From the IMG/VR virus record IMGVR_UViG_3300036851_000232, positions 1-61,446 of that record: DNA of 61,446 nt; one strand, written 5' to 3'. Below, piece after piece: positions 1 through 61,446 of this stretch. This stretch comes from a virus. The notes under the pieces are model-generated. The model saw only the letters and a program-made list of their open reading frames with translations, was not told the origin of the DNA and ran no database searches. Every line of letters starts with the position of its first letter. Position 1 is the stretch's first letter. A program made the position numbers and the translations under genes.

Positions 1-152
1 GCGGGGTCACCGACGAGGGCGGTCCTGGCTTTGCTGGAGGGGTGGGTGCGGCCGGCGGAGGGGGCGGTGATGACGTAGCCGCCTTCGCCGCGGGTTTCGA
101 TAAGGGTGTAGATCTTCTGGTCGGGGTTGGTCGCGAGTTCAGCTGTGGTGGC
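1..152. repeat. Terminal direct repeat, left copy (circular overlap)
   Basis: This stretch matches 61295-61446 base for base except position 26 (T here, A at 61320). It lies inside a protein-coding gene and joins the two halves of that gene in frame. I read it as assembly overlap of a circular or circularly permuted genome, not as a biological terminal repeat. Confidence 0.9.
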
Positions 153-554
153 GGGCCGGCGGGCGAGTTTCAGGTTGCCGCGGGTGGTGCCGTTGACGCG
201 GTATAGCCAGTGCAGCCCGCCGGAGGGGGTGAGCTCGAGGTAGCCGTCGTTGAGCCGTTTCCACAGGTCGTTGAGATCGTTGTCGGTGATGGCGGCTGTG
301 AGCCGGTCGAGGAGTTCGGTGACGGCGCGGCCTTCGAGCTCGAACATTTCCAGGTTGCCGGACACTTTGCCGCAGACGAGGCCGATGCCGTCGTAGGCGC
401 CGTTGCTGGTCCAGGCGGCGATTTGGTCGCGGCGGGGCGGGGCGGTCATGTATTGCTTCCAGAACGCGGCTGGGGCCTTGCTGCCGTCTGGGCGTGCGGG
501 TACGACGCAGCAGCCGCTGTCGTGGAAGGCGAGCGCAGCGTCGTGCAGGGTCAC
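1..554 (-). CDS. Prim-Pol/helicase, N-terminal half (continues at the right end of the window)
   Basis: N-terminal 185 codons of the replication protein, starting at GTG 554-552 and running off base 1. In the circle codon 185 continues at 61294, giving 987 residues in all. The part here is a bifunctional primase/polymerase (Prim-Pol) domain: a DGSKAP loop near residue 22, a GIGLVCG strand followed by EMFELE (the metal-binding acidic pair, Glu-x-Glu where most relatives have Asp-x-Asp), TPSGGLHWLYRV (the SGG-x-H motif) and ETRGEGGYVITAPS (the third conserved block). It would make primers and possibly extend them at the phage origin. The gene upstream ends 29 bases before the start. Confidence 0.85.
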   Translation of the reverse strand, partial: MTLHDAALAFHDSGCCVVPARPDGSKAPAAFWKQYMTAPPRRDQIAAWTSNGAYDGIGLVCGKVSGNLEMFELEGRAVTELLDRLTAAITDNDLNDLWKRLNDGYLELTPSGGLHWLYRVNGTTRGNLKLARRPATTAELATNPDQKIYTLIETRGEGGYVITAPSAGRTHPSSKARTALVGDP

Positions 555-583
555 GTGGGGCCTCCGGTTCTGGGGCGAGGTGT

Positions 584-757
584 TCAGGTGTGGCTGGCGG
601 GCTCCTCGGGGTAGCGGTCGGTCTGGTGGGGCTGCTGGGGGTTCGCGGCTGCCCTGTCCTCCTGCCTGTTGTCTTGGCCCAGGTCTTTAGCCATCTTCAG
701 GAGTTCCCGGCATGCGGGGCAGCAGTGGGGGTTGAGGGGTTGCAGGTCGGGGGTCAC
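584..757 (-). CDS. Small CxxC protein, 57 aa
   Basis: GTG start at 757 overlaps the stop of the upstream gene as GTGA and has GAGAGG as ribosome site. The product has a C-C-P-A-C knuckle near residue 13 and a Gln/Pro-rich tail. It sits directly before the Prim-Pol gene in the same leftward operon. No function recognised. Confidence 0.6.
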   Translation of the reverse strand: MTPDLQPLNPHCCPACRELLKMAKDLGQDNRQEDRAAANPQQPHQTDRYPEEPASHT

Positions 758-1056
758 GGTTCGCCTCTCGCGATGCGGGCGCAGTCCAGCGCGGTTTCGT
801 CATAGCCGCCGCGTGAGGCGTTGTACGCGTCGATGTTCAGCGCGATGGTTTCGGCTGTTTCGCTGGCGGGTGCCCAGCCGAGGTTGCGGAGCGCGGTGAT
901 GGCGGCCTGGGCTAGCGGCATCTGCCCGCTGGTGTCGCAGACGGCTAGGTCTTCGCTCCATGTGCAGTACGGTGCACCGTCCGCGCGTTCGTTGCAGGCT
1001 GCGTCGTGGATGGCCTCCGCGATCGCTGTCGCTGCCTGGTCGTCGGGTGCATTCAC
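754..1056 (-). CDS. Hypothetical protein, 100 aa
   Basis: GTG start overlapping the previous stop (GTGA). Ala-rich helical protein with two cysteines (residues about 29 and 40). Its first codons (VNAPDDQAA) are echoed by a 10-codon remnant at 1333-1362, which suggests a local duplication. Function unknown. Confidence 0.6.
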   Translation of the reverse strand: MNAPDDQAATAIAEAIHDAACNERADGAPYCTWSEDLAVCDTSGQMPLAQAAITALRNLGWAPASETAETIALNIDAYNASRGGYDETALDCARIARGEP

Positions 1057-1193
1057 CGCTGCCCCCCGCTGGCCCAGTATTCGAAACGGTCAGCCTTGCG
1101 ACTCAGTTCAATCATCGCGTCAAGTAGCCGGTCGTACAGGGCTTCCTCTTCCGGGTCGCCAGGCTCGGTGGCGATCTCCCACTCAATCGCCAT
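1053..1193 (-). CDS. Small acidic protein, 46 aa (paralogue of 10101-10250)
   Basis: ATG start; product begins MAIEWE and ends with ADRFEYWASGG. The same frame of residues (I-E-W-E ... DDPETEA-YxRL ... ADRFELWTSGG) recurs in the 49-residue product of 10101-10250, so the phage carries two members of one small family. Role unknown. Confidence 0.6.
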   Translation of the reverse strand: MAIEWEIATEPGDPEEEALYDRLLDAMIELSRKADRFEYWASGGQR

Positions 1194-1336
1194 CAATCCT
1201 CCCCCCATGTGTCAGCGTCGCCGGGCTCGTAGTCGCCCTCCTGGTAGTGCGGGTCGTAGTCCTCCTGCTCGGCTCGGCGTCGGCAGTAGCTCTCCTCCTC
1301 GCACGGGTCCAGCCCGCACATGTGGCAGCGGGTCAT
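1193..1336 (-). CDS. Small Cys-rich acidic protein, 47 aa
   Basis: ATG start 1336; starts MTRCHMCGLDPC, a likely zinc knuckle, followed by a very acidic, Tyr-rich tail (pairs such as YDPHYQEGDYEPGD). Stop and next start overlap by one base (TGATG). Probably a small host-takeover or DNA-binding accessory protein, but this is only inferred from position. Confidence 0.6.
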   Translation of the reverse strand: MTRCHMCGLDPCEEESYCRRRAEQEDYDPHYQEGDYEPGDADTWGED

Positions 1337-1362
1337 GACGCCGCTTGGTCGTCGGGCGTGTT
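1333..1362 (-). other. Short remnant of a duplicated gene start
   Basis: A ten-codon frame (V-N-T-P-D-D-Q-A-A-S, stop) lies between two genes. Its DNA closely matches the start of the gene at 1056 (V-N-A-P-D-D-Q-A-A). It is too short to be a gene and looks like a leftover of recombination between small genes. Confidence 0.4.
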
Positions 1363-1673
1363 CACCGCTGCCTCCGGAGCGTGCGCGGCGTGACGCGGAG
1401 CGGGCCGTCGTCGGGGCGGATGTGCCGCCAGCACACGGCCTGTTCGCGGCCGGTGTGGTCGTGTGGGAGTTCGGTGACGTAGTAGCAGACCTCGTCGGCT
1501 AGCAGCAGATGGCCGCAGCCGGTGGCCGCGCACAGGTCGTTTGCCATGGTGTCGTGGTCGTGTGTCGGGTGGCAGCAGTTCGTGTCGCGGATGAGGCAGT
1601 CCCAGGGGATCGTTTGCGCCCACGGGTCCATGAGCGCGTAGGTCTTGGTGTGGGTCACTCGCGGCCAGGTCAT
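1362..1673 (-). CDS. Cys/His-rich hypothetical protein, 103 aa
   Basis: The ATG at 1673 overlaps the upstream stop by one base and is chosen over the longer frame, which would overlap the upstream gene. Cysteines and histidines are spaced through the protein (CCHPTHDHD, CAATGCGH, CWRH), suggesting zinc binding. Part of the leftward small-gene operon; function unknown. Confidence 0.6.
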   Translation of the reverse strand: MTWPRVTHTKTYALMDPWAQTIPWDCLIRDTNCCHPTHDHDTMANDLCAATGCGHLLLADEVCYYVTELPHDHTGREQAVCWRHIRPDDGPLRVTPRTLRRQR

Positions 1674-1966
1674 TACCGGTTCTCCTCGTCGTGTCCGCCA
1701 GCGGTGGGTTCGGCGGGGGCGGGTGCTGCTACCAGTGGAGCCGCAACGACCATTTCCCCGTCCTCGCCCCATTCCCAGCACCCGTGGCACACGAGTTGAC
1801 CGTCGATGTCCTGCCAGTCATACCGCTCCAAGAAGGGCCAGCCCGTCATGTAGTCGCGGGCGTCTTCCTCGCTATCGAAGTGCGGCCGGTAGCCGTCGCC
1901 GTCTTCTAGGCGCTCCCCGCAGCGGTCGCACTCCACGACGTAGCACTCGATCTTGACGAGCTTCAC
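1673..1966 (-). CDS. Putative zinc-binding protein, 97 aa
   Basis: The GTG at 1966 overlaps the upstream stop as GTGA. Two CxxC pairs (CDRCG near residue 13 and CHGC near residue 65) flank an aromatic segment, a treble-clef-like layout, followed by an Ala/Pro-rich tail. Unknown function. Confidence 0.65.
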   Translation of the reverse strand: MKLVKIECYVVECDRCGERLEDGDGYRPHFDSEEDARDYMTGWPFLERYDWQDIDGQLVCHGCWEWGEDGEMVVAAPLVAAPAPAEPTAGGHDEENR

Positions 1967-2169
1967 GCCCGCTCCTCTCCGTCTGTGCCTGCCGTGGCGT
2001 CGGCCGCCGCTGCGGCTGGATTGCCGTGGAGCACGTATCCCATGATTCGGTGCTGGTGGCAGCGGAAATGCCATGTGTCGTCAAGCGAACGCCAGGCCGT
2101 CAGGGCGCTCGTGCCGCACCAGCAGCGGGGGTCGAGCCCGTCGACGCGCAGCATTTGTGTGCCGCTCAC
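1963..2169 (-). CDS. Hypothetical protein, 68 aa
   Basis: GTG start with a GTGA overlap upstream. Contains a CWCG pair and CHQH, and ends in an Ala-rich tail. Resembles the many small zinc-ribbon-like proteins of actinophages in style only; no family assigned. Confidence 0.55.
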   Translation of the reverse strand: MSGTQMLRVDGLDPRCWCGTSALTAWRSLDDTWHFRCHQHRIMGYVLHGNPAAAAADATAGTDGEERA

Positions 2170-2684
2170 GCCCGCTCTCCTGTCTCGTCTGTGTCCTGGT
2201 CCCGCTCGCCTGGGTTGAGATCTCCCAGCGATCTCCCAGCCGCGCTTGGACTTGGCGCTGCGGCCTCGTGCGCGGTGCCGGCGGGCCAGTAGCGGTCACG
2301 CCCCGACAGATGCCTCCGCGCGAGTGCGCGGTAGCGGTGCGCGACGATGCCGCAGTCAGCCATTGGTACGTCGAGGCAGGAGCAGAAGCCGTCAGCGGTC
2401 TCGTGCGCGGGGTCGGCGGATGCGGCGTCGATTGAGCGCACCAGCCTCATGAGGACGGCTGCCGCCTGCAACGCCTCGGCACGGGTCTCCGACCATGTCG
2501 CGTGCCCGCACAGAGGGGTGGGGCATTTGCATCGGTCAGCACGCCACGCGTCGATCGCCTCGCGCTCTAACTCGTGGATCGCGGTGGTGACGCCGAGGAA
2601 CACGCCGTCTCGTGTGGCCGGGTAGCCAGCCGGGTGGACCTGGTCCTGACGGGCGATCTCGGTCGCCAGATCAGTGAGAGCCAT
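2166..2684 (-). CDS. Hypothetical protein, 172 aa
   Basis: Starts MALTDLATEIARQDQ; helical N-terminus, a cysteine cluster (CKCPTPLCGH) in the middle and another (CSCL) later. Residues around 91 (SADPAHETA) and around 143 (PSPSAAGRSL) also occur, nearly identical, in the two genes upstream, showing shuffling of short segments among these genes. Overlaps the upstream gene by 14 bases. Function unknown. Confidence 0.6.
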   Translation of the reverse strand: MALTDLATEIARQDQVHPAGYPATRDGVFLGVTTAIHELEREAIDAWRADRCKCPTPLCGHATWSETRAEALQAAAVLMRLVRSIDAASADPAHETADGFCSCLDVPMADCGIVAHRYRALARRHLSGRDRYWPAGTAHEAAAPSPSAAGRSLGDLNPGERDQDTDETGERA

Positions 2685-3246
2685 CGCTTCCCTCCTGCTG
2701 CTGGTGCGCGGGGTCGGCGGCCTGCCGTCTGAGTGAGCCGCAGTCGCAGCGATGGCGTCCGGGGTGCCCCTCGGCGCGGTTGCAGGTGTGCCCGCCCGTG
2801 TAGTTGTCGCAGCCTTCCCAGCCGAATCGGCAGTGCGGGCCGGGGTCTTCCACGATGAGGGTCCTGGCGGCCCGGACGACCTCGGCTAGCGCGGCCTGGT
2901 CCTTCTCGTCCATGGGCTCGGCACCGTGGACGCGCACCGGTTCTCCATCGACGTCATATACACGGCAGGTGTCCTCAGCGGTCTCGTGCGCGGGGTCGGC
3001 GGACGCGGGAATGTACGTGGCGCGCTCGACCACGCGCACCGAACCCGGTCGGGCGGCCCACAGCTCCGCGTACGCCTTCCCGAGTTCCACCACGTGAACG
3101 AAATCGTCCGTCGCAGTGGGCTCGTCGCGTCGCCGTTCGGCCACGAGCCCGACGACGATGCCGGGCTCCGTCTTGCGGCGCTGCCACGCACTGTGGGTGG
3201 CAGCGCCGCAGTAGACGACCTTGTCTCCGATGTTGATCTCACTCAT
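2671..3246 (-). CDS. Hypothetical protein with KOW-like start and Cys/His tail, 191 aa
   Basis: The first 80 residues (INIGDKVVYCG ... PGIVVGLVAERR) look like a small beta-barrel of the kind that binds nucleic acid, which is inferred from pattern only. The C-terminal part has four-plus cysteines and histidines (CRFGWEGC, CNRAEGHPGRHRCDC), typical of a phage zinc fold. Carries the shared ADPAHETA segment in the middle. Confidence 0.6.
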   Translation of the reverse strand: MSEINIGDKVVYCGAATHSAWQRRKTEPGIVVGLVAERRRDEPTATDDFVHVVELGKAYAELWAARPGSVRVVERATYIPASADPAHETAEDTCRVYDVDGEPVRVHGAEPMDEKDQAALAEVVRAARTLIVEDPGPHCRFGWEGCDNYTGGHTCNRAEGHPGRHRCDCGSLRRQAADPAHQQQEGSDGSH

Positions 3247-3448
3247 CAGCGGGCTCCTTGTCGTGCGTGGGGTCGGGCTCCGGTGGGTTCAGACCTGCTA
3301 GTGATCTCCCAGCCGCGCTTGGACTTGGTGCTGCGGGCTCGGGCGCGGGGTCGGCGGACGCGGCGGTGAAGAACGCGGGAGGCTGCATGTCAGCCGCAGC
3401 CTCCTCGACGAAGTTGTGGCTGAACAGAAGCGCCTGCCACTCATTCAT
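3239..3448 (-). CDS. Small hypothetical protein, 69 aa
   Basis: Starts MNEWQALLFSHN. The second half is a linker-like stretch sharing the ADPAPE and PSPSAAGRSL segments found in neighbouring genes. It may be a truncated or mosaic gene. Overlaps the downstream start by eight bases. Confidence 0.5.
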   Translation of the reverse strand: MNEWQALLFSHNFVEEAAADMQPPAFFTAASADPAPEPAAPSPSAAGRSLAGLNPPEPDPTHDKEPADE

Positions 3449-3450
3449 CG

Positions 3451-3822
3451 CTATCCCTCCTTGCCGATCTCGTCCGCGCGCTCGGCCAGCCAGTCGGCGT
3501 TATTGAGCAGAGACGATCCGTATGGTTCTTCTCGGACTTCACCCGCTGCTCGCATATCTCTGGCTGCGTCCCGAAGCGCCCCCGCTGCGGACGGGCGAGC
3601 GGGGTCGGCGGCGGTGCCGGGGACGGCGGAGAGGGCGCGGCGGATGTCCGACTCCGAGAACCACCGCTCGCCCCACATGCCCGCGCCCATCTCGTTGGCG
3701 GGGTCGATCAGCTCCCGCACGGCCTGTACTGCGGCGCGCAGGCTTGCGTTCTCGTCTGTCAGTCGCGCCAACTCCCGATGCTCAGAGCCGCATGGGTCAG
3801 GGTCCACGTGAAGCAGGTTCAT
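3451..3822 (-). CDS. Hypothetical protein with coiled-coil start, 123 aa
   Basis: The ATG at 3822 overlaps the upstream stop as ATGA; a longer open frame exists but would overlap the neighbour. Residues 14-40 form a likely coiled coil (ELARLTDENASLRAAVQAV). Contains an ADPA segment in mid-protein. Unknown role. Confidence 0.6.
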   Translation of the reverse strand: MNLLHVDPDPCGSEHRELARLTDENASLRAAVQAVRELIDPANEMGAGMWGERWFSESDIRRALSAVPGTAADPARPSAAGALRDAARDMRAAGEVREEPYGSSLLNNADWLAERADEIGKEG

Positions 3823-4412
3823 AGCGTCTCCTCGGTGGGGTCGGCAGAGAGGGCGCGGCGGAGCGCGGCGATGTCCGCTGCGGGGATGAAGCCGTACGCC
3901 TCCCACTGGTCGGCCAGTTCCAGCACGGCCTGTTCGCGGGCGCTGCAGATGTCTTCGTGGTACTGGAATCGCCGGACGTACTGCTCGTTGAGTGAGCGCT
4001 GCGCCGTTATCTGCTCGCGCAGCCGCTCGTTCTCGGCGCTCGCTTCGTTGAATGCACGCACCGCTCCGTGGACCGGGCAGTCCGGCTCGGGGCCTTCGTA
4101 CGTCGCGTATGTCTTCCCGCACGAGCACTCAGTGGTGAGTTGCACACGGAGCCGCTCGTTCTCGGCGTTGGCCGCTGCCAGGGCGGCCTCGGCTTGGCGT
4201 GCCTGCTCCTGCCAGTGACTCGCTGCTGCCTCGTGGTCGCATTCGAGGGCTCCGGGCCGGCCGCAGCTGTGAATCGGCTTGGGGGTAGTAGTCCAGACGA
4301 AACCCCCATTCCCATGCTCGCGTTCGTGGCCGGCAGGAAGTTCACAGCGTTGGCTTGGGGCAGCTGTCCAGTGGTACTCGGCGCTGCAGCGCTCGGGGCT
4401 GCTCATGGTCAT
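3819..4412 (-). CDS. Coiled-coil Cys-rich protein, 197 aa
   Basis: N-terminal half has spaced Cys/His residues (CSAEYHW, CELPAGHEREHGNG, CDHEAAASHW) followed by heptad helices rich in Ala/Glu and a CSCG ... CPVHG pair. The pattern fits a zinc-binding actinophage accessory protein with a coiled-coil rod. It ends ADPTEETL, another copy of the local ADPA/T segment. Confidence 0.6.
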   Translation of the reverse strand: MTMSSPERCSAEYHWTAAPSQRCELPAGHEREHGNGGFVWTTTPKPIHSCGRPGALECDHEAAASHWQEQARQAEAALAAANAENERLRVQLTTECSCGKTYATYEGPEPDCPVHGAVRAFNEASAENERLREQITAQRSLNEQYVRRFQYHEDICSAREQAVLELADQWEAYGFIPAADIAALRRALSADPTEETL

Positions 4413-4672
4413 CCTGCTCCTGGTCGTGGCAGGTCGTCGTCGGTGGCCACGTCTGTCAGCCACTCGCCGGGGGGGCTGGGTCCGTACACAAGGTCGAGGG
4501 CGACGTGGGAGACGACGCGGAGCAGGTCGAGGGCATCGAGGAACATCGGGTCGGAATGGCCGATGGTGACGGCGACCTCGTGGTTGGTGGAGGCTTCGAT
4601 GGTGAGTGCGCGCGCGTCGTCGTAGCGGCCGGTCAGCCCAGCGCCGGTCGCGGGGCCGTCGTGGGTGGTCAT
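4409..4672 (-). CDS. Hypothetical protein, 87 aa
   Basis: ATG start and ATGA overlaps on both sides place it firmly in the operon directly after the methyltransferase gene. Mixed alpha/beta composition with a central hydrophobic helix (FLDALDLLRVVSHVALDLVYG). Function unknown. Confidence 0.6.
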   Translation of the reverse strand: MTTHDGPATGAGLTGRYDDARALTIEASTNHEVAVTIGHSDPMFLDALDLLRVVSHVALDLVYGPSPPGEWLTDVATDDDLPRPGAG

Positions 4673-5919
4673 GCGGTTGCCTCCCCGAACAGGTCCATCT
4701 GGTTGTCGGGTACGGGTGGCGGCTTGGGAACCTCAAGTGCCCGCGCCCGCTCGCCGGGGTCTGTGGTCCGCCACGCCGCGAGTCGGCAATAGTCCGCGGA
4801 TAGATCAATGCTGACGCCGATGCGGCCGAGGATGGAGGCGACGAGTGCGACGGTGCCGGTGCCGCCGAAGGGGTCGAGGACAGCGGCGGGGCGGGTGGGC
4901 GCGGTGGGTTCGGGGCAGGCGCAGGCGTAGCCGGTGATGCTCACGAGCGCATCCATCGCAGGCTTGCCAGCCATGCCGGTCCCGTTCTGCCTGCCGAACG
5001 GCTCGCGTCTATCCTTGGCGAATCCAGACGTTCCGCTCTGCCCCTTCACGTACCGCTTGTCTGCCACCGGCCGCCGCCCGTCGCCGCATTCCACGCAGAT
5101 GCCGGGCGGGGACCAGCCACGGATGATCCGCCGCGGCCACTCCATCGGGAACGCCGCGAAGTGGTCGACGCCGAGGTGCGCGGGCACGGTGAGCGGCTGC
5201 GTGGGGATCTCCCACACGGAGCCGGGGAGCTTGCCCAGCGGGTTCGCAGCGCGTGTCAGCCCAGTCCCTGTCCCGTGCCTATTTCCCGACCCTTCCGCCA
5301 ATTCTGCTCGGACTTGTCGCCATGCCGGATTGACCTCACGTCCCCATACGGGCGTCTCCCGGATTTCGTCGACCGCCGAGTAGTAGCGCGGCTGCTTCAC
5401 CAGGTGGAACCAGGTCTCGTGGCTGCGCCGCACCCGGTCGGTGACTGATTCGGGCAGACCGTTCGGCTTCTGCCAGATGACCTCGGCGCGGAGGATGAGC
5501 CCGAGGTCGTCGATGCAGCGGAGGGCGTACCGCCACGGGATGCCGATGAGGGACTTCTCGCGGATGCCAACGTCTCGCCGCGCTGGCCGGGAACCCCGAC
5601 CTATCACACCATCGGAGGACCCGACGCCACCGCCACCGATGCCCGCGTACTTGTCCCCGAGGTTGACCCAGATGCTGCCGCTCGGCTTCAAAACGCGCAT
5701 CATTTCGCGAGTGGCATCGATGAGTTCGTCTAGAAATTCCGTGGGGGATGGCTCGCTTCCCAGTTGTCCGTCGTAGTGCTGACCGCCGTCTTGGTAACTG
5801 CGAAGCGACCAGAACGGCGGCGACGTCACAATGAGATCCACTGATTCGTCCGCGAGCGGTAGCTGCCGTGCATCTGCCCGGAGCACAACGGCCATGTTTG
5901 AGGAAACGGAACGGTTCAT
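4669..5919 (-). CDS. DNA amino-methyltransferase (N4-C or N6-A), beta-type order
   Basis: Transfers a methyl group from S-adenosylmethionine to an exocyclic amino group in DNA. Catalytic motif IV (TSPPF) lies near residue 32 and the AdoMet-binding motif I (DPFGGTGT) near residue 350, the order of the beta class. Between them is a likely target-recognition region with a CVEC ... CAC zinc-like set. I chose ATG 5919 (GGAAAG ribosome site, ATGA overlap with the upstream gene) over GTG 5940. 416 residues, with no restriction enzyme beside it, so it probably guards phage DNA from host restriction. The target sequence cannot be told. Confidence 0.9.
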   Translation of the reverse strand: MNRSVSSNMAVVLRADARQLPLADESVDLIVTSPPFWSLRSYQDGGQHYDGQLGSEPSPTEFLDELIDATREMMRVLKPSGSIWVNLGDKYAGIGGGGVGSSDGVIGRGSRPARRDVGIREKSLIGIPWRYALRCIDDLGLILRAEVIWQKPNGLPESVTDRVRRSHETWFHLVKQPRYYSAVDEIRETPVWGREVNPAWRQVRAELAEGSGNRHGTGTGLTRAANPLGKLPGSVWEIPTQPLTVPAHLGVDHFAAFPMEWPRRIIRGWSPPGICVECGDGRRPVADKRYVKGQSGTSGFAKDRREPFGRQNGTGMAGKPAMDALVSITGYACACPEPTAPTRPAAVLDPFGGTGTVALVASILGRIGVSIDLSADYCRLAAWRTTDPGERARALEVPKPPPVPDNQMDLFGEATA

Positions 5920-6134
5920 GTAGTGACGTCTTTCCGCCACTGCTGTTGCACGTCGGCGGGTAGTAGCGCGAACGCCTTGCAGCCATAGCAGTCTGTTTGG
6001 TGCGGCTGGTCATGTTTGATGGCGTGGGCGAGGACTAGAAGGGTGCTGCGGGGAAGGCTGACACCAGATGAAGCTGGCGGGGCCATTGTTGGTGGCTGCG
6101 GACTGTCTTTGTGTTTGCGACGTAATAGGTTCAT
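5916..6134 (-). CDS. Small basic protein, 72 aa
   Basis: Start chosen at ATG 6134 because AAGGGA sits six bases upstream of it; an ATG at 6149 lacks a site. Basic N-terminus (NLLRRKHK) and a C-terminal CYGCKAF knuckle. Overlaps the methyltransferase start, so the two are probably co-translated. Confidence 0.55.
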   Translation of the reverse strand: MNLLRRKHKDSPQPPTMAPPASSGVSLPRSTLLVLAHAIKHDQPHQTDCYGCKAFALLPADVQQQWRKDVTT

Positions 6135-6192
6135 CCGTTGTCCCTTCATGGCATGGCTTATGCTGCTGCGTCGGCTCGGATGACGTGGGCGG

Positions 6193-6606
6193 TCATGCGG
6201 CTGCTCCTGTGTCGTTGCGTCGTTGTCGCGTGTCGCGGACGTTTTTGGCGCGGTTGGTGGCGTCTCGGCAGGCGGGGCAGGGTTTCTCGCCGCGTCTGCG
6301 GTGCTGTTGGTGTCCGGCTTCGGTGCCGTGTTCGCGGTGCCGGTAGCCGGTGGGCTGGGGTGCGGTGCCGGCGGCGACGCGGGTCTGCCATTCGGCTGTG
6401 CGTTCGGCGGGTGTGAGGCCGCCGGCGATGCCGTCCCGCGCCGATGTGCCGACGCCGCCTTCCCAGGCGAGAACGTCCTCTAGGCAAAATGCTTTGACGG
6501 GGCAGGCGTGGCAGATTCGTTTGCCGGGTTCGACGGATTCGCCGGGAGCGGTGAACCACAGGCGCAGGGGCAGGCCGCGGCAGGCGGCTTCGTGGTACCA
6601 GCTCAT
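6193..6606 (-). CDS. WhiB-family iron-sulfur regulator, 137 aa
   Basis: Carries the four-cysteine WhiB signature: Cys near residue 9 in AACRG, then CHACPVKAFC (C-x2-C-x5-C) near residues 34-43, and a turn DGIAGG where classical members have GVWGG, followed by an Arg-rich DNA-binding tail. Such proteins hold a 4Fe-4S cluster and bind the host sigma factor; phage versions can act as dominant repressors of host genes. A further CPAC pair occurs in the tail. The family is confined to actinobacteria and their phages. Confidence 0.92.
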   Translation of the reverse strand: MSWYHEAACRGLPLRLWFTAPGESVEPGKRICHACPVKAFCLEDVLAWEGGVGTSARDGIAGGLTPAERTAEWQTRVAAGTAPQPTGYRHREHGTEAGHQQHRRRGEKPCPACRDATNRAKNVRDTRQRRNDTGAAA

Positions 6607-6830
6607 GCCGCGCCGCCTCTCCGCCGCTGCTGGGGTCGCCGGTAGGTGGCCCGGCGGCGGGCGATGCGGCACGGGCCGCAGTACAGGGCGGAGCCGTGGA
6701 CCGGTTCGCCGCAGGCGTTGCACGGGCCGCTGAACCGGATGGTGGCCCGGTCGTAGTCGCGGCGGGCGGCCTCGTTGGCGCGCGCGTACGCGTTCCACGC
6801 GGCCTGGGTGGCCGGGTCGAGGCGGGTCAC
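6603..6830 (-). CDS. Zinc-ribbon protein, 75 aa
   Basis: The GTG at 6830 overlaps the upstream stop. The centre holds CNACG ... CGPC, a zinc ribbon, with an Arg-rich C-terminus. It precedes whiB with an overlap, so the two are made together. Possibly nucleic-acid binding; no family assigned. Confidence 0.65.
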   Translation of the reverse strand: MTRLDPATQAAWNAYARANEAARRDYDRATIRFSGPCNACGEPVHGSALYCGPCRIARRRATYRRPQQRRRGGAA

Positions 6831-7513
6831 GTCGTCACTCCCTCCGGCCAGTCGACGGCGTTGAGTGCCTTGCGGTGCTCGGCGGGCATCGGCGCGATCG
6901 GCATCCCGAGCCGGTCGCAGCCCATGGCGCACAGGATCAGCGCGTCGGCCTCGTCGTTGCTGACCACCATGAACGCGGTGAAGCGACGCACCGCGGCGGC
7001 GAGCACCTCATCTTTCCCGGCGTTCCCCCGCCCGGTCGCGTACTTGGCGCGGGTCTGCGGTGATGCGACGGCCAGCAGGCAGCCGCGCCGGTCCAACGCT
7101 TCCGTGATGAGCCACCACAGCCCGCCGAGCTGATGTACGGCGTTGCCGCGGCTGCCGAACGACGGCCCTTCGACAACGACCAGCGCGTCAAGGTCGGTGA
7201 AGTCGAGGACGCTGTCGCGGATCCAGCGGAGCCGCTCGTAGCCGACCATGCGGCCGGGTGGCCGGAGGCGGTCGACCCAACCGGTGGAGCAGGCGATCCC
7301 GGTACTGGTGAGACTGAGGTCGAGGCCATACACGCGGGTGGGGGCCCCGCCCCCGGAGTTGCCGCGTCCCCGGGGGGGTGGGTCCGCGGTTGTGCTCGAC
7401 GGGGGCGGGGCTGTCCCGGCCAAGCCCTTAACCGGGACGTGGTGGGCCCGACCGGCGTCAGGGGCGTCACTGGCGGGTAGGGCCGTTTCGGGGAGGGGCA
7501 GCGGGCCGGTCAC
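6827..7513 (-). CDS. RuvC-like Holliday junction resolvase
   Basis: RNase H-fold nuclease: YGLDLSLTSTGIA (first acidic residue, near residue 60), VVVEGPSFG (second) and NDEADALILCAMG (paired acidic residues near the C-terminus), with KDEVLAAAVRRF before the last helix, as in RuvC-type resolvases of actinophages. It would cut branched replication or recombination intermediates before packaging. GTG 7513 is chosen because it overlaps the upstream stop. The first 55 residues are a disordered Pro/Gly-rich extension. Confidence 0.85.
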   Translation of the reverse strand: MTGPLPLPETALPASDAPDAGRAHHVPVKGLAGTAPPPSSTTADPPPRGRGNSGGGAPTRVYGLDLSLTSTGIACSTGWVDRLRPPGRMVGYERLRWIRDSVLDFTDLDALVVVEGPSFGSRGNAVHQLGGLWWLITEALDRRGCLLAVASPQTRAKYATGRGNAGKDEVLAAAVRRFTAFMVVSNDEADALILCAMGCDRLGMPIAPMPAEHRKALNAVDWPEGVTT

Positions 7514-7884
7514 GATGCCACTCCCGGCTCGGTCGGGGCGGGAAGGACGGGTCGCCACAGGTAGCATTCATCGCCATTGGCCCACCGGTATTCGATGCGG
7601 AACGTGCCTGAGGGGGGCCGGTACGGCACGTCGAAGCCGGTGCATTCCATGGGGTAGATATCGGCGGTAATGAATGCCCCGACGTTGCAGAACGTCAGCG
7701 GAGGGCTGTCGTGCTGCGGTTGGCCGTCCTCGTCGTAGTCCTGGCGGCAGTGCGGCCGGTCGTCGTACGACACCGTGGACATGTCGGTGTTGCGGAACGG
7801 GCAGCACCATTCGAGGTGCATGCTGTCCTGTTCGAGGACGAGGGTCATGGTGTGGCCGTCGTCGTGCCACGTCGGTTCGCTCAT
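7510..7884 (-). CDS. Hypothetical protein, 124 aa
   Basis: Starts MSEPTWHDDGH; beta-rich composition with many aromatic residues and cysteines (WCCPF, HCRQDYDEDG). A conserved-looking phage protein of unknown role between the resolvase gene and small membrane-protein genes. Confidence 0.6.
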   Translation of the reverse strand: MSEPTWHDDGHTMTLVLEQDSMHLEWCCPFRNTDMSTVSYDDRPHCRQDYDEDGQPQHDSPPLTFCNVGAFITADIYPMECTGFDVPYRPPSGTFRIEYRWANGDECYLWRPVLPAPTEPGVAS

Positions 7885-8051
7885 GTCGTTGCCTCGCTGA
7901 CTGGTAGTACTCGTCCGACGCGGGCGCGGGCATCCTGGTCGTACTGCCGCACCGCGAGCCGCTCAGCTTGGAGTTCCCGGTTGAGGGCGCGGACGCCGAG
8001 CGCCCAGGTGAGGGCGGCGCCAGCGGTGAACGCGACCACGAGGCGGGTCAT
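7881..8051 (-). CDS. Small membrane-anchored protein, 56 aa
   Basis: ATG 8051 overlaps the lipoprotein stop (ATGA). One transmembrane helix near residues 4-22 (VVAFTAGAALTWALGV) followed by a charged helix. Works perhaps with the neighbouring lipoprotein at the cell envelope. Confidence 0.6.
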   Translation of the reverse strand: MTRLVVAFTAGAALTWALGVRALNRELQAERLAVRQYDQDARARVGRVLPVSEATT

Positions 8052-8299
8052 CGCAGCCTCCCGGCGGGGCATTGAGTGTCCAATTCGGGGACCCGCAGGA
8101 CAGGGGCGTAGTCGCGGGTGGTGGTGATGAACGCGACGCCGTGGACGCAGATGAGGGAGAGGTTGGGGAACCGGTTGATGTGCTGGTACACCTCGACCTT
8201 GTCCGGTTTCTGCGCGTGGACGCCTTCGATGTCTTGCAGGGTGGACGTGCAGCCGGTGAGCGCCAGCGCAGTCAGCGCAACGAGGATGAGGCGGGTCAC
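8048..8299 (-). CDS. Putative lipoprotein, 83 aa
   Basis: GTG 8299. Hydrophobic signal followed by a lipobox LALTGC at residues about 12-17, then a 65-residue soluble part with two more cysteines. A phage-encoded early lipoprotein could block further infection (superinfection exclusion); that role is inferred from type and context only. Confidence 0.65.
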   Translation of the reverse strand: MTRLILVALTALALTGCTSTLQDIEGVHAQKPDKVEVYQHINRFPNLSLICVHGVAFITTTRDYAPVLRVPELDTQCPAGRLR

Positions 8300-8538
8300 G
8301 TCGTCCTCCTGAGCACCCGCGTGGCCGTCTGGTGGTTGGGGGCGTTCTCGGTAGCGCCGCAGCGGAGGCAGCACAGGCGGTGTTCGGGGTCGCGCCGGAA
8401 CTCGTGGGTGAGCGGCTCCAACGCGGCTGCGAGACGCCCGTTGGTGGCCCGTTCGCGGTGCAGCAGCTCGCGGAGGTATTCGGCTTCGCGGAGCGCCCGG
8501 TCGACGTCGCTGAGGCTGACGTGGTCGACGAGGCTCAT
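8296..8538 (-). CDS. Hypothetical protein with helix and CxxC, 80 aa
   Basis: ATG 8538 overlaps the upstream 38-residue gene. Residues 10-45 are a charged helix; CCLRCGATENAPNH forms a knuckle near the end. Function unknown. Confidence 0.55.
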   Translation of the reverse strand: MSLVDHVSLSDVDRALREAEYLRELLHRERATNGRLAAALEPLTHEFRRDPEHRLCCLRCGATENAPNHQTATRVLRRTT

Positions 8539-8651
8539 GCTGGCCACCGTCTCGTCATGGCGCAGCCGGGTCTGCGGCTGGCAAACCAGATGGCGGGCCA
8601 CACCACCGCGCGGAACACGCGGCGGCACAGCTCCACGATTCGGCTGGTCAT
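8535..8651 (-). CDS. Very small hydrophobic/basic protein, 38 aa
   Basis: ATG 8651 to TGA, with ATGA overlaps on both sides. A central hydrophobic stretch (VFRAVVWPAIWFA) is flanked by arginines. Its place in an unbroken chain of coupled genes supports it being real. Confidence 0.45.
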   Translation of the reverse strand: MTSRIVELCRRVFRAVVWPAIWFASRRPGCAMTRRWPA

Positions 8652-9259
8652 GTCCGCTGCCCGGCTTGGGCGAGGAGGGCCTGCAGGGCGGCAGGGTTGA
8701 GGTTCGCCAGCGCGGCCTGCGCCTCCGGGGTGAGCCCACCGTTCCCTGGTGCCGCAGCAGGCGCTGCGGCGGGAGTGGCCACCGGTTGCGGCGTGGTCTG
8801 GGTCGCCTGGCCGGTGCCGAGGAAAGCGCCCGTGGTGGTCGCTGCGGGCTTCGTGTATTCGGCGGTGTATTCCTTCGGTGCGGAGATGCCGCGCGCCGCC
8901 GGGACGCCGTCCTTCGTGTATGTGACGTACAGGTCGCCGTCGCGTTCGATGTTCTTCGCGCCAACGGCGCGGAGTGCGTCGCGGACTGCGTTGGTGAGGT
9001 TCTTGCCCTTGATATACAGGCGACGGACACCGTCGTCGTCATCGATGTCAGGGTCGCACAGCCCGGTTTGCACATCGACGATGAGCTGCATCTTCGGGTC
9101 ACCGGACGGCCAGGTCAGCGGTTCGCGAGTCTGAAAGTCGGTTTGCTGCCGCACTTCCGGGTCGTTGACGATGCGGCCACCGATGCGGGTGCCGGGGGTT
9201 TCGAACTTCGCGGCCGGCGCGCCGCCGCCGGACAGGAATTGCTCGGGGGTCATGTTCAT
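8648..9259 (-). CDS. Putative single-stranded DNA-binding protein
   Basis: The product of 203 residues starts MNMTPEQFLSGGGAPAAKF, has a beta-rich core (residues 20-125, with IGGRIVNDPEVRQQTDF and LYVTYTKDG) and a flexible Ala/Pro-rich C-terminal third. This build and its place beside a RecB/Cas4-like nuclease fit the actinophage proteins thought to coat single-stranded DNA, though I recognise the style more than a named family. It would act with Prim-Pol and the nuclease in replication or recombination. Confidence 0.55.
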   Translation of the reverse strand: MNMTPEQFLSGGGAPAAKFETPGTRIGGRIVNDPEVRQQTDFQTREPLTWPSGDPKMQLIVDVQTGLCDPDIDDDDGVRRLYIKGKNLTNAVRDALRAVGAKNIERDGDLYVTYTKDGVPAARGISAPKEYTAEYTKPAATTTGAFLGTGQATQTTPQPVATPAAAPAAAPGNGGLTPEAQAALANLNPAALQALLAQAGQRT

Positions 9260-10104
9260 GGTCTTGGTCCTTCCTGATGGGTTGATCCGTTGACGAGTTG
9301 TTGCAGCGGGTCGGGGTAGTGGTCCCGGTTCGGGTCGCCGGGGCATGCCCGGGTCAAGTCCGTGGCTCCCGGGACATACCAGGCGCAGTGAGTGCAGTAG
9401 TCAGGTGCGGTGGGCATGAGTGCCAGCGCTTGCGGTCCGAGCTGGTCGAGGAGCACCTTGACCTGGTTGGCGCGGTCGAACGCGTCGCGGGTGTTCGTGC
9501 AATCGTGGGGCTTGTGCCACAGGTGCGTGTCAGCGAGTTCGCCGTCGCGGGGCAGGAACATGACGGCGACCGTGGCGACGGGGAGGCCGCGTGCTTCCCA
9601 GCCGCAGCCGTAGCAGTCGGCCTGCACTTCGTACTCGGGTCCGGGGCCGTCCGCCCGGTACTGTTTGATCTTGTTGCGGGTTGTTATCTTGTAATCAATA
9701 ACCGTTGCAGTCACCCGGTCATACAGATCACATGAGCCGTCGATGTCCTGCTCGCCGATCTGGCCGGTGCGCACCTTCATTTCCACCAGCCACCGAGCCA
9801 CATCAAGGCTGCGGTTGGCTTCGGTGAACACGTCGGCGAGCCACGCGTGGACAGCAGAGCCGATAGCTGGTTTCCACGGAGCTGGTCGTCGAGTCGCTGG
9901 TGAAGTCTCCGCGATTCGATGCGCCAATTTCCGGGTGCAAGGTGTGCCTAAGCCAGATGGGCCAATCCGTGTCTGTCGACTTCGCGGAGTACCAACGATG
10001 GCCTCGCCGATGAGGTGCAGCAGCTCGTCGCGGAGCAGGCCAGGATCGGCTCCGACGCTCATGTCGAGCGGCGGCAGCTGGGACAGGTCGGCTGGTGCGG
10101 TCAT
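9256..10104 (-). CDS. RecB/Cas4-like PD-(D/E)xK nuclease
   Basis: Motifs in order: GSAVHAWLADVF (conserved His, near residue 83), GSCDLYD and VIDYKITT (the D and the ExK-type core, residues about 122-142), and EVQADCYGCGWE (the QxxxY-like motif). CTHCAWYVPG and CPGD near the C-terminus could hold an iron-sulfur cluster as in Cas4 and AddB nucleases. Likely a DNA end-processing exonuclease for phage recombination. The segment encoding the core is less GC-rich than its surroundings. Confidence 0.8.
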   Translation of the reverse strand: MTAPADLSQLPPLDMSVGADPGLLRDELLHLIGEAIVGTPRSRQTRIGPSGLGTPCTRKLAHRIAETSPATRRPAPWKPAIGSAVHAWLADVFTEANRSLDVARWLVEMKVRTGQIGEQDIDGSCDLYDRVTATVIDYKITTRNKIKQYRADGPGPEYEVQADCYGCGWEARGLPVATVAVMFLPRDGELADTHLWHKPHDCTNTRDAFDRANQVKVLLDQLGPQALALMPTAPDYCTHCAWYVPGATDLTRACPGDPNRDHYPDPLQQLVNGSTHQEGPRP

Positions 10105-10250
10105 TCGCTACCGCCCGATGTCCAAAGCTCAAATCGATCGGCTTGTCGTCCGCACCAGTCGAGGTAGTCGAATAGCCGGTTGTATGCGGCTTCAGTTTCG
10201 GGATCATCGTCAGGTTCCCAGATGACTTCTCCCCATTCGATCGGCGCCAT
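10101..10250 (-). CDS. Small acidic protein, 49 aa (paralogue of 1053-1193)
   Basis: ATG 10250, ATGA overlap with the nuclease gene. Begins MAPIEWGE and ends ADRFELWTSGG, matching the product of 1053-1193 over most of its length. Two copies nine kilobases apart suggest duplication within the early region. Unknown function. Confidence 0.6.
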   Translation of the reverse strand: MAPIEWGEVIWEPDDDPETEAAYNRLFDYLDWCGRQADRFELWTSGGSE

Positions 10251-10585
10251 CACTGGATGACCACCCTCGGCTCACCGACGTCGATCATGCACAGTTCCTG
10301 GATCGCTGGCGGCAGCAGTCGCTTGACCGCCTTGGCGTCGTACACCTCGATGCGGCACAGGGCGCGTAGGTCGTCGCTGGGCAGCATCGCCGCGCCCTTG
10401 TCCGGGTCGAAGCGCCGGTTCGGCTGGACGGCGACCTTGCCGTCACCGACCGTTTCAGCAAAGCCGGGCTGGTGGGCGTCGCGAATACGGCGTTTGATCT
10501 CGGCCTGTTCCTCGCTGATGGCGGCGGCGGTGTCATTGAGCTCGAGGTAACGCTTGCGCAGGTGGGCGAGGTCATCGGGTGTCAT
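10250..10585 (-). CDS. Hypothetical protein, 111 aa
   Basis: N-terminal coiled helix (LAHLRKRYLELNDTAAAISE), then a beta-rich half. The size and its place just before a RecB-like nuclease recall small recombination accessory proteins, but no motif proves it. Confidence 0.55.
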   Translation of the reverse strand: MTPDDLAHLRKRYLELNDTAAAISEEQAEIKRRIRDAHQPGFAETVGDGKVAVQPNRRFDPDKGAAMLPSDDLRALCRIEVYDAKAVKRLLPPAIQELCMIDVGEPRVVIQ

Positions 10586-11127
10586 AGCTGGTCGCCTTCT
10601 TCGTCATCGGTTGGTTCGGGTAGTTCCGGTTCGTCGGCCCAACCCAGCGTCCATGCGAGTGCGCAGTGGATGCCGTCCACGTAGTGCCGGTCCCCGGTCG
10701 CGGGGAAGTCCCGGGTGATGATCGCGTCGGCGTGCTTGGCGAGGCGTTCCACGTCGGCCAGCTGGGCGGGCCCGATGTGCCCGGCGCGCAGCTGCGCTAC
10801 CTCCTGCTCGAGGTGGACGGCGATGTCCTTCGCGCGGCGGTGCGACGCCCACTCGTCGAGACGCTGCTGCCGCTCTTCGTTTGCGCGTTCGCGTTGCATG
10901 GCGGAGTAGCAGGGGTTGCATAGCGCGGACGCCCAGGAGCCGCATGCGATGCCGCAGTGTTGGCAGGGGATCCGGCCGCAGTCGGGGCAGCCGTAGGCGT
11001 AGCCGCCGGGCGTCGGAACGAGTTCGCGGCCGGGGTGGTTCGGGCAGCGCTTCTCCCCGCACGGTTGTAGCGGCGCGTCTTGGTGGGCCTTTTCGGCGGA
11101 GAGGATCCGGTCGAGGTGGCCGCTCAC
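10582..11127 (-). CDS. Multi-zinc-finger protein, 181 aa
   Basis: Contains at least four CxxC or CxxH units within residues 23-75 (CGEKRCPNHPG, CPDCG, CQHCG, CNPC), then a long helix rich in Arg/Gln/Glu and an acidic end. Likely nucleic-acid or protein binding; the order looks like a helicase-loader-type zinc head but no catalytic motif is present. Confidence 0.6.
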   Translation of the reverse strand: MSGHLDRILSAEKAHQDAPLQPCGEKRCPNHPGRELVPTPGGYAYGCPDCGRIPCQHCGIACGSWASALCNPCYSAMQRERANEERQQRLDEWASHRRAKDIAVHLEQEVAQLRAGHIGPAQLADVERLAKHADAIITRDFPATGDRHYVDGIHCALAWTLGWADEPELPEPTDDEEGDQL

Positions 11128-11396
11128 GATGCACCGCCTCGGCCGGCGTCTGCGATCTTGCGGAGGCGGGCGACGCCGGTGCCCGTGGACTCGATGAGGC
11201 GGCAGGCCTCCACGTAGCCGGGGAAGCCGAGGGCGAGCCGTGCCCGGTTCCCCGGGTCGGCGCGCGTGATGGCGGATAGCAGCTTGGCGATGAAGTCGCC
11301 GGGCGGGTAGCCGATACGGGCTTCATGATCGGCGCAGCCGTAATGCCACAGCACCTGGTGGGCGATCTCCGGTGTGATGACGGTGCGGTCAGACAT
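11124..11396 (-). CDS. Hypothetical protein, 90 aa
   Basis: Starts MSDRTVITPEIAHQVLWHYG. All-helical, matching in style a short family common in actinophage early operons (the line IGYPPGDFIAKLLSAI is characteristic of it). Function unknown. Confidence 0.6.
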   Translation of the reverse strand: MSDRTVITPEIAHQVLWHYGCADHEARIGYPPGDFIAKLLSAITRADPGNRARLALGFPGYVEACRLIESTGTGVARLRKIADAGRGGAS

Positions 11397-11625
11397 CGTT
11401 GACCTCCCGGCATCGGCGCCTCAGCGCGAGCAGGTCGACCGTTGCCATCGGCAGGTCAATCAGCATGTCCGCGTCGGCCAGGGTGAAGCCGTGGGCTTCG
11501 AGTACGGCGACCCAGCCGGTGAGGATCTGCTCGGCGCCGTCGAGCTCGCGGTCGGTGAGGCGGGTGCGTTGCAGGCGTTGCGCGGCGAGTTCGACGCGCT
11601 GCCGCGGCGTGTGCTGGGGGGTCAT
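11389..11625 (-). CDS. Helical hypothetical protein, 78 aa
   Basis: ATG 11625 with ATGA overlap upstream. Basic first half, leucine-rich second half. No motif. Confidence 0.5.
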   Translation of the reverse strand: MTPQHTPRQRVELAAQRLQRTRLTDRELDGAEQILTGWVAVLEAHGFTLADADMLIDLPMATVDLLALRRRCREVNDV

Positions 11626-11792
11626 CGCCAGGCTCCTGTCGCGGTGTCGCGTTCCTTGTAGGCGAAGAACATCGACCCGGCGTTGAATCCGGCGCAGGTC
11701 CAGGCGATCGCGGCGGCCGGGTTGTCGTTGGCGATCGCGAAGGCGAGGTTCGTCACGGCGAGGATGATCAGGACGACAGCGAGGGACTTCAT
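11622..11792 (-). CDS. Small membrane protein, 56 aa
   Basis: ATG 11792. Two hydrophobic stretches (LAVVLIILAVTNLAFAIA and AAAIAWTCAGFNAGSMFF) make a helical hairpin in the membrane. Early rather than late position argues against a holin. Confidence 0.6.
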   Translation of the reverse strand: MKSLAVVLIILAVTNLAFAIANDNPAAAIAWTCAGFNAGSMFFAYKERDTATGAWR

Positions 11793-12019
11793 GCCGCACC
11801 TCCGCAGTCGGCGTAGGGCTCGCAGCTGCGGTGGCAGTCGGTATGGATGAGCGTCTCGTGGTGATCGCAGTAGGTGGCCTGGCCCTTGACCGGGCAGGGG
11901 TGGTCCTGGCACACGTACCCGTTGCAGCCGGGGCAGGTCGCGGCCTGCTGGCAGCACACGCCCAGCTCGGGGTCCGGCGCGGTGTCCGGGATGGCGGCGC
12001 GCACTATGCGGGCGGTCAC
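11789..12019 (-). CDS. Cys/His-rich small protein, 76 aa
   Basis: GTG 12019. About twelve cysteines and histidines in CPGC, CQDHPC, CDHHE and CHRSC clusters, enough for two or three zinc sites. Unknown role. Confidence 0.55.
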   Translation of the reverse strand: MTARIVRAAIPDTAPDPELGVCCQQAATCPGCNGYVCQDHPCPVKGQATYCDHHETLIHTDCHRSCEPYADCGGAA

Positions 12020-12339
12020 GATGCGTCCCCGCTGGTCTGGTCGGGGTGGGGGAGGAGGACGAGTGGCCGGCCGGACAGGCACGGCAGGGCGCGGGCCTCG
12101 AGCTGGCGGTGGACGAGCCGGACGGTTTCCTCGGTGCCGGCGAGCAGGCGTCGCAGTTCCGCGTTGTCGCGGTGGGCGGCGCGGCGGGCGTCATCGGTGG
12201 TGGCGAGCTCGCGGGCGGTGTGTTCGCGGTCGGCGCGGACCGCGGCGAGTGTCTTGGTGAGGCGGTGCCGGTCGGCGAGCAGCGCGAGGGCGACCGCGGC
12301 GGTGGCGACGAGGAGGGCGGCGGTCACGGGGCCGGTCAT
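12016..12339 (-). CDS. Membrane-anchored coiled-coil protein, 107 aa
   Basis: ATG 12339. N-terminal transmembrane helix (TAALLVATAAVALALLA) followed by a charged coiled coil of about 60 residues. It looks spanin-like in shape but lies far from the lysis genes. Confidence 0.6.
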   Translation of the reverse strand: MTGPVTAALLVATAAVALALLADRHRLTKTLAAVRADREHTARELATTDDARRAAHRDNAELRRLLAGTEETVRLVHRQLEARALPCLSGRPLVLLPHPDQTSGDAS

Positions 12340-12644
12340 GGCGTGCCCCGTTCGTCGCCGCGGACCGGTGCGTAGGCATGCACCCGGATGCCCTGCCATG
12401 TCCCGTCGGCGACGTGGTGCGCGCTACCGTCCTCGGACTCGTGCACGTGGCGGGTGTCTTCGGTGGCGCCGATCGGGGCGGCGATCTGGTCGAGGATGGC
12501 GAGGCGGGCCGCGGCGTCCCCGGCGTCGGCTGGCACCTGGATCTCGATGTCGGAGCTGATGATGATGTACAGGCGCGGCAGGTCCGGGATCTCGTCGAGG
12601 AGGTCCGCGGCGGCGCGGAGGACGCGGGCCTGGGCGGCGGTCAC
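12336..12644 (-). CDS. Hypothetical protein, 102 aa
   Basis: Starts MTAAQARVLRAAADLLDE; mixed alpha/beta with IIISSDIEIQV strand and a His-rich middle (DTRHVHESEDGSAHHV). Coupled by ATGA overlaps. Unknown. Confidence 0.55.
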   Translation of the reverse strand: MTAAQARVLRAAADLLDEIPDLPRLYIIISSDIEIQVPADAGDAAARLAILDQIAAPIGATEDTRHVHESEDGSAHHVADGTWQGIRVHAYAPVRGDERGTP

Positions 12645-12976
12645 GACGGTTCACCGATCAGCGAGATAAGCCCTGTGAGCCGCCCTACGTCGTGCGGCCG
12701 GAAGGTTCGGTAGTCATCGGTGTGATCAAAGCCGTCTTGGTCGCAGCGGCAGTCAGGCCCCTCCTGGTCGTCGCATGGGCAGCCGAGGGAATCGGGTTGC
12801 AGGATGACGTGGCCTTCCTCGCATTCGACCTGCCACGTGCTGCTGTGCGCGTCGCCGGGCTCAATGGCCTTGCCTGCGAGCAGGTCATCCGGCAGGAGGC
12901 TGTAGCTGCCGGACCAGACGATGTGCAGTGGTACACCGCAGTTCGGCATCGGGCAGGGAACGTCGTACTCGCTCAT
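12641..12976 (-). CDS. Acidic Cys-rich protein, 111 aa
   Basis: CPMPNCG at the start and CPCDDQEGPDCRCDQDG later could bind metal. Acidic overall. Coupled to both neighbours by short overlaps. No family recognised. Confidence 0.55.
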   Translation of the reverse strand: MSEYDVPCPMPNCGVPLHIVWSGSYSLLPDDLLAGKAIEPGDAHSSTWQVECEEGHVILQPDSLGCPCDDQEGPDCRCDQDGFDHTDDYRTFRPHDVGRLTGLISLIGEPS

Positions 12977-13254
12977 CGCACACCCGCCCAGGACATGACC
13001 CCGCCGGCGAGCAGGAACAGCGCCAGCGGGGCCCAGGTGAACCCGATCGCCGTCGTCCCGGCGTCGCGGGTGGCCCAGGCGCGGAGCGCGGGTCCGGCGC
13101 CGGTGACGGCCTGGTCGAGGCGGTCCATGGCGGCGGCGAGGTGCCGGGCCTTCGCGGTCTCGAGCGCGACCATCGGGTAGTCGGTGCCGCGCTCGTCGAG
13201 CTCGTCGACGCCGACGGTGAAGCCGGGGGCGTCGGGGGTGTGGCTGTCGTTCAC
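12973..13254 (-). CDS. C-tail-anchored membrane protein, 93 aa
   Basis: Soluble helical first two thirds and a single C-terminal hydrophobic helix (WAPLALFLLAGGVMSWAG). First gene after a hairpin at 13308-13336. Confidence 0.55.
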   Translation of the reverse strand: MNDSHTPDAPGFTVGVDELDERGTDYPMVALETAKARHLAAAMDRLDQAVTGAGPALRAWATRDAGTTAIGFTWAPLALFLLAGGVMSWAGVR

Positions 13255-13307
13255 GGGGTGCTCCGTTCGTGTCGTGGTGTACTTGTGGGTGCCGGGTGCT
13301 CCGGCGT

Positions 13308-13336
13308 GGCCCCGACCGGTGCAGGCGGTCGGGGCC
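13308..13336. terminator. Hairpin, possible attenuator
   Basis: Ten-base perfect arms GGCCCCGACC / GGTCGGGGCC with a nine-base loop, between two leftward genes. Followed by TTTCGTT on the + strand only, so it is a weak candidate for leftward termination; it may be a partial stop or RNA-processing point. Confidence 0.45.
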
Positions 13337-13342
13337 TTTCGT

Positions 13343-13444
13343 TCAGCTCCAGCTGTCAGCTGCGCGGGCGGCGACAGCGCCCCACGTGAGCAGCGCGGTG
13401 GCGGCGAGCGCCAGCACGGCGACGATGCGCTTGCGAGTGAACAT
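13343..13444 (-). CDS. Tiny signal-like peptide, 33 aa
   Basis: ATG 13444 with a strong site GGGGGGAA just upstream. MFTRKR followed by a hydrophobic helix ending A-R-A-A-D-S-W-S, like a cleavable signal or a single-pass membrane peptide. Ends directly before the hairpin. Confidence 0.5.
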   Translation of the reverse strand: MFTRKRIVAVLALAATALLTWGAVAARAADSWS

Positions 13445-13459
13445 TGGGTTCCCCCCTCT

Positions 13460-13591
13460 CTAGGTGAGCGAGATGACGGCGACGATGATCACGCCGATGA
13501 GCAGCCATCCGGCGGCACCGAGCAGCACGCCGAACGTGAGACCACGCGCAGGGGCGAGCGAATCGTCATCGGGTGGGCGGCGGGTGATCAT
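13460..13591 (-). CDS. Small membrane protein, 43 aa
   Basis: ATG 13591 overlaps the HNH gene stop (ATGA). Charged N-terminus followed by one long hydrophobic helix (GAAGWLLIGVIIVAVISL). Unknown role. Confidence 0.5.
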   Translation of the reverse strand: MITRRPPDDDSLAPARGLTFGVLLGAAGWLLIGVIIVAVISLT

Positions 13592-14532
13592 GCCGATTCG
13601 CCTATGCGGTCGTTCTTGCTGGCGTTACACGGCTCACACAGCGTTTGGAGGTTGTCGAGCGCGTTCGAACCGCCGCGGCTGTACGGCCATTTGTGATCTA
13701 CGGTCAACTGGTCGCTGCGCTCGCATTCGACGCACTTCCAGCCGTCCCGCTCGTACACCTGGCGCCGCACCTTGTCGGAGATGCTTGGCCGCTCGCTCGG
13801 GATGGCGTCGAAGAGTGTGGGTGCCTCACGGATTCCGTTGAGGACGGAGATGACCAGCCATGCCGTGCGCTGGTTGTTCATGTTCCCGATGAGCAACGAC
13901 GACGACGGTTTCAGATGCAGCGCGTCGGCGAGGTTCTCCCGGAAGTAGGCTTCCCCGTTCTTCCGCTGGAGCTCGAACGCTCCCCAGTCGCGCAGCATGA
14001 GGTTGTTCCAGCCCAGCTCGTCGTGGAACTTCAGTCGCGGCATCCACGCGAACCGGCGTGCCCCGGATGCCGGTTCTTGGCCCGCGTCGAAGAGGACCAT
14101 CTGCGGTAACTCAGCGGACGCCGGGTTCGCCTCGAATGCGACTTCGATCGCGTCGGGCTGGATGACGGCGAGGCTCAAGCGCTTGGCGTTCGCCTCCTTG
14201 ACGCTGCCGATCAGGTAGGGCTTGAGAAGCTGAGCCCTCTTGTGATCGGGCATCTGGCCGACCGGTTCGAATGACTGGTTGATCCACTCGTGCGCGCCTG
14301 GGGTCCGGTCGCCGGCCACTTGGAACGATTCGTCGCGGCTGTCTTTCGGGTTGCGTTGCAGTGGGACGCGGTAGACGCCCCACCGCTTGGGTGCGTCCCG
14401 GCGGGCGAGCGGGTAGACGCGGATCAGCTTCCGGTACTCAGCGCTGACGCCAGCGGAGCAGACGAAGACGCGGCCGTCGCTGTTGGGTTCGGGCACGGTG
14501 GTGCCGAGCATCACGAAGTCTTCGAGGATCAT
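13588..14532 (-). CDS. HNH endonuclease with a large unknown N-terminal domain
   Basis: The C-terminal 60 residues are a full HNH nuclease: CVEC near residue 268, LTVDHKWPYSRGG (catalytic His), NLQTLCEPCNASK (second Cys pair and Asn). The first 230 residues form a separate domain starting VFVCSAGVSAEYRKLIRVYPL that I cannot place. 314 residues. Comes right after a 78-residue gene and the ParB-like gene. It may be a homing-type, host-attacking or defence nuclease; the fused sensor-like domain favours the latter two. Confidence 0.85.
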   Translation of the reverse strand: MILEDFVMLGTTVPEPNSDGRVFVCSAGVSAEYRKLIRVYPLARRDAPKRWGVYRVPLQRNPKDSRDESFQVAGDRTPGAHEWINQSFEPVGQMPDHKRAQLLKPYLIGSVKEANAKRLSLAVIQPDAIEVAFEANPASAELPQMVLFDAGQEPASGARRFAWMPRLKFHDELGWNNLMLRDWGAFELQRKNGEAYFRENLADALHLKPSSSLLIGNMNNQRTAWLVISVLNGIREAPTLFDAIPSERPSISDKVRRQVYERDGWKCVECERSDQLTVDHKWPYSRGGSNALDNLQTLCEPCNASKNDRIGESA

Positions 14533-14535
14533 TGC

Positions 14536-14772
14536 TCAGCTCTCCCACACCCAGTAGCCGGGCCACCGGACCTCACCGAGATCAACACCGTTGACTTCTG
14601 ACTGCTGCTGGAGCTGAAGAGCTACGACCATGCGCAAGATCGACGTCGCTCGATCATCGGAGGCAAAGAAATCAGCGATGGCCAATTCGGTGCCCTCGTG
14701 GTTGATCCATGTGTGCTCCAACAGCGCACCCACGAGACGCCGGTACTGCTCGACTAGCTCAGTCGTGGTCAT
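14536..14772 (-). CDS. Small helical protein, 78 aa
   Basis: ATG 14772 overlaps the ParB-like gene stop. Helical, acidic, with a long Leu/Gln helix (SILRMVVALQLQQQ). Sandwiched between the ParB-like and HNH genes, so perhaps a partner or inhibitor of the nuclease. Confidence 0.55.
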   Translation of the reverse strand: MTTTELVEQYRRLVGALLEHTWINHEGTELAIADFFASDDRATSILRMVVALQLQQQSEVNGVDLGEVRWPGYWVWES

Positions 14773-15758
14773 TGATCAGCCCTCGCCTTCAGCACGTCGG
14801 CGTGGCAGGGCTCAGGGGCGCACCAGCAACCGAGTGCCTTGCCGCGAAGGGTGTCGAGCTTGGCTGCGAGGCTTGGCTTGTGTGGCAGGTAGTGGACCTC
14901 GTAGTTGCGGATGACCGTGTCGCGGTCGCCGTCCTTGCCCATCTCGAACGGGTTGCCCCAGACGGTCTGCCGATCAACGCGCACGTAGAGCCCGGCGGAG
15001 TCGGCCCAGGCGATGAGTCCGTTGTGGTCACCGCGGAGGGTGACCACGATGGTTTCACCATTGCGGAGTCTTTTTAGCAGGTGGCGTTCTTCAGGGGACC
15101 AGTCGGCGAAGATGCGTTCCTCGCGGATCTCTTCGAGGATCTGCTCACAGTCAACGGGAAGGTCTTGGGCGGCTTGGCGCAGCAACTCCTCGGTTAGGTG
15201 CGCAGTTATATTCGCCTGAATATCGTTGCGCACCTGAGCTTCGCTGATGTCCAGGTGGCCGCCGATCTTGCGCGTCGACCAGCCTGCTCGCTGCAACAGC
15301 ATGGCCTTCACCTGGCGCAGTAGTTTCCGTCGTTCTGTCAGTGGAGAGAGCCATCTGCTGACGGTGGGCTGGCTGATCCCGAGCCACTTGGCGAGATCAC
15401 GCTGCGACGTGTTGACGTTCCGCCGGGCTTCTTCAAGTGCGATCTGCTCGAGGTCGCGCGTGCTCATGCGGTCGCCGTGCCGAGTCGAGAGGGATGCGGC
15501 GTACACCTTCACCGACGGCGCGGTGGCAGGCACGTCGTGCTCTTCGATAGCGATGTGGTCGAGACCTGCCTGCTGGTGTGCTCGCAGGCGGTGCATTCCG
15601 TCTAGGAGCCGATTTGTGCCGCGCTCTATGACGATGGCTGGGAACTGTGCGCCAGCTGCGAGTGCGTCGGCGTATCTGTCGACCGTGGCTGATGACCACG
15701 AGGACCGCGGATAGATGTCCAGGTCGATAACGACCTCTGTGAGACGCATATCGGTCAC
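14769..15758 (-). CDS. ParB/Srx-like domain fused to HTH and DUF4326-like domain
   Basis: 329 residues in three parts. Residues 5-80: ParB/sulfiredoxin-type fold, with a GxHR-like motif in LLDGMHRLRAHQQAG. Residues 95-190: two helix-turn-helix units (RDLAKWLGISQPTVSRWLSP and KIGGHLDISEAQVRNDI). Residues 250-329: DUF4326-like domain with WGNPFEMG, a DGDRDTVIRNYEVHYL helix and the closing GCWCAPEPCHADVL. GTG 15758 is set by a GTGA overlap. No ParA partner is present, so it may be a regulator or nucleotide-dependent DNA-binding enzyme more than a partition protein. Confidence 0.8.
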   Translation of the reverse strand: MTDMRLTEVVIDLDIYPRSSWSSATVDRYADALAAGAQFPAIVIERGTNRLLDGMHRLRAHQQAGLDHIAIEEHDVPATAPSVKVYAASLSTRHGDRMSTRDLEQIALEEARRNVNTSQRDLAKWLGISQPTVSRWLSPLTERRKLLRQVKAMLLQRAGWSTRKIGGHLDISEAQVRNDIQANITAHLTEELLRQAAQDLPVDCEQILEEIREERIFADWSPEERHLLKRLRNGETIVVTLRGDHNGLIAWADSAGLYVRVDRQTVWGNPFEMGKDGDRDTVIRNYEVHYLPHKPSLAAKLDTLRGKALGCWCAPEPCHADVLKARADQ

Positions 15759-15892
15759 GACGCGGCCTCCTGACCGGTGGCATCGAACATCCGCCGCAAC
15801 GTGCGCGCCTGCTCTTCGGTGATCTCGGGCGAGTCCGCGAGCTGCGCGTCGAGCCACTGCTCCTCGCGGGCGCGCGCCTCAGCGGCGGTCAC
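15755..15892 (-). CDS. Small helical protein, 45 aa
   Basis: GTG 15892; GTGA overlaps on both sides. Single predicted helix-rich product (EEQWLDAQLADSPEITEEQ). Too short to place. Confidence 0.5.
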   Translation of the reverse strand: MTAAEARAREEQWLDAQLADSPEITEEQARTLRRMFDATGQEAAS

Positions 15893-15990
15893 GACGCGGC
15901 CTGGGTGGGGCTCATGGGACGGCTGTGACGTGAGTCAACTGCGCGCCGATAAGGGATCTTGTGTTCGCGGTCGTCACAGGGGGCGCTCAT
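15889..15990 (-). CDS. Very small basic protein, 33 aa
   Basis: ATG 15990 overlaps the stop of the HTH gene and its own stop overlaps the next start. Basic with three histidines or more. Supported mainly by the unbroken chain of overlaps. Confidence 0.4.
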   Translation of the reverse strand: MSAPCDDREHKIPYRRAVDSRHSRPMSPTQAAS

Positions 15991-16253
15991 GCCGCCGGTT
16001 CCTCGTCCGTCTCGCCGTCGTCGAGGACGGTGAAGAGCTTTTCGAAGCCGAGATGGGGGAAGGCGCGGAGGACGGCGGCGATGAACTCGCCTCCGGGCCG
16101 CTGGTCCCGGTTGCGGATCCGGCCGACGGTGGTCTTGGCCACGCTGAGCTGGCGGGCGACTTCGGCGTCGGTGGTCCAGCCCCGGGCGAGGCACGCGACC
16201 TCGAAGACGTCGATGTTCAATATGACGCCTGCGGCCACTGTTAGTCCTCTCAT
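15987..16253 (-). CDS. Helix-turn-helix regulator, Cro-like (first leftward gene)
   Basis: 88 residues with a Xre/Cro-type helix-turn-helix (TDAEVARQLSVAKTTVGRIRN, residues about 29-49) and a GGEFIAAVLRAFP helix after it. First gene of the leftward program, facing the repressor gene at 16411 across 157 bases with operators, the usual place of a Cro-type protein that turns down the repressor. ATG 16253 is preferred over GTG 16259. Confidence 0.75.
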   Translation of the reverse strand: MRGLTVAAGVILNIDVFEVACLARGWTTDAEVARQLSVAKTTVGRIRNRDQRPGGEFIAAVLRAFPHLGFEKLFTVLDDGETDEEPAA

Positions 16254-16410
16254 GGTCACCTACCGTGTGGAATGTTGCGCATGGGCTACAAAGTAGCCGT
16301 TGCGTGCACGCGACGCAACCACCTGGGGAAAGAAATGTCAGTGCCTCTAACAGGACGAGGTCGCGTGTGTGCGTTACCGTGTTGCGTGTACGCGCCGAAG
16401 GGGAGACGCG
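16254..16410. promoter_or_regulatory. Divergent lysis-lysogeny switch region
   Basis: Between the two facing HTH genes. It holds a perfect inverted repeat GGCTAC-AAA-GTAGCC (16284-16298), a second one with arms GTTGCGT and ACGCAAC spaced seven bases (16299-16319), and a near-copy of its left part (GTTGCGTGTACGCG, 16381-16394) just before the repressor start. A leftward promoter TTGCGT (16318-16313), 17 bases, TACTTT (16295-16290) overlaps both repeats. I could not settle the rightward promoter. Confidence 0.65.
16299..16319. promoter_or_regulatory. Operator-like inverted repeat
   Basis: Arms GTTGCGT / ACGCAAC around GCACGCG. Its left 14 bases recur at 16381-16394 with one change (C to T). 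It covers the likely -35 box of the leftward promoter, so a bound repressor would shut off the lytic program. Confidence 0.6.
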
Positions 16411-16785
16411 ATGCCTGCACGCCCGCCAAGTCCGTGGGCCGGATACGTCCGCGCCCTTCTTGACACCCGGTTCGCCGGCAACGGGGCTGCCCTCGCGGCC
16501 GAGGTCGGCGTTGGTCGGTCAGCGGTCAGCCGGTGGCTGCGCGGGGCCATCCCCCGCATCGAGCATGTCCGAGCCGTTGCGCAACTCACCGGTGATCCGC
16601 TGATCGTGCTGCTGCGTTTGGCCTACGGGATTGAGTCCGAATCGGCGATGACGCCGGAAGAAGCGATCCAGGCCGATGAGCATCTCGACCAGGCCGCGAA
16701 AGAGGTTCTGCTCGCGTTGTACCGCCAGCTCCGCGAAAAATACGGCTGGGATCCGTCGAACCGGGCACACCGCACAGCGGTCTGA
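16411..16785 (+). CDS. Phage repressor-like HTH protein, 124 aa
   Basis: ATG 16411 with GGGAGA upstream; an in-frame ATG at 16369 lies in the operator region and is rejected. A Xre-type helix-turn-helix (GAALAAEVGVGRSAVSRWLRG) covers residues about 24-44, followed by helices seen in actinomycete repressors (RAVAQLTGDPLIVLLRLAYG). Faces the Cro-like gene. Most likely the immunity repressor that holds the lysogenic state, without a recognisable autocleavage domain. Confidence 0.75.
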   Translation: MPARPPSPWAGYVRALLDTRFAGNGAALAAEVGVGRSAVSRWLRGAIPRIEHVRAVAQLTGDPLIVLLRLAYGIESESAMTPEEAIQADEHLDQAAKEVLLALYRQLREKYGWDPSNRAHRTAV

Positions 16786-16786
16786 G

Positions 16787-16957
16787 TCAGGCGCGGGCCT
16801 CTTCTTCCTCTTCGACCAGCCGTAGCCGTTTCAGCCCGGGGCAGCGGTTCTTGGTGTCGTATGCGCCCGCCTGGTATCCGAGTTCGTACACGGCAGCCCA
16901 TGTCTCGGCCCAGCGCCGCGTCGCGACACAGATCAGCAGGCGGCGCAGCATCGGCAT
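16787..16957 (-). CDS. Small basic protein, 56 aa
   Basis: Convergent with the repressor gene, one base after its stop. Start at ATG 16957 is a choice; the frame stays open to GTG/ATG 17041. Basic helical head (LRRLLICVATRRWAETWAAV) and a Glu-rich tail. Unknown role. Confidence 0.45.
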   Translation of the reverse strand: MPMLRRLLICVATRRWAETWAAVYELGYQAGAYDTKNRCPGLKRLRLVEEEEEARA

Positions 16958-17059
16958 CGGCTTCCCTGACCCCTCGTGAGAACGGAATCCCCCACCCGGA
17001 GAGCTAACGACGCCCGGCCATAGCGCGTTACGGCCCGACACCGGTTCTTTACCTTCGGT

Positions 17060-17302
17060 TCACGCGCCGCGCGGCCCGAGGATCGCGCTTTCGATCTGGT
17101 GGAACGCGTCCACCCGGCCCTGGTCGGTGGGCGGGGCAGCGGCGACGACTCGGGCAATCACACGGAGGATCACGTACGCGTCGGCGGGCGGAAGCGCATC
17201 GACCATGCGGGCGGCCCGGTCCGCGGCCGTCCGGTCCTGCTTGTAGTGCGGCCAGGACGCGGGCCAGTTCGGGTGCGCCGGTTGGGCCGGTTGCGTGGTC
17301 AT
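17060..17302 (-). CDS. Hypothetical protein, 80 aa
   Basis: ATG 17302, 14 bases after the GntR-type regulator gene. Helical core (AYVILRVIARVVAAAP). Similar small proteins often follow the regulator in actinomycete mobile elements, but no family can be named. Confidence 0.55.
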   Translation of the reverse strand: MTTQPAQPAHPNWPASWPHYKQDRTAADRAARMVDALPPADAYVILRVIARVVAAAPPTDQGRVDAFHQIESAILGPRGA

Positions 17303-17316
17303 GGGGTGGTCCTCTC

Positions 17317-18075
17317 CTAGAGGTCGGAGCCGTAGAGCAGCCGGACCCGGGTCGCGTCGGAGACGGCACGCAGCACCTCGAGCCGCTGGCCGTCGTCGGT
17401 CGAGGTGATCCGGGTGGTGTCAAGGACGGCGGCACCGGGCGGCAAGTCAAGCGCGGCAGCTTCGCTAGGGGTGACGGGGCGGGCCCTGACCTGTTCGGTG
17501 TACCGGCCGGGGCGGTACCCGGCGTCGGTGAGCGCTTGGTAGATCCCGCCGGGCAGGAACACCGGCTCGGCGAGCGGTGTGCCGCCCGCGACGCTGGCCG
17601 GTATCCAGGAGGTGGTGAGCTGCGCGGGTTGCCCGTCGGCGTGCATGGTGCGGTACCGGCACACCGCAGGGCCGTCAAGGCGCAGTGCCTTGGTCACGTC
17701 GGCCGGTACCTCGTCAAGCGGTACCACGTCCACGTCATCGAGCCGTACCTGCGGTTCCATGCCGGCGCGGGTGACGGCCACCGACCAGGGCCCGCCCGCG
17801 ATGGCGCCGTTCGCGGCGGCTGCGTGCCGGGAGGTGCGGAGTTCGATGGGCCGGACGTCACGGACGACCGTGGACTGCCGTTCGTTGCCGCCGCGATGCC
17901 GGGCGATGAGGCCTTCCGCTTCGAGTTCCCGGTAGGCGCGGCGGACGGTTTCGCGGGCGGCGCCGTGCTTGCGGGCGAGCTCGGCTTCGCTGGGCATCTG
18001 CCCGCCGGGACCGAGTTGGGCGGCGAGGGCGCGCAGGTTGGCGGCGATCTTGGCCCACGTGGGGGTGTCGGGCAC
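17317..18075 (-). CDS. GntR/HutC-family regulator, KorSA-like
   Basis: N-terminal winged helix (MPSEAELARKHGAARETVRRAYRELE, split across residues about 27-52) and a UTRA-type effector domain (residues 80-245). GTG 18075 has GGAGG nine bases upstream and is preferred to the longer frame. In actinomycete plasmids and integrative elements such as pSAM2 a protein of this kind (KorSA) represses transfer genes. Here it faces the SpdB/Tra genes, and the gap holds GTCTAGAC, an exact HutC-type operator. Effector unknown. Confidence 0.85.
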   Translation of the reverse strand: MPDTPTWAKIAANLRALAAQLGPGGQMPSEAELARKHGAARETVRRAYRELEAEGLIARHRGGNERQSTVVRDVRPIELRTSRHAAAANGAIAGGPWSVAVTRAGMEPQVRLDDVDVVPLDEVPADVTKALRLDGPAVCRYRTMHADGQPAQLTTSWIPASVAGGTPLAEPVFLPGGIYQALTDAGYRPGRYTEQVRARPVTPSEAAALDLPPGAAVLDTTRITSTDDGQRLEVLRAVSDATRVRLLYGSDL

Positions 18076-18149
18076 CGGCTGCGCACCTCCGTTCACCCGT
18101 TCGTCGTGGGGTGCTTGACGATCCCATGCTGACGGGGGACCATCCCATT

Positions 18150-18157
18150 GTCTAGAC
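18150..18157. promoter_or_regulatory. HutC-type operator GTCTAGAC
   Basis: Matches the GTnTAnAC consensus of HutC-subfamily GntR proteins. It sits between the regulator gene and the transfer genes, followed at once by GGTACC (18159-18164) and two adjacent copies at 18195-18206. Likely site of autoregulation and of transfer-gene repression. Confidence 0.6.
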
Positions 18158-18182
18158 CGGTACCGAATGAGGGAGGCCCGCC

Positions 18183-18974
18183 GTGTCTCACGCCGGTACC
18201 GGTACCGCCGAACCCCAGGGCCGGTCGGCGCGCGGGTCAACACCCGATGCGCGGGCGGTGCCCGGTACGCCGGCCGGTCCTGGCCGGTACCGGGACCACG
18301 ACTGGTGGAAGATCACCCTTCGGGCCGTGGCCGGTACCGCCGCCGTCGTGGCCTCGTTCGTGTTCCTGGTTGACCTGGCGCGGGCGACGGGCTGGCCGGG
18401 ATGGACCGCGTACCTGCTGCCACTCTCGCTGGACGCGCTCGCGGCGGCGGCGTGGCGGATCTACGTGACCTGCGGCCGGGACCGGTTCGCCCTGTGGTGC
18501 GGTATCGGTACGACCGGGGCGACGCTGGCGGGGAACGCGGTGTCGCACCTGATCGGTACCGGGCACGTCGCGCCGGGCTGGTTGCTGGTCGCGACGGTGG
18601 GTGCGGTGCCGGCGATGAGCTTGGCGCTGGTGATCCACCTGACCGCGCCACCGAGGCTGCTGGACGCAGGTGCTGCTAGTCCCAGTCCGGCTGGGAGTTC
18701 GCTGGTAGTTGAGCGCGACGGTGCCGGCGGTCGGGGCGGGCCGCGGCCGGGGGGGATCGCCGCAGCGGGTCGGACCGCCGGCACCACAAGCCAGCGTAGC
18801 GACGACCAGCTGCTCGCCGAGATCCGCGCGCTCGGCCTCGAGCAGGTCGGGGCGGACAAGCTGACCGAGCCGCTCGGCATCAACAAGACCAGGGCGGTCA
18901 GGTTGCGGAAGCTGCTCGCCGCCGAGCTCGTACCGGCCAGCGGGAACGGACACACAGATGGGAGCACGCCATGA
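18183..18974 (+). CDS. DUF2637/SpdB-like membrane protein, 263 aa
   Basis: GTG 18183 with GGGAGG upstream. Four hydrophobic helices in residues 45-165 (ITLRAVAGTAAVVASFVFLV, WTAYLLPLSLDALAAAAW, LWCGIGTTGATLAGNAV, WLLVATVGAVPAMSLALVI) match the DUF2637 layout of SpdB proteins, which spread plasmid DNA between compartments of actinomycete mycelium. The C-terminal 60 residues form a winged-helix-like tail (DDQLLAEIRALGLEQVGADK). First gene of the rightward transfer set. Confidence 0.8.
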   Translation: MSHAGTGTAEPQGRSARGSTPDARAVPGTPAGPGRYRDHDWWKITLRAVAGTAAVVASFVFLVDLARATGWPGWTAYLLPLSLDALAAAAWRIYVTCGRDRFALWCGIGTTGATLAGNAVSHLIGTGHVAPGWLLVATVGAVPAMSLALVIHLTAPPRLLDAGAASPSPAGSSLVVERDGAGGRGGPRPGGIAAAGRTAGTTSQRSDDQLLAEIRALGLEQVGADKLTEPLGINKTRAVRLRKLLAAELVPASGNGHTDGSTP

Positions 18975-19174
18975 CCCCCGCGCTTTTCGTGATCATGATG
19001 ATGTTGGGTGCCGCGATCTTCGTGTCGATACGCGCCAAGCAGACGAAGATCTGGGAACTCGTCATGCTCGGCACATTCGGCGCGCTACTCGGCCAAGTAA
19101 CGATCGGCTCCGCGTACCTGTCCGGGCTGAGCAGCGTGTCCACGTCCCTGTTCGCCGCGATCGGCCTCGGCTGA
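18971..19174 (+). CDS. Two-helix small membrane protein, 67 aa
   Basis: ATG 18971 overlaps the stop of the SpdB-like gene. Two transmembrane helices (LFVIMMMLGAAIFVS and LVMLGTFGALLGQVTIG). Lies between SpdB-like and pump genes, as the small spread proteins of actinomycete plasmids do. Confidence 0.7.
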   Translation: MTPALFVIMMMLGAAIFVSIRAKQTKIWELVMLGTFGALLGQVTIGSAYLSGLSSVSTSLFAAIGLG

Positions 19175-19180
19175 CACCCG

Positions 19181-20743
19181 GTGACGGCCGAACTGCAGGA
19201 ACGCGCCGGTACCGTCGCCGTCATGCCACTGCCCGTTGATCCGCCGGGTGAGGACACCGAGCCGGTACCGGCGGGCAGGCTGGGGCTGGTTCGGCGCGGC
19301 TGCGGTTGGTACGCGGGTTGTGTGCGCAACTACTTCCGACGCGGTTGCTCCGAGGCGTACCAGGCGTGGCGGTCCCGGGTGGACCTGTGGGCCGAGGGTA
19401 GCCATCGACTCAGGTCCGACTGCGAGATGTACACGAACGACCGGGTGGAGTGGCGGGAGAGGGAGAAGCAGCGCCGCAAGCAGCTGGAGAGGGAGGACGA
19501 GGCAGCTGTCCGGAAGGCGCTCGAGGAGAAGCAGCCGGTACCGAAGCCGTCGAAGTTCAAGCCGCGGGACCCGTGTCGCGAGCTGCATCGGCAGAGGATC
19601 ATGCGCAAGGCCGTGTCGCCGGTTGCCGGCGTCATCGGCCCTGCCCTAGCGGCGGTCGCCCTGGTATTCGGCGGCCCGGCCCTGATCCAGCAGGCACTGG
19701 TCGCCGCGCACGGTACCGCCCTCGCGACCGGATTCGCGGTTGCTGCTGCGATGGTTCTCGCGGTGGCCGCAGTGACGGTGTTGTCGGTGTTCGGGCAGGT
19801 CCGCAGCGAGCCAGCGGTACCAGTCGATCCCGGCGGGGAGGAGGACGCGACACCGTGGTCCCGGATCACCATCGGGAGGTTCCTCGACGACGGTTCGCCG
19901 ATCGAGATCCCGTTCGGCGACCATGTGCTGATCGCCGGTGCCACCGACGCGGGGAAGTCCAACCTTGTCAACGTTGTCATCTCGAAGATCGCCCCGTTCC
20001 CGGAGGTCGAGCTGTACGGCATCGACTTGAAGGGCGGCGTGGAACTCGGCCCGTGGGAGAACGTCCTCGTGGAGCTGGCCGAGGACGACAAGGCTGCGGT
20101 CGCGTTGCTGCGGCGGCTCAGTGAGGAGATGGACCGCCGGTACCGCACGCTCCGCGCTGCCGGGCGGAAGAACTGGCGGCTGCAGGACGGCCGATTCATG
20201 AAGGTGATCGTGGATGAGTTGGCCGAGTTGCCGAAAGCGGGCGTGGATCTCCTTACCCGGTTGGCGCTGCTCGGCCGCGCCGCCGGGATCTCTTTGGTGT
20301 GCGCCACACAACAGCCCGAGGTGGCGGTGATTCCGCAGCAGGCAAGGGGTCAGCTCCGTACCGTGCTCGGTCTGCGGGTGGAGCGGGCTGAGCAGGCCCG
20401 GCAGGTGTTCGGGGAGCGGGCGACCCGCGAGGGATGGGATCCGGCGTCGCTGGACCCGACGAAGCGGGGATCGCTGCTGGTCCGGTCGAAGTGGTGCACG
20501 GAGCCGCGGCCGGGCCGGTCGACGCGGATCACGGACGGCGAGGTCCGCGCACGTGCGAAGGAGTACGCGAGGACGCCACGCGAATATGTGGCCGAGGATC
20601 GGCCAGCCGGCGAGGGGGAAGAGCGGCGGTGCTTGTACTGCGGGAAGCCGCCCACGGATCCGCGCGCGAAGTACTGCTCGCCCGCGCATCGGAAAGAGCA
20701 TTGGCGACGCTTGCGACGCTTCGGCCCAGATGGGGGTTCCTGA
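19181..20743 (+). CDS. FtsK/TraB-type DNA translocase
   Basis: Hexameric ATPase that pumps double-stranded DNA; actinomycete Tra proteins of this class move plasmids between cells as duplex DNA. Two membrane helices near residues 145-205 (VIGPALAAVALVFGGPAL and AVAAAMVLAVAAVTVLSVFG), a Walker A motif GATDAGKSN near residue 250, Walker B VIVDELAEL near residue 342, and CATQQPEV. The C-terminus has no visible winged-helix gamma domain but a zinc knuckle (CLYCGKPP ... KYCSPAHRKEHW). Six bases follow the previous stop. 520 residues. Confidence 0.88.
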   Translation: MTAELQERAGTVAVMPLPVDPPGEDTEPVPAGRLGLVRRGCGWYAGCVRNYFRRGCSEAYQAWRSRVDLWAEGSHRLRSDCEMYTNDRVEWREREKQRRKQLEREDEAAVRKALEEKQPVPKPSKFKPRDPCRELHRQRIMRKAVSPVAGVIGPALAAVALVFGGPALIQQALVAAHGTALATGFAVAAAMVLAVAAVTVLSVFGQVRSEPAVPVDPGGEEDATPWSRITIGRFLDDGSPIEIPFGDHVLIAGATDAGKSNLVNVVISKIAPFPEVELYGIDLKGGVELGPWENVLVELAEDDKAAVALLRRLSEEMDRRYRTLRAAGRKNWRLQDGRFMKVIVDELAELPKAGVDLLTRLALLGRAAGISLVCATQQPEVAVIPQQARGQLRTVLGLRVERAEQARQVFGERATREGWDPASLDPTKRGSLLVRSKWCTEPRPGRSTRITDGEVRARAKEYARTPREYVAEDRPAGEGEERRCLYCGKPPTDPRAKYCSPAHRKEHWRRLRRFGPDGGS

Positions 20744-20858
20744 GCGTGGGCAGCTTCTCTGATGGAGATGCGTCGCATGCGTCGCACCGCAGGTCAGGGG
20801 GCTTGCGATGCGTCGCATCATGCGTCGCTTCGCTGGAAGCGTCGCATCATGCGTCGCA
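20704..20858. repeat. Cluster of GCGTCGCA-type octamers at the 3' end of the pump gene
   Basis: GCGTCGC starts at 20770, 20779, 20810, 20822, 20839 and 20851 on the + strand (all but one continue with A), and its complement GCGACGC at 20704 and 20713. A 13-base near-palindrome GATGCGTCGCATC stands at 20807-20819. Octamer arrays recognised by TraB pumps (the clt locus) lie just after the pump gene in Streptomyces plasmids, so this is a candidate transfer site. An operator or iteron array is also possible. Confidence 0.75.
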
Positions 20859-20864
20859 TCTGTC

Positions 20865-21305
20865 GTGATTCCGTCGTGGCTGGTCTCAGCAGATGGCATC
20901 CTCGACCGTGTCCTGTCGCCGCTGGATCCGCTGGTAGCCGACCGGTGGCACTGGTTGCCGGTGCTGGCCGTGGCGTGGTGGACGGTGCGCTGGTTCTCGT
21001 ATCGGCCGGGTCTGTGGCTGGCGATGCTCCGCTGCCGGTTGCTGCGCCGGGGTGGTGAGCGGACCGCCCTGTACCGGTGGTTCGACGGGTCGGGGAGGTT
21101 GCGGTATGTGGGGATCTCGAATGATGTGCGGCGGCGCACCGGTCAGCATGCGGCGGGGAAGTGGTGGTGGTTCGAGGTGCGGTCCTGCACCGTGGAGTGG
21201 TTCGACACTCGGGGTGCGGCGTTGGCGGCGGAGCGCGCTGCGATCCGGGCGGAGCGGCCCCGGCATAACGTGGTCCACAACGGGCGACGGAGGGCGGCGG
21301 CGTGA
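20865..21305 (+). CDS. GIY-YIG domain protein with membrane segment, 146 aa
   Basis: Residues 68-140 form a GIY-YIG-type module: TALYRWFDGSGRLRYVGIS, then NDVRRRTGQH and a distal Glu in AAERAAIRAERPRHN. The first tyrosine block reads A-L-Y, as in plasmid variants. Residues 20-45 are hydrophobic (WLPVLAVAWWTVRWF). I start at GTG 20865 after the octamer cluster; the frame is open from ATG 20808, but that would make the repeats code for Arg-Arg runs. Perhaps a nuclease serving DNA transfer. Confidence 0.7.
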   Translation: MIPSWLVSADGILDRVLSPLDPLVADRWHWLPVLAVAWWTVRWFSYRPGLWLAMLRCRLLRRGGERTALYRWFDGSGRLRYVGISNDVRRRTGQHAAGKWWWFEVRSCTVEWFDTRGAALAAERAAIRAERPRHNVVHNGRRRAAA

Positions 21306-21574
21306 CCGAGGTCGAGCGCGGCGATCTGGTGGATGCGGCGTACGCGCTGTTGATGGCGGCGATCCTGCTGCGCGACATGGCCGGCGCGATGCCCGCCAAG
21401 ACGTTCGTGGCGATGCCGCCGGATATTGCGGACCGGCTGATGTGGACTGGTTATCAGGACGCCTTCGACCGCCTGCCGGCCGATGTTCGGGGCGAGGCGC
21501 GTGCGCGGGTGTTAGCTGACCCGGCGGTTGTCGCGGCGCGTGCGCTTGATGCTGCGAACGGTCTCCGGGCATGA
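21302..21574 (+). CDS. Helical hypothetical protein, 90 aa
   Basis: GTG 21302 overlaps the previous stop. Ala-rich helices (LVDAAYALLMAAILLRDMAG). Last gene of the rightward set, directly before a hairpin. Confidence 0.6.
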   Translation: MTEVERGDLVDAAYALLMAAILLRDMAGAMPAKTFVAMPPDIADRLMWTGYQDAFDRLPADVRGEARARVLADPAVVAARALDAANGLRA

Positions 21575-21579
21575 CGAAA

Positions 21580-21615
21580 GCCGCCCCGCTCCCCGGAGGA
21601 GGAGAGCGAGGCGGC
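21580..21615. terminator. Terminator hairpin between convergent operons
   Basis: Arms GCCGCC-C-CGCT and AGCG-A-GGCGGC with one internal mismatch; loop of about 13 bases. Flanked by AAA before and CTTGTT after, so it can serve both the rightward transfer operon and the leftward late operon, which ends here. Confidence 0.7.
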
Positions 21616-21631
21616 GCTTGTTGGTAACGAG

Positions 21632-21754
21632 TCAGTACCCGCCGGTGGCGATCGTGGATGTGAGAATCAGCCCGATCAGCAGCGCGATACAGAACGCGGT
21701 CACTTGCCAGGCGGCGAGGTGTTCGCGGTGTGGTACGCGGTGGCGGGCGCGCAT
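21632..21754 (-). CDS. Small membrane protein, last gene of the late operon, 40 aa
   Basis: ATG 21754 to TGA. Basic head (MRARHRVPHREH) and one transmembrane helix (AFCIALLIGLILTSTIA). Follows the holin-like gene; may be a second holin or antiholin. Confidence 0.55.
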   Translation of the reverse strand: MRARHRVPHREHLAAWQVTAFCIALLIGLILTSTIATGGY

Positions 21755-21757
21755 GAG

Positions 21758-22111
21758 TCACACGTCGATTCGTACCCCGGTGGTGACGGCGACGAGGATG
21801 AACAGCATCACCACGATGATGAGCAGCAGGATCTCGACGGTGGTGATCCCGGCGTCGTCCGCGGGGGGTCGGGGGGCGTGCCGGGCGCGGCTGGCGGTGG
21901 CCTGCGCCTGGGCGTATTCGCGGGTCGCGTAGCCGGCGGCGGTGACGGCCGCGGTGATGATCAGCCCAGCGAGTTCCGGATCAAGGTCGTAGCCGACGAT
22001 GCGGCGCGTCGCGAAGATCAGCAGCGTCGCCGCGGCGCCGCCACCGAACACGGCGGTGACCTTGCGGGTGGGGGCGAGGCTGGGCTGGGAGGCGACGTGC
22101 CGGCCGGTCAC
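21758..22111 (-). CDS. Putative holin, 117 aa
   Basis: Three hydrophobic helices at about residues 18-35, 47-62 and 91-112 (LLLIIVVMLFILVAVTTG), the first two resembling the holin pattern of actinophages (VFGGGAAATLLIFATRRI, AGLIITAAVTAAGYA). Lies two genes downstream of the endolysin. Would make the membrane lesions that release the amidase. Confidence 0.6.
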   Translation of the reverse strand: MTGRHVASQPSLAPTRKVTAVFGGGAAATLLIFATRRIVGYDLDPELAGLIITAAVTAAGYATREYAQAQATASRARHAPRPPADDAGITTVEILLLIIVVMLFILVAVTTGVRIDV

Positions 22112-22386
22112 GCGGCACCTCTTGTCGCGAAGTACGGTTTCATCTCGCAGTCGGGGCGGTACCCGCAGCGCGGATCACGGACGGTCCCGCCGCCGGCCGT
22201 GATGGTCATGTGCTCGCATGCGTAGCCCGAGGCTCGGATCACCTCGACGGGCTCGAACTCCCGGTAGCACTCATATATCCGCATGGATGCCTGGTCCTCG
22301 ATGTTCTCCACCCAGCGTGTCGGCGCGTGGAGCCGGCGGGTCAGCCAAGCGCAGAAGATCAACGCGGTCGCGCGGGCGTACTTCAT
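22108..22386 (-). CDS. Cys-containing membrane-tethered protein, 92 aa
   Basis: ATG 22386 overlaps the upstream gene by one base. Hydrophobic helix at residues 5-16, then a soluble part with CYREFEP, CEHMTI and CGYRPDC. Unknown; in the lysis cassette. Confidence 0.5.
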   Translation of the reverse strand: MKYARATALIFCAWLTRRLHAPTRWVENIEDQASMRIYECYREFEPVEVIRASGYACEHMTITAGGGTVRDPRCGYRPDCEMKPYFATRGAA

Positions 22387-22643
22387 CAGTCCTCCACCCG
22401 TTCGGGCCAGTGCCACGTGCCGGGACGGCGGTCCTCGTCGTGCTCGCAGTCGTTGAAAAACAGCCCGGTCGGGTTGAGGACGACCAGTGAGCACAGGTCG
22501 CCGGGGACGTCCTCCGTGTTGACGTACGGCCCGCCTATGTCGCAGACCTCAGCGATCACGGCCGCGCGGCACGTGCTGGTGTACTCCCCACCAGGGGTGC
22601 CGTAGCTGACGTAGTGGACGATTCTTCCGATGCTTGGCCTCAT
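22386..22643 (-). CDS. Hypothetical protein, 85 aa
   Basis: Starts MRPSIGRIVHYVSYGTPGGE, followed by CRAAVIAEV. This short beta-rich type is common near lysis genes of actinophages; its role is not known. Confidence 0.6.
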   Translation of the reverse strand: MRPSIGRIVHYVSYGTPGGEYTSTCRAAVIAEVCDIGGPYVNTEDVPGDLCSLVVLNPTGLFFNDCEHDEDRRPGTWHWPERVED

Positions 22644-23485
22644 GGCTGCGGCTCCGCAGCGGACTCGGCGGCCGGTGTCTCGTTCTTCACCGTCACGGTG
22701 ACGTCGATCGCCGCGTCGGCGAGGAGCTGCCGCACCTGATCCTGGGTGAGGTCGTTCGCGTCGTCCTCCGCGATCGCCTTGACCGCCACGACGGAGTTCG
22801 CGAACGTCATGTCGAGCAGGTGCTTGATCGCCGGTGGGGGCCGCTCACCCCAGATCTCCCCGGCCGACGGGCTCCAGAAGCGCACTGGGCGTCCCCAGAA
22901 ATGAGCGTCAAACGCGGCCCAGTCGGCGGCGTCCCACTTCTCCGGTCCGGTAGTCGACACGGATACCTCCGGTTGCTTGGTCAGGGTGCCGCCCCGGACG
23001 AGCGCGGTCACGGCCGCGCCGGGGCATTCGGTGGGTGCGGCTCGCACGTCGTTGTGCGTCTTCACGGCCGTCGCGCCGGGATAGCGCCTGAGGAGCCGGG
23101 TGGTGCGCCAGTCCCGGAACGCCTGCACCATCGCATCGGTGGGTTTGTCGCCCGTGCCGAGGATCCACAGGCAGGCGGTGTAATCGGCGTTCGACTGGGT
23201 GCCACCGTTCGCCGCGGTGCGGCAGTCGAGGCCACGGAGCTCCCACACGCAGCCGTGCCAGTCGATGCCGACGCCGTACGCGATGTCGGACCAGCCCTTT
23301 GAGTCCATGTGGTACGCCTGCCAGCCGCGGAGCTGCGACGCGACCTGCGCGTCGGACAGCCCGACCAGCTTCGCATCGGAGCCGGGCCAGTGGCAGGCGA
23401 CGCCGAGCGGCCGCCCGGTCGGGAACGAGGTGCAGCCGCGGCGGGCGCGTAGTCCGGCGTCGGCCCTACTCCGGTACGTCGTCAC
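22640..23485 (-). CDS. Endolysin: N-acetylmuramoyl-L-alanine amidase
   Basis: Amidase_2/PGRP fold that cuts the bond between muramic acid and the stem peptide. Zinc ligands and core: GVACHWPG near residue 28, YHMDSKGWSDIAYGVGI near residues 52-68, and HNDVRAAPTECPG near residues 140-155. The last 100 residues (after VSTTGPEKWD) are a separate wall-binding or interaction region with a helical end. GTG 23485 opens the domain directly; the longer frame to 23758 would be antisense-like filler. 281 residues. Confidence 0.88.
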   Translation of the reverse strand: MTTYRSRADAGLRARRGCTSFPTGRPLGVACHWPGSDAKLVGLSDAQVASQLRGWQAYHMDSKGWSDIAYGVGIDWHGCVWELRGLDCRTAANGGTQSNADYTACLWILGTGDKPTDAMVQAFRDWRTTRLLRRYPGATAVKTHNDVRAAPTECPGAAVTALVRGGTLTKQPEVSVSTTGPEKWDAADWAAFDAHFWGRPVRFWSPSAGEIWGERPPPAIKHLLDMTFANSVVAVKAIAEDDANDLTQDQVRQLLADAAIDVTVTVKNETPAAESAAEPQP

Positions 23486-23579
23486 CGGGCTCGTCTTCGT
23501 GGTCGCCCGCGAGTTCGTCGGCAGAGACGGTGCCGGACTCGACCTCGTCGGGGGTCGGACTGGTCGGTTGTTCGGACAT
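23466..23579 (-). CDS. Small acidic protein, 37 aa
   Basis: ATG 23579 with ribosome site GAGGA upstream. Asp/Glu-rich throughout (DELAGDHEDEPGDD). Overlaps the endolysin start by 20 bases. May be a short soluble regulator; evidence is only the start site and composition. Confidence 0.45.
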   Translation of the reverse strand: MSEQPTSPTPDEVESGTVSADELAGDHEDEPGDDVPE

Positions 23580-23595
23580 GGGGCGTTCCTCCTCG

Positions 23596-24309
23596 TCAGT
23601 CTTGGACGCACACCCACCACTGCTCCCCACCGGGAGCCGGGTCCGGGTCGCGTTGCTCGCCGTGATAACCCTCTGGACACGGCGGGCCTGCCGGGCCTGG
23701 ATCTCCGGGATCGCCCTTGCCGCCTTTCTCGCCGCGACATTCGCCATGAGCGTCGCAATAGGTAGCGACGGCTGCGGCGATCTGTTCGTCAGACGGCGGG
23801 GGTCCCTGCGATCCAGGTGTCCCATCGACACCGTCGCGGCCGTCGACACCGGCCCTGCCGTCCTGACCGGTCGATCCTCGGCATTCGCCGCGAGCGTTGC
23901 AGAACGTGGCGACCGCGGCGGCGACCTGCGCGGGCGACGGCCCATCCCCGGCGGGGCCGCGGCAACCGCTCCGCGGCGCGCAATAGGCGGCCACAGCGGC
24001 GGCCACCTGCGCGGCGCTCGGGGGTGCCCCTTCGGGGCCGCGGATGCCGCGCAGTCCAGGTTCACCGGGAGGTCCGTCCGCCCCGACGACGATCTCCGGG
24101 TTGCGGGCAATCTGCTCGGCGGGCGGGGTGACCGGCTCGTCGCCGCGCGTCTCCGTCGCCCGCTGCTCCTGTGTGAGCGCCGTGTACAGGGCGGCGATCT
24201 GCTCGTCCTGGCCGCGTTGCTGCCACGCCACCCACAAGGTGAGCACGGCCATGGCGATCACGACGACGCCGATGACCCGCAGCCCCGACAGCCTCCGATG
24301 CGCGATCAT
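23596..24309 (-). CDS. Collagen-like membrane-anchored protein, 237 aa
   Basis: N-terminal transmembrane helix (residues about 11-29), a helical linker, then Gly-x-Y runs (GPPGEPGLRGIRGPEG, GQDGRAGVDGRDGVDGTPG, GEKGGKGDPGDPGPAGPP) alternating with three copies of a 22-residue unit of the form AQVAAAVAxYCxxxGxCRG. The paired cysteines in each unit could form disulfides. ATG 24309 overlaps the upstream stop. Sits beside lysis genes; perhaps an envelope or virion-surface protein. Confidence 0.75.
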   Translation of the reverse strand: MIAHRRLSGLRVIGVVVIAMAVLTLWVAWQQRGQDEQIAALYTALTQEQRATETRGDEPVTPPAEQIARNPEIVVGADGPPGEPGLRGIRGPEGAPPSAAQVAAAVAAYCAPRSGCRGPAGDGPSPAQVAAAVATFCNARGECRGSTGQDGRAGVDGRDGVDGTPGSQGPPPSDEQIAAAVATYCDAHGECRGEKGGKGDPGDPGPAGPPCPEGYHGEQRDPDPAPGGEQWWVCVQD

Positions 24310-24836
24310 TCGCATTCCTTCGGCAACATGGGCAGCGGCGTTCCGGTGCGTTTCTGATCGAGGACGCGGCGTTCTTTGGCGAGCTGGGTCCGCCCGGCTA
24401 GGTACTCCTCGGTGATCCGCTGCCTGTCCGCCGGGTCAGCGGCGAGGAGGTCTTGCAGCCATTTGCTGATGCTGTCCCGGTCCTCGCGGGCGTTTTCGCG
24501 ACCCTCGTCGGCGATCCGGTCCCGCACCCGCAGGGCATCGGTGAAGTCGTCGACGAACCGGGTCTGGCAGGCGGTGACGCGGGCCTGCTGCCGTTCGAAC
24601 ACGATCCCCTGCACGACGGTGGCGACCGCGAGCAGCAGCACGATCACGCCGAGCGCCCGCTCACCCAGCCGCCCCGACCGGTGGTGCCGCACCCGGGTCG
24701 GGGGTTCGCCGTCCACGACCACTTCCCTGATCTCACGGATCTCGCGCCGTAGCCGCCCGACGAGGAACCCGATGACGAGGCCGGCGGTGAACCATGCGAT
24801 CGAGTTCGCCACTTCGGTGAGGACTTCACCGCTCAT
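24306..24836 (-). CDS. Two-helix membrane protein with coiled coil, 176 aa
   Basis: Helices at about residues 14-28 (FTAGLVIGFLVG) and 63-80 (LGVIVLLLAVATVVQGIV), then a charged helical tail of 90 residues. Gene order (before the collagen-like and endolysin genes) fits the membrane proteins of actinophage lysis cassettes. Confidence 0.6.
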   Translation of the reverse strand: MSGEVLTEVANSIAWFTAGLVIGFLVGRLRREIREIREVVVDGEPPTRVRHHRSGRLGERALGVIVLLLAVATVVQGIVFERQQARVTACQTRFVDDFTDALRVRDRIADEGRENAREDRDSISKWLQDLLAADPADRQRITEEYLAGRTQLAKERRVLDQKRTGTPLPMLPKECE

Positions 24837-25020
24837 CGGAGTCGCCCCCGCCCCGGCGGGCCCGGTCGGCGGATAGGAACAGGTACCCGGCGATGATCCC
24901 GAACACCCCGTCGACGCCCACGGACGGCTCGTAGCCCTCGACGACGAACTTGGCGACGAAATTAGCGACCCAGACCATTGTCACTACAACAATGATCCCG
25001 TAGCGGACCCGGTCATCCAT
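24826..25020 (-). CDS. Small two-helix membrane protein, holin-like, 64 aa
   Basis: ATG 25020 (GTG 25026 also possible). Two hydrophobic helices (IIVVVTMVWVANFVAKFVV and GVFGIIAGYLFLSA) and a charged end. Typical holin size and layout, so there are two or three holin candidates in this cassette. Confidence 0.6.
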   Translation of the reverse strand: MDDRVRYGIIVVVTMVWVANFVAKFVVEGYEPSVGVDGVFGIIAGYLFLSADRARRGGGDSDER

Positions 25021-25153
25021 GATCACCGCCGGGTGTCGGGAGACCGGTCACCGCAGCATCGGCGGCCCGAAAGTAGGCGAGGAAAGAGTGCACCCCGTCA
25101 CCCCTTCAGCGGAAACGGCCTCGCCCGCGCATGTGGCGGGTCATGATGGCGGG

Positions 25154-25399
25154 ATGCGAACGCACGGCAAGGGCGCGACATACCGGAAAGGCGGATGCCG
25201 GTGCCCCAAATGCCGCGCGGAGAACACGGAGGACACTAGGACCGCCCGGCAGAAGCGGGCGGAGCGCCTGGCCGAGGACCCTTCGCTGGCGCCACATGGC
25301 AGCCGGTCCACCTACGACAACTGGGGTTGCCGCTGCGAGGAGTGCGTTGTCGCGCACTACGCCGCGGCGGTGGTGGCGTACCGCGCTCCGCGTGGCTAG
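25154..25399 (+). CDS. Zinc-knuckle protein on the + strand, 81 aa
   Basis: Rightward gene inside the leftward late region. Two similar halves: HGKGATYRKGGCRCPKC and HGSRSTYDNWGCRCEEC, each with a CxCxxC zinc knuckle, joined by a basic helix. It overlaps the end of the facing gene by four bases. Opposite orientation suggests expression outside the late program, as for a moron. Confidence 0.65.
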   Translation: MRTHGKGATYRKGGCRCPKCRAENTEDTRTARQKRAERLAEDPSLAPHGSRSTYDNWGCRCEECVVAHYAAAVVAYRAPRG

Positions 25400-25863
25400 G
25401 TTCCGGCCTTGGTCCGGTAGAACCCGGAGGCGGGGAAGTCCAGCGGCAGATCGGTGCCGTCAGTAGTCGCGACGAACCCGAAGTGGACGAGCGGGGTTAT
25501 CTCCGCGTCGGTGCTGAGAGTTGTGTCCGGCTTGTAGCAGAGCAGCGCCTTGCCGAGGGTGTTGTTCAGCACTCCACCTGCTGCGATCCACACCTGGTTG
25601 GCGATAGAGATGTCAACCCAGTTGTTGGTGTCGTCCACCGTGATCGTCGCCGTGGTGACCGTCTTCCGGGCGTAGTTGGTGAAATCCGCCTCATCATTCG
25701 ACGCGGCGAGCAGCGCCGCCAGATCGTCATGATCGGCGAGGGTGTCGTCGGACTGGAGACCTGCGGATTTCAGCAGCACAACCACGAGACCGTCGCTGGC
25801 GCCGGTCAGCTGGCAGTAGTGCCGGATCCTGCCGCGGGCGACGTTCAAGATGCCGTCGGCCAT
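25396..25863 (-). CDS. Virion-associated protein, 155 aa
   Basis: Starts MADGILNVARGRIRHYC; beta-rich second half (TVTTATITVDDTNNWVDI ... LVHFGFVATTDGTDL). This type occurs at the distal end of actinophage tail gene clusters. Probably a minor tail or surface protein; exact place unknown. Confidence 0.6.
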   Translation of the reverse strand: MADGILNVARGRIRHYCQLTGASDGLVVVLLKSAGLQSDDTLADHDDLAALLAASNDEADFTNYARKTVTTATITVDDTNNWVDISIANQVWIAAGGVLNNTLGKALLCYKPDTTLSTDAEITPLVHFGFVATTDGTDLPLDFPASGFYRTKAGT

Positions 25864-25867
25864 CGGG

Positions 25868-26773
25868 TTACACCGTCAAATCGATGGACTGGATGATCCG
25901 GTACGAGTCCGGGTCGGCGGTGGCGGGCCGGTCCTGCATGTTCGACCACATCTCGCCGGTGCCGCGGCGCAGCGCCCATTCACCACGCCGGAACGTGTCC
26001 GCGCCCACGTCTTCGACGAACTCGACGATCGCGACCTTCGAGGTGGAGGTCCAGTAGCCGGCGTACTGCGGGAACCCGAGCCCGGCGAGCGTGTCCTCGT
26101 GCTGCTGCGCGAACTCGGCGACGGTGAAGCTGGCCGGCCCGATCCAGTCGGTGTCGGCGAAGCTGGTGTCCACGACGATGTCTTCGTCGACGTCCATCAG
26201 CATCTCCCCGTCGCCGGGGTCGAACTGGATACCGATGTGGAAGTCGATGGCGCCGAACGCCGTCCCCGCCCCGGTCAGGTCGATGTCGGGGGTGCTGCCG
26301 TGCCGGTTGACGCCGAGGAACGCGCGAACTGAGTGGCTGCCGTCGTAGTGCCACTCCACCCGGTGCCAATCCCGCAGCGGTATCGGAATGGCCGACGTGG
26401 CGCGCAGCGTGGACGGGTCGTAGACGCGCAGCAGACCGGTCGAGGTGATCCGCAGCGTTTTCACGTTCGTGCCAGCGTCCTGGGTGCGCATGAACTCCAT
26501 CTCGGAGGTCGGGTAGCGGGAGAACCGCAGGTAGGCGCGGCGGCGGAACGAGTCGGTCAGATCCGGGTGGCTGTAGGTGGCCTTGGACGAGTGCTGCGCC
26601 CCGCCGGTGGCGGCTGTCCGGAACCTGGCCGCGGCGCCGCGGAGCCCCCCGGCGATGGCGGTGGCGGTGGCACCGGCGCCGGCAATGGCGTACGACGTGT
26701 ACCTGGTGTTGGACGTGTCGAGGACGGTGCCGGTAGCCAGACCGGTGAATGTCTCGTTGAGGATCTCGGTCAT
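25868..26773 (-). CDS. Minor tail protein with LamG/concanavalin-like fold
   Basis: ATG 26773 overlaps the upstream stop. 301 residues; the repeated beta pattern (LNETFTGLATGTVLDTSN, WHRVEWHYDGSHSVRAFL, FGAIDFHIGIQFDPGDGEM) fits a carbohydrate-binding jelly roll. Probably binds host surface glycans at the tail tip. Confidence 0.65.
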   Translation of the reverse strand: MTEILNETFTGLATGTVLDTSNTRYTSYAIAGAGATATAIAGGLRGAAARFRTAATGGAQHSSKATYSHPDLTDSFRRRAYLRFSRYPTSEMEFMRTQDAGTNVKTLRITSTGLLRVYDPSTLRATSAIPIPLRDWHRVEWHYDGSHSVRAFLGVNRHGSTPDIDLTGAGTAFGAIDFHIGIQFDPGDGEMLMDVDEDIVVDTSFADTDWIGPASFTVAEFAQQHEDTLAGLGFPQYAGYWTSTSKVAIVEFVEDVGADTFRRGEWALRRGTGEMWSNMQDRPATADPDSYRIIQSIDLTV

Positions 26774-27192
26774 TGCGCAGCGTAGATCAGGACCATGCAC
26801 GACTCGTCGACGAACGTGAACGTCACCGCCACCCTGGAGTGCATGACCGGGGCGGCCGGTGCGCTCTTACCGTGGATCTGCGTCCACACGTTCGACGGGT
26901 AGGTGCCGGTCGCGGTCTCCACGGTCTGCCACACGCCGTCCGACAGCACCTGGTAGCGGTAGACGAATCCGACCGACCGGTTCAGCGGATCCTTGGTGAG
27001 CGCCTTCGTCTGCACCGGGTTGGCGGCACCGGAGGAGTTGAGCCATTTCACGTCGCCGCGGTGGCTGATCCCGCCCGCAGCGCAGCTTTCCCGCACGTAC
27101 GAGTAGAAGCCGCCGGACGTCGCGGCCATAGCTGGCACAGCGAGCAGCGTGAGCACTCCGACGAGACCCGCAACGATTATGCGCATGATCAT
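26770..27192 (-). CDS. Secreted protein with signal peptide, 140 aa
   Basis: Signal peptide in residues 1-24 (IIVAGLVGVLTLLAVPAMA, cleavage after A-M-A). The mature part is beta-rich with two cysteines (CAAGG, CMVLIYA). A Sec signal is unusual for a virion part, so this protein may be exported by the infected or lysogenic host cell. Confidence 0.6.
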   Translation of the reverse strand: MIMRIIVAGLVGVLTLLAVPAMAATSGGFYSYVRESCAAGGISHRGDVKWLNSSGAANPVQTKALTKDPLNRSVGFVYRYQVLSDGVWQTVETATGTYPSNVWTQIHGKSAPAAPVMHSRVAVTFTFVDESCMVLIYAAQ

Positions 27193-27497
27193 CCTCCCTG
27201 ACGGGTGAACCCGTCGGCCTGCCAGTGATCACGGACCCGCTCGGTCATGTCGCGGTTCAGCAGCTGCTCCACGGTGACCACGTGACCGGGCACAACGACG
27301 CGGCCGTCAGGGCTGGTCTGCGATGCGGCTGCCTGCGCGGCCGTAAACGACGTGTAGGTGACGCTGATCTCACCGCGCGTCCATATCTCGTAGGTGCCAC
27401 CGCCGCGGTCCACGACAGTAGGCCAGCGTGTCCACGTCGGCTCAACGACGACGCTTTTCACGTATTCGGCTTCGACGACCTGCCCCACGGCGACCAT
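27189..27497 (-). CDS. Hypothetical tail-region protein, 102 aa
   Basis: Starts MVAVGQVVEAEYVKSV. Beta strands in the first half and a helical end. 27 bases separate it from the next gene upstream. Unknown role. Confidence 0.55.
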   Translation of the reverse strand: MVAVGQVVEAEYVKSVVVEPTWTRWPTVVDRGGGTYEIWTRGEISVTYTSFTAAQAAASQTSPDGRVVVPGHVVTVEQLLNRDMTERVRDHWQADGFTRQGG

Positions 27498-27524
27498 CAG
27501 ATACCGTGTCCGCTCACTTGCGCC

Positions 27525-28073
27525 TCACGACGACTTGGCGATCCAGAACGCCTGAATATAGTTCTCGTATTGGTTGATTCCGGTGGTGGATAGGGATCCC
27601 CCGGAGATCTGCTGCACGAACACTTCGATGTAGTCGCCCACAATCAGGTCGACGTCGAACGACGACCCGAAACTGAACGTGTTCGGGGAGGCCATGGCCG
27701 TGAAGTCGAACAGCTGCGTCCCGCCGGTCGCCGAGCCGGCGGAGTTCTTCCGAATGTGTGTGATCCGGGAGCCGGTGCCGTTCGCAGTCCATGCGATCCC
27801 CACATCGACGTGGAACAGCCCGGCGGCGTTGCAGGTGATCCGGGACGGGTTCGTGCCGGAGTTGTGCATGTTGTCGGAGTCGAGGACCTCGGCGTTCCAC
27901 GACATGAGCGTGGACACGTTGTTCGCCACCGACAGTACGGTGGAGTCGTAGGCCCACACCCGGGGTGGGGACAGCAGGAAGTTCAGGGCGTCCCGGAGCT
28001 CGAGGTTCAGGGTGGTCGCGTTGACCTTGCTGGTGCCGTTGACCCAGGTCTGCGGGGCCGGGACGATCGCCAC
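27525..28073 (-). CDS. Putative C1q-like receptor-binding or tail tip protein, 182 aa
   Basis: First 45 residues are typical of actinophage tail attachment segments (PQTWVNGTSKVNATTLNLEL). The rest has the ten-strand rhythm of a C1q/TNF-like head (AGLFHVDVGIAWTANGTG, VGDYIEVFVQQ). A trimeric knob for host recognition is a reasonable inference. Confidence 0.6.
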   Translation of the reverse strand: MAIVPAPQTWVNGTSKVNATTLNLELRDALNFLLSPPRVWAYDSTVLSVANNVSTLMSWNAEVLDSDNMHNSGTNPSRITCNAAGLFHVDVGIAWTANGTGSRITHIRKNSAGSATGGTQLFDFTAMASPNTFSFGSSFDVDLIVGDYIEVFVQQISGGSLSTTGINQYENYIQAFWIAKSS

Positions 28074-28081
28074 GCGTCACC

Positions 28082-30043
28082 TCACCATCCGACGTACAGG
28101 GAGTCGCCGAGCGTGCTGGTGGTGCCCTCACCGACCACGGCGTAGTTCTTGGACGGCCGCGGCGACGTCCGCGCTGTGAGCAGCCATTCCCGGCCGCGGA
28201 ACTCGTGACCGACCCCTTCCACGTCGAACTCCATCGTCGAGGTGGGCGCGTTCGCCGGCATGCCAGAGACCGCGAACGCGTCCCCGACCTCCAGCGCCAG
28301 CAGGGTTCGCCCCAACGCCAGGTCGGTGGGGAGGACCGGCACCGCCCCGACCCGGTGTCTGGGCTGCGCCGCCCGGTCGACCACCGCTTGGGCGCGGTAG
28401 GTGAGCTCGGATGCGGGCAGCACCGTGTCGATCGACTCGGACTGGACGTCGTAGTCGTCGATGCTGCCCTGGTCGGAGACGACCACTTCCTGCCCGCCGG
28501 CGCCGCCCCGCGATTGTTTGGTGACCTTCGCCTCGTTCCGGACGTGGGTGAGGTCGTAGTCGAGGGCGAGGTTCTTCCCGACCTGGCTGCTGGCGCTGAC
28601 CGTGAACGACACGGCCCGGTTGACGCGGTGCCAACGGTTGTGGAACCGCAGGGCCCCGGCCCGGTCGATGAACACGAGCCCGTCTTCGGAGTTGATGGCG
28701 GCCATGTCGAGAGCGTCGCGGACCGTGCTCCCGGCCGTGGCCTGTCCCGCGAGGGTGGAGTCACCGGCTGCGAACGCCGTCGTGTGGTACCCCCAGTATC
28801 CGGCGATCTTCGTGAGGCGGGTGTCGGTGGTCTGGTCTGGCCAGCCCTGCCATGCCTGGTAGTGGGCGGTGACCTTCCCGCCGCCGAGGGTGAGCCCGAT
28901 CGGGAACACGGCGACATGGGAGATGGTGCCGTCGAAGCCGCGCCACTCCCCGGTGCCGGCTATCGCCGCGCCGACATCGAGTCGCCCCGCCCCGGCCGCG
29001 GTGCCGTGGGTGCCGCCAGTGTGGGTGGCGTTCGCGCGTTGCACCCCGTCTACGTACAGGGTGCCCTCGGTGGTGTCGGCCCCGAAGTCGTCGGTGATCC
29101 GGAAGATGGCGTGGTGGGTGCGGCCGTCCCACACGTCGTAGCCGGTGGAGCGGATCGACCGGACCACGACGGTGCCGTTGGTCTGGGTTTGCGCCCACCG
29201 GGCCACCAGCGTGCCGTCCGCGGAGTCCAAGTAGAGGGAAAAGAACACGTCCGCCGACGCGGCCCGCATCGCCCCCAGCAGCCCCATCGACGGGGTGGAC
29301 TGCGCCACCGACGTGGCGAAGCTGACCTCGTACGACACCGACGGGGCACCCGAGGTTGGGACCGGGGCGGTGGGGGTGCCCTCCAGGTACAGGTAGTCCT
29401 CGAACCGCCCGTCCGGTCCGGACGTCCATTGCGGCGCCGACAGCCCGTCCACGCCGGGGCCGGTGCCGGACCCGAACTCCAGTGTCGCCCCGGTGCCTTT
29501 CGTTTTCACCGCGAGCTCGGCACCAGACTTCCCCGACGACTCGGCCGCGAATGACGCTCCCGACGGGTCCGCCAGCGTCCAGTAGTAGGCGGGCGCGTCA
29601 GCGAGGATCTCGTGTTCGTACAGGGAGCGGAGTTTGCGGCGCGCGGCGAGCGTCAACGCGTCGGTGGCGGTGATCCGGGCGCGCCCGTAGGCGACGAGCT
29701 GGTCCCATTGCAGCGGCCAGGCGTTGACGTGCCCGTCGAACAGGGTTTCGGTGACGCCGCCGAGGGTGCCTTGCACGCGGACCCTGCGGAAAATCTTGAC
29801 GTTCGGGTAGTGGGGTGAGGTGGCGAGGTCGGCGGTGAACCGGCCGTCGTCGTTGCGGAGTGTGAACGACAGGGCGCCGGGCTGGATCGTGTCGGTTTCG
29901 TGGGACCGGCCCCGGCTGATGGTCAGCGGGTGTTGGTTGCTGCATATCAGGTACGGGCTGATGTCGACCCAGTTCGGGGACGCCGAGAACGGGGTTGTGG
30001 TGAGCGCGGTCTCGACCTTGAGGGTCGGGTAGACGTCAGCCAT
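28082..30043 (-). CDS. Large minor tail protein with LamG-type domain, 653 aa
   Basis: N-terminal 150 residues (TLKVETALTTTPF, ISRGRSHETDTIQPG, LRNDDGRF) are a conserved tail-tip domain of actinophage minor tail proteins. Residues 200-400 form a LamG-like jelly roll (DGVQRANATHTGGTHG, AVFPIGLTLGGG). The last 200 residues resemble baseplate hub proteins. Overlaps the tape measure stop by eight bases. Confidence 0.75.
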   Translation of the reverse strand: MADVYPTLKVETALTTTPFSASPNWVDISPYLICSNQHPLTISRGRSHETDTIQPGALSFTLRNDDGRFTADLATSPHYPNVKIFRRVRVQGTLGGVTETLFDGHVNAWPLQWDQLVAYGRARITATDALTLAARRKLRSLYEHEILADAPAYYWTLADPSGASFAAESSGKSGAELAVKTKGTGATLEFGSGTGPGVDGLSAPQWTSGPDGRFEDYLYLEGTPTAPVPTSGAPSVSYEVSFATSVAQSTPSMGLLGAMRAASADVFFSLYLDSADGTLVARWAQTQTNGTVVVRSIRSTGYDVWDGRTHHAIFRITDDFGADTTEGTLYVDGVQRANATHTGGTHGTAAGAGRLDVGAAIAGTGEWRGFDGTISHVAVFPIGLTLGGGKVTAHYQAWQGWPDQTTDTRLTKIAGYWGYHTTAFAAGDSTLAGQATAGSTVRDALDMAAINSEDGLVFIDRAGALRFHNRWHRVNRAVSFTVSASSQVGKNLALDYDLTHVRNEAKVTKQSRGGAGGQEVVVSDQGSIDDYDVQSESIDTVLPASELTYRAQAVVDRAAQPRHRVGAVPVLPTDLALGRTLLALEVGDAFAVSGMPANAPTSTMEFDVEGVGHEFRGREWLLTARTSPRPSKNYAVVGEGTTSTLGDSLYVGW

Positions 30044-33000
30044 TCGCGGTGACGAGCCGGACGCCGCGGGCCTGCGCTGCGGCGAGCAGGTCGTTCACGA
30101 CCGCGCCGGCTGCGGCCCGGTCGCCGTAGAAGTTCGGGAAGTGGATGTGGACCACGGCCCCGCCGCCCTGGCCGCCGCCTCGGACCTGCATCATCTGCGT
30201 GTTCTGCCACGCCGGGATGATCCGCTCACCCCTGTGCAGCATCGCCGGGCCGGTCTCCGGCACGTAGTCGGTGCCGTGCTCGTACCAGTTGTGGCCGAGG
30301 TGGAATGAGAGTGCGGCGGACGGCGTGCCGTACCGCTGCGCGATGTACCGGAGCCCGTACACGGTCTGCGCGCGAGGATCCGACGTCTTATGACCACCCA
30401 CCGACGCCCACGTCGAATTGAGGAACTGGAACATGCCGTACGCGGTCGACGTCGGGTTCTGCGCGGTGTTCCGGAACCCCGACTCCTTCATGACCAGCCG
30501 GTAGAGAGCGTCCCACTGCCCGCCGGACCAGCCGTACATTGATGCGGCCATGGAGCGGACCAGCGCCGCGTTCCCGGACACGTTCGCCGGGGCGCCCGGG
30601 GCGAATGCGGAGCCGATCGCCGGGGTGATGGCCTGGTTCAGTCGTTTCACGTACGCGGAGATGGCGCGTTCGGAGAAGCTCCGCGTCGCCCTCTCTACCG
30701 CGTCCGCGCCCGCACCGACCGCGCCCAACCCCGACTCGGCCGCGCGCATGCTGACGACCGGCCCGCCGGCCGCGTACCGGCCCGTGTTGATCGCCTCAAG
30801 CAGCGGCCGGTGCCGTGACGTCGACTGGGCGTTCACCACGTACTCGCCCGCCGACGCCCAGATCGGGATGTTGTCCTGAGTCGGCCCGCCAGCGCCGCGC
30901 ACCGGCCCGCCGGCCGCGAGCCCCTGGTGCCGCAGGTCATAGGCGAGCCGCTGCGCGTTCGACGAGAACTTGATCGTGGAGACGACCACCTCGTCCCGGA
31001 TCTGGTCGAGGGTGATGTTCGCGTAGTCGCGGTATTTGCGGAGGTCTTCCTTCGCCTTGGCCGTGTTCGCCTTCACGTCGGTCTGGATCTGGTTCGGTAC
31101 GTCGTCTAGGACGCGGATGTACCGGGCGGTGTCGTCCTTGTTCAGTCCGAGCTGACGTGCCGTGCGGGATAGCTCGTCCTTGAAGAACTTCGTTTTCTGG
31201 GTGACCTTGTCCTTCGTCGCGCCGTGTTCGATGTCCCATTTGATCGCGTCGGCGGCAGTCTGGATCAGGCCGCGCATCCGATCCCGGTTCTCCAGCGCCG
31301 CCTCGCTGTTCCCCTTCAACGAGCGGGCATGCTTGTCGTGCTCGTCCCGCGCGCCCTTGACCTGTTCCCGCAGGCCGTGCAGCTGCTCCTGGAACCGGTC
31401 CATCGACGCCTCGCCGCCGAGTTGCGCGTCGACCACGGCGTCGATCTTGTCTTTCAGGTCGGAGAGTTCCTTGGCGGCTTTGTCGGCTTGCTCGACGACC
31501 TTCTTCTCGGCCTCCGACATCGCGCCGGCAGACCCGGCCGCCTCCTTCTGTGCCGCGTTCGCGCCGGCCAACGCGCCCGTGTACTGCGGCAGCTGCCCGT
31601 TCAGCCACTGCACCGATTTGCCCTTGGCGCGGACGGCCTGTTCGGTGCGGACGAACAGTTCCCGGGCTGCCTCCGCGTTCCCGGACGACAGCAGCGCCGC
31701 CATCGTCGCGTCGAGATCCTCGAATGTCTTCTTGCCCTCACCGAGGGCGTCGGTGAACGGGTTGAAGTCGTTGAGGAACTTCCCGATTCCGGACCCGAAT
31801 CGGTCGAGGTAGTCGGTGGCCAGGCCGACGTTCTTGAAATCCTCCCCGACCAGCTTCGCCGCAGACCCGGCGAGCTTCCCGGTGTCCGCCCACCGGGCGA
31901 ACGACCCCGACAGGTCGGCGACGTCCTCGTCGAGCCCGTACAGGTTCTTCTTCAGGAAGCCGACGCCCTCGCCGACCGCGTAGATCGCGGTGATCGTGCC
32001 GCCGATCTTCGCGAGGGTGCCGAGTGCCCCTGCGGCGCGGCTGGCGCTGATGCCCATCTCGTCCAGCGCGACCTTCGTCGCGTGGATCTTCGGGAGCAGG
32101 ATCAGCAACGCGCCGCCGACCGTCCCGGCCGCGCCCGCGACCCCGAGGACGGCCAGTGTCGCGGTCTGCACCGGCTTCGGCAGGTCGTTGTACACGTTCA
32201 CTGCAGCGGTGGCGGCCTGCACCATGTCTCGGAGCACCGTGTTCCCCGCCGACCCGGTCTGGATCAGCGCGGTCTCGATCGACCCGGATAGCTCCTCCAG
32301 GTCGCCGCGCAGGTTGTCGAGCTGGGTGGCGGCCATCCGCGCCGCCGCGCCCTCATCGTCAACGGCCTGCGTGTACTCGCGGACCCCTCGCTCGCCGAGC
32401 TCGTACAACACGTTCGCCGCGCGGACCGCGTCCGACCCGAAGATCGTCGCGAGGGCGGCGTTCCGCTGCTCCGTGGACAGCCCCGACAGGCCCTTCTGCA
32501 ACCGGCCGGCGAACGCCTCCAGGCCGATGAAGTTGCCCTGCGCGTCGTAGGCGGTGATGCCGAGCCGCTGCATCAGGTCGGCGGCCTCGTCGGACTGCGG
32601 GTTGAGTCGCTGCAGCATTGTCTTCAGCGACGTGCCGGCGTCGGAGCCGATCAGCGCCCGGTCCGCGAACGCGGACAGCGTGCCGACGGTGTCCTCAAGC
32701 GATAGGCCAGTCTGCGCGGCGACGAGGCCGCCCTGCCGCAGCGCGTCACCGAGCTGCCCCACGTCGGCGGCGCTCTTGTTCGCCCCGGCGGCGAGGACGT
32801 CGGCGATGTGACCGACGTCGGAGCCGCGCAGCTTGAAAATGTTCATCGCCTGCGCGGAGATCTCCGCGGCGTTCCCGAGCTGCAGTTGCCCGGCGGCGGC
32901 GAGGTCGAGGGAACCAGCTAGTGCGCCACCGAGAATGTCTGCGGTGGAGATGCCGGCCTTCGCGAGCTCGCCCTGCGCGGTGGCGGCCTCAGATGCGGAG

Positions 33001-33323
33001 AACGCGGTATCGGCACCGGCCCGGATCGCGGCCTCGCGGAGCTTGTTCATCTCGGCGGCGGACGCGCCGGTGACGGCCTTCACCCCGGACATGGCCTTGT
33101 CGAAATCGGCGAACTTCTTCACCGCGATCGCGGCCATCGCCCCGGCGGCGACCCCGATCCCGGCGACGGTGACGCCGATCTCCCGGTAGGCCTGCTTGTG
33201 CTTTCCCCCGTGGGTGATCGCCTGGTTGGTGAACTGCGCGGTTGCGGCCTGCGCCTGCCGGACCCCGGCGAGGTATCCCGACACGTCGGCGCGGAGACGG
33301 GCGGTTACGGTGCGATCAGCCAA
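30036..33323 (-). CDS. Tape measure protein with lytic transglycosylase domain
   Basis: 1095 residues, the longest gene. Start is TTG 33323: GGAGG lies seven bases upstream and the protein then begins L-A-D-R-T-V-T-A-R-L. Residues 40-450 are the TP901-type tape measure core (VKAVTGASAAEMNKLREAA, LAKAGISTADILGGA); hydrophobic helices follow near 430-500; coiled coil 640-760. The end holds an SLT-like muramidase domain (VMKESGFRNTAQNP, STAYGMFQFLNSTW, YGLRYIAQRYG) that would open the wall during DNA entry. Tail length of about 160 nm follows from the size. Confidence 0.92.
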   Translation of the reverse strand: MADRTVTARLRADVSGYLAGVRQAQAATAQFTNQAITHGGKHKQAYREIGVTVAGIGVAAGAMAAIAVKKFADFDKAMSGVKAVTGASAAEMNKLREAAIRAGADTAFSASEAATAQGELAKAGISTADILGGALAGSLDLAAAGQLQLGNAAEISAQAMNIFKLRGSDVGHIADVLAAGANKSAADVGQLGDALRQGGLVAAQTGLSLEDTVGTLSAFADRALIGSDAGTSLKTMLQRLNPQSDEAADLMQRLGITAYDAQGNFIGLEAFAGRLQKGLSGLSTEQRNAALATIFGSDAVRAANVLYELGERGVREYTQAVDDEGAAARMAATQLDNLRGDLEELSGSIETALIQTGSAGNTVLRDMVQAATAAVNVYNDLPKPVQTATLAVLGVAGAAGTVGGALLILLPKIHATKVALDEMGISASRAAGALGTLAKIGGTITAIYAVGEGVGFLKKNLYGLDEDVADLSGSFARWADTGKLAGSAAKLVGEDFKNVGLATDYLDRFGSGIGKFLNDFNPFTDALGEGKKTFEDLDATMAALLSSGNAEAARELFVRTEQAVRAKGKSVQWLNGQLPQYTGALAGANAAQKEAAGSAGAMSEAEKKVVEQADKAAKELSDLKDKIDAVVDAQLGGEASMDRFQEQLHGLREQVKGARDEHDKHARSLKGNSEAALENRDRMRGLIQTAADAIKWDIEHGATKDKVTQKTKFFKDELSRTARQLGLNKDDTARYIRVLDDVPNQIQTDVKANTAKAKEDLRKYRDYANITLDQIRDEVVVSTIKFSSNAQRLAYDLRHQGLAAGGPVRGAGGPTQDNIPIWASAGEYVVNAQSTSRHRPLLEAINTGRYAAGGPVVSMRAAESGLGAVGAGADAVERATRSFSERAISAYVKRLNQAITPAIGSAFAPGAPANVSGNAALVRSMAASMYGWSGGQWDALYRLVMKESGFRNTAQNPTSTAYGMFQFLNSTWASVGGHKTSDPRAQTVYGLRYIAQRYGTPSAALSFHLGHNWYEHGTDYVPETGPAMLHRGERIIPAWQNTQMMQVRGGGQGGGAVVHIHFPNFYGDRAAAGAVVNDLLAAAQARGVRLVTANG

Positions 33324-33412
33324 CGAGTCACCTCCTCGCCGGTTCGGGTGTCGCTGAGACGCGGTCGGTGCTGTACTGGCAGTGACCACTCACCGCAGGG
33401 GGGACGAGTTCG

Positions 33413-33580
33413 ATGACCGAGATGGCGCACATGGACCGACAGGATGAGCAGCAGGGCAATCCGCCGCAGCGCGGCTTCGATGAGTTCGGCTGGCTGGCGA
33501 CGTTCTTCACCAGCCCGCTAGTGCAGTTCCTGCTGGTGGTCGCCGTGATCGTGCTCGTCGCGGTCTGGGTCAACGCCTAG
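33413..33580 (+). CDS. Small + strand membrane protein, 55 aa
   Basis: ATG 33413 with AGGGGGG nine bases upstream, running to TAG 33580. Hydrophilic Gln-rich first half and a C-terminal hydrophobic helix (FLLVVAVIVLVAVWVNA). Sits head-on between the tape measure and chaperone genes, so it must have its own promoter. Function unknown. Confidence 0.6.
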   Translation: MTEMAHMDRQDEQQGNPPQRGFDEFGWLATFFTSPLVQFLLVVAVIVLVAVWVNA

Positions 33581-34020
33581 CGCTGGAGCTCCACGGGGAT
33601 CAGGAGCGCGCGGGGCTGCGGGGACTCCCGGTATGTGACGGAAGCCTGCTCGGTGGCGGTGCAGCGGTGGCAGCGCACCGCCGGGCCCGGCACGTAGCGG
33701 CCCTCGTTCTCCGCCTTCGTCGTCTCCGACAGCGGTTCCCGGCAGCCGGGGCACAGCGCCGCCTCGTAGGCGAGCAGCGCCAGCGCCCAGCCGCGTTCCC
33801 TCTCATCCCACTCCGGCTCGACCGCAGTCACCGACCTGACCAGCCGGCCGGCCTCGTCGTAGTTGTAGCTGGTTTCCCGTCGCGGCTCCCAGCCGCCGAA
33901 GCGGCGCAGCGAGACGCCCCATGCCCGTGCCGCTGTCAGCTCTCGTCTGAGGGCCTGGTTCTCATGGATGAGGCGAGACTGAAAGGCACGTCGACCTTGA
34001 CGAGGTTCAGGGTCTGGCAC
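33577..34020 (-). CDS. Tail assembly chaperone, frameshifted extension (GT part)
   Basis: Open frame in the -1 register that overlaps the end of the chaperone gene (33936-34020). It joins as QSRLIHENQALRREL and carries a zinc ribbon (CPGCREPLSETT ... RCHRCTA). It has no good start of its own. Long-tailed phages make the G and GT proteins by ribosomal slippage here; the best slip point is GCCTTTC at 33987-33981, where frame-0 Phe (TTC) becomes TTT. Confidence 0.75.
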   Translation of the reverse strand: MPDPEPRQGRRAFQSRLIHENQALRRELTAARAWGVSLRRFGGWEPRRETSYNYDEAGRLVRSVTAVEPEWDERERGWALALLAYEAALCPGCREPLSETTKAENEGRYVPGPAVRCHRCTATEQASVTYRESPQPRALLIPVELQR

Positions 34021-34514
34021 GCGCCGTACAGGTTGCCGTACTGGTTGGCGGTGAGCACCTCGTCAAGGAGGTGCGTCCACTGCTCGTCGGACAGCTCCGG
34101 CTCCCACACGCACGCTTTGATCAGCGCCGGTTCGAACGCCTCGTAGTTGTGGCCGAGGGCCTTGTCCCGGTCGTTGTCCTCGCGGGGCGGGTGCGCGAGC
34201 AGCAGGTCGAGGAACTGGCGGCGGGGCAGCGCGCGTGCCCGGAACACAACCGTGGACGCCGCCATCTCCTCCCGCAGCGCCTCGATCCGCTCCGCGAGCT
34301 CGGCCGTGATCCCACCATCGGCAAGACTCGTGCGGGGCTTCGCGGACTCGGCCTGGAGCTGCCGCTCGAGGTCTTCGAACTGGGCCTGCAGGTCGCCGCG
34401 CAGGCACAGTTCGACAGTGCGTTCGGGGAGTTTCGCGGCGGCGATCAGCGCGCCCACGTCCACGGCCGGCGCGGCGTCGGGGGTGTCGCCGTTGAGCTTC
34501 TTCTGGTTGCTCAT
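33936..34514 (-). CDS. Tail assembly chaperone (G part), 192 aa
   Basis: Precedes the tape measure gene and binds it during tail assembly. Residues 25-70 are helical, followed by AELAERIEALREEMAAST and the conserved-looking block ALGHNYEAFEPALIKACVWEP, NQYGNLYGACQTLN and VDVPFSLASS, where the frameshift takes place. Confidence 0.8.
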   Translation of the reverse strand: MSNQKKLNGDTPDAAPAVDVGALIAAAKLPERTVELCLRGDLQAQFEDLERQLQAESAKPRTSLADGGITAELAERIEALREEMAASTVVFRARALPRRQFLDLLLAHPPREDNDRDKALGHNYEAFEPALIKACVWEPELSDEQWTHLLDEVLTANQYGNLYGACQTLNLVKVDVPFSLASSMRTRPSDES

Positions 34515-34780
34515 CGCAGCGGCTCCGGGAAGTCCGTGACGAGCGGAACGGTGACGGTTCGGGTGGCGACCCGATTCGGGTTCTCCTTATCGAGAACCAG
34601 CTTGCCGCCATCGTCTCGTTCCCACACCTCGGCCGTGATGGTGCGCGCGGCCTCGTCGACCGTGATGACTGACTCGGCGGGGATGCTGTCCGGGTCTAGG
34701 CCGTTGGCCCGCGCCCAGTCGCTGGCCGCCAACCGCCACACCTCGTTGTCGCTGCCGCGACTCACGTCGATCTTGAGCAT
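34511..34780 (-). CDS. Tail-region protein, 89 aa
   Basis: Starts MLKIDVSRGSDNEVWRLAAS; short beta-rich product between major tail and chaperone genes, with an ATGA overlap to the latter. A small tail assembly factor by position only. Confidence 0.6.
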   Translation of the reverse strand: MLKIDVSRGSDNEVWRLAASDWARANGLDPDSIPAESVITVDEAARTITAEVWERDDGGKLVLDKENPNRVATRTVTVPLVTDFPEPLR

Positions 34781-34820
34781 GTGCTTCTCCTAGCCGTTGC
34801 CCTAGCCGACAGGTGAGGGC

Positions 34821-34853
34821 GCGGGCTGGCCCCGGCTAGGTAGGCCAGCCCGC
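34821..34853 (-). terminator. Hairpin downstream of the major tail gene
   Basis: Perfect 11-base arms GCGGGCTGGCC / GGCCAGCCCGC around an 11-base loop, 15 bases after the major tail protein stop. Such partial terminators let the tail tube protein be made in excess of the genes that follow. Confidence 0.7.
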
Positions 34854-34867
34854 TACTCGTGGGGAGG

Positions 34868-35347
34868 TCAGGCGACGGTGGCGCGCAGGTTCGGCTGGGT
34901 CGTGACCTTGGTGGGAACTTCGTACTTGTGCAGGCTGTTCGCCTCCGGGGGCAGGTTCCGCACCTCACCGCACTGCACCGGATACACCTCCACCTTGTCC
35001 GCCGCAGTCCACGCCGTGGATGAGGTGACGTCGCGGCGGACCACGATGTTCGTCACGTAGTCGCGGACCAGGGTGTTGTACACGCTGTCCGTGCCGGTCT
35101 GCTTCGTCAGCCGCAGCATCGTGTTCGCGAACCCGGCCCGGCCCGGCAGGCGGGTGTCGAACGTCGAGTTGAGCTTCGAGTTGTCGACATCTGCGGTGTC
35201 AGGCTCGAAGCCCACCAGCCCGTCAGGCGTCATGAGGCCCTCAAGCGACGTCCCTGCGTTGAGTTCCCCCGTGGTGGGGGCGGCGATGTTCGCGATGCTG
35301 GGGACGCTCCATACCTTGGTGCGGCCGTCAGTGGTCGAATCGGCGAT
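34868..35347 (-). CDS. Major tail protein, apparently starting at ATC
   Basis: 159 residues if started at ATC 35347: AAGGAGGG lies seven bases before it, and the N-terminus then reads I-A-D-S-T-T-D-G-R-T-K-V-W, as expected for this family (tail tube proteins of actinophages start with a short acidic lead and a KVW strand). The first standard start in frame is ATG 35233, 38 codons later, which would cut off conserved residues (SIANIAAPTTGELNAGTSLE). An in-frame TGA (35353-35351) bars anything longer. Confidence 0.75.
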   Translation of the reverse strand: MADSTTDGRTKVWSVPSIANIAAPTTGELNAGTSLEGLMTPDGLVGFEPDTADVDNSKLNSTFDTRLPGRAGFANTMLRLTKQTGTDSVYNTLVRDYVTNIVVRRDVTSSTAWTAADKVEVYPVQCGEVRNLPPEANSLHKYEVPTKVTTQPNLRATVA

Positions 35348-35350
35348 GAC

Positions 35351-35740
35351 TCAGCCCTCCTTGTCAGTGCCGGGCTCACCGGCGGCGATGGTTGTCTCGT
35401 CAGGCGCCAGCGCGAGTTCGGGTTCCGGCTCGGCGGGCTCGACCGGCAGCGGCTCCGGCTCAGCGGCGACCTGCCAGCCCGCCTCGTACGCCCCGGCGAG
35501 CGCGTCCGGGTTGTTCGGCACCCGCTGCACGCCACCGGACTCCGGGTGCACGAGTTCGACCCACTCGGTCTCGGCGGCGACCTGCCCGCCGTCCTTCGGC
35601 GGCACGAACGGCGCCGAGGTGTCCGGCGGGTCGACGACGCTCCAGCCCTTCGCCTCGTGCACCCGGATCACGTCCGGGTCATCGGGGACACGGGTGGTGC
35701 CACCGGTCTCCTCGTGCTCGAGATAGATCCAGTCGCTCAT
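35351..35740 (-). CDS. Head-tail region protein with duplicated domain, 129 aa
   Basis: ATG 35740. Two related units: WIYLEHEETGGTTRVPDDPD and WVELVHPESGGVQRVPNNPD, each followed by a helix ending in GW. An acidic Pro/Glu-rich tail follows. Small adaptor of unknown place, just before the major tail gene. Confidence 0.6.
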   Translation of the reverse strand: MSDWIYLEHEETGGTTRVPDDPDVIRVHEAKGWSVVDPPDTSAPFVPPKDGGQVAAETEWVELVHPESGGVQRVPNNPDALAGAYEAGWQVAAEPEPLPVEPAEPEPELALAPDETTIAAGEPGTDKEG

Positions 35741-36084
35741 CGGCGGACCACCTTCACGGTGAGGCTCGTGACTGCGGAGTAGGTGATGTTCACGAGCCCG
35801 GTCGCCGGGTCGATGTACTGCGGGTGGACTGGGATGTCGACGTCCCCGGTGGTCGCCGCGACCGTGACCGTGGTGTCGGGGTTCGCGTATCCCAGATCCG
35901 TGGTGCGGGGGTCCGCGAGGGTGACGTCGCGGGTAGCGGCGTTGGTGTTCTTGACCTTGAGGACCACGCCGCCGGACAGGACGGTGCCGCCGTCGATGGT
36001 GTCCCCACCGGCGGCTGCGGCAACGAACCCGGTCGCGTTGCTGAGCCCGCCGACGGGCATCGCGGTGATGGTCAGTGCTGCCAT
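35737..36084 (-). CDS. Beta-rich head or tail decoration protein, 115 aa
   Basis: Starts MAALTITAMPVGGLSN; strand-rich with Thr/Val throughout (TVTVAATTGDVDIPVHP, SLTVKVVRR). Looks like an Ig-like domain. GAGGAG upstream of the ATG. Probably a virion surface or tail tube accessory protein. Confidence 0.55.
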   Translation of the reverse strand: MAALTITAMPVGGLSNATGFVAAAAGGDTIDGGTVLSGGVVLKVKNTNAATRDVTLADPRTTDLGYANPDTTVTVAATTGDVDIPVHPQYIDPATGLVNITYSAVTSLTVKVVRR

Positions 36085-36152
36085 GTCTCTCCTCGTCGTG
36101 GCATGCGAGCGGGGCCGCGCGACGAGGGTCGGCGGCTACGGGTGAGTGGAGG

Positions 36153-36584
36153 TCAGGCGGGTGTGCTGCCGAGGCGGAACAGCAGCGGCACGTAGTAGCG
36201 GCGCGGCGACACCGTGGGCGGGTCCTGCCGCACCGGGCCAGGTTCGCCGTCCTGGTAGATCCGCCACGTCGAACGGCCCGCCACGGTGGGCTGCACGTCG
36301 AGCAGCGCGGCGCACACCTTGTCAACCGCCCACAGGCACTCGTTCGGGTCGCCGCCCACGGCGGTGACCTGGAACGGCCAGTCGAAGTCGACACTCGCCC
36401 CGTCGAGCCCACCCGCGAACCGGGTCCCGGCGCCGCCGTACAGCGCGGCGTACGGGTTCACGGCGCCGCCCGCGTCGGTGGGCACGTCGGTTGGTTCCCC
36501 GTCGTACACGTCGAGGTTCGCGATGGCGTCGAGGAGGGCGAGGACGGCGTCCTTGTGGGTGCGGGCGTCGGCGGTGACGGTCAT
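36153..36584 (-). CDS. Putative tail terminator / minor connector, 143 aa
   Basis: ATG 36584 overlaps the upstream connector gene stop. N-terminal helix (KDAVLALLDAIANLDVYD) and beta core ending YYVPLLFRLGS. This matches in order the tail completion (gpU-like) protein that follows the HK97 gp10-type connector. Confidence 0.6.
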   Translation of the reverse strand: MTVTADARTHKDAVLALLDAIANLDVYDGEPTDVPTDAGGAVNPYAALYGGAGTRFAGGLDGASVDFDWPFQVTAVGGDPNECLWAVDKVCAALLDVQPTVAGRSTWRIYQDGEPGPVRQDPPTVSPRRYYVPLLFRLGSTPA

Positions 36585-36928
36585 AGCGGCACAATCAGCC
36601 TGAGCGCCTTCATGGCCTCGGCGACCTGGTAGTCGAAGGCTGGCCCCATGTAGGAGGCCGGGCCCTGCCGGCTGGTCCCGTACTCGACGTAGTGTCCGTA
36701 CGAGGCAGTGGGTCCGGCCTCGAAGCCGAGCCCGTCCGGGTCGAGGTCCACGCCGATGGAGTTCCGCAGGTTCCCGGTGTCCACCGGCACGATCTGCTGC
36801 GCCCGCGCGACGGTGCCGTGCCCGGTCTTGGCGATGACCTGCTGCGCCCGCTTGATGCCCCGGTATCCGGCCGCGCCGAGGTCGATGGTGAGCCGGTTTA
36901 GCTCGGTCAGGTCCCAGTCGCCGGCCAT
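36581..36928 (-). CDS. HK97 gp10-like connector protein, 115 aa
   Basis: Signature VPVDTGNLRNSIGV in the middle and YGHYVEYGTS, followed by MGPAFD, typical of the HK97 gp10/neck family that seals the portal or joins the tail. Confidence 0.8.
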   Translation of the reverse strand: MAGDWDLTELNRLTIDLGAAGYRGIKRAQQVIAKTGHGTVARAQQIVPVDTGNLRNSIGVDLDPDGLGFEAGPTASYGHYVEYGTSRQGPASYMGPAFDYQVAEAMKALRLIVPL

Positions 36929-36940
36929 GTCGCCTCCCCG

Positions 36941-37360
36941 CTACCCGAGGTCGTCTTGGGCAACGATGTTGCGTTGCCATTGCTCGGAGCCGTACTGCGC
37001 GTCCAGGACCCGCAGGGTCCGGCCGGCCAGGTCCGCGTCCACGGCGTCGGTGATCTCGATCAGGTCGTCCACCTCGACGAGCGGCACGTCGTGGGGCAGC
37101 GACACGAGGTAGGAGCGGATCGTGACGACCTGGTCGCCCTGGAGGACGGCGCGTTCCCGGGTGGGCCGGGCCTGCACCCGGCACGCCGCGTCGGTGGCGA
37201 CGACGATCCGGGCGGGCGGGGTGGTCTTCCCGGTGGCGGGGTCGAAGGTTCCGGGCCCGGTGCCGTCGCGGGTGATGTCGCAGGTGGCGGTGAGGGTGGC
37301 GAGCGCGGTGGGGCGGTGGTGTGAGCTCCAGCCGGGGCCGATCACATGGGCGCGGCGCAT
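36941..37360 (-). CDS. Head closure protein, 139 aa
   Basis: Beta-barrel style (TLTATCDITRDGTGPGTFDPATG, RIVVATDAACRVQARP, VTIRSYLVSLPHDVP) followed by LRVLDAQYGSEQWQRNI. In order and sequence style it matches the head-closure/stopper proteins next to gp10-type connectors in actinophages. Confidence 0.65.
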   Translation of the reverse strand: MRRAHVIGPGWSSHHRPTALATLTATCDITRDGTGPGTFDPATGKTTPPARIVVATDAACRVQARPTRERAVLQGDQVVTIRSYLVSLPHDVPLVEVDDLIEITDAVDADLAGRTLRVLDAQYGSEQWQRNIVAQDDLG

Positions 37361-38035
37361 CTACTCCGCCAGCTCCGCCGCAGTAACCCACGCATACGGG
37401 TCGTACTCCACGATGTGGAAGCCGCCGGTGTCGTCAGCGTCGCCCTCCGCGACCTGCCGCCTGAGTTCGGTGGCGCGTTCCCGGAGTTCCTTCGCCACCG
37501 CCGGCCCATCAGTGGACATGTCCTGCGACTTGATCTTCTTCGAGACCAGAGCCTCGTTCGACGCGATCGCATCCAGTCCGGCCGCCGCCGCCAGCCGCAC
37601 GTTGGCGTTCTCCAGGGCGAGCAGCGCGTCGATCTCCGCGTCCGAGAAGATCACCCGGGCCGGGTCATGCACGTCCGTGTCCGGGATCAGCAGCCGCACC
37701 CGGCCCCGGTCCGTGGCCGGGTCGTACGTGTTCGCCGCGGTGCCGACCTCGTCGGGGCGGACATAGAAAGTGCCGCCCTCGGCGGAGTCCGCAGTGCCGG
37801 TGGCGGTCAGCCGGAACGCCCACTGCCCGGCCAGATCCGGGTCGACGGTGATCCGGTACAGCCTGCCGCCGTCCGCAGCCGCACCGACCTCGGTGACGGT
37901 ACCGGCCGTGGTCGCGCCGGTCGGTTTGGTGAACGTGCCGGCGACGGTCGCGCCAGCCGCTGCGGTGCCGTCCAACTTCTTCAGCGACCAGTCGATGACG
38001 ACGGTCTTGGAAATCCAGTACGGCTCGACACTCAC
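37361..38035 (-). CDS. Head-to-tail adaptor with Ig-like N-terminus, 224 aa
   Basis: Residues 1-100 are an Ig/FN3-like domain (VIDWSLKKLDGTAAAGAT ... WAFRLTATG); residues 105-220 have the helical connector fold (RGRVRLLIPDTDV, FSDAEIDALLALEN, KIKSQDMSTDGP), as in HK97 gp6-type adaptors. A fusion of decoration and adaptor parts. Confidence 0.7.
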   Translation of the reverse strand: MSVEPYWISKTVVIDWSLKKLDGTAAAGATVAGTFTKPTGATTAGTVTEVGAAADGGRLYRITVDPDLAGQWAFRLTATGTADSAEGGTFYVRPDEVGTAANTYDPATDRGRVRLLIPDTDVHDPARVIFSDAEIDALLALENANVRLAAAAGLDAIASNEALVSKKIKSQDMSTDGPAVAKELRERATELRRQVAEGDADDTGGFHIVEYDPYAWVTAAELAE

Positions 38036-40632
38036 CGCATGCTCACCTCCGACCGGTCGGCGTGGGTGACGGCGGATCGGGACACCAGCGTCAATGTGCC
38101 GCGGGCCGCCGGGGCGGGAGCCCCGGCCGGGATGACGGCCCCGGTAGCGGTGTCGGTCCCGGTCGCGGTGTCGGAGGCGACGCGAGCGAACACGAGCGCG
38201 CGTGCGGCCGTCGTGGTGGCCGGGGCGGCGTCAGTGACCGACCGGGCCAGGGCGGCACCCGCCGATGCCGTGTCGCCCGCCGTGGCCGTGTCCGCGGCGG
38301 TCCCGGCGGCGAGCAAGGACCGTGCGGCGACGTCCGCAGCGGCGGCCAGGTCCGCGGCGGAGCGGGCCGTGAACACACTGCGGGTGATCACGTCTGGGGT
38401 GGTCGCACCATCGGCGACTACCCGCGCAAGCGCGACCTGACGGTCAGCCGAATCAGTCGCGGGCGCGGTGTCCGCGGCGCTGCGGCCGGTGCCACCGGCA
38501 GGGGTGACCGTACCGCTGGCCGAATCCGTCGCTGCGGCGCCGTCCGACACGGCCCGGGACTGGGTCAGCGACCGCGCAGGTGCATCGGCCGCCGAGGCGG
38601 TGTCCGCGGCGGCGCGAGCGAAAACCTGCGCGGCGCGGGCCGCCGTGTCAGTGGCCGACGCGGCATCGGCGGCGGTGCGTGCGGTGGCGAGCTGGCCGGT
38701 GACCGTGTCCGTGATCGCCGCAGTGTCCGCAGCGGTGCGCGCGGTGGTGAGGCTACGTGTCGCGGCATCGGTGGCCGGCACCGCATCGGTGGCCGAGCGG
38801 GCTGCCGTGACAGTCCGGGTCGCCGCGTCGGCAGCGGATGCTGTATCGGAAACGGGGCGGGCCACGGCGAGGCTGCGGGTTCCCGCGTCCGTGGCCAGCG
38901 CGGGGTCGGTGACGCTCCTGGGGAACGTTGCTGCCCGGCTGATTGTGTCGGTCGCCACGGCCGTGTCGGCGGCAACCCGGGCGAGGGTCTGCGGCGCGGT
39001 CTGCAGCAGGTCCCGGCCGTCGAGCTGAGTGAGGGTCACCCAGGCGGCCTTCATCGGGTTGTAGTCCCACGCCCGGCCCTGCCCGACCGCGCGGGTCCGC
39101 ACGTTCCGCCAGTACTGCCGGGCCCGGGTGGTGTCCCCGACCTGTGTGAACGCCAACCCGACCAGCGCGTCATACCGACCGGAGAGCGCGGGCTTGTCCG
39201 CGTTGGGCTGCGAGGCGTCGAACTGGGTCGTCAACCCGGAGTGCCGGGAGCTGGGGAAGATCCGGAACAGCACGGTCCACGCCTGCTGCAACGCGTCCCC
39301 GAGCGTCGCCCAGGTGGTGACGGTGTGCACCCCGACGTCAGACACGGCCCAGTCGTAGGCGGCCGCGGTCGGGGTCGCCGGGTTCCACAACGCATCCACG
39401 CCGGCGAGCTGCTTCACGGCGACCGCGCGGGCACGTTCCCGCACGGCCTGGCTGGACGCAACCTCGACGGCGGCCCACAGCCCGGCGACGGCCTCGTCCT
39501 GGTCCATCAGGTACTTGGCGTGAAACTCCGGTTTCGCCCAGGTGAGCCCGTCGGAGGTCTGGGTGAGCTCCACCGCGGCGACGGCCTGCCCGACCGCGGT
39601 CTGCAGCGCCGCCAGCCTCGACGGCCGCGGGTCCACGAGGTTAGCGGCCCGCACCGCCAGGAGGAACAGCCCGGCGTACGCGTCGGTGGAGTCGCGGGTG
39701 GTCAGCTTCGTCAGGGTGGTCCCGGACCGGTCGTAGTCGTACATGGTGCCGTCGGGTTCCTGGTGCGCGGCGTACCAGTCGCACCAGTTCCACACGGCGT
39801 CCGCGTACGAGGCGATGCCCCACTTGCGGTAGGCGGCGGCCAGCCCGACTGCGGCGAAGCCCGCCTCGTAGGGCCGGATCGCGGCCTTGTCGATGTACCA
39901 GCCGATGGCGCCCCCGGCGCCGACGGCGTCGGTCTCGGTCATCACGGCCTGCATCGCCCAGTCGGCCTCGTTCGACACCCACGCGGTGGCGGCGGTGCCG
40001 ACCTCCAACTGGGCGGCGTCGATGACGGCCTCGCCACCGCCTTCGATGGCGAGGAAGACCCGGGCCTTGGTGGCGCCGGCGCCTGGGGTGGAGGTGACGG
40101 TGCGGCGGGTCAGCGCGGCGTCGACCGCGCCGACGGTCGTGTAGTCGTAGTTGACGAGGACGTCGGTGGCGTCGAGCCATTCGACTTTGAGGACGAAGTT
40201 CGCGCCGGTGTTCAGCGAGTTGACTTTGACGTAGGCGGACAGGGTGTGCGGTTGCTGCGCGGTGATGGCGACGGTCGCCCAGCGGACGTCTTCGTTCAGC
40301 CCGTTCGCGACGGTGATCTTCTGCGCCTTGGTGCCGGACTGGACTGGGGTGGTGACGATGGCGGTGGTGGGTGTGCCGAACTTCGACAGGCCATCCGCGA
40401 GCCCGTCGCTGTTGGCGTCCAGTTCGAAGGAGGTGTTGGGCAGCAGGTTGTCGGCGACGGCGTCCGATGTGGTGGTGTCGGTCGCTGTGGCGGTGTCGGC
40501 GGCGGTGCGGGTGAGGGTCAGCGACCGTGAGGCCGTGTCTGTGGCCGGGGCCGAGTCCGAGGCGGTGCGGGCTAGGTCCGCCTGCCCGGCGGCGTCCTCG
40601 ACGTAATGGGCGGTGAGCCTCGCGTACGACAC
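38032..40632 (-). CDS. Virion glycan-active protein with 20-residue repeats, 866 aa
   Basis: Three parts. Residues 60-215: carbohydrate-binding jelly roll (LLPNTSFELDANSDGLADG). Residues 225-545: a six-hairpin-glycosidase-like helical domain (RPYEAGFAAVGLAAAYRKWG, WNWCDWYAAHQEPDGTMYD, YLMDQDEAVAGLWAAVE), possibly an active enzyme. Residues 548-845: fourteen repeats of about 20 residues of the form R-x-A-x-D-x-A-x-A-x-D-x-A-x-R-x-L-x-x-A; two more stand at residues 22-60. The gene lies between connector and capsid genes, an odd place for a tail spike, so it may decorate the head or neck. Confidence 0.7.
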   Translation of the reverse strand: MSYARLTAHYVEDAAGQADLARTASDSAPATDTASRSLTLTRTAADTATATDTTTSDAVADNLLPNTSFELDANSDGLADGLSKFGTPTTAIVTTPVQSGTKAQKITVANGLNEDVRWATVAITAQQPHTLSAYVKVNSLNTGANFVLKVEWLDATDVLVNYDYTTVGAVDAALTRRTVTSTPGAGATKARVFLAIEGGGEAVIDAAQLEVGTAATAWVSNEADWAMQAVMTETDAVGAGGAIGWYIDKAAIRPYEAGFAAVGLAAAYRKWGIASYADAVWNWCDWYAAHQEPDGTMYDYDRSGTTLTKLTTRDSTDAYAGLFLLAVRAANLVDPRPSRLAALQTAVGQAVAAVELTQTSDGLTWAKPEFHAKYLMDQDEAVAGLWAAVEVASSQAVRERARAVAVKQLAGVDALWNPATPTAAAYDWAVSDVGVHTVTTWATLGDALQQAWTVLFRIFPSSRHSGLTTQFDASQPNADKPALSGRYDALVGLAFTQVGDTTRARQYWRNVRTRAVGQGRAWDYNPMKAAWVTLTQLDGRDLLQTAPQTLARVAADTAVATDTISRAATFPRSVTDPALATDAGTRSLAVARPVSDTASAADAATRTVTAARSATDAVPATDAATRSLTTARTAADTAAITDTVTGQLATARTAADAASATDTAARAAQVFARAAADTASAADAPARSLTQSRAVSDGAAATDSASGTVTPAGGTGRSAADTAPATDSADRQVALARVVADGATTPDVITRSVFTARSAADLAAAADVAARSLLAAGTAADTATAGDTASAGAALARSVTDAAPATTTAARALVFARVASDTATGTDTATGAVIPAGAPAPAARGTLTLVSRSAVTHADRSEVSMR

Positions 40633-40633
40633 G

Positions 40634-40963
40634 TCAGTCCAAGCTCAACACGGACCACTCGAAGCTGCGGCCGGTCCCGGCGGTCTGCTTCAGCGTGAAC
40701 GTGGCGCCGTCCACGGTGGCGACCGGCGGGGACTCGTAACGCAGCTCGGTCACGGGGCCGACGACGGTGGCGAGCCGACCGAGCACTTCGCTGCCCGCCG
40801 CGAGCACCTTCGACTTGATCCGCAGCTCCAGGATGTCCCCGGCGGCGAGGTTGGTCAGGTTGACGACCAGCACCCGCGTCTTGGCGGTGGTCGGCGTGGC
40901 CAGGCTGTGCTCGGTACCAATTGTCGCGGTCTGTGTCCCCGAGGATTCCCGCGCCAGCGCCAT
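40634..40963 (-). CDS. Beta-rich virion protein, 109 aa
   Basis: ATG 40963. Strands such as TRVLVVNLTNLAAGDILELR, and FEWSVLSLD at the end, suggest a small jelly roll. Lies between the two large surface proteins; possibly a decoration or trimeric support. Confidence 0.55.
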   Translation of the reverse strand: MALARESSGTQTATIGTEHSLATPTTAKTRVLVVNLTNLAAGDILELRIKSKVLAAGSEVLGRLATVVGPVTELRYESPPVATVDGATFTLKQTAGTGRSFEWSVLSLD

Positions 40964-41781
40964 TAATCTACTCCAACCGCTAACACTCGGGGAATAGCTG
41001 TCGCGGCTACACTTGATCCCGCATGACGCGCCACAAGCCGAATACCTGCTGGAAGATTAGTCGGGACAGTCACATGTGGTGTGTGACATACCTCCGAAGT
41101 CGAAATACGCGCGCCCAGATCGGCGATTAATACCTGTTCATTACCCGCCGATCCATAACCAATATCCACCAGGACGCCCGTGGCCGTTAGGACAGCGTTA
41201 TTCGTTGGTGCTATACATGGAATTAACCACCTAATAGGATTGGCTGTAGATGCAGACAACTCAGTCCATGCACCTTTGGTATTTACAGCACCCGGAGTAG
41301 CCATAAGTGTTCCAGAGGAAACAGCCGTACTAGCTCCGTACGTCGTCGCTCGGCCACCATGTTCACCTGGCATCCACCCGCCACCAATAATTAAACATTG
41401 AGCATCAACTGTCTCAGAAACTACAGCCGATTGGCAGCGCGCCGCGATCCGTTCACCAGACGGAATGTAAACCGGAAGGAATATGGACCGGGTGCTACCC
41501 GAGAAACCCACCGCGATATTCTCCACCAAAACTCGCTCGGAAGCTGCCGCGCCCAATCCAATGTCGATCAACATCGACGTGTCGACCGCGGAGACACTGA
41601 TGCCATCTCGGTGCATCATCCAAATACCAGATACATCGAAGTCCGTAGCTGCAATCAGTTGTGTCCATGCGCCTTTAATATGCGCGGTACCCGAGGCGGT
41701 GAGAGTCTCCGGGACGCTGGACGCGGCGACCACGCCGCCGGTCTCGGAGCGGCCCGCGTCCGACAACGGCCACTGCGGCAC
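40963..41781 (-). CDS. Duplicated-domain surface protein in an AT-richer island, 272 aa
   Basis: GTG 41781 follows the upstream stop by two bases. Two copies of a domain of about 125 residues: KGAWTQLIAATDFDVSGIWM ... GERIAARCQSAVVS and KGAWTELSASTANPIRWLIP ... GIRLVARHAGSSVA, each with a VLIDIGxGxAxxExVLV core. Base composition falls to about half G+C here (29 of 60 in 41041-41100), unlike the flanking genes, pointing to a recent import of a host-range surface protein. Confidence 0.65.
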   Translation of the reverse strand: MPQWPLSDAGRSETGGVVAASSVPETLTASGTAHIKGAWTQLIAATDFDVSGIWMMHRDGISVSAVDTSMLIDIGLGAAASERVLVENIAVGFSGSTRSIFLPVYIPSGERIAARCQSAVVSETVDAQCLIIGGGWMPGEHGGRATTYGASTAVSSGTLMATPGAVNTKGAWTELSASTANPIRWLIPCIAPTNNAVLTATGVLVDIGYGSAGNEQVLIADLGARISTSEVCHTPHVTVPTNLPAGIRLVARHAGSSVAATAIPRVLAVGVD

Positions 41782-41783
41782 GG

Positions 41784-42119
41784 CTACTCCATGTCCGTCG
41801 GCTGATGGGTCAGCCGGTAGCGGTGCGGGCCGAGCAGCCGGACGAGGCGGTCCCGTAGCGTCTGCCGTTGCGTGACGGTGAGCCGCTGCCACACCGCGGA
41901 CAGGTCCGGGTCGTCGGCCAAGTCCTGGACGCGGTCGGCCCTCGCCGGCTCGGGGCGGGCCACGAACACGCGCAGTGTCCTGTCCCAAATCTGTGTCGCC
42001 GCGTCTGGCCGCTGCGCCTGCTCGAGCGCCACCATGCCCTCGGGCATCGGCTCGGCAAGCACGGTGCCGATGGAGATCAGCTCACCGTCGACGTCGCGGC
42101 AGACTGCGTACCAGGCCAT
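41784..42119 (-). CDS. Tail-fibre-type assembly or adaptor protein, 111 aa
   Basis: Starts MAWYAVCRDVDGELISIGT; the short strand-rich head followed by a helical end (AVWQRLTVTQRQTLRDRL) resembles small structural proteins often encoded after surface proteins. ATG 42119 set by the neighbour's stop. Confidence 0.5.
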   Translation of the reverse strand: MAWYAVCRDVDGELISIGTVLAEPMPEGMVALEQAQRPDAATQIWDRTLRVFVARPEPARADRVQDLADDPDLSAVWQRLTVTQRQTLRDRLVRLLGPHRYRLTHQPTDME

Positions 42120-42121
42120 GT

Positions 42122-43105
42122 TCAGCACCCTCCGGGAATGCACTCGCCAGCCGTGACCTCGACAGTCGGCTCAGGTTCCGTGGTCGGCTCAGCGGTCGGC
42201 TCCGCGTCGGGGTTGTCCACGTGGAACTGCGCGACCAGCACGCCCGAGTTGCCCTGGCCGTCCTTCTCGCAGTCCACCCGCTGCACCAGCCGATGCGGGC
42301 CGTCCGCCAACTGCGTCGTGTCAATGCTCAACGTCGTCTCCGGCAGCGGCCCCGGCCCGTCCAGCAACACCGTGCCAGGAATCCCGGCGTGCGCGTCCGC
42401 ATCCAGCGCCACCCGGTGATGCGACGGGTCCACGTCCCCCGAGCCGTGGTCCACCTGCTTCACCTTCGGCTCCCACACGCCCGACACCGGGCCGTCCGGC
42501 AGCGGCACGCTCAACACGTCCGGCTCGCAGTACCCGAAGTCCGTGTACCAGCCCTTACCGCGCAGGTACGGCTTCCGGGTCACGTCCGACTTCGACTTGC
42601 CGTTGGCGATGTACGTCTGCCAGTTCAGCGAGGCGTGCATCCGCTTGCCGTCCGGCTCGTCAACGAAGCCGCGGACGCGGATCTCCTGCAAGCCCGAATG
42701 GCCGAACTTCGCGATGTCGACCGGGGCGGTCAGCCACTGCTCGCACGTGGTCTCCGCACACGTCCGCCACGCAGGGACCAGCTTCGCGACCGTCGTCTCA
42801 TAGTCGGTGCCCTTGAACACCAGCGACAGGTCCAGCAACTTCCCAGGGTTGTTGTGCATGACCACGCGAACCGGAATCGTCGTGTTCGCGGACAACGTGT
42901 CCCGCTCCGGGATGCACGCCCCGACGTGGAGGTGCCCGAAGTCCGTCGTCGCAGCCGGGTCGGCCCCATCTGCTCGGGACCACCACGACTGCGCCTCCGT
43001 CCACACGCGGGGCTCCGGGAAGTCGGAGCAGTCGATGGCAGCCGACGCAGGGGTGGGGGACAGCATCACCGCGACGAGTGCGAGCAAGGCAAGGACGCGG
43101 CGCAT
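42122..43105 (-). CDS. Secreted Cys-containing protein, 327 aa
   Basis: Signal peptide in residues 1-23 (LALLALVAVMLSPTPASA, cleavage after A-S-A). The mature protein has eight cysteines and two beta-rich domains (VRVVMHNNPGKLLDLSLVFK; HRVALDADAHAGIPGTVLL) and ends in a Pro/Thr/Glu stalk. A Sec-exported protein within capsid genes is unusual; a cell-surface or disulfide-bearing virion protein is possible. Confidence 0.6.
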   Translation of the reverse strand: MRRVLALLALVAVMLSPTPASAAIDCSDFPEPRVWTEAQSWWSRADGADPAATTDFGHLHVGACIPERDTLSANTTIPVRVVMHNNPGKLLDLSLVFKGTDYETTVAKLVPAWRTCAETTCEQWLTAPVDIAKFGHSGLQEIRVRGFVDEPDGKRMHASLNWQTYIANGKSKSDVTRKPYLRGKGWYTDFGYCEPDVLSVPLPDGPVSGVWEPKVKQVDHGSGDVDPSHHRVALDADAHAGIPGTVLLDGPGPLPETTLSIDTTQLADGPHRLVQRVDCEKDGQGNSGVLVAQFHVDNPDAEPTAEPTTEPEPTVEVTAGECIPGGC

Positions 43106-43737
43106 CAGCTCAAGGTCACGGTCTGCGTTGTCGTGAGGGCATCGCCCGAAGCGGACAGCGTCGCCGTCGCTGATAGCAGTGTCGTGAAGCACATCCGGGA
43201 CGCCCCGGTCAGGGACTGGAACACCCCGATCTTCGCCACCGTCACCGGCAGCGTGTCGCTGCCGTTCGCCGTGAACGCCGTCGTCAGCGTGTAGCTCGCG
43301 GCCCCGGCGGTGTGCGCGTACGCGGAGATCTTCCGGATCAGCCCGCCACCGGCCGTGGTGATCTCCCCGGTCAGCGTCGTGTCACCCAGCGCCGGGGCCG
43401 TCGAGTTCGCTGTCAACGCGGTGAACCACGCCGCCGCGTTCCCCGCCAGGATCTGGTATTGCGCGTTCGCGGACGGGGTCGTGCCCGCCGCGCCACCCGG
43501 GGTGGCCGGGACGTTCCACCGGTCCACCGTCAACACCGTCGCCGTGTTTGAGATCACCACCCCGTACACCGCGCCCGAGACGACCACGTGCCCGGCCCAA
43601 GCATTCGTCGTCCACGCCTTCGCCGTATCGGTGACCGTGGTCGCCGCATAGGTGACCGTCGCGCCGGTGTTCTGGTCCCCGACGATGTCACCGCCCATCG
43701 CCGCCGACTGCAGATCGCGCCCACTGTTGACGAGCAC
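43105..43737 (-). CDS. Beta-helical virion protein, 210 aa
   Basis: Starts MLVNSGRDLQSAAMGG; Thr/Ala/Val-rich strands through its length (YAATTVTDTAKAWTTNAW, ALGDTTLTGEITTAGGG). Fits short capsid-region proteins of actinophages that look like tail-fibre heads. Position: second group after the capsid. Confidence 0.55.
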   Translation of the reverse strand: MLVNSGRDLQSAAMGGDIVGDQNTGATVTYAATTVTDTAKAWTTNAWAGHVVVSGAVYGVVISNTATVLTVDRWNVPATPGGAAGTTPSANAQYQILAGNAAAWFTALTANSTAPALGDTTLTGEITTAGGGLIRKISAYAHTAGAASYTLTTAFTANGSDTLPVTVAKIGVFQSLTGASRMCFTTLLSATATLSASGDALTTTQTVTLS

Positions 43738-43740
43738 CGG

Positions 43741-44049
43741 TCAGCCCTCCCCATCCCAGTCGTCGGGGCGGCCCACCGGGCAGCCCAACTGCGCGGCGAG
43801 CAGCATCGCCAGCCCACCGTTGTCGGACTCCACCCAGTCCGGGGTCGAATCGGTCACGTTGTCGCCGCGGCTGTGGTGGTTCCACACCCCGTCCTGCGCG
43901 GTCACGACCGCGACCGCCTCCAGCAGCGAATAGGTGTCGGGGATGTGCACGGTGGTGACGCGGGCGCCCTCCAGCGGCTTGTGCCGCAGGGTGCCTTTGG
44001 CGTCGAGGTAGGCCTCTTTCGCGGCCGAATTGCCGAGCAGGACGCGCAC
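43741..44049 (-). CDS. Capsid-region hypothetical protein, 102 aa
   Basis: Starts MRVLLGNSAAKEAYLDAKG, with HIPDTYSLLEAVAVVTAQ and WNHHSRGD. Small protein just after the capsid gene pair, of the kind conserved in head modules. Function unknown. Confidence 0.6.
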   Translation of the reverse strand: MRVLLGNSAAKEAYLDAKGTLRHKPLEGARVTTVHIPDTYSLLEAVAVVTAQDGVWNHHSRGDNVTDSTPDWVESDNGGLAMLLAAQLGCPVGRPDDWDGEG

Positions 44050-44052
44050 GCG

Positions 44053-44292
44053 TCAGCCCTCCTTCGACTTGTGGGACGTCGCCTTGCGGGGCTGCTGGGC
44101 CGGCCGTGCCTTCCCCGGCGCGGACGGCTCCAGCAACTCCACCTCACCCGCGGGACGCTCGGCCGGCACCGGCGCAGCGGCCGGCAGCCGGTCGAGGATC
44201 CCGCGCAGCAGCACGGTCTGCTCCTCCAACCGGTCGTGCACGGCCCGGACCAGCAGGTCGTTCACCGTCACCGGAGACGGCAGATCAGCCAC
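44053..44292 (-). CDS. Small capsid-region protein, 79 aa
   Basis: Helical head (VNDLLVRAVHDRLEEQTVLLRG), then a Pro/Ala/Lys-rich unstructured tail. Follows the major capsid gene by four bases. Possibly a connector linker or scaffold helper. Confidence 0.55.
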   Translation of the reverse strand: MADLPSPVTVNDLLVRAVHDRLEEQTVLLRGILDRLPAAAPVPAERPAGEVELLEPSAPGKARPAQQPRKATSHKSKEG

Positions 44293-44296
44293 CGGC

Positions 44297-45487
44297 TCAG
44301 GCGACCGTGCTTGCGCATGAACTCTTCGGGTCCATCAGGACGCCCCCGAAGACCACTCTCAATTTCCACTCGACCGCATCGGTGTCGAAATCGCCGTCCT
44401 CCGGCGCGGTCAGCCCGCCACCGACGCGGGTCGCGTTCGGGGACTTCTGGAACAGCTCCGGTGTCTCGTGCCCGGTGAGGAACCCGACCTCCATCGCCGG
44501 CCGGCCTGCGGTGGGCGCGGCGAACAGGTACCACGAGTTCTCGTTGGACGTGTTGATCACCGGCAGCCACGGGTTCACCAACAGCGAAACCCGGTTCCGC
44601 ATCCAGTTCTCCGCCCGCACCGTCTGGTTCGCGGTGCCGCCGGCCTCGTTCACGTCGATGTGGATGGCGTTGAGGATGTTCCGCGCCGTCACCTCCAGCG
44701 CCGGTGGCACCACCAGGACGACACCCTCGACGAAGATGGGGTTCCCGTCGGTGTCGAGCTGCGCGGCCAGCACCGTGAACGCGGTCTGCAACCCAGCGAT
44801 GGACAGCGCCGGGTTGGCGGTGACGATGTTGTTGTTCGCGGCCGCGTAGAACGTGGTGTCCGGCCCAGCCGCCGACGTGTACAGGTCGGTGGCGAACTTC
44901 TCCACGGAGCGACGGGCCGCACCGGCGAGCCGGTCGGGGATGTCCCGGAACGCGTCCAGGTCATCGTTGATCAGCGTCTCCCACGACAGCGGGATCCGGC
45001 GGCCGTACTTCTTCACGCTGTACTCGTACTTGCCGTCGGTGAGCTTCGCGGCCTTGTACTCGCCGAGCTGCGGCACCTCGTCCAGGGTCGCCTCCCCGCC
45101 GTCCATCGTGAACCGCTTCACGGTGCGGAAGTCCCGGACGGTGCCGCGCCGGGCGATCCGGTCCCACTGCACCGGCATGGAGGCGTAGCGGGCGAGGAGC
45201 TGCCGGTCGAGGATGTCCGCGAACAGGATGCTGAAGTCGCTCGTGGACATGGCCTCGGAGAAGTCCAGGGCGGCGCGGCGGGAGCCGTGCAGCACCTTCG
45301 CGTACAGCCCGGCGACCTCCAGCAGGTTCTGCTGGTAGGCCGGGTTGTGTTCCCGGCGGCGGCGGCGGGCGGACAGGTTGACGCCTTCCCCGGCGTAGAT
45401 CGCCTGGGTGGACGCGTCCTCGGCCTTCCACGAGCCGACCTCGGTGAGGTTGTCGAGGCCGAGGGCGTCGAGCGTTGCAGTAGTCAT
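44297..45487 (-). CDS. Major capsid protein, HK97 fold
   Basis: 396 residues. N-terminal arm (residues 1-65), E-loop region with YSVKKYGRRIPLSWETLIND, spine helix (LAGAARRSVEKFATDLYTSA), P-domain strands (NPIFVEGVVLVVPPALEVTA) and a C-terminal EVGFLTGHETPELFQKSP block. Placement directly after the DUF2190-like and protease-scaffold genes fits. Builds the icosahedral shell. Confidence 0.88.
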   Translation of the reverse strand: MTTATLDALGLDNLTEVGSWKAEDASTQAIYAGEGVNLSARRRRREHNPAYQQNLLEVAGLYAKVLHGSRRAALDFSEAMSTSDFSILFADILDRQLLARYASMPVQWDRIARRGTVRDFRTVKRFTMDGGEATLDEVPQLGEYKAAKLTDGKYEYSVKKYGRRIPLSWETLINDDLDAFRDIPDRLAGAARRSVEKFATDLYTSAAGPDTTFYAAANNNIVTANPALSIAGLQTAFTVLAAQLDTDGNPIFVEGVVLVVPPALEVTARNILNAIHIDVNEAGGTANQTVRAENWMRNRVSLLVNPWLPVINTSNENSWYLFAAPTAGRPAMEVGFLTGHETPELFQKSPNATRVGGGLTAPEDGDFDTDAVEWKLRVVFGGVLMDPKSSCASTVA

Positions 45488-45500
45488 TTCTCGTCGCTCC

Positions 45501-45878
45501 TCAGTAGCCGAGCTTCACGGCGATGGTGGTGGTCGCGCCGCTGCTCACGGCCGCCAGCGCGTACCCGAAACGGATCGAGCTCGCGGACCCGGGCGTCTTC
45601 TCGAGGGTGCCCCCGGCGTTGTCCCACACGACGATGTCGCCGACCGCGATGGCCGCGTTCGCGGTGCCGTCGTGGCCGAGCACCGCGAGGTCGAATACCC
45701 CGTCGGTCTTCACGGTGGCGAGCCCGGCGGAGTCCTCATCCGTCAAGGCGACGAACGGGATGTTGCCGACCGCGCCGGGGTCGCCGGACTTCACGAGATC
45801 GCCGGTGCCGGTGCCGTTGACGGCGGACACGTTGAGCGGGAACTGCACGCCCTCGTCGTAGACCTGGTTCTTCGCCAA
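45501..45878 (-). CDS. DUF2190-like capsid decoration protein, 125 aa
   Basis: Starts MAKNQVYDEGVQFPLNV; strand-turn pattern with GDLVKSGDPGAVGNIPFVAL, VAVGDIVVWDNAGGTL-type turn, and GYALAAVSSGATTTIAVKL, the layout of DUF2190 trimeric capsid cement proteins. Between scaffold and capsid genes as usual. Confidence 0.8.
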   Translation of the reverse strand: MAKNQVYDEGVQFPLNVSAVNGTGTGDLVKSGDPGAVGNIPFVALTDEDSAGLATVKTDGVFDLAVLGHDGTANAAIAVGDIVVWDNAGGTLEKTPGSASSIRFGYALAAVSSGATTTIAVKLGY

Positions 45879-45883
45879 CGGAC

Positions 45884-47752
45884 TCAGCCCCTTCCGGAAG
45901 CGGCGAGCTTCGCCGTCTTCTCATCGAGCCCGATGGACTCGTAGAACTCAGCCAGCCCCTCCTGGAACTTGGCCTCGGTCAGCTCCGCGCCCTTCCCGTC
46001 GCCGCCCAGGCCACGCACGCTGCCCATGCCGAGCGACTCGGCCACCGACGCGATGTAGGTGCGCTCGGAGTCGACCGCGGCCTTGATCGCGGCCTTCAGC
46101 TTCTCCGCGTCCACGGTCGCGGACTCGGTGAGCGGAACGCCGCGGCCCTCGTGCCCGACCACGGCGGCCGTCACGCGGGCGAACGCCGGCTCCGGCAGCC
46201 CCGACTCGGCGAGCGCGGCGGCGGTCTGGGTGCGGGCGACCTCTGCGGCGCGGAGCCGGGCGAGCTCGCTGCGGGACTCGGTGAGCTGCTGCTCCGCCTC
46301 TGCGGCGCGGACCTGGTGGTTGGAGCGGGTCTCCAACGCGGCGCGGGCCTCGGTGAGGTCCTTCTCGAGCTGTTCGACGCGGGCGGCGGCCTCGCCGATC
46401 TCGGCCGGCTGCTGCGTCGTGGTGGTGGTGGTGGAGCCGCCACCTTCGGGGGGCGCTCCGGTGCTGCTTCCGGACACGGAAGCCTCCTTCGGGATGTTGG
46501 TCGGCGGTGCTCCGCCCTTGCTCTCTTCCATCGCTGCGGCGACCGGCGCCGGGTCGGCCCACGGGTCCCGCTCGTACAGCTGCGGCGCGTCCGCCTCGAC
46601 CCGGGACGTGAACGCGGCCAGGGCGTCCCCGATCCCGCCGGACAGGGTGATGCGTTCCTCGCGGGTCAGCCGGCCGTCGCCGTACATGCCGTCCGTCAGC
46701 TCTGTGAACGCGGTGTGCAGCCGGGCCTCCAGCCACCCGCCGACGTTCCGGGCCTCCGCGAGCTCGGCGCGCTTCGACTCCAGCAGCGCCAGCACCTTCC
46801 CGCCCCGCCCCGCCTCAGCCACGAAATCGACACTGAGCGCGCGGTCGATGGACTGCACGATCAGGCCCTCCCGGCCCTCAGCCTCGCCCATCTCCGCCTG
46901 CCCGATCGCGCGGATGGACACGCCGATCTGGTCGGCCATGTCGGCCAGCACCGGCCGCCACGGCCCGAACGACTCGACCTCCGCGACCAGCGCCCTGCCA
47001 TCCCAGTGGGCGTCCTCCACGAACCGGGCGGCGAGGTCCTTCACGGACCGTTCGCCGTGGATCCGGTCCTGCGACTCGGAGATCGTCTGGTGGTCGATGA
47101 ACATCTGGGTGCCGGCGGGGAACGCCTTGTCGGCGGCGGCCTGCTTCAGCACGGTCTCGCTGTAGTGCCCGCTCGATCCCCAGCCGGGGGTGATGAGCTG
47201 CACGCTCATGCGCCGCCCCGTCGGGGTGCCGCGCACCGCCTCGGACAGCGGCGTGGTCTCCGCGAGCGCCGACTCCTTGAGCCCGCCGCCCTTCCCCCAC
47301 GAGTCCGGGATCGCGTCGGACTTGCCCAGCGCCTTCGCCCGGCCGGTGATGTACTTGCGGATCCGGTTGTGCCCGGCCCCGCCCCGCCCGACCGCGTGGA
47401 TCGCCTTGCGGAGGTCTTCCTCGTCGCCGATCGGGTAGGACCAGTCGCCCTGGTCGTTCTTCAGCGCGTGGCCCTTCGCGCCGAGGTCCCGAAGCTGCTC
47501 CGCCGTGTACTTCGCCTCGTCCAACAACCCGGTCACGCGGGCCTGCTCAATCAGCGTCGCCATGGGTGACGTGCCGGTCGTGGTCGTCTTCGGCACGTCG
47601 GACTCCTTCACGTTCGCGTTCAGGGCTGCGAGTTGGCGTTTCGCGGACTGCTCCGAGTCGTGGCAGCCCTTGACGTCGCCGGTCTGCCTGTTCACCACGG
47701 CGAATTGGTCGGCCCGGCATGAGCCGCCACCCTTCACCACGTCCCAGGGCAT
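45884..47752 (-). CDS. Capsid maturation protease fused to scaffold, 622 aa
   Basis: ATG 47752. Residues 95-155 hold a short actinophage segment (IRKYITGRAKALGKSDAIPD). Residues 180-350 form the prohead protease region (MFIDHQTISESQDRIHGERS with a likely catalytic His, SVKDLAARFVEDAHWDG, GVSIRAIGQAE as the Ser strand). After a Thr/Gln linker the rest is scaffold-like coiled coil (ARVEQLEKDLTEARAALETR) with a C-terminal capsid-binding end. One gene thus makes both protease and scaffold. Confidence 0.78.
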   Translation of the reverse strand: MPWDVVKGGGSCRADQFAVVNRQTGDVKGCHDSEQSAKRQLAALNANVKESDVPKTTTTGTSPMATLIEQARVTGLLDEAKYTAEQLRDLGAKGHALKNDQGDWSYPIGDEEDLRKAIHAVGRGGAGHNRIRKYITGRAKALGKSDAIPDSWGKGGGLKESALAETTPLSEAVRGTPTGRRMSVQLITPGWGSSGHYSETVLKQAAADKAFPAGTQMFIDHQTISESQDRIHGERSVKDLAARFVEDAHWDGRALVAEVESFGPWRPVLADMADQIGVSIRAIGQAEMGEAEGREGLIVQSIDRALSVDFVAEAGRGGKVLALLESKRAELAEARNVGGWLEARLHTAFTELTDGMYGDGRLTREERITLSGGIGDALAAFTSRVEADAPQLYERDPWADPAPVAAAMEESKGGAPPTNIPKEASVSGSSTGAPPEGGGSTTTTTTQQPAEIGEAAARVEQLEKDLTEARAALETRSNHQVRAAEAEQQLTESRSELARLRAAEVARTQTAAALAESGLPEPAFARVTAAVVGHEGRGVPLTESATVDAEKLKAAIKAAVDSERTYIASVAESLGMGSVRGLGGDGKGAELTEAKFQEGLAEFYESIGLDEKTAKLAASGRG

Positions 47753-47779
47753 GCGGCCTCCCGGTGGGACAATCAGCGG

Positions 47780-48085
47780 ATGGACCGCGTCGAGATGGCG
47801 ATCGACATTCTGACTAAGCCGACCCCCGCCGAAAGCGAACGTCTGGCTGCCGGATGGCGTCGCCGTGAGGCCGACCGTCGGGAACGCGTGATGATCGCCC
47901 ACGAACGCCTGGCCGAGGTCACCGACCCGGTCGCCCGCGCCGTCCTCGACCTGCACCGCGAAAACGGGCGCGGTCAGTGCGAAGGCGACGAGTTCGGCGG
48001 CTGGGATGGTGAACGCCCCGACTGGCCGTGCGACACCGTCCGCGCCGTGGCCAAGGCCGTTGGCATCGAGATGCCGGACCTGTAA
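47780..48085 (+). CDS. + strand hypothetical protein, 101 aa
   Basis: Rightward gene of a two-gene island between minor head and protease genes. Helical, charged (ESERLAAGWRRREADRRERV), with a Trp/Asp/Gly-rich end. ATG start 28 bases from the facing ATG of the protease gene. Similar proteins are common in actinobacterial phages and prophages, but their function is unknown. Confidence 0.6.
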   Translation: MDRVEMAIDILTKPTPAESERLAAGWRRREADRRERVMIAHERLAEVTDPVARAVLDLHRENGRGQCEGDEFGGWDGERPDWPCDTVRAVAKAVGIEMPDL

Positions 48086-48240
48086 TGGCCGCTGACGACG
48101 ACGACACGGCATGCCCGCACATGTGGCGGCTCGCCGTCGTCACCCTCGACCACGAAGGCGGCCATGCCAAATACGTGTGCGAACTCGTCGGGTGCGTGCT
48201 ACTCGTCCCACCCGGCGGGACGCACCCGCAGACGGTCTAG
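48085..48240 (+). CDS. + strand zinc-knuckle protein, 51 aa
   Basis: ATG overlaps the previous stop (TAATG). CPHMW near residue 9 and CELVGC near residue 33 form a minimal zinc site. Second gene of the + strand island; converges on the next leftward gene. Confidence 0.55.
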   Translation: MAADDDDTACPHMWRLAVVTLDHEGGHAKYVCELVGCVLLVPPGGTHPQTV

Positions 48241-48434
48241 CTTGCGTGCTTCTCCCCGCTCGACTCTGCCGGGCCGACGATCCACATCTCGCCGTTGCAC
48301 GCCACGCACATGAACCGCGGCATCGCCAGCACGCCAGGCGCCGCGTAGGGCACCGGCACATCGTGGCGGACACCGCACGCCGGGCAGCCTCTCGACCGGC
48401 ACTCCACGGTCAGCGTCGCCGTCATCTGGAACAT
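48237..48434 (-). CDS. Zinc-ribbon protein, 65 aa
   Basis: CPACG near residue 18 and CVACNG near residue 43, a classic zinc ribbon. Overlaps the end of the facing + strand gene by four bases. Leftward, ten bases after a capsid-region gene. Confidence 0.55.
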   Translation of the reverse strand: MFQMTATLTVECRSRGCPACGVRHDVPVPYAAPGVLAMPRFMCVACNGEMWIVGPAESSGEKHAS

Positions 48435-48444
48435 CCTGACCGCC

Positions 48445-48804
48445 CTACTCGGTGATCACACCCGTGTTCAACTTCCCCACCACCGCCACCCCCGCCGCAG
48501 CCAACGTCACCGTCAACGCCTGCCCCGCCGTGCCCTCCAACCCGGAACCCGGCAACACAACCACATACGGGCCACCCGCCGTCACATCCAGGTCCAAGAT
48601 CGTCGTGCCACCGTCCGCGACAGTGACCCGGCCCCCAGTCGGCGCGGAGCTGTAAGAGAACGCCAGGAAAACCAGCCGGTGCGACTCCCCGGCCACCGCC
48701 GTGATCGTCTGCGTCACGGCCGTGTTCGCCGCCGCGGTCGCGGTACGGCCCACCGCCGCAAGCGTGGTCGTCTCCGCGAGAGTGCTGCGCGATATCACGG
48801 ACAT
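48445..48804 (-). CDS. Beta-rich head protein, 119 aa
   Basis: ATG 48804. Thr/Ala/Val-rich strand pattern (TQTITAVAGESHRLVFLAFS, VTVADGGTTILDLDVTAGG, YVVVLPGSGLEG) suggesting a jelly-roll decoration or connector subunit. Confidence 0.55.
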   Translation of the reverse strand: MSVISRSTLAETTTLAAVGRTATAAANTAVTQTITAVAGESHRLVFLAFSYSSAPTGGRVTVADGGTTILDLDVTAGGPYVVVLPGSGLEGTAGQALTVTLAAAGVAVVGKLNTGVITE

Positions 48805-48814
48805 GACGCACTCC

Positions 48815-49873
48815 TCACGCCGCAGCTGCGAGCCGCGCGACCGGGGTCGGCCCAAACGAATCGCGCCAGTCCGGCGTGGACCGGCGCTGCGACAAGTCCT
48901 CCCAGCGAGCACGACCCGACCGCAAAAGCTCAAGGCGTTGCGCCCCCATGACGCGGATCTGGTCCTTCTCGGGTAGCGCGTCGAACACCTGCCTGGCGTC
49001 CGGCACCAGTGGCGGCGGCTCGTCCAGCTGGAAGCCCAGTTGCCGCCACGACTTCGTCACGCAAAGTCGCGCACAACGACCTTGCTGATGGTCTAGCGGT
49101 CCAGCTTCGATCAGCGAATGCATCGAACCGTGCTGCGACCAACAGCTAGGACAGGTGCGCCGGTCGAGCTGCGCCAGCCACTGCCAGCCCGCCAGGGTCT
49201 GGTGGTTTACCAGCTGAGCCTGCGCTGCGGCGAGCCGGTGCGCATCGAGCATCTCGGTCCGTGCCACCCGCAGAGCCCTTGTGGCGCCGAAGTTGCCCAT
49301 GAACGCGCCCTCGAGCCGGCGCAGCATCAGCCTCGCCGCCGCCCGCGGGTTCAGCCCCTCCGCGACCCCGCGGATCAGTACCCGGCGCATCGCCTCACCG
49401 GCCTCCACCGAGATCGGCAACGTCGCGGCGGTGATCTGCTGCGTGGTGCGCTGCACAATCATGTCGAGCGCGCGCGGGTCGACCCGGTCGAACCGGGCCA
49501 CCATCGACGCGACGTCGGCCTTGTCGACGGGCAGCTGCGACACGATCAGGCGGGGCTGCATCGCCGCGGCCTCGGCCACGATCCCCGCCAGGTCACCGCT
49601 GACCGTGACACCGGTGAGCCGGGCCAGGTCGCGCAGCTGCTCCGCCGTGGCGGCGAGCGCCTGCTGCGCCCTCGACGCGCGGAGGATCTGCGCCTGGCTG
49701 GGCCACGAGCCCTCGCCCACGGACAGCAAGTCGGTTACGACGGCATCCCAGGAACTCGAGATCTCATCGAACGCGCGCGCCCACGCCTTCACGAGTTCCC
49801 TCGTTCGTTGGTCGACGATGGCCGACAAGTCGATGCGCAGACGCCTCGCCAGCCGCAGTGTCTCCCGGGTCAC
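48815..49873 (-). CDS. Mu F-like minor head protein
   Basis: 352 residues from GTG 49873 (GTGA overlap with a 30-residue gene). The C-terminal half has the Mu F/SPP1 gp7 signature: RVARTEMLDAHRLAAAQAQL, then CPSCWSQHGSMHSL and LDHQQGRCARLCV (a likely metal or disulfide cluster). Such proteins sit at the portal and help DNA ejection or early head assembly. Confidence 0.85.
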   Translation of the reverse strand: MTRETLRLARRLRIDLSAIVDQRTRELVKAWARAFDEISSSWDAVVTDLLSVGEGSWPSQAQILRASRAQQALAATAEQLRDLARLTGVTVSGDLAGIVAEAAAMQPRLIVSQLPVDKADVASMVARFDRVDPRALDMIVQRTTQQITAATLPISVEAGEAMRRVLIRGVAEGLNPRAAARLMLRRLEGAFMGNFGATRALRVARTEMLDAHRLAAAQAQLVNHQTLAGWQWLAQLDRRTCPSCWSQHGSMHSLIEAGPLDHQQGRCARLCVTKSWRQLGFQLDEPPPLVPDARQVFDALPEKDQIRVMGAQRLELLRSGRARWEDLSQRRSTPDWRDSFGPTPVARLAAAA

Positions 49874-49962
49874 CGCCACAGCAGCCAACCCCACGCCAGC
49901 CCGCACAACGCGCCGAACACCAGAGCGCCGCAGATCACCAGGATCACGGCCAGCGGATGCAC
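49870..49962 (-). CDS. Tiny membrane peptide, 30 aa
   Basis: GTG 49962 to TGA, between portal and minor head genes with overlaps or two-base spacing. Almost all hydrophobic (VILVICGALVFGALCGLAWG). Supported by the tight spacing on both sides. Confidence 0.45.
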   Translation of the reverse strand: MHPLAVILVICGALVFGALCGLAWGWLLWR

Positions 49963-49964
49963 CG

Positions 49965-51599
49965 TCAGGCCGTCTCGTCCTCGGGCTCGCGGTCCTCGTC
50001 CTCGTCCCCGCCGCTGACCAGCCTCGCCGGGTCCTCACCCCTGCGGAACGCGTCCACCGCAGCCTGACCGGCAGACGCGTTCGGGTCGATGAAGTTCCCG
50101 TCCTCGTCCATCATCTCCTCGATCAGGGCGTCCACATCCGTCACTCCGAGGACCTGCAACAGCAGCCGCGCCGTCACGAGCGGCGGCACCTTGCCGGTGG
50201 CGTCCGCCTCTGTGATGGCCTTGACGAGCTTCTCCGTCTCGATGTCGTCGAGCGCCGGCCAGTCCACGTCGATGGTCCGGTCTTCCTCGTCCGCGAGCTC
50301 CACAACCTCACGGCCGTCCTCATCCCGCGTCACCGTGCCCTGCAACGGGCCGGCGGGGGCCTTCACCGCCTGATCGATCACGTAGTCGAACACGTCGCCC
50401 AGCACCTCGCCGTACAGGCCCCGCCTGGCGGCCATCGTCAACTCGGTCGGGCGGTCCAGGGTGGTCGCCACCGCCCGGGCCCCGGTCTGCCCCGGATCCT
50501 CGAGCAGCATCGTGATCGGCACGTCCAACGCGGACGCGACCATCATCGCCAGCGGCCGACCCGCCTCCACATCAATCGTGGCGCCGGTCTTGGGTATGGC
50601 CTCAAGGGACTGGTCAGGGCCCATGATCGCGGTCGCGCCGGCGTGCAGCGGCGCACCCGTCGCGTCCGTGCCCGGCGCGGTCGCGATGGTCTTCTTCACC
50701 GCGGCCTGCTTGCTGCCCTTCGCCGTGGTGCGCCACGCGAACCGGGACAGCGCCTTCACGAGCCGGGCCCAGTCCTCCAGCAGCTCCTTGTACGCCCGCG
50801 CCCAGTCGATCGCCGCGTACGCGGTCGGCACCCCGAACTTCCAGCCGTCCGGGCGGTCCTCCACCACATGCAACACGGGCGCGTCCCACTGCACCGGATA
50901 CCCGTCGATGCGGGGCAGTCGCGCGCCGCGCGGGGTGTACCCGAGCGCCGGGTAGAACACCGTCCGCGGCTCCTGCCGCATCCGCGCCGTCCCCGGATCC
51001 ACGGTGGTGACGGTCCAGACCCGCTTGTAGAACCACGGGTCCGCCCGGTCCTCCGGGTTGGAGATCACGTCGCTGATTTCCACGAACGGGATCGAGCGGA
51101 CCTGCACCCGGCCCGTGCGCGGCGCGGTGAACAGCGCGAGGAACAGGTTCCCGTCGGTGCCCAACGCCTTGTCCAACGCCAGCCGGGCCTGCTGCCCGGT
51201 GAACGACCGCCGGTTGCTCTTGTCGTCGAGGAACCGCTGCACGATGGCGTTGACGTCCTGCCCGCCGTCCTTCCCGGTCGCCCGGGCGGCGACCGCGACG
51301 CCCTGCCCCCACGTGTAGATGAACCGCAGATTCAGGCCGCGCTTTATGAGCGGGTTCTTGAGCGCCATGAGCTGGCACAGCGCGGCGATGCGCCTGAGCC
51401 CGTCGTGGGAGAACTCGACCTGACCCTCGGCCGCCAGCCTGCGCCAGCCGGCGTCCTCGAGGCTGAGCTCCAGCTCGGTGATGGTTTCGAGGAGGAGCAC
51501 GTTCGTTTCGCGTTCCTGCCCGAGCGCCTCCGACAGATGCGCGATCTCGTGGCCGAGGACAGCGGCGGACTCCGCAAGCGCCGTCGAGTTAGCCGCCAC
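49965..51599 (-). CDS. Portal protein, 544 aa
   Basis: GTG 51599 with GGGAGGGGG upstream. Long N-terminal coiled coil (GHEIAHLSEALGQERETNVL), then the portal core (LMALKNPLIKRGLNLRFIY, RSIPFVEISDVISNPEDRAD) and the helical crown (EAGRPLAMMVASALDVPITM, DPGQTGARAVATTLDRPT) and an acidic tail. Forms the dodecameric ring through which DNA enters and leaves. Confidence 0.85.
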   Translation of the reverse strand: MAANSTALAESAAVLGHEIAHLSEALGQERETNVLLLETITELELSLEDAGWRRLAAEGQVEFSHDGLRRIAALCQLMALKNPLIKRGLNLRFIYTWGQGVAVAARATGKDGGQDVNAIVQRFLDDKSNRRSFTGQQARLALDKALGTDGNLFLALFTAPRTGRVQVRSIPFVEISDVISNPEDRADPWFYKRVWTVTTVDPGTARMRQEPRTVFYPALGYTPRGARLPRIDGYPVQWDAPVLHVVEDRPDGWKFGVPTAYAAIDWARAYKELLEDWARLVKALSRFAWRTTAKGSKQAAVKKTIATAPGTDATGAPLHAGATAIMGPDQSLEAIPKTGATIDVEAGRPLAMMVASALDVPITMLLEDPGQTGARAVATTLDRPTELTMAARRGLYGEVLGDVFDYVIDQAVKAPAGPLQGTVTRDEDGREVVELADEEDRTIDVDWPALDDIETEKLVKAITEADATGKVPPLVTARLLLQVLGVTDVDALIEEMMDEDGNFIDPNASAGQAAVDAFRRGEDPARLVSGGDEDEDREPEDETA

Positions 51600-51633
51600 C
51601 GGTCACCCCCTCCCAGAACTTTGTCCAAGGGTC

Positions 51634-51662
51634 TTGACATGCTGGGTGGCGCAGGCTAACGT
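51634..51662 (+). promoter_or_regulatory. Sigma-70-type promoter of a + strand gene
   Basis: TTGACA (51634-51639), 17 bases, TAACGT (51657-51662). A consensus -35 box with ideal spacing, 40 bases before the start of the gene at 51702. It reads against the late operon. Confidence 0.7.
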
Positions 51663-51684
51663 TGTCTATGTAAGGACGACAACG
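51660..51684. promoter_or_regulatory. Operator-like inverted repeat on the promoter
   Basis: Seven-base perfect arms CGTTGTC / GACAACG spaced 11 bases, overlapping the -10 box and the likely transcription start. A dimeric repressor bound here would block the + strand gene; which regulator is unknown. Confidence 0.65.
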
Positions 51685-51701
51685 AATCGAGGAGCCGGAA
51701 A

Positions 51702-51893
51702 ATGACCTACGCAGACGGATACGCAGCAGCGACCACGTCCATCGAGATCCTGACCCAAACCCTCAGCTCAGACCAGATGCGCGTTCTCGCAGCTCAGAAC
51801 ATCATCCCCGTTCAGCACCGCGACCGCAGCGAGTACGACCACGGCGCAAGCGACGCGTGGGCCGACTACCAGGCACGCCAGCGCCGCCGCTGA
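51702..51893 (+). CDS. + strand small protein under its own promoter, 63 aa
   Basis: ATG 51702 with GAGGAG upstream. Helical, Gln/Ala/Asp-rich (TTSIEILTQTLSSDQMRVLA), ending in a basic tail. It lies alone between the portal and terminase genes, with promoter, operator and a following hairpin: a moron-like unit that could be expressed in a lysogen. Confidence 0.7.
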   Translation: MTYADGYAAATTSIEILTQTLSSDQMRVLAAQNIIPVQHRDRSEYDHGASDAWADYQARQRRR

Positions 51894-51907
51894 CCACACA
51901 CTTCCCC

Positions 51908-51930
51908 GGCCGGGGGACCCGCCCCCGGCC
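51908..51930 (+). terminator. Hairpin after the + strand gene
   Basis: Nine-base perfect arms GGCCGGGGG / CCCCCGGCC around ACCCG, 15 bases after the stop. No T-run follows, which is common in high-GC hosts. Confidence 0.55.
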
Positions 51931-51954
51931 CCGACCCCGAAAGGGGGTGGCCCA

Positions 51955-52011
51955 GTGGCCACCATCACCACCTCCGAGCGCGACGTCCGCGAGTTCGCGA
52001 CGAGATCATGA
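51955..52011 (+). CDS. Possible leader peptide, 18 aa
   Basis: GTG 51955 with AAGGGGG upstream, ending TGA that overlaps the ATG of the following HTH gene (ATGA). It may be a leader for translational coupling or the stub of a lost gene. Confidence 0.35.
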   Translation: MATITTSERDVREFATRS

Positions 52012-52235
52012 CCGAGTATCTCGACACCGCCGCGGTGGCCCGCATGCTCGACGTGCGGGCCGAAACGGTCAGCCGGTACAAGCACCGCGACCCCACGTTC
52101 CCCGACCCCGACATCACGCTGTCCGGCCGGCCCGGCTGGAAACGCTCCACCATCCGCGCCTGGATGCGCCAACGCCCCGGCCGCGGTGCTGGTGGCGGCC
52201 GGCCCAGCAAGGACGCTCAGTACCGCGCCATGTAG
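52008..52235 (+). CDS. AlpA/excisionase-like HTH protein on the + strand, 75 aa
   Basis: MerR-type winged helix-turn-helix (LDTAAVARMLDVRAETVSRY, then FPDPDITLSGRPGWKRSTI), as in AlpA and excisionase-like proteins. Overlaps the large terminase stop by 19 bases. Without an integrase in the genome it is more likely a regulator. Confidence 0.7.
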   Translation: MTEYLDTAAVARMLDVRAETVSRYKHRDPTFPDPDITLSGRPGWKRSTIRAWMRQRPGRGAGGGRPSKDAQYRAM

Positions 52236-53701
52236 CCGAACGCGTCGTCCAACGACTCGTCCTCCACGATCTGCTCCTCCAGCAGCGGGTTCAGCAGCAG
52301 CCGGTTGATCGCCTGGGAGAACGCGTCCACTTGGTCGTCATGCGCCGAATTAGGGAACGCCGCGAGTTCCTCGATCCACTCGCCCACCCATGGCGCCAGC
52401 TCGTCCGCTGGCACGTGCACGTTCCCGGCCTCCGCGAATGGGCTGACGGCCGACGCCCGCGCCAATTTGCTGCCGTCCGGCTGCACTGGCACCAATCCAG
52501 GCACAATCCGCGCCAGCGCGTTGATGACCGCAGGGCCGTTCGCGGTGTCCTCAACCAGCTTCAACACCGCCTGCGGCCACCTGGCCGACAACGACCGCAC
52601 CGCCGCGCACGTGTCCGTGAACGACATCCGGCCCCGCACCTGATCCAGCAGATACGCGTCCACGCCACGGCGCATCCACACCTGCCCCACCACGAAGTCG
52701 GAGCCCTTCGTGTCCTTGAATGCCATGTCCCACGACTGCACGATCTCGTGATCCGCGCCGGGCACGATCCGGGCGCCGTCCGCCCGGTCGATCCACAAAG
52801 GGTGCTCGAACCGGCGCCACCAATGCCGTTTGAGGATGCCGCCCTCGGCCGGCGACGGCCGGCCCTGGTACAGCGACGCCCATGTTCTGGCCCCCGACCG
52901 GACCTTGATGGCCTCCCACTGCGCAACCGTCCGCCCGCGGGCCGAGGCCATGAACTCGCCCGGCTCCCGGCCCAGCGGATCCGACTCGCCCCGCTCCGGC
53001 CGGTAATCCGCCTGCGCCGGGATGTTCAGCACCCGCCACAGCGCCCCGTCCTCCGCCGCCAGCAGCCGACCGATCAGGTCGTCCTCATGCCAGCGGGTGG
53101 CGATCACCACCACCGGCGCGCCCGGTGCCAAACGGGTGGAGGCGACCTCCAGCCACCAGTCCCACACGTTCTGCCGATAGGTCTCCGAGTCCGCCTCCCG
53201 GCGGTCCTTGATCGGGTCGTCGATCACCATCAGGTTCGACGGCCGGCCGGTCAGCGCGGTGCCGATACCGGCCGCGTACACCCCGCCGTCGTGGCCCTGA
53301 ACCTGCCACTCGTGCTGCGCCGCCACGTCGATCCGCACCCGCAGGCCCAGCTCCGGATGCCCGACGATCGCGTCGCGGATCGACCGGCCGTTGCGGCGCG
53401 CCAGGTCGTGCCCGTAGGAGGCGACCACGATGCGCCGGTCCGGGTCCTGCTGCAGCGCTTTGACCGGGAACACCTTCGCCACCCGGACCGACTTGCCCTC
53501 CTGCGGGGGCATCGACAGGATCAGCCGACCGTCCGGGATGTCCAGCAGCAGGTCCAGCTCGGCGTCGATCCGGTCCAGCGCCGGGGTCTGCACGGTGCGC
53601 GGGTCGAGGATGCGGGCCAGCTCGGCGAGCGGCTGCGCCCGCCGCAGCTTGCGCGGCTCGAACGCCCGGACCATGTGCTCGAACGCCAGATCCAGCGACA
53701 C
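52217..53701 (-). CDS. terL: Terminase large subunit
   Basis: Packaging motor, 494 residues. ATPase: MPPQEGKSVRVAKVF near residue 63 (Walker A variant), LMVIDDPIKDRREAD near residue 155 (Walker B), and VIATRWHEDDLIGRLL (coupling motif). Nuclease: IVQSWDMAFKDTKGSDFVVG (first acidic pair), LVEDTANGPAVINALA (second), and HDDQVDAFSQAI (third) near the C-terminus. Cuts and pumps DNA into proheads with the small subunit at 57833. Confidence 0.93.
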   Translation of the reverse strand: MSLDLAFEHMVRAFEPRKLRRAQPLAELARILDPRTVQTPALDRIDAELDLLLDIPDGRLILSMPPQEGKSVRVAKVFPVKALQQDPDRRIVVASYGHDLARRNGRSIRDAIVGHPELGLRVRIDVAAQHEWQVQGHDGGVYAAGIGTALTGRPSNLMVIDDPIKDRREADSETYRQNVWDWWLEVASTRLAPGAPVVVIATRWHEDDLIGRLLAAEDGALWRVLNIPAQADYRPERGESDPLGREPGEFMASARGRTVAQWEAIKVRSGARTWASLYQGRPSPAEGGILKRHWWRRFEHPLWIDRADGARIVPGADHEIVQSWDMAFKDTKGSDFVVGQVWMRRGVDAYLLDQVRGRMSFTDTCAAVRSLSARWPQAVLKLVEDTANGPAVINALARIVPGLVPVQPDGSKLARASAVSPFAEAGNVHVPADELAPWVGEWIEELAAFPNSAHDDQVDAFSQAINRLLLNPLLEEQIVEDESLDDAFGYMARY

Positions 53702-53710
53702 CGGTCCACC

Positions 53711-53842
53711 TCACAGCGCCCGGGCGTGGCGGCGCTGCGCCAACAGCAGCACCCGCCTGATCCGCCGGTCCACGCACCCGGCGTGCGCCCGGCCCGGCCG
53801 GGCCGTGCGCTGGCATGTGCCGCACACCCTGCGCGGCCTCAC
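53711..53842 (-). CDS. Small Cys-containing basic protein, 43 aa
   Basis: GTG 53842 overlaps the previous stop (GTGA). CGTC pair near residue 7 and a C-x-D motif later, basic. Located between terminase large subunit and a small gene; may bind DNA, unproven. Confidence 0.5.
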   Translation of the reverse strand: MRPRRVCGTCQRTARPGRAHAGCVDRRIRRVLLLAQRRHARAL

Positions 53843-53955
53843 GCCGCCTCCACCAACGCCCGGCGCAACACCGCGCCCGGCAACGGCAGCCATCGCAGCG
53901 GGGCCCGGCGGTCCAGTGCCTCGCACCGGGACCAGCACAGCGACGACACCGCCAC
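53839..53955 (-). CDS. Small basic protein, 38 aa
   Basis: GTG 53955 to TGA, overlapping the next start. Starts V-A-V-S-S-L-C-W-S-R-C; Arg/Leu-rich. Tiny Cys-Trp-Arg proteins are frequent just before the large terminase gene of actinophages. Confidence 0.45.
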   Translation of the reverse strand: MAVSSLCWSRCEALDRRAPLRWLPLPGAVLRRALVEAA

Positions 53956-53979
53956 CCGGTCTCACCGCCTCGCCTGGAA

Positions 53980-54026
53980 CCGGGGCCCGGCCCCGGCAAC
54001 GTGGGGAACGACAGGCCGGGCCCCGG
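53980..54026 (-). terminator. Strong hairpin upstream of the terminase genes
   Basis: Perfect 13-base arms CCGGGGCCCGGCC / GGCCGGGCCCCGG with a 21-base loop, nine bases after the stop of the gene at 54036. Could end the middle transcript before the late structural genes. Confidence 0.65.
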
Positions 54027-54035
54027 GTGTGTGGG

Positions 54036-54302
54036 TTACTCTTCGCCGCCCGTCTCGTCCTCCGCCGGTATCGGCGCGGCGACGGGCTCGGGCTCGAACG
54101 TCAACGTGTATGCCCGGCCGGGCTCGAACCTGTCCGCGACATCGCCGCGCAGCAGCATCCGCAGCTCAAGCGACGGGGTCGCCGCCGCCCAGTCCTTGTT
54201 CCGCCCGTCCTGGTAATCCGGGCAGAAACCCACGGTGGCCTGCCGCTCGGTGCCGTAGGTGAACTCCTGCTTCAGGTTGCACACCACCTTCGCGGTGATC
54301 AC
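54036..54302 (-). CDS. Hypothetical protein, 88 aa
   Basis: GTG 54302. Beta-rich head (VITAKVVCNLKQEF ... ATVGFCPDYQDGRNKDW) and an acidic Pro-rich tail. A common small actinophage protein type near terminase genes; function unknown. Confidence 0.6.
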   Translation of the reverse strand: MITAKVVCNLKQEFTYGTERQATVGFCPDYQDGRNKDWAAATPSLELRMLLRGDVADRFEPGRAYTLTFEPEPVAAPIPAEDETGGEE

Positions 54303-54324
54303 AGCGCCTCCTCGGGCACGCGGA

Positions 54325-54355
54325 AGCCCCGGCACTCGGGAGGAAGACCGGGGCT
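54325..54355 (-). terminator. Hairpin after the tRNA-like gene
   Basis: Eight-base perfect arms AGCCCCGG / CCGGGGCT with a 15-base loop, three bases beyond the tRNA discriminator in the leftward sense. May help tRNA 3' end formation or end the transcript. Confidence 0.5.
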
Positions 54356-54357
54356 AG

Positions 54358-54431
54358 TGGCGGGTGTCGGAGTCGAACCGACCTGGCTCGGCGTATGAAA
54401 CCGTTCAGCACGACCGGTGCTGCTACCCGCT
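54358..54431 (-). tRNA. tRNA-Met-like (CAT anticodon)
   Basis: Seventy-four bases fold as a cloverleaf: D-stem CAGCA/TGCTG with GG in the loop, anticodon loop TTCATAC, five-base variable loop, and T-arm GTCGG-TTCGACT-CCGAC. The acceptor has six pairs and an A-C mismatch at 1-72, like the mismatch of initiator tRNA; the anticodon stem has an A-A mismatch at 27-43. CCA is not encoded. No protein gene crosses it. Confidence 0.8.
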
Positions 54432-54490
54432 TCGGTGGTTGCTGGCGATAGATCATCCAGCTTCGCGATCCTATGGAAACCCCTAGAACC

Positions 54491-54757
54491 TCAAGATGCA
54501 AGTTCCTCATCTTTCCCGGCCTGTCGGGCGGGTCGCGGCCGACCCTGCCGCGCGGCACGCCGGGTGTCCCGCTCCACGTCCAACGCGTCCGCCTTGGGCA
54601 CCAACCGCAGCCCCGCCAGACTGATCACGCGCAGCCGACCGTCCCGGATCCATCCGTTGACGGCCTGCGGTGACCGACCGCAGATGACAGCGGCCTCCGC
54701 GACGGTCAGCCATGACCGGGCCACGTCCGGGACGTCATCAAAGCGGGCAGCGGTCAC
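54491..54757 (-). CDS. MerR/excisionase-like HTH protein, 88 aa
   Basis: ATG 54757. Winged helix-turn-helix (WLTVAEAAVICGRSPQAVNG, WIRDGRLRVISLAGLRLVPK), then a basic tail. Second protein of this fold near the terminase. Likely a transcription regulator or a terminase-type DNA-binding helper. Confidence 0.7.
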   Translation of the reverse strand: MTAARFDDVPDVARSWLTVAEAAVICGRSPQAVNGWIRDGRLRVISLAGLRLVPKADALDVERDTRRAARQGRPRPARQAGKDEELAS

Positions 54758-55242
54758 AGCGCGAGCCCCAACTGCGCGCCGTCAGGCGGGATCGGGGCGG
54801 GCATCCCGTCCGGCAGCAGCTGCAGCGCGACAAGGCCCGACCCCGTGTAGCCGACCGGTTCGAACCCGGCGCGGCGGAAGCACCGGCCCGGGTCGCGCTT
54901 GCGGCGGACCTTCGACGGGTCAACGAACGTGACCATGCCGAGGTCGGGCACGTCGGGCCACTGCCAACGAGTCGCGGCGACAGCGGCGGTGATCAACTCG
55001 GAGGACAGCACCGCGCCTTCGTTGCGGAACGCGGAGCACACCCAGGCCCCAGCCCACGCGTGCTTCACATACTCAGCGAACGGCCACGACGTGATCCACA
55101 GCGCGGTGTCAGTGGTGAGAACGAGGCAACGGCCGGGAGGGACGAACTGCGGGGCACCGATCGCCTGCCGGTTGTAGTGCCGGTCAGCGATGGCCCGGGC
55201 ATGCGGGTCTGCCCGCCATGACATGTGCCAGCTCGTTGTCAC
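54754..55242 (-). CDS. Acyltransferase-like protein, possibly Mom-type DNA modification enzyme
   Basis: 162 residues from GTG 55242. Motifs WRADPHARAIADRHYNRQ, GAPQFVPPGRCLVL, WAGAWVCSAFRNEG, LSSELITAAVAATR and GMVTFVDPSKVRRKRDPG recur in a conserved actinophage family with a GNAT-like strand-helix pattern. Phage Mu Mom, a relative in fold, alters adenine in DNA. I think the match is plausible but cannot prove it; other GNAT roles remain open. Confidence 0.5.
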   Translation of the reverse strand: MTTSWHMSWRADPHARAIADRHYNRQAIGAPQFVPPGRCLVLTTDTALWITSWPFAEYVKHAWAGAWVCSAFRNEGAVLSSELITAAVAATRWQWPDVPDLGMVTFVDPSKVRRKRDPGRCFRRAGFEPVGYTGSGLVALQLLPDGMPAPIPPDGAQLGLAL

Positions 55243-55946
55243 GACACCGCCCGCGCGGTCGCCGCCACCATGTCGTCGTACTCCTGGAGCGTGAGCAGCC
55301 GCCCGCACGTGTCGACCTCGCATTTCACGTGCTTATCCCCACCCTTATGGATCAAGGACCGGCGGTTACAGCGCGGACATGGGATCGGCTTCCGGACGGT
55401 GTCCGGGCTAGTCCGCGACGCCTCCTGCGCCATCCGGTGCAGCCGCAGGATCTCCGCGCCGAAGTCGACGGCCATAGGCGAACCGAGGATCCCGTCGAGG
55501 TGCCGGGTGAGCCAGGACACGCAGCCGATGCCCCTGGGCGCTGTCCGACCCCTCAGCGGCCGCGCGGGCCACTGCCTGAGATCCCGGTAGGCCTGCTCCC
55601 ATTCCTCCAGCGTGGTGAGGATCTCGTCCACGTCGTCGGCCTTCGGCGCCGGGCTGGGCGAGCCCGCGCTGCCGGACACCTTGTCGCCGGCCTGGCCGCG
55701 CTTACCGGCGACCTCGGCCTCCAGGATCGCGGTCAGGTCGTCGAGCTCGGCCAGGCACGCGCGGATGATGCTGGCGCAGCGGCGACACCACACGGGCTGG
55801 CCGGGCTCGGGCCTGAGGGTGTGCGGCTGAGGCGGGTCGCTGTCCTCGCCGCCCAGGACCCGGTTCATGTGGCCGGCCACCGCGGCCCGGTACGCCTCCT
55901 CGGCCTTGCGGTGGGCGGCGTTGCACGGGCCGGGGCAGTTGCTCAT
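55239..55946 (-). CDS. Zinc-binding accessory protein, 235 aa
   Basis: Three Cys clusters: CPGPC at the start, CRRCAS near residue 53, and CPRCNRRSLIHKGG ... KCEVDTC in the last 50 residues (a full zinc ribbon). Between them a helical middle. Widespread actinophage family of unknown task, next to packaging genes. Confidence 0.65.
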   Translation of the reverse strand: MSNCPGPCNAAHRKAEEAYRAAVAGHMNRVLGGEDSDPPQPHTLRPEPGQPVWCRRCASIIRACLAELDDLTAILEAEVAGKRGQAGDKVSGSAGSPSPAPKADDVDEILTTLEEWEQAYRDLRQWPARPLRGRTAPRGIGCVSWLTRHLDGILGSPMAVDFGAEILRLHRMAQEASRTSPDTVRKPIPCPRCNRRSLIHKGGDKHVKCEVDTCGRLLTLQEYDDMVAATARAVS

Positions 55947-56296
55947 TGCCGCCTCCGCAGCAGCAGCCCGCCGCGCTGTACGTGGTCACGTGTCTCGGCG
56001 TCCAGACCTTGCACGGTCCGGGGCCGGAACCATTCCCAGGCCGGTTCGGGGATGTGCGCTGGCCGCGGCCCCTGCGGGTACATCATCGACCCCGCTGTGC
56101 CGGGGCAGTCGCCCTCGCGGCCGGATGCTCGGCAGGCGAGAAACATCGGGGTGACACCGTCGTCCACGTCGATGGTGACGGTCAAGCCACCGCAGTCGCG
56201 GCACCGGTAGGCGTTCTCACGGCCGTTGAACCCGGACGGCGAGTTGGGGGGCGGGGGACTCGTCCGACCGGTCCCGAGTCGTCTGCGGTTGCTCAC
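55943..56296 (-). CDS. Zinc-ribbon protein, 117 aa
   Basis: GTG 56296. YRCRDCGG near residue 31 and CRASGREGDCPG near 55 form a zinc site; an unstructured Pro-rich head precedes. C-terminal basic helix. Function unknown. Confidence 0.6.
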   Translation of the reverse strand: MSNRRRLGTGRTSPPPPNSPSGFNGRENAYRCRDCGGLTVTIDVDDGVTPMFLACRASGREGDCPGTAGSMMYPQGPRPAHIPEPAWEWFRPRTVQGLDAETRDHVQRGGLLLRRRQ

Positions 56297-56520
56297 CCGA
56301 ACATCGCCTCCTGAACCTCGACGCCCCGGCAGCCGCCGCACACCGGGTCGGCCGCATCCGGGGGCACCTCGAGCCACAGCTCGGCTGGCACGAGCTCCCG
56401 GCCGCACACCGTCCAGCCCGACGGGTAGCCCTCACCTGGGCCGGGCAGGACGGTGTCGCGGCCGTGGTCGAGGAGGTGCGCGCCGGACCAGGGCTCACGC
56501 GCCGAGGCGACGAACGTCAT
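56293..56520 (-). CDS. Small Cys protein, 75 aa
   Basis: ATG 56520. C-x-G and CGGC near the end; beta-turn rich. Coupled by GTGA/ATGA overlaps. Unknown. Confidence 0.55.
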   Translation of the reverse strand: MTFVASAREPWSGAHLLDHGRDTVLPGPGEGYPSGWTVCGRELVPAELWLEVPPDAADPVCGGCRGVEVQEAMFG

Positions 56521-57002
56521 CGCCTCATCACCTTCAACGCTTGCGCCGCCCACCCGCCGCAGTAGTCCGCCGGCGTGCCGTCGGCCTTGTACGGCCGGCC
56601 GTCGATGATCGGCGGCGAATACGCGAACGGCGACCCGGGCACGGTCGCCCCGGACGGGTGCCGCCAATGGGTCGGCCGGCGGATGCCCTGGTGGCACCAG
56701 AACGGGTCGCCAGACTCAACCAGTCGCCGCAGCAAATACTCGTCGCCGGCCGCCTTCGGATCACCCGTGCGTTCCGGGCTGCCGGGCCGGTACGCGCAGT
56801 CCACGCACATCGACGGCCGCACGGCCGCGTCCAGGTCGGTGCGCGGCTCGGTCTGCTCCACCTCGTACACCGACTCCCAGCAGGTACACCGGGCCGGGCC
56901 GTACTCGGCGGAGCCGTAACAGCAGGGCACCTCGGCGTTGCCGACGTCCGGCCAGTCCCCGTCGATGCATTTGTCCATGCACATGAAACCGCCGTCGCTC
57001 AC
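56517..57002 (-). CDS. Cys-rich protein, 161 aa
   Basis: GTG 57002. Eleven cysteines, mostly in the first 75 residues (CMDKC, CCYG, CTCWES, CVDCAYRPGSPE). The C-CVDCAYRPGSPE block is a frequent signature in actinophage proteins of unknown function. The second half is Pro/Gly/Trp-rich. Confidence 0.6.
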   Translation of the reverse strand: MSDGGFMCMDKCIDGDWPDVGNAEVPCCYGSAEYGPARCTCWESVYEVEQTEPRTDLDAAVRPSMCVDCAYRPGSPERTGDPKAAGDEYLLRRLVESGDPFWCHQGIRRPTHWRHPSGATVPGSPFAYSPPIIDGRPYKADGTPADYCGGWAAQALKVMRR

Positions 57003-57241
57003 AGCAGCCCTCCCGCTGGCCCGTCCTTCGGCATGCCGTCCCGGTCGGCCCCGCAGCGGCAGCAGAACCAGCGGATCATCGCGTCCGCTGGATGCCACCA
57101 GTGCCCGCCCGCCTGGCGGCAACGCCGCTCACGTCGCCATTGGTGCCACCACGACGAGTCGCGGATCGGCGGGGCGGGCATCCACACGCCGGGCGCGACC
57201 TCCTGCTGGATCGGGTGCTCCGGATGAGTCGTCTGGCTCAT
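56999..57241 (-). CDS. Trp/Cys-rich small protein, 80 aa
   Basis: Contains WWHQWRRERRCRQAGGHWWH and FCCRCGADRDG; tryptophan, histidine and cysteine suggest a zinc fold. Coupled to neighbours. Unknown. Confidence 0.55.
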   Translation of the reverse strand: MSQTTHPEHPIQQEVAPGVWMPAPPIRDSSWWHQWRRERRCRQAGGHWWHPADAMIRWFCCRCGADRDGMPKDGPAGGLL

Positions 57242-57399
57242 GTCAATCCTCTCGTCTCAACGTCGACCACCGGCCGGGGCAGCACGCACCAGTCGCAGCC
57301 GCACCCCGGCGGGCACTCCTCATCGGCGTCGTCGAGGCAGAGCAGACACACCTGCCAGTCGTCCCATTCGGTCAGGAGGCCGCAGCGCACGCAGATCAC
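57238..57399 (-). CDS. Cys-rich mini protein, 53 aa
   Basis: GTG 57399. Nine cysteines (CVRCG, CLLCLDDADEECPPGCGCD) give two zinc sites in a very small protein. Unknown. Confidence 0.55.
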   Translation of the reverse strand: MICVRCGLLTEWDDWQVCLLCLDDADEECPPGCGCDWCVLPRPVVDVETRGLT

Positions 57400-57836
57400 A
57401 GCCCGGTCACCACCCTCAGCACGCGGAAGAACCCGCGCACCACCCGACCGCGCCAGCCGTCCGCCTCCCCGATGTCGCGGATCGACAGCAGGTTCGGGCA
57501 CAGCGCACGCGGCTTGACCGTCATGCTCGACCCGAGGTACGGCGTCTTCGCGCTCGTCGCCTTCCACGCCGCGGCCCGCGCATCGGCGCACGACGGGCAG
57601 GCGTACAGGTCGCCGCCGTCCCACGACCTGTCCTGCGAGCAGTCCGCGCCGCAGTACCGGCAATGCGGCCCGGTCGGCGCGGTGGACTCGGTGCCGCCGA
57701 TTCGCTCATCCGGCGCGTCCGGAGGCGTGACACCGGACCCGCCGGGTGGCGGTCGATCTGGTTTCGCCCTGTCGCTGACTGGCTGACCCGGCGGACGCTG
57801 CGGCCTGCCGGAGGTCCAGTCCCAACGCCACATCAC
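57396..57836 (-). CDS. Zinc-finger protein, 146 aa
   Basis: CRYCGADCSQ and CPSCADARAAA near residues 59-85 make a zinc finger; a disordered Pro-rich head precedes and a basic helix ends the protein. Coupled to the small terminase gene. Possibly DNA-binding. Confidence 0.6.
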   Translation of the reverse strand: MMWRWDWTSGRPQRPPGQPVSDRAKPDRPPPGGSGVTPPDAPDERIGGTESTAPTGPHCRYCGADCSQDRSWDGGDLYACPSCADARAAAWKATSAKTPYLGSSMTVKPRALCPNLLSIRDIGEADGWRGRVVRGFFRVLRVVTGL

Positions 57837-58459
57837 GCCGCACCTCCCGCCTCGAGCTCCCCCGCCGCCCCGAACAGCCGGCGGATACCGGCCGCCACCA
57901 CCACCCGCACCGCCTCATCGTCCGGGTCATGACCCAGCTCGGCCAGGATCCAGCGCTGCGCCTCCGCCAACCGGTCACCCTGCTGCTCAGCCACCCGCAC
58001 CATCCGATCCCCCAGCTGCGCGTCGTCCATCACCTTCGCCGTCGCCCTGAGTTCGGCCTCGGCGCGCCACAGCAGCTCCACCCACACCGCCGGCTTCTCG
58101 AACCGGCCCGTCATGTCGGTCTGCTTCAGCTCGCCGACCGGCAGGCTGGCGACGATCGCGTGCAGGAACATCACCTGCCCCACCCAGCGGGCCAGCTGGT
58201 CGGTCAGGACCTGGCCGGGTGGCTGATCCTGCGGCAGATTCCGGTCGGCGAGGTATGCGGCGATGGACCGTTCCGCGGCCTGCGCCTCGAGGCGGCGGGC
58301 GGCGGCGGCGATGACTTGTGGGGCGTGGCCGCCGTGGCGGGGGCACACCGCCGATCCGTTCCGCGGGTATCGCATGCATGGCTGCTCGGCTTGGTTGTGC
58401 GCGGTGCAGCGTGGATGCGGTTTCCCGCAGCGGGGGCAGTCGATGGGGTCGGTCATCAT
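57833..58459 (-). CDS. Terminase small subunit-like protein, 208 aa
   Basis: Zinc head (CPRCGKPHPRC, CMRYPRNGSAVCPRHGG) and HAPQVIAAAARRLEAQAAER, the typical small-terminase entry of actinophages. A long helical body (residues 75-200) fits oligomerisation. Selects phage DNA for the motor at 52217. Separated from it by some 4 kb of accessory genes. Confidence 0.7.
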   Translation of the reverse strand: MMTDPIDCPRCGKPHPRCTAHNQAEQPCMRYPRNGSAVCPRHGGHAPQVIAAAARRLEAQAAERSIAAYLADRNLPQDQPPGQVLTDQLARWVGQVMFLHAIVASLPVGELKQTDMTGRFEKPAVWVELLWRAEAELRATAKVMDDAQLGDRMVRVAEQQGDRLAEAQRWILAELGHDPDDEAVRVVVAAGIRRLFGAAGELEAGGAA

Positions 58460-58471
58460 GCTGCTGCGATC

Positions 58472-58888
58472 TCAGAACGGTGGTTCGTCATCGAGCCGCT
58501 CCTCTTCTCGATTCGGGGCCGGGACCGGCGGCGAGGCGTCGAGCGGCGGCAGGGGGTCGTGGCATTTGTGATCAGCGACCACATGAGCGTCGGTGCCGGC
58601 GGGTCGTCCGGTGATCCTCAAAGCGTCGCGGCGGTTGATCTCGTAGTGGTCGCCGCGCCAGGTGAGCTGGTAGGTGGCGCGGCCGGTGAGGAGCGCGGAG
58701 GCCTCGCCGCAGGGTTCGAGGGGGTGGGGGTCGCAGGTGGCGGGGAGAGCGGCCCGGTCATCGTCGAGGCCTCGGAGGACTACTTGCCCGCAGTTGCGGC
58801 AGAGGGTGGTGCGAGCGCGACGGCTGATGCCGTCGGGGTTGTGGCGGCCGATGGTTTCGAGGTGGGTCTGCAGCCAGGTGGGGATCAT
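58472..58888 (-). CDS. Zinc-binding protein, 138 aa
   Basis: ATG 58888 overlaps the end of the Prim-Pol gene by four bases (ATGA). CRNCGQVVLRGLDDD near residue 30 and CDPHPLEPCGE form a zinc ribbon. Short conserved actinophage protein between replication and packaging genes; role unknown. Confidence 0.6.
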   Translation of the reverse strand: MIPTWLQTHLETIGRHNPDGISRRARTTLCRNCGQVVLRGLDDDRAALPATCDPHPLEPCGEASALLTGRATYQLTWRGDHYEINRRDALRITGRPAGTDAHVVADHKCHDPLPPLDASPPVPAPNREEERLDDEPPF

Positions 58889-61446
58889 GTGGGGATTTCC
58901 TCCTGGATGGTGCTGGCGGAGCAGAGGTCGGCGGTGGCGCCGCAGGTGAGGCAGACCTCGCCAGGTGTTTTCGGTGTCCAGGGCGGACACGCGGCCCGTG
59001 CGGGGTTTGCGGGCTTTGCGGGGTCTGTTTCCGGCCCACGCTCATGGCCATTTTCTGTTGATCTTTCCCCTAGTCCGGTTTGTACCGTATTGATCTGGAG
59101 GTCTTCTCGCGCGGTGAGGAAATTAGAACCCGCAAACACCGCAAACCCCGCAGGTTCATATCGCTGGACCCGCCATAACTTGATCTTGTCGTGGGCGTTT
59201 TGCCCGGCCTGCCGGACCGACAGGTCACCCGCCCAGCGGCCATCCCGGTTGGCCAACCAGCGGCCCAACGACTTGCCGATCACCGACAACCCGGCCTTGG
59301 ACCTGGCCGCCTTGTCCGCGAGATCGGCAGGCAGCGCGTCGAGGGGGATCGGGTGCGCGGCCTTCCACTGCCTGACGATTTCGCTGTCGTCGGCGAACCG
59401 TGCCGTGTCGTCGCCGGTGTCGACCTTGGCCAGCAGCTCCTTGACCGACCACGTGCCCTCGCCGAACGCGGCCTGGGCGGCAGCGAGGAAGTTGTGCCAG
59501 TCGTCGTCGTCGGTGCCGACGTCGAGTCGCGTGTCATCGTGATCGAACACCCCGGGCATGCCCGCATGGGCGAGGATGCCGCGGATGGTGCGGACCCAGG
59601 TCGTGTAGCTGTCGCTGCCTGCCTGCCCGCCAAGCGGCTTACCGGCGATGATCCAGGCGCGGGCGAAGGTGAGCAGCGCGGCCAGGAGTTCGCCGCGGCG
59701 GTCCCGGACCCAGGTCTCGAGGTCGGTGATGGCGAAGCCGGTGCGGCGTTCCGGGTTGGGCACACCCGGGTCGATTTCGACGGGGATGGTGCGCCGGGGC
59801 AGGTCACCGCCGATCGCGATGTTGTTCCCGGTGATCATCCACAGCCGGTCGTTGCGGCGGGAGATCATCTCGTTGGAGCCGAGCCGGCGGTCGTCCCATT
59901 GGGGGGAGGTGAGCAGCCCCGACAGGGTGGAGGAGCGGAGCACGCCGGTGACGTTGTCGATGTGGATGACGGGGCCGGTGGTGACGTCGAGGATCGCGCT
60001 GATCTGTTTCCGAAGTTCCGCGTCGTCTTCGGGCATTTCGGCGCGGAACACGCCGCCGTGGATGATGCGGTTGACGGTGGCGAGGAGGGTTTTGCCGCTG
60101 CCGGGTTGCGGCGCGGTGATCGCGGTGAGCTTGTACGGCGGTGGTGTGATCTGGCGGAGCAGGGGGGTGAGCAGTGCCCCGAGGTAGTTCGCCTTGTGGT
60201 GGTCGGTGACGAACGGGAACCCGGCGACCATCTCGTGTATCAGCGCGACCGCTGCGCCGAGTTGCGTCGTGGTGGGTGTGTCGGGGACGGGGGGCATGTC
60301 GAAGCCGGGTTCGGGGAGGTGGAGGAGGCCGCTGGCCTGGTCGTAGCCGGGGGCGGTGAGCATGGTGCCGTCGCGTCGCAGGATCGGGGTGTGGGTGACG
60401 CCGCGTAGCCTGCGAAGGTTGGGCAGCATGTCGGGCACGTCTACCGGGATTTTCGCGGCGGCGGCGGGGAATGTGGCGTGCACCTTGACGGGGTCGTCTT
60501 TCGGGCCGGCGCGCCGATAGCACCAGTACATGTAGGTCATCCTTGCGGCGAGCGCGGAGGCGGTGACGGGGCGGACCTGCGCGGGCCCGTCGGTGTCGTC
60601 GTCGTCGCCGGTGAGGGGGACGTACCCGTCTTCGTTCTCCCGCGGGGTGTGGACGATGTCTCCGGTGCGGTTGAACATGCCGGCGAGCCGGCCGGTGCCG
60701 GTGTTGTCGCGGAGCCAGTCGGCGGCGTCGGCGGGGAGAGTGACGTCGAACTCCGGTCGTGTCATCTCGGTGTCTGGCTGATCGGGGGCCGGTTCGTCAG
60801 TGTCGGGGCCGGCGAGTTCGCACAGGTCGCTGTCGGGCTTGGGTGCTGGCCCGCCGTAGCCCTGCCGTCGAAGTTCTTTGGCGGCGGTGCTGTAGTTCCC
60901 GCCGTGTTCGAGGTGGGTGTGTGCGGCGAACTTCGAGTAGGGCTTCTCGGTGTCGAAGATCGTGGAGGTGGAGAAAACGTAGAGCCGGTCCGCGCCGTCG
61001 GCGGAGGTGCCGGTGGTGGCGGAGATGACGGTGCCGGTCTTGCCGGGGCGGCACCAGCCGAGGCCGCCGCCGGTGAGGCGGCGGGTGATGCGCCAGCCGT
61101 GGGGTTCGAGGATGTCGGTCCAGGTGGCTTTCTGGTTGTAGTCGTCGCCGGGCCGGGCTCCTGTCCCGTCATAGGTCGCCGTGTTCTGGTTGCCCCATGT
61201 TTCTGCTGGCAAAGTTTCGGCGGGCATCTGGTCGAGCAGCGTGGCGACGGCGTGCAGGGCGTCGCGTTCGTCTTCCGAAATGAGGGGGATGGTGGCGGGG
61301 TCACCGACGAGGGCGGTCCAGGCTTTGCTGGAGGGGTGGGTGCGGCCGGCGGAGGGGGCGGTGATGACGTAGCCGCCTTCGCCGCGGGTTTCGATAAGGG
61401 TGTAGATCTTCTGGTCGGGGTTGGTCGCGAGTTCAGCTGTGGTGGC
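58885..61446 (-). CDS. Prim-Pol/helicase, main part (starts at the left end of the window)
   Basis: Continues the frame that opens at 554; residues 185-987 lie at 61294-58885 in the circle. After the Prim-Pol domain comes a zinc-like and linker region, then a superfamily-3-type/AAA helicase core: Walker A PQPGSGKTLLATV near residue 583, Walker B-like GPVIHIDNVTG, sensor-type LWMITGNNIAIGGDLPRRTI with arginine finger, and a C-terminal lid. The last 70 residues end in CPPW ... CLTCGATADLC. It would prime and unwind DNA as a self-contained initiator. A separate polymerase gene is absent. Confidence 0.85.
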   Translation of the reverse strand, partial: ATTAELATNPDQKIYTLIETRGEGGYVITAPSAGRTHPSSKAWTALVGDPATIPLISEDERDALHAVATLLDQMPAETLPAETWGNQNTATYDGTGARPGDDYNQKATWTDILEPHGWRITRRLTGGGLGWCRPGKTGTVISATTGTSADGADRLYVFSTSTIFDTEKPYSKFAAHTHLEHGGNYSTAAKELRRQGYGGPAPKPDSDLCELAGPDTDEPAPDQPDTEMTRPEFDVTLPADAADWLRDNTGTGRLAGMFNRTGDIVHTPRENEDGYVPLTGDDDDTDGPAQVRPVTASALAARMTYMYWCYRRAGPKDDPVKVHATFPAAAAKIPVDVPDMLPNLRRLRGVTHTPILRRDGTMLTAPGYDQASGLLHLPEPGFDMPPVPDTPTTTQLGAAVALIHEMVAGFPFVTDHHKANYLGALLTPLLRQITPPPYKLTAITAPQPGSGKTLLATVNRIIHGGVFRAEMPEDDAELRKQISAILDVTTGPVIHIDNVTGVLRSSTLSGLLTSPQWDDRRLGSNEMISRRNDRLWMITGNNIAIGGDLPRRTIPVEIDPGVPNPERRTGFAITDLETWVRDRRGELLAALLTFARAWIIAGKPLGGQAGSDSYTTWVRTIRGILAHAGMPGVFDHDDTRLDVGTDDDDWHNFLAAAQAAFGEGTWSVKELLAKVDTGDDTARFADDSEIVRQWKAAHPIPLDALPADLADKAARSKAGLSVIGKSLGRWLANRDGRWAGDLSVRQAGQNAHDKIKLWRVQRYEPAGFAVFAGSNFLTAREDLQINTVQTGLGERSTENGHERGPETDPAKPANPARAACPPWTPKTPGEVCLTCGATADLCSASTIQEEIPT
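61295..61446. repeat. Terminal direct repeat, right copy (circular overlap)
   Basis: Right-hand copy of the 152-base repeat. The only difference changes a tryptophan codon here to an arginine codon in the left copy (S-K-A-W against S-K-A-R). The right copy is more likely correct because it lies inside the contig read depth, but that is a guess. Confidence 0.9.

Follow-up and report, generated by a model that had tools for sequence, protein, structure and literature searches.

Introduction

TraB-type pumps move Streptomyces plasmids between cells. TraB of pSVH1 is described as reading an octamer by its C-terminal winged helix (Vogelmann et al. 2011, cited in PMC3583192). In pWTY27 the clt locus covers the final 16 bp of tra and about 159 bp beyond it, and consists of 7-bp direct repeats and inverted repeats that are bound by the pump (PMC3583192). 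The named plasmid-phage pZL12 requires its tra gene and the neighbouring genes for conjugal transfer, as cited in PMC3583192. Together with PMC4170104 and PMC12857230, this is the literature on which a clt reading can draw.

Here we compare with these systems a repeat array at the 3' end of a pump gene in a stretch of 61,446 nucleotides (the window), the whole of IMG/VR virus record IMGVR_UViG_3300036851_000232. We judge it likely that the array is a clt-type cis site at which the neighbouring FtsK/TraB-like pump docks, carried in a cassette that was acquired by a circular actinobacterial phage.

The carrier genome

The two ends of the record (1-152 and 61295-61446) overlap over 152 bp with one mismatch. 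This overlap falls inside a primase-polymerase gene that continues across the record ends, indicating a closed circle of about 61.3 kb. The record is classed as linear, yet by its end overlap it is a complete circular genome. Genes for a terminase, portal, capsid protease, tape measure and endolysin are present, and the genome is that of a complete circular actinobacterial phage. No integrase was found among the ORFs of the window that were scanned (the larger ORFs and part of the small ones).

Phages related to this one by portal (55%), tape measure (43%) or primase (54%) carried no TraB-like gene in their records, some of which may be fragments. The cassette thus appears to be an acquisition and no native part of the phage machinery. 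For the same reason, and with the same proviso on fragmentary records, a core phage function for the pump was considered and rejected.

The transfer cassette

The cassette spans 17.3-21.3 kb, with the regulator gene divergent from the rest:

17317..18243, minus strand: GntR-UTRA regulator in a KorSA-like position (Pfam UTRA 1.7e-17, GntR 4e-11)
18183..18974, plus strand: DUF2637 membrane protein at the position of spdB (Pfam DUF2637 8.6e-5)
18971..19174, plus strand: small hydrophobic protein of 67 aa (from codon-position GC and sequence)
19181..20743, plus strand: FtsK/SpoIIIE-type dsDNA pump, TraB-like, 520 aa (Pfam FtsK_SpoIIIE, PF01580, 2.6e-19)
20630..20725, plus strand: C-terminal tail of the pump, a probable zinc finger CLYCGKPPTDPRAKYCSPAHRKEH followed by the basic helix WRRLRRFG (from sequence)
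20808..21305, plus strand: GIY-YIG nuclease-like protein with a hydrophobic N-terminus and an uncertain start codon (Pfam GIY-YIG 5.5e-7; PHROG endonuclease 1.3e-17)

The coordinates of the regulator use its first possible start, and the true start is probably nearer 18120. Genes for DUF2637 proteins also adjoin traB in the plasmids L005, L224, L226, L280, L281 and L283.

The predicted fold of the pump matched the E. coli FtsK motor (2ius) in a fold search (E 1.4e-16). Its top NCBIfam model was plasmid_TraB (NF041214), at 53.7 bits against a cutoff of 800; the pump is TraB-like and lies outside the TraB equivalog NF041214. Its C-terminus, CLYCGKPPTDPRAKYCSPAHRKEHWRRLRRFG, probably forms a zinc finger and includes a basic helix. 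This tail gave weak, sub-cutoff matches to zf-MYND and Zn_ribbon_3, and was modelled by AlphaFold as short strands and a helix at 501-513 with pLDDT of about 40-58. The tail occupies the position of the winged helix in related pumps, and no winged helix was predicted in the AlphaFold model of the window's pump. A zinc-finger tail of this kind was seen in none of the pumps (30-40% identity) from nine named genomes and from samples of the groups (order, family or class) to which G008, G010, G011 and G012 belong.

Direct searches returned no close relatives of the pump from viral contigs or genome contigs and none of the DUF2637 protein from viral contigs, and no homologues of the GIY-YIG protein were found in phages. 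The related pumps discussed below were reached only through alignment-based searches.

The cassette also holds 16 of the record's 24 GGTACC sites within 2.6 kb (17514-20139), mostly as CGGTACCG. Their density in the other fetched loci was at most about 1 per kb. This cluster may be a trace left by a former host or consist of sites for another protein.

The repeat array

A reading of this DNA from its sequence alone had reported six direct copies of GCGTCGC(A) and two inverted copies in the last codons of the pump gene, and all eight were located. The plus-strand copies of GCGTCGC begin at 20770, 20779, 20810, 20822, 20839 and 20851, all 3' of the pump stop at 20743 (20770-20857); the next base is A in five of the six and T after the copy at 20822. 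The minus-strand copies, at 20704 and 20713, lie within the last codons of the pump gene, and both are codons of its basic tail helix. The eight copies span 20704-20857, about 154-155 bp. They share a longer word, AWGCGTCGC (8/8), followed by A in 6/8, and are laid out as follows:

20704..20712, minus strand: repeat unit 1, AAGCGTCGC, in pump codons
20713..20721, minus strand: repeat unit 2, AAGCGTCGC, in pump codons
20768..20776, plus strand: repeat unit 3, ATGCGTCGC
20777..20785, plus strand: repeat unit 4, ATGCGTCGC
20808..20816, plus strand: repeat unit 5, ATGCGTCGC, overlapping the start codon of the next frame
20820..20828, plus strand: repeat unit 6, ATGCGTCGC
20837..20845, plus strand: repeat unit 7, AAGCGTCGC
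20849..20857, plus strand: repeat unit 8, ATGCGTCGC

The array does straddle the start of the next frame, as had been claimed: the ATG at 20808 lies inside a unit and the array extends into that frame.

When all 7-mers were compared, this array was the densest 7-mer cluster of the 61 kb record. In 150 Markov simulations of genomes with the record's length and dinucleotide make-up, the best 7-mer cluster per genome held 3-6 copies, against eight here. GCGTCGC is not enriched across the window (48 observed, 60 expected), so it is the clustering alone that is unusual. The longer word AWGCGTCGC occurs nine times in the window, eight of them in the array (2.9 expected window-wide), and ATGCGTCGCAT is confined to the array.

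The unit is a near-palindrome of 10-13 bp, the best copies being the 13-bp GATGCGTCGCATC, and its core is palindromic save for the centre base. The label of a copy as inverted thus depends solely on that base and on the 5' A. The palindromic form WWGCGNCGCWW occurs six times in the 61 kb, always within 20711-20859 (1.2 expected), and none of 100 shuffles reached six. Centre-to-centre spacings of the units are 9, 57, 9, 31, 12, 17 and 12, too uneven for a regular tandem repeat. The repeats in 20807-20860 form a strong predicted hairpin (z -4.1) with mismatches at the palindrome centres only. The sps palindrome of SpdA was tried as a match for the unit and rejected, its sequence, CGTCACGTGACG, being different (PMC4170104).

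Comparison with described clt loci

The window's post-stop copies resemble the pSVH1 clt, where repeats lie directly 3' of the traB stop. A GntR gene, SpdB2 and small proteins precede traB there, in an order similar to that of the window's cassette, and CTGACCTGCG adjoins the array. The two loci differ in that the pSVH1 unit is an asymmetric octamer (GACCCGGA) whilst the window's is more palindromic, and in that CTGACCTG follows the pSVH1 array on the traB strand but lies inside the window's array and is inverted. pSVH1 is moreover a plasmid and the window a phage. The pWTY27 clt overlaps the end of its tra gene and combines direct and inverted repeats, as the window's array does. It differs in its words (TGACACC and CCCGCCC), in belonging to a theta plasmid and in that binding and transfer were shown there experimentally (PMC3583192). 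In pIJ101 the korB-side clt region has CTGACCTGCG by an inverted repeat, as matched to the published description (PMC3583192), but this clt lies away from the 3' end of tra, an exception to the position rule, and has other repeats.

The array had been said to have both the place and the unit length of a Streptomyces clt. The place holds, since both pSVH1 and pWTY27 have their repeats at the pump's 3' end; the octamer does not, the unit being a near-palindrome of 10-13 bp. Taken together, the window has a cluster of a short (7-9 bp) word at the 3' end of an FtsK/TraB-like gene, spd-like and GntR neighbours, and a CTGACCTG-type element, the last being a regularity of the present comparison and not a published criterion. 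In pSVH1, however, the word is read by the pump's C-terminal winged helix, and here the tail is a probable zinc finger. The window's site is thus a clt-like variant and not a standard member of the pSVH1 type.

Arrays and recognition helices of related pumps

Comparison of array position across related modules, a check proposed in the sequence-only reading, gave the same location 3' of the pump with words specific to each element. As a positive control, our script was run on pSVH1 and retrieved the TraB word known from the literature, GACCCGGA, directly 3' of the traB stop. An array follows the pump in most related phages and integrated elements, covering five actinobacterial groups and dozens of pumps, and its word is element-specific. 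In the integrated and phage-borne elements (L030-L278) of Frankia, Micromonosporaceae, Pseudonocardiales and IMG/VR phages the layout is that of the window: an FtsK-type pump, then an array whose repeats are specific to the element and built around a short conserved core. Their pumps differ in having a winged-helix end that covaries with the word, and share 30-40% identity with the window's pump over the motor.

In phages (L030, L034, L035, L036, L045, L065 and L174) the pump-adjacent words include CGTCCAG, ACCGTCCA and TGTCCGG. Frankia arrays use GTGTGCA, those of Longispora and Pseudonocardiales CGTCCGCG, and other actinobacteria GTTCCGC, GTTCCAC and CGTCTC; plasmid arrays use CCTGGAC and GTGTCCC. 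In the Actinoplanes family sample (Micromonosporaceae), CGTCCG was found 3' of 29 of 30 pumps. Arrays were absent after six pumps lacking a comparable C-terminal reader (L141, L145, L217, L218, L219 and L246) and after the Gilgamesh-type phage pumps examined.

Three of these loci carry further repeats. In L035 (6439-6783) and L045 (6435-6760) a second, far larger array of CGGGACA/TGTCCCG is found past the first array, 200-550 bp 3' of the pump gene; its copies number in the dozens and are often present as CGGGACATGTCCCG. In L136 a run of ACCAGCGGAC repeats, partly N-masked, lies past the Frankia array (7040-7240).

The C-terminus of the related pumps is a winged helix, predicted with pLDDT of 85-92; a fold search with it gave weak matches only, the best of them to winged-helix proteins. 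The third-helix residue before an invariant Trp tracked one base of the word among these related sequences, T occurring with TCCG in 38/38 and S with TCCA in 6/6, most of the T cases coming from one family. The same rule fits L036 (T, TGTCCGG) and L035, L044 and L065 (S, GTCCA). One residue further upstream a second base is tracked, again among related sequences: K occurred with TTCC in 4/4 and R or S with GTCC in 43/46. The contrast between T and S is seen separately in the phage, Pseudonocardiales-like and RRK groups. Such covariation suggests that the pumps of these relatives probably read their own arrays, and it agrees with the role of helix alpha-3 of pSVH1 TraB as cited in PMC3583192. 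As the window's pump is without a winged helix, the argument does not transfer to it directly.

A shared element beside the arrays

One further feature lies within the array, between its first two pairs of repeats (units 1-4) and its last four repeats (units 5-8):

20788..20797, minus strand: CTGACCTGCG element containing the 8-mer CTGACCTG (20790-20797), inverted relative to that of the relatives

CTGACCTG is the 8-mer most widely common to the post-pump regions, and adjoins the arrays in pSVH1, pSG5, pFP11 and similar plasmids and in four phages. Its significance is moderate: it occurs in 6 of 11 groups, a level equalled by 1/300 shuffled sets and 5/300 random-region sets. Among plasmids outside the discovery set it is exact in L279, whose pump has 33% identity to that of pSVH1, and in L283; the variant GACCTGCA stands in the same place in L280 and L281, and L282 has neither an array nor CTGACCTG. 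The chance of CTGACCTG landing in the window's array is about 1%. The complement of the window's element contains an overlapping AGGGGG, a plausible ribosome-binding site for the ATG at 20808, which provides a second reason for the CTGACCTGCG sequence there.

In pIJ101 (L222), CTGACCTGCG adjoins korB beside an inverted repeat, its position matched to the published description of clt and not to coordinates. A second CTGACCTGCG in this plasmid, at 8120, adjoins the sps palindrome upstream of spdA2, and the element may thus serve beyond clt. No report of CTGACCTG as a clt element was found in the literature searched.

The proposal of a candidate clt is strengthened by these comparisons: the pSVH1 clt and most related pumps carry arrays at the same place, the word covaries with the reading helix in relatives and CTGACCTG is present.

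Alternative explanations

The palindromic units could instead form an operator array, whose bound repressor would control expression of the GIY-YIG gene or transcriptional read-through out of the pump gene. The GntR protein, a phage HTH protein or an autoregulating zinc-finger tail or GIY-YIG protein are candidates for this repressor. The spacings of 9-17 bp and the overlap with the start region of the next frame are in line with such a site, and a zinc-finger-like protein of Streptomyces plasmids, SpdA2, binds the sps palindrome at its own gene (PMC4170104). However, no unit lies by the GntR gene or other promoter regions, ATGCGTCGCAT being found in the array only, two units fall within pump codons, and eight copies are more than ordinary operators have. 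Arrays of the relatives are moreover present whatever the next gene, and their word tracks the pump. We thus consider an operator array unlikely.

Iterons, which the sequence-only reading had offered as its alternative, fare worse, as the primase-polymerase gene that spans the record ends lies about 20 kb from the array. Origins and centromeres do typically carry repeat arrays, and a circular genome with no integrase among the larger ORFs scanned makes plasmid-like maintenance plausible. A replication origin or partition centromere of an extrachromosomal phage-plasmid is nevertheless improbable here, given that no ParA- or ParB-like family match was obtained among the scanned proteins (with small ORFs covered in part), that the array is G+C-rich and that arrays of the relatives follow the pump and not a replication gene.

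A phage attachment site, with its core surrounded by arm-type repeats, is very improbable: the central block flanked by repeats is like some attP and a serine recombinase lies shortly downstream in the relative L139, but no integrase adjoins the array or was found among the window's scanned ORFs (small ORFs covered in part), the next gene is not an integrase in many relatives and seems to be an excisionase-like HTH gene in L242, L244 and L247, and the words track the pump's C-terminal helix and not a recombinase. An RNA hairpin in the pump-GIY-YIG transcript, acting as a terminator or processed structure with the repeats as its by-product, has the long fold at 20807-20860 (z -4.1) in its favour but is just as hard to credit, as the mismatches fall exactly at the palindrome centre bases, which is where they should fall were the stem a simple consequence of the repeated palindromes, there is no T-run, no terminator is predicted at the array, and the in-gene units and those at 20768-20785 lie outside the stem.

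Proposed docking and transfer

For the clt-type docking site that we favour, binding of the window's pump to the array is suggested by where the array lies, by the relatives and by the presence of the shared element. The zinc-finger tail as the reader of the array is a guess, made from its C-terminal position, which matches that of the relatives' winged helix. The repeats of AWGCGTCGCA would be where pump subunits bind and come together as a hexamer. This hexamer would then drive the double-stranded circle across a membrane, whether into an adjacent cell or hypha or from one compartment of a mycelium to another; transfer between cells is suggested by the family to which the pump belongs. The DUF2637 protein and the small membrane proteins of the cassette may assist transfer, the GntR protein may control the cassette, and CTGACCTGCG in the array could act as an invariant accessory element serving a factor that is shared or supplied by the host.

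A TraB-clt cassette in a complete phage genome means that one element may spread both as a virion and by conjugation. That this virion-forming phage also moves from cell to cell by TraB-type conjugation, its pump having had the winged helix replaced by a zinc finger and a matching palindromic word having evolved, is a possibility that we put forward tentatively and hold to be on the doubtful side.

Two regularities emerge from the comparison: CTGACCTG adjoins clt arrays in plasmids and phages that are otherwise unrelated to one another, and a simple code appears to link recognition helix to docking word (T: TCCG, S: TCCA, K: TTCC). No description of either was found in the literature searched. 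Together they may allow clt sites throughout the Actinobacteria to be predicted from sequence. Such prediction bears on the movement of chromosomal genes, since chromosomal clt-like sites have been proposed as starts of transfer.

Among the plasmids compared, pPaSha2 of Pseudonocardia alni (L227), which has no array after its pump, carries FtsK, DUF2637, integrase and holin genes and is possibly another mix of phage and plasmid.
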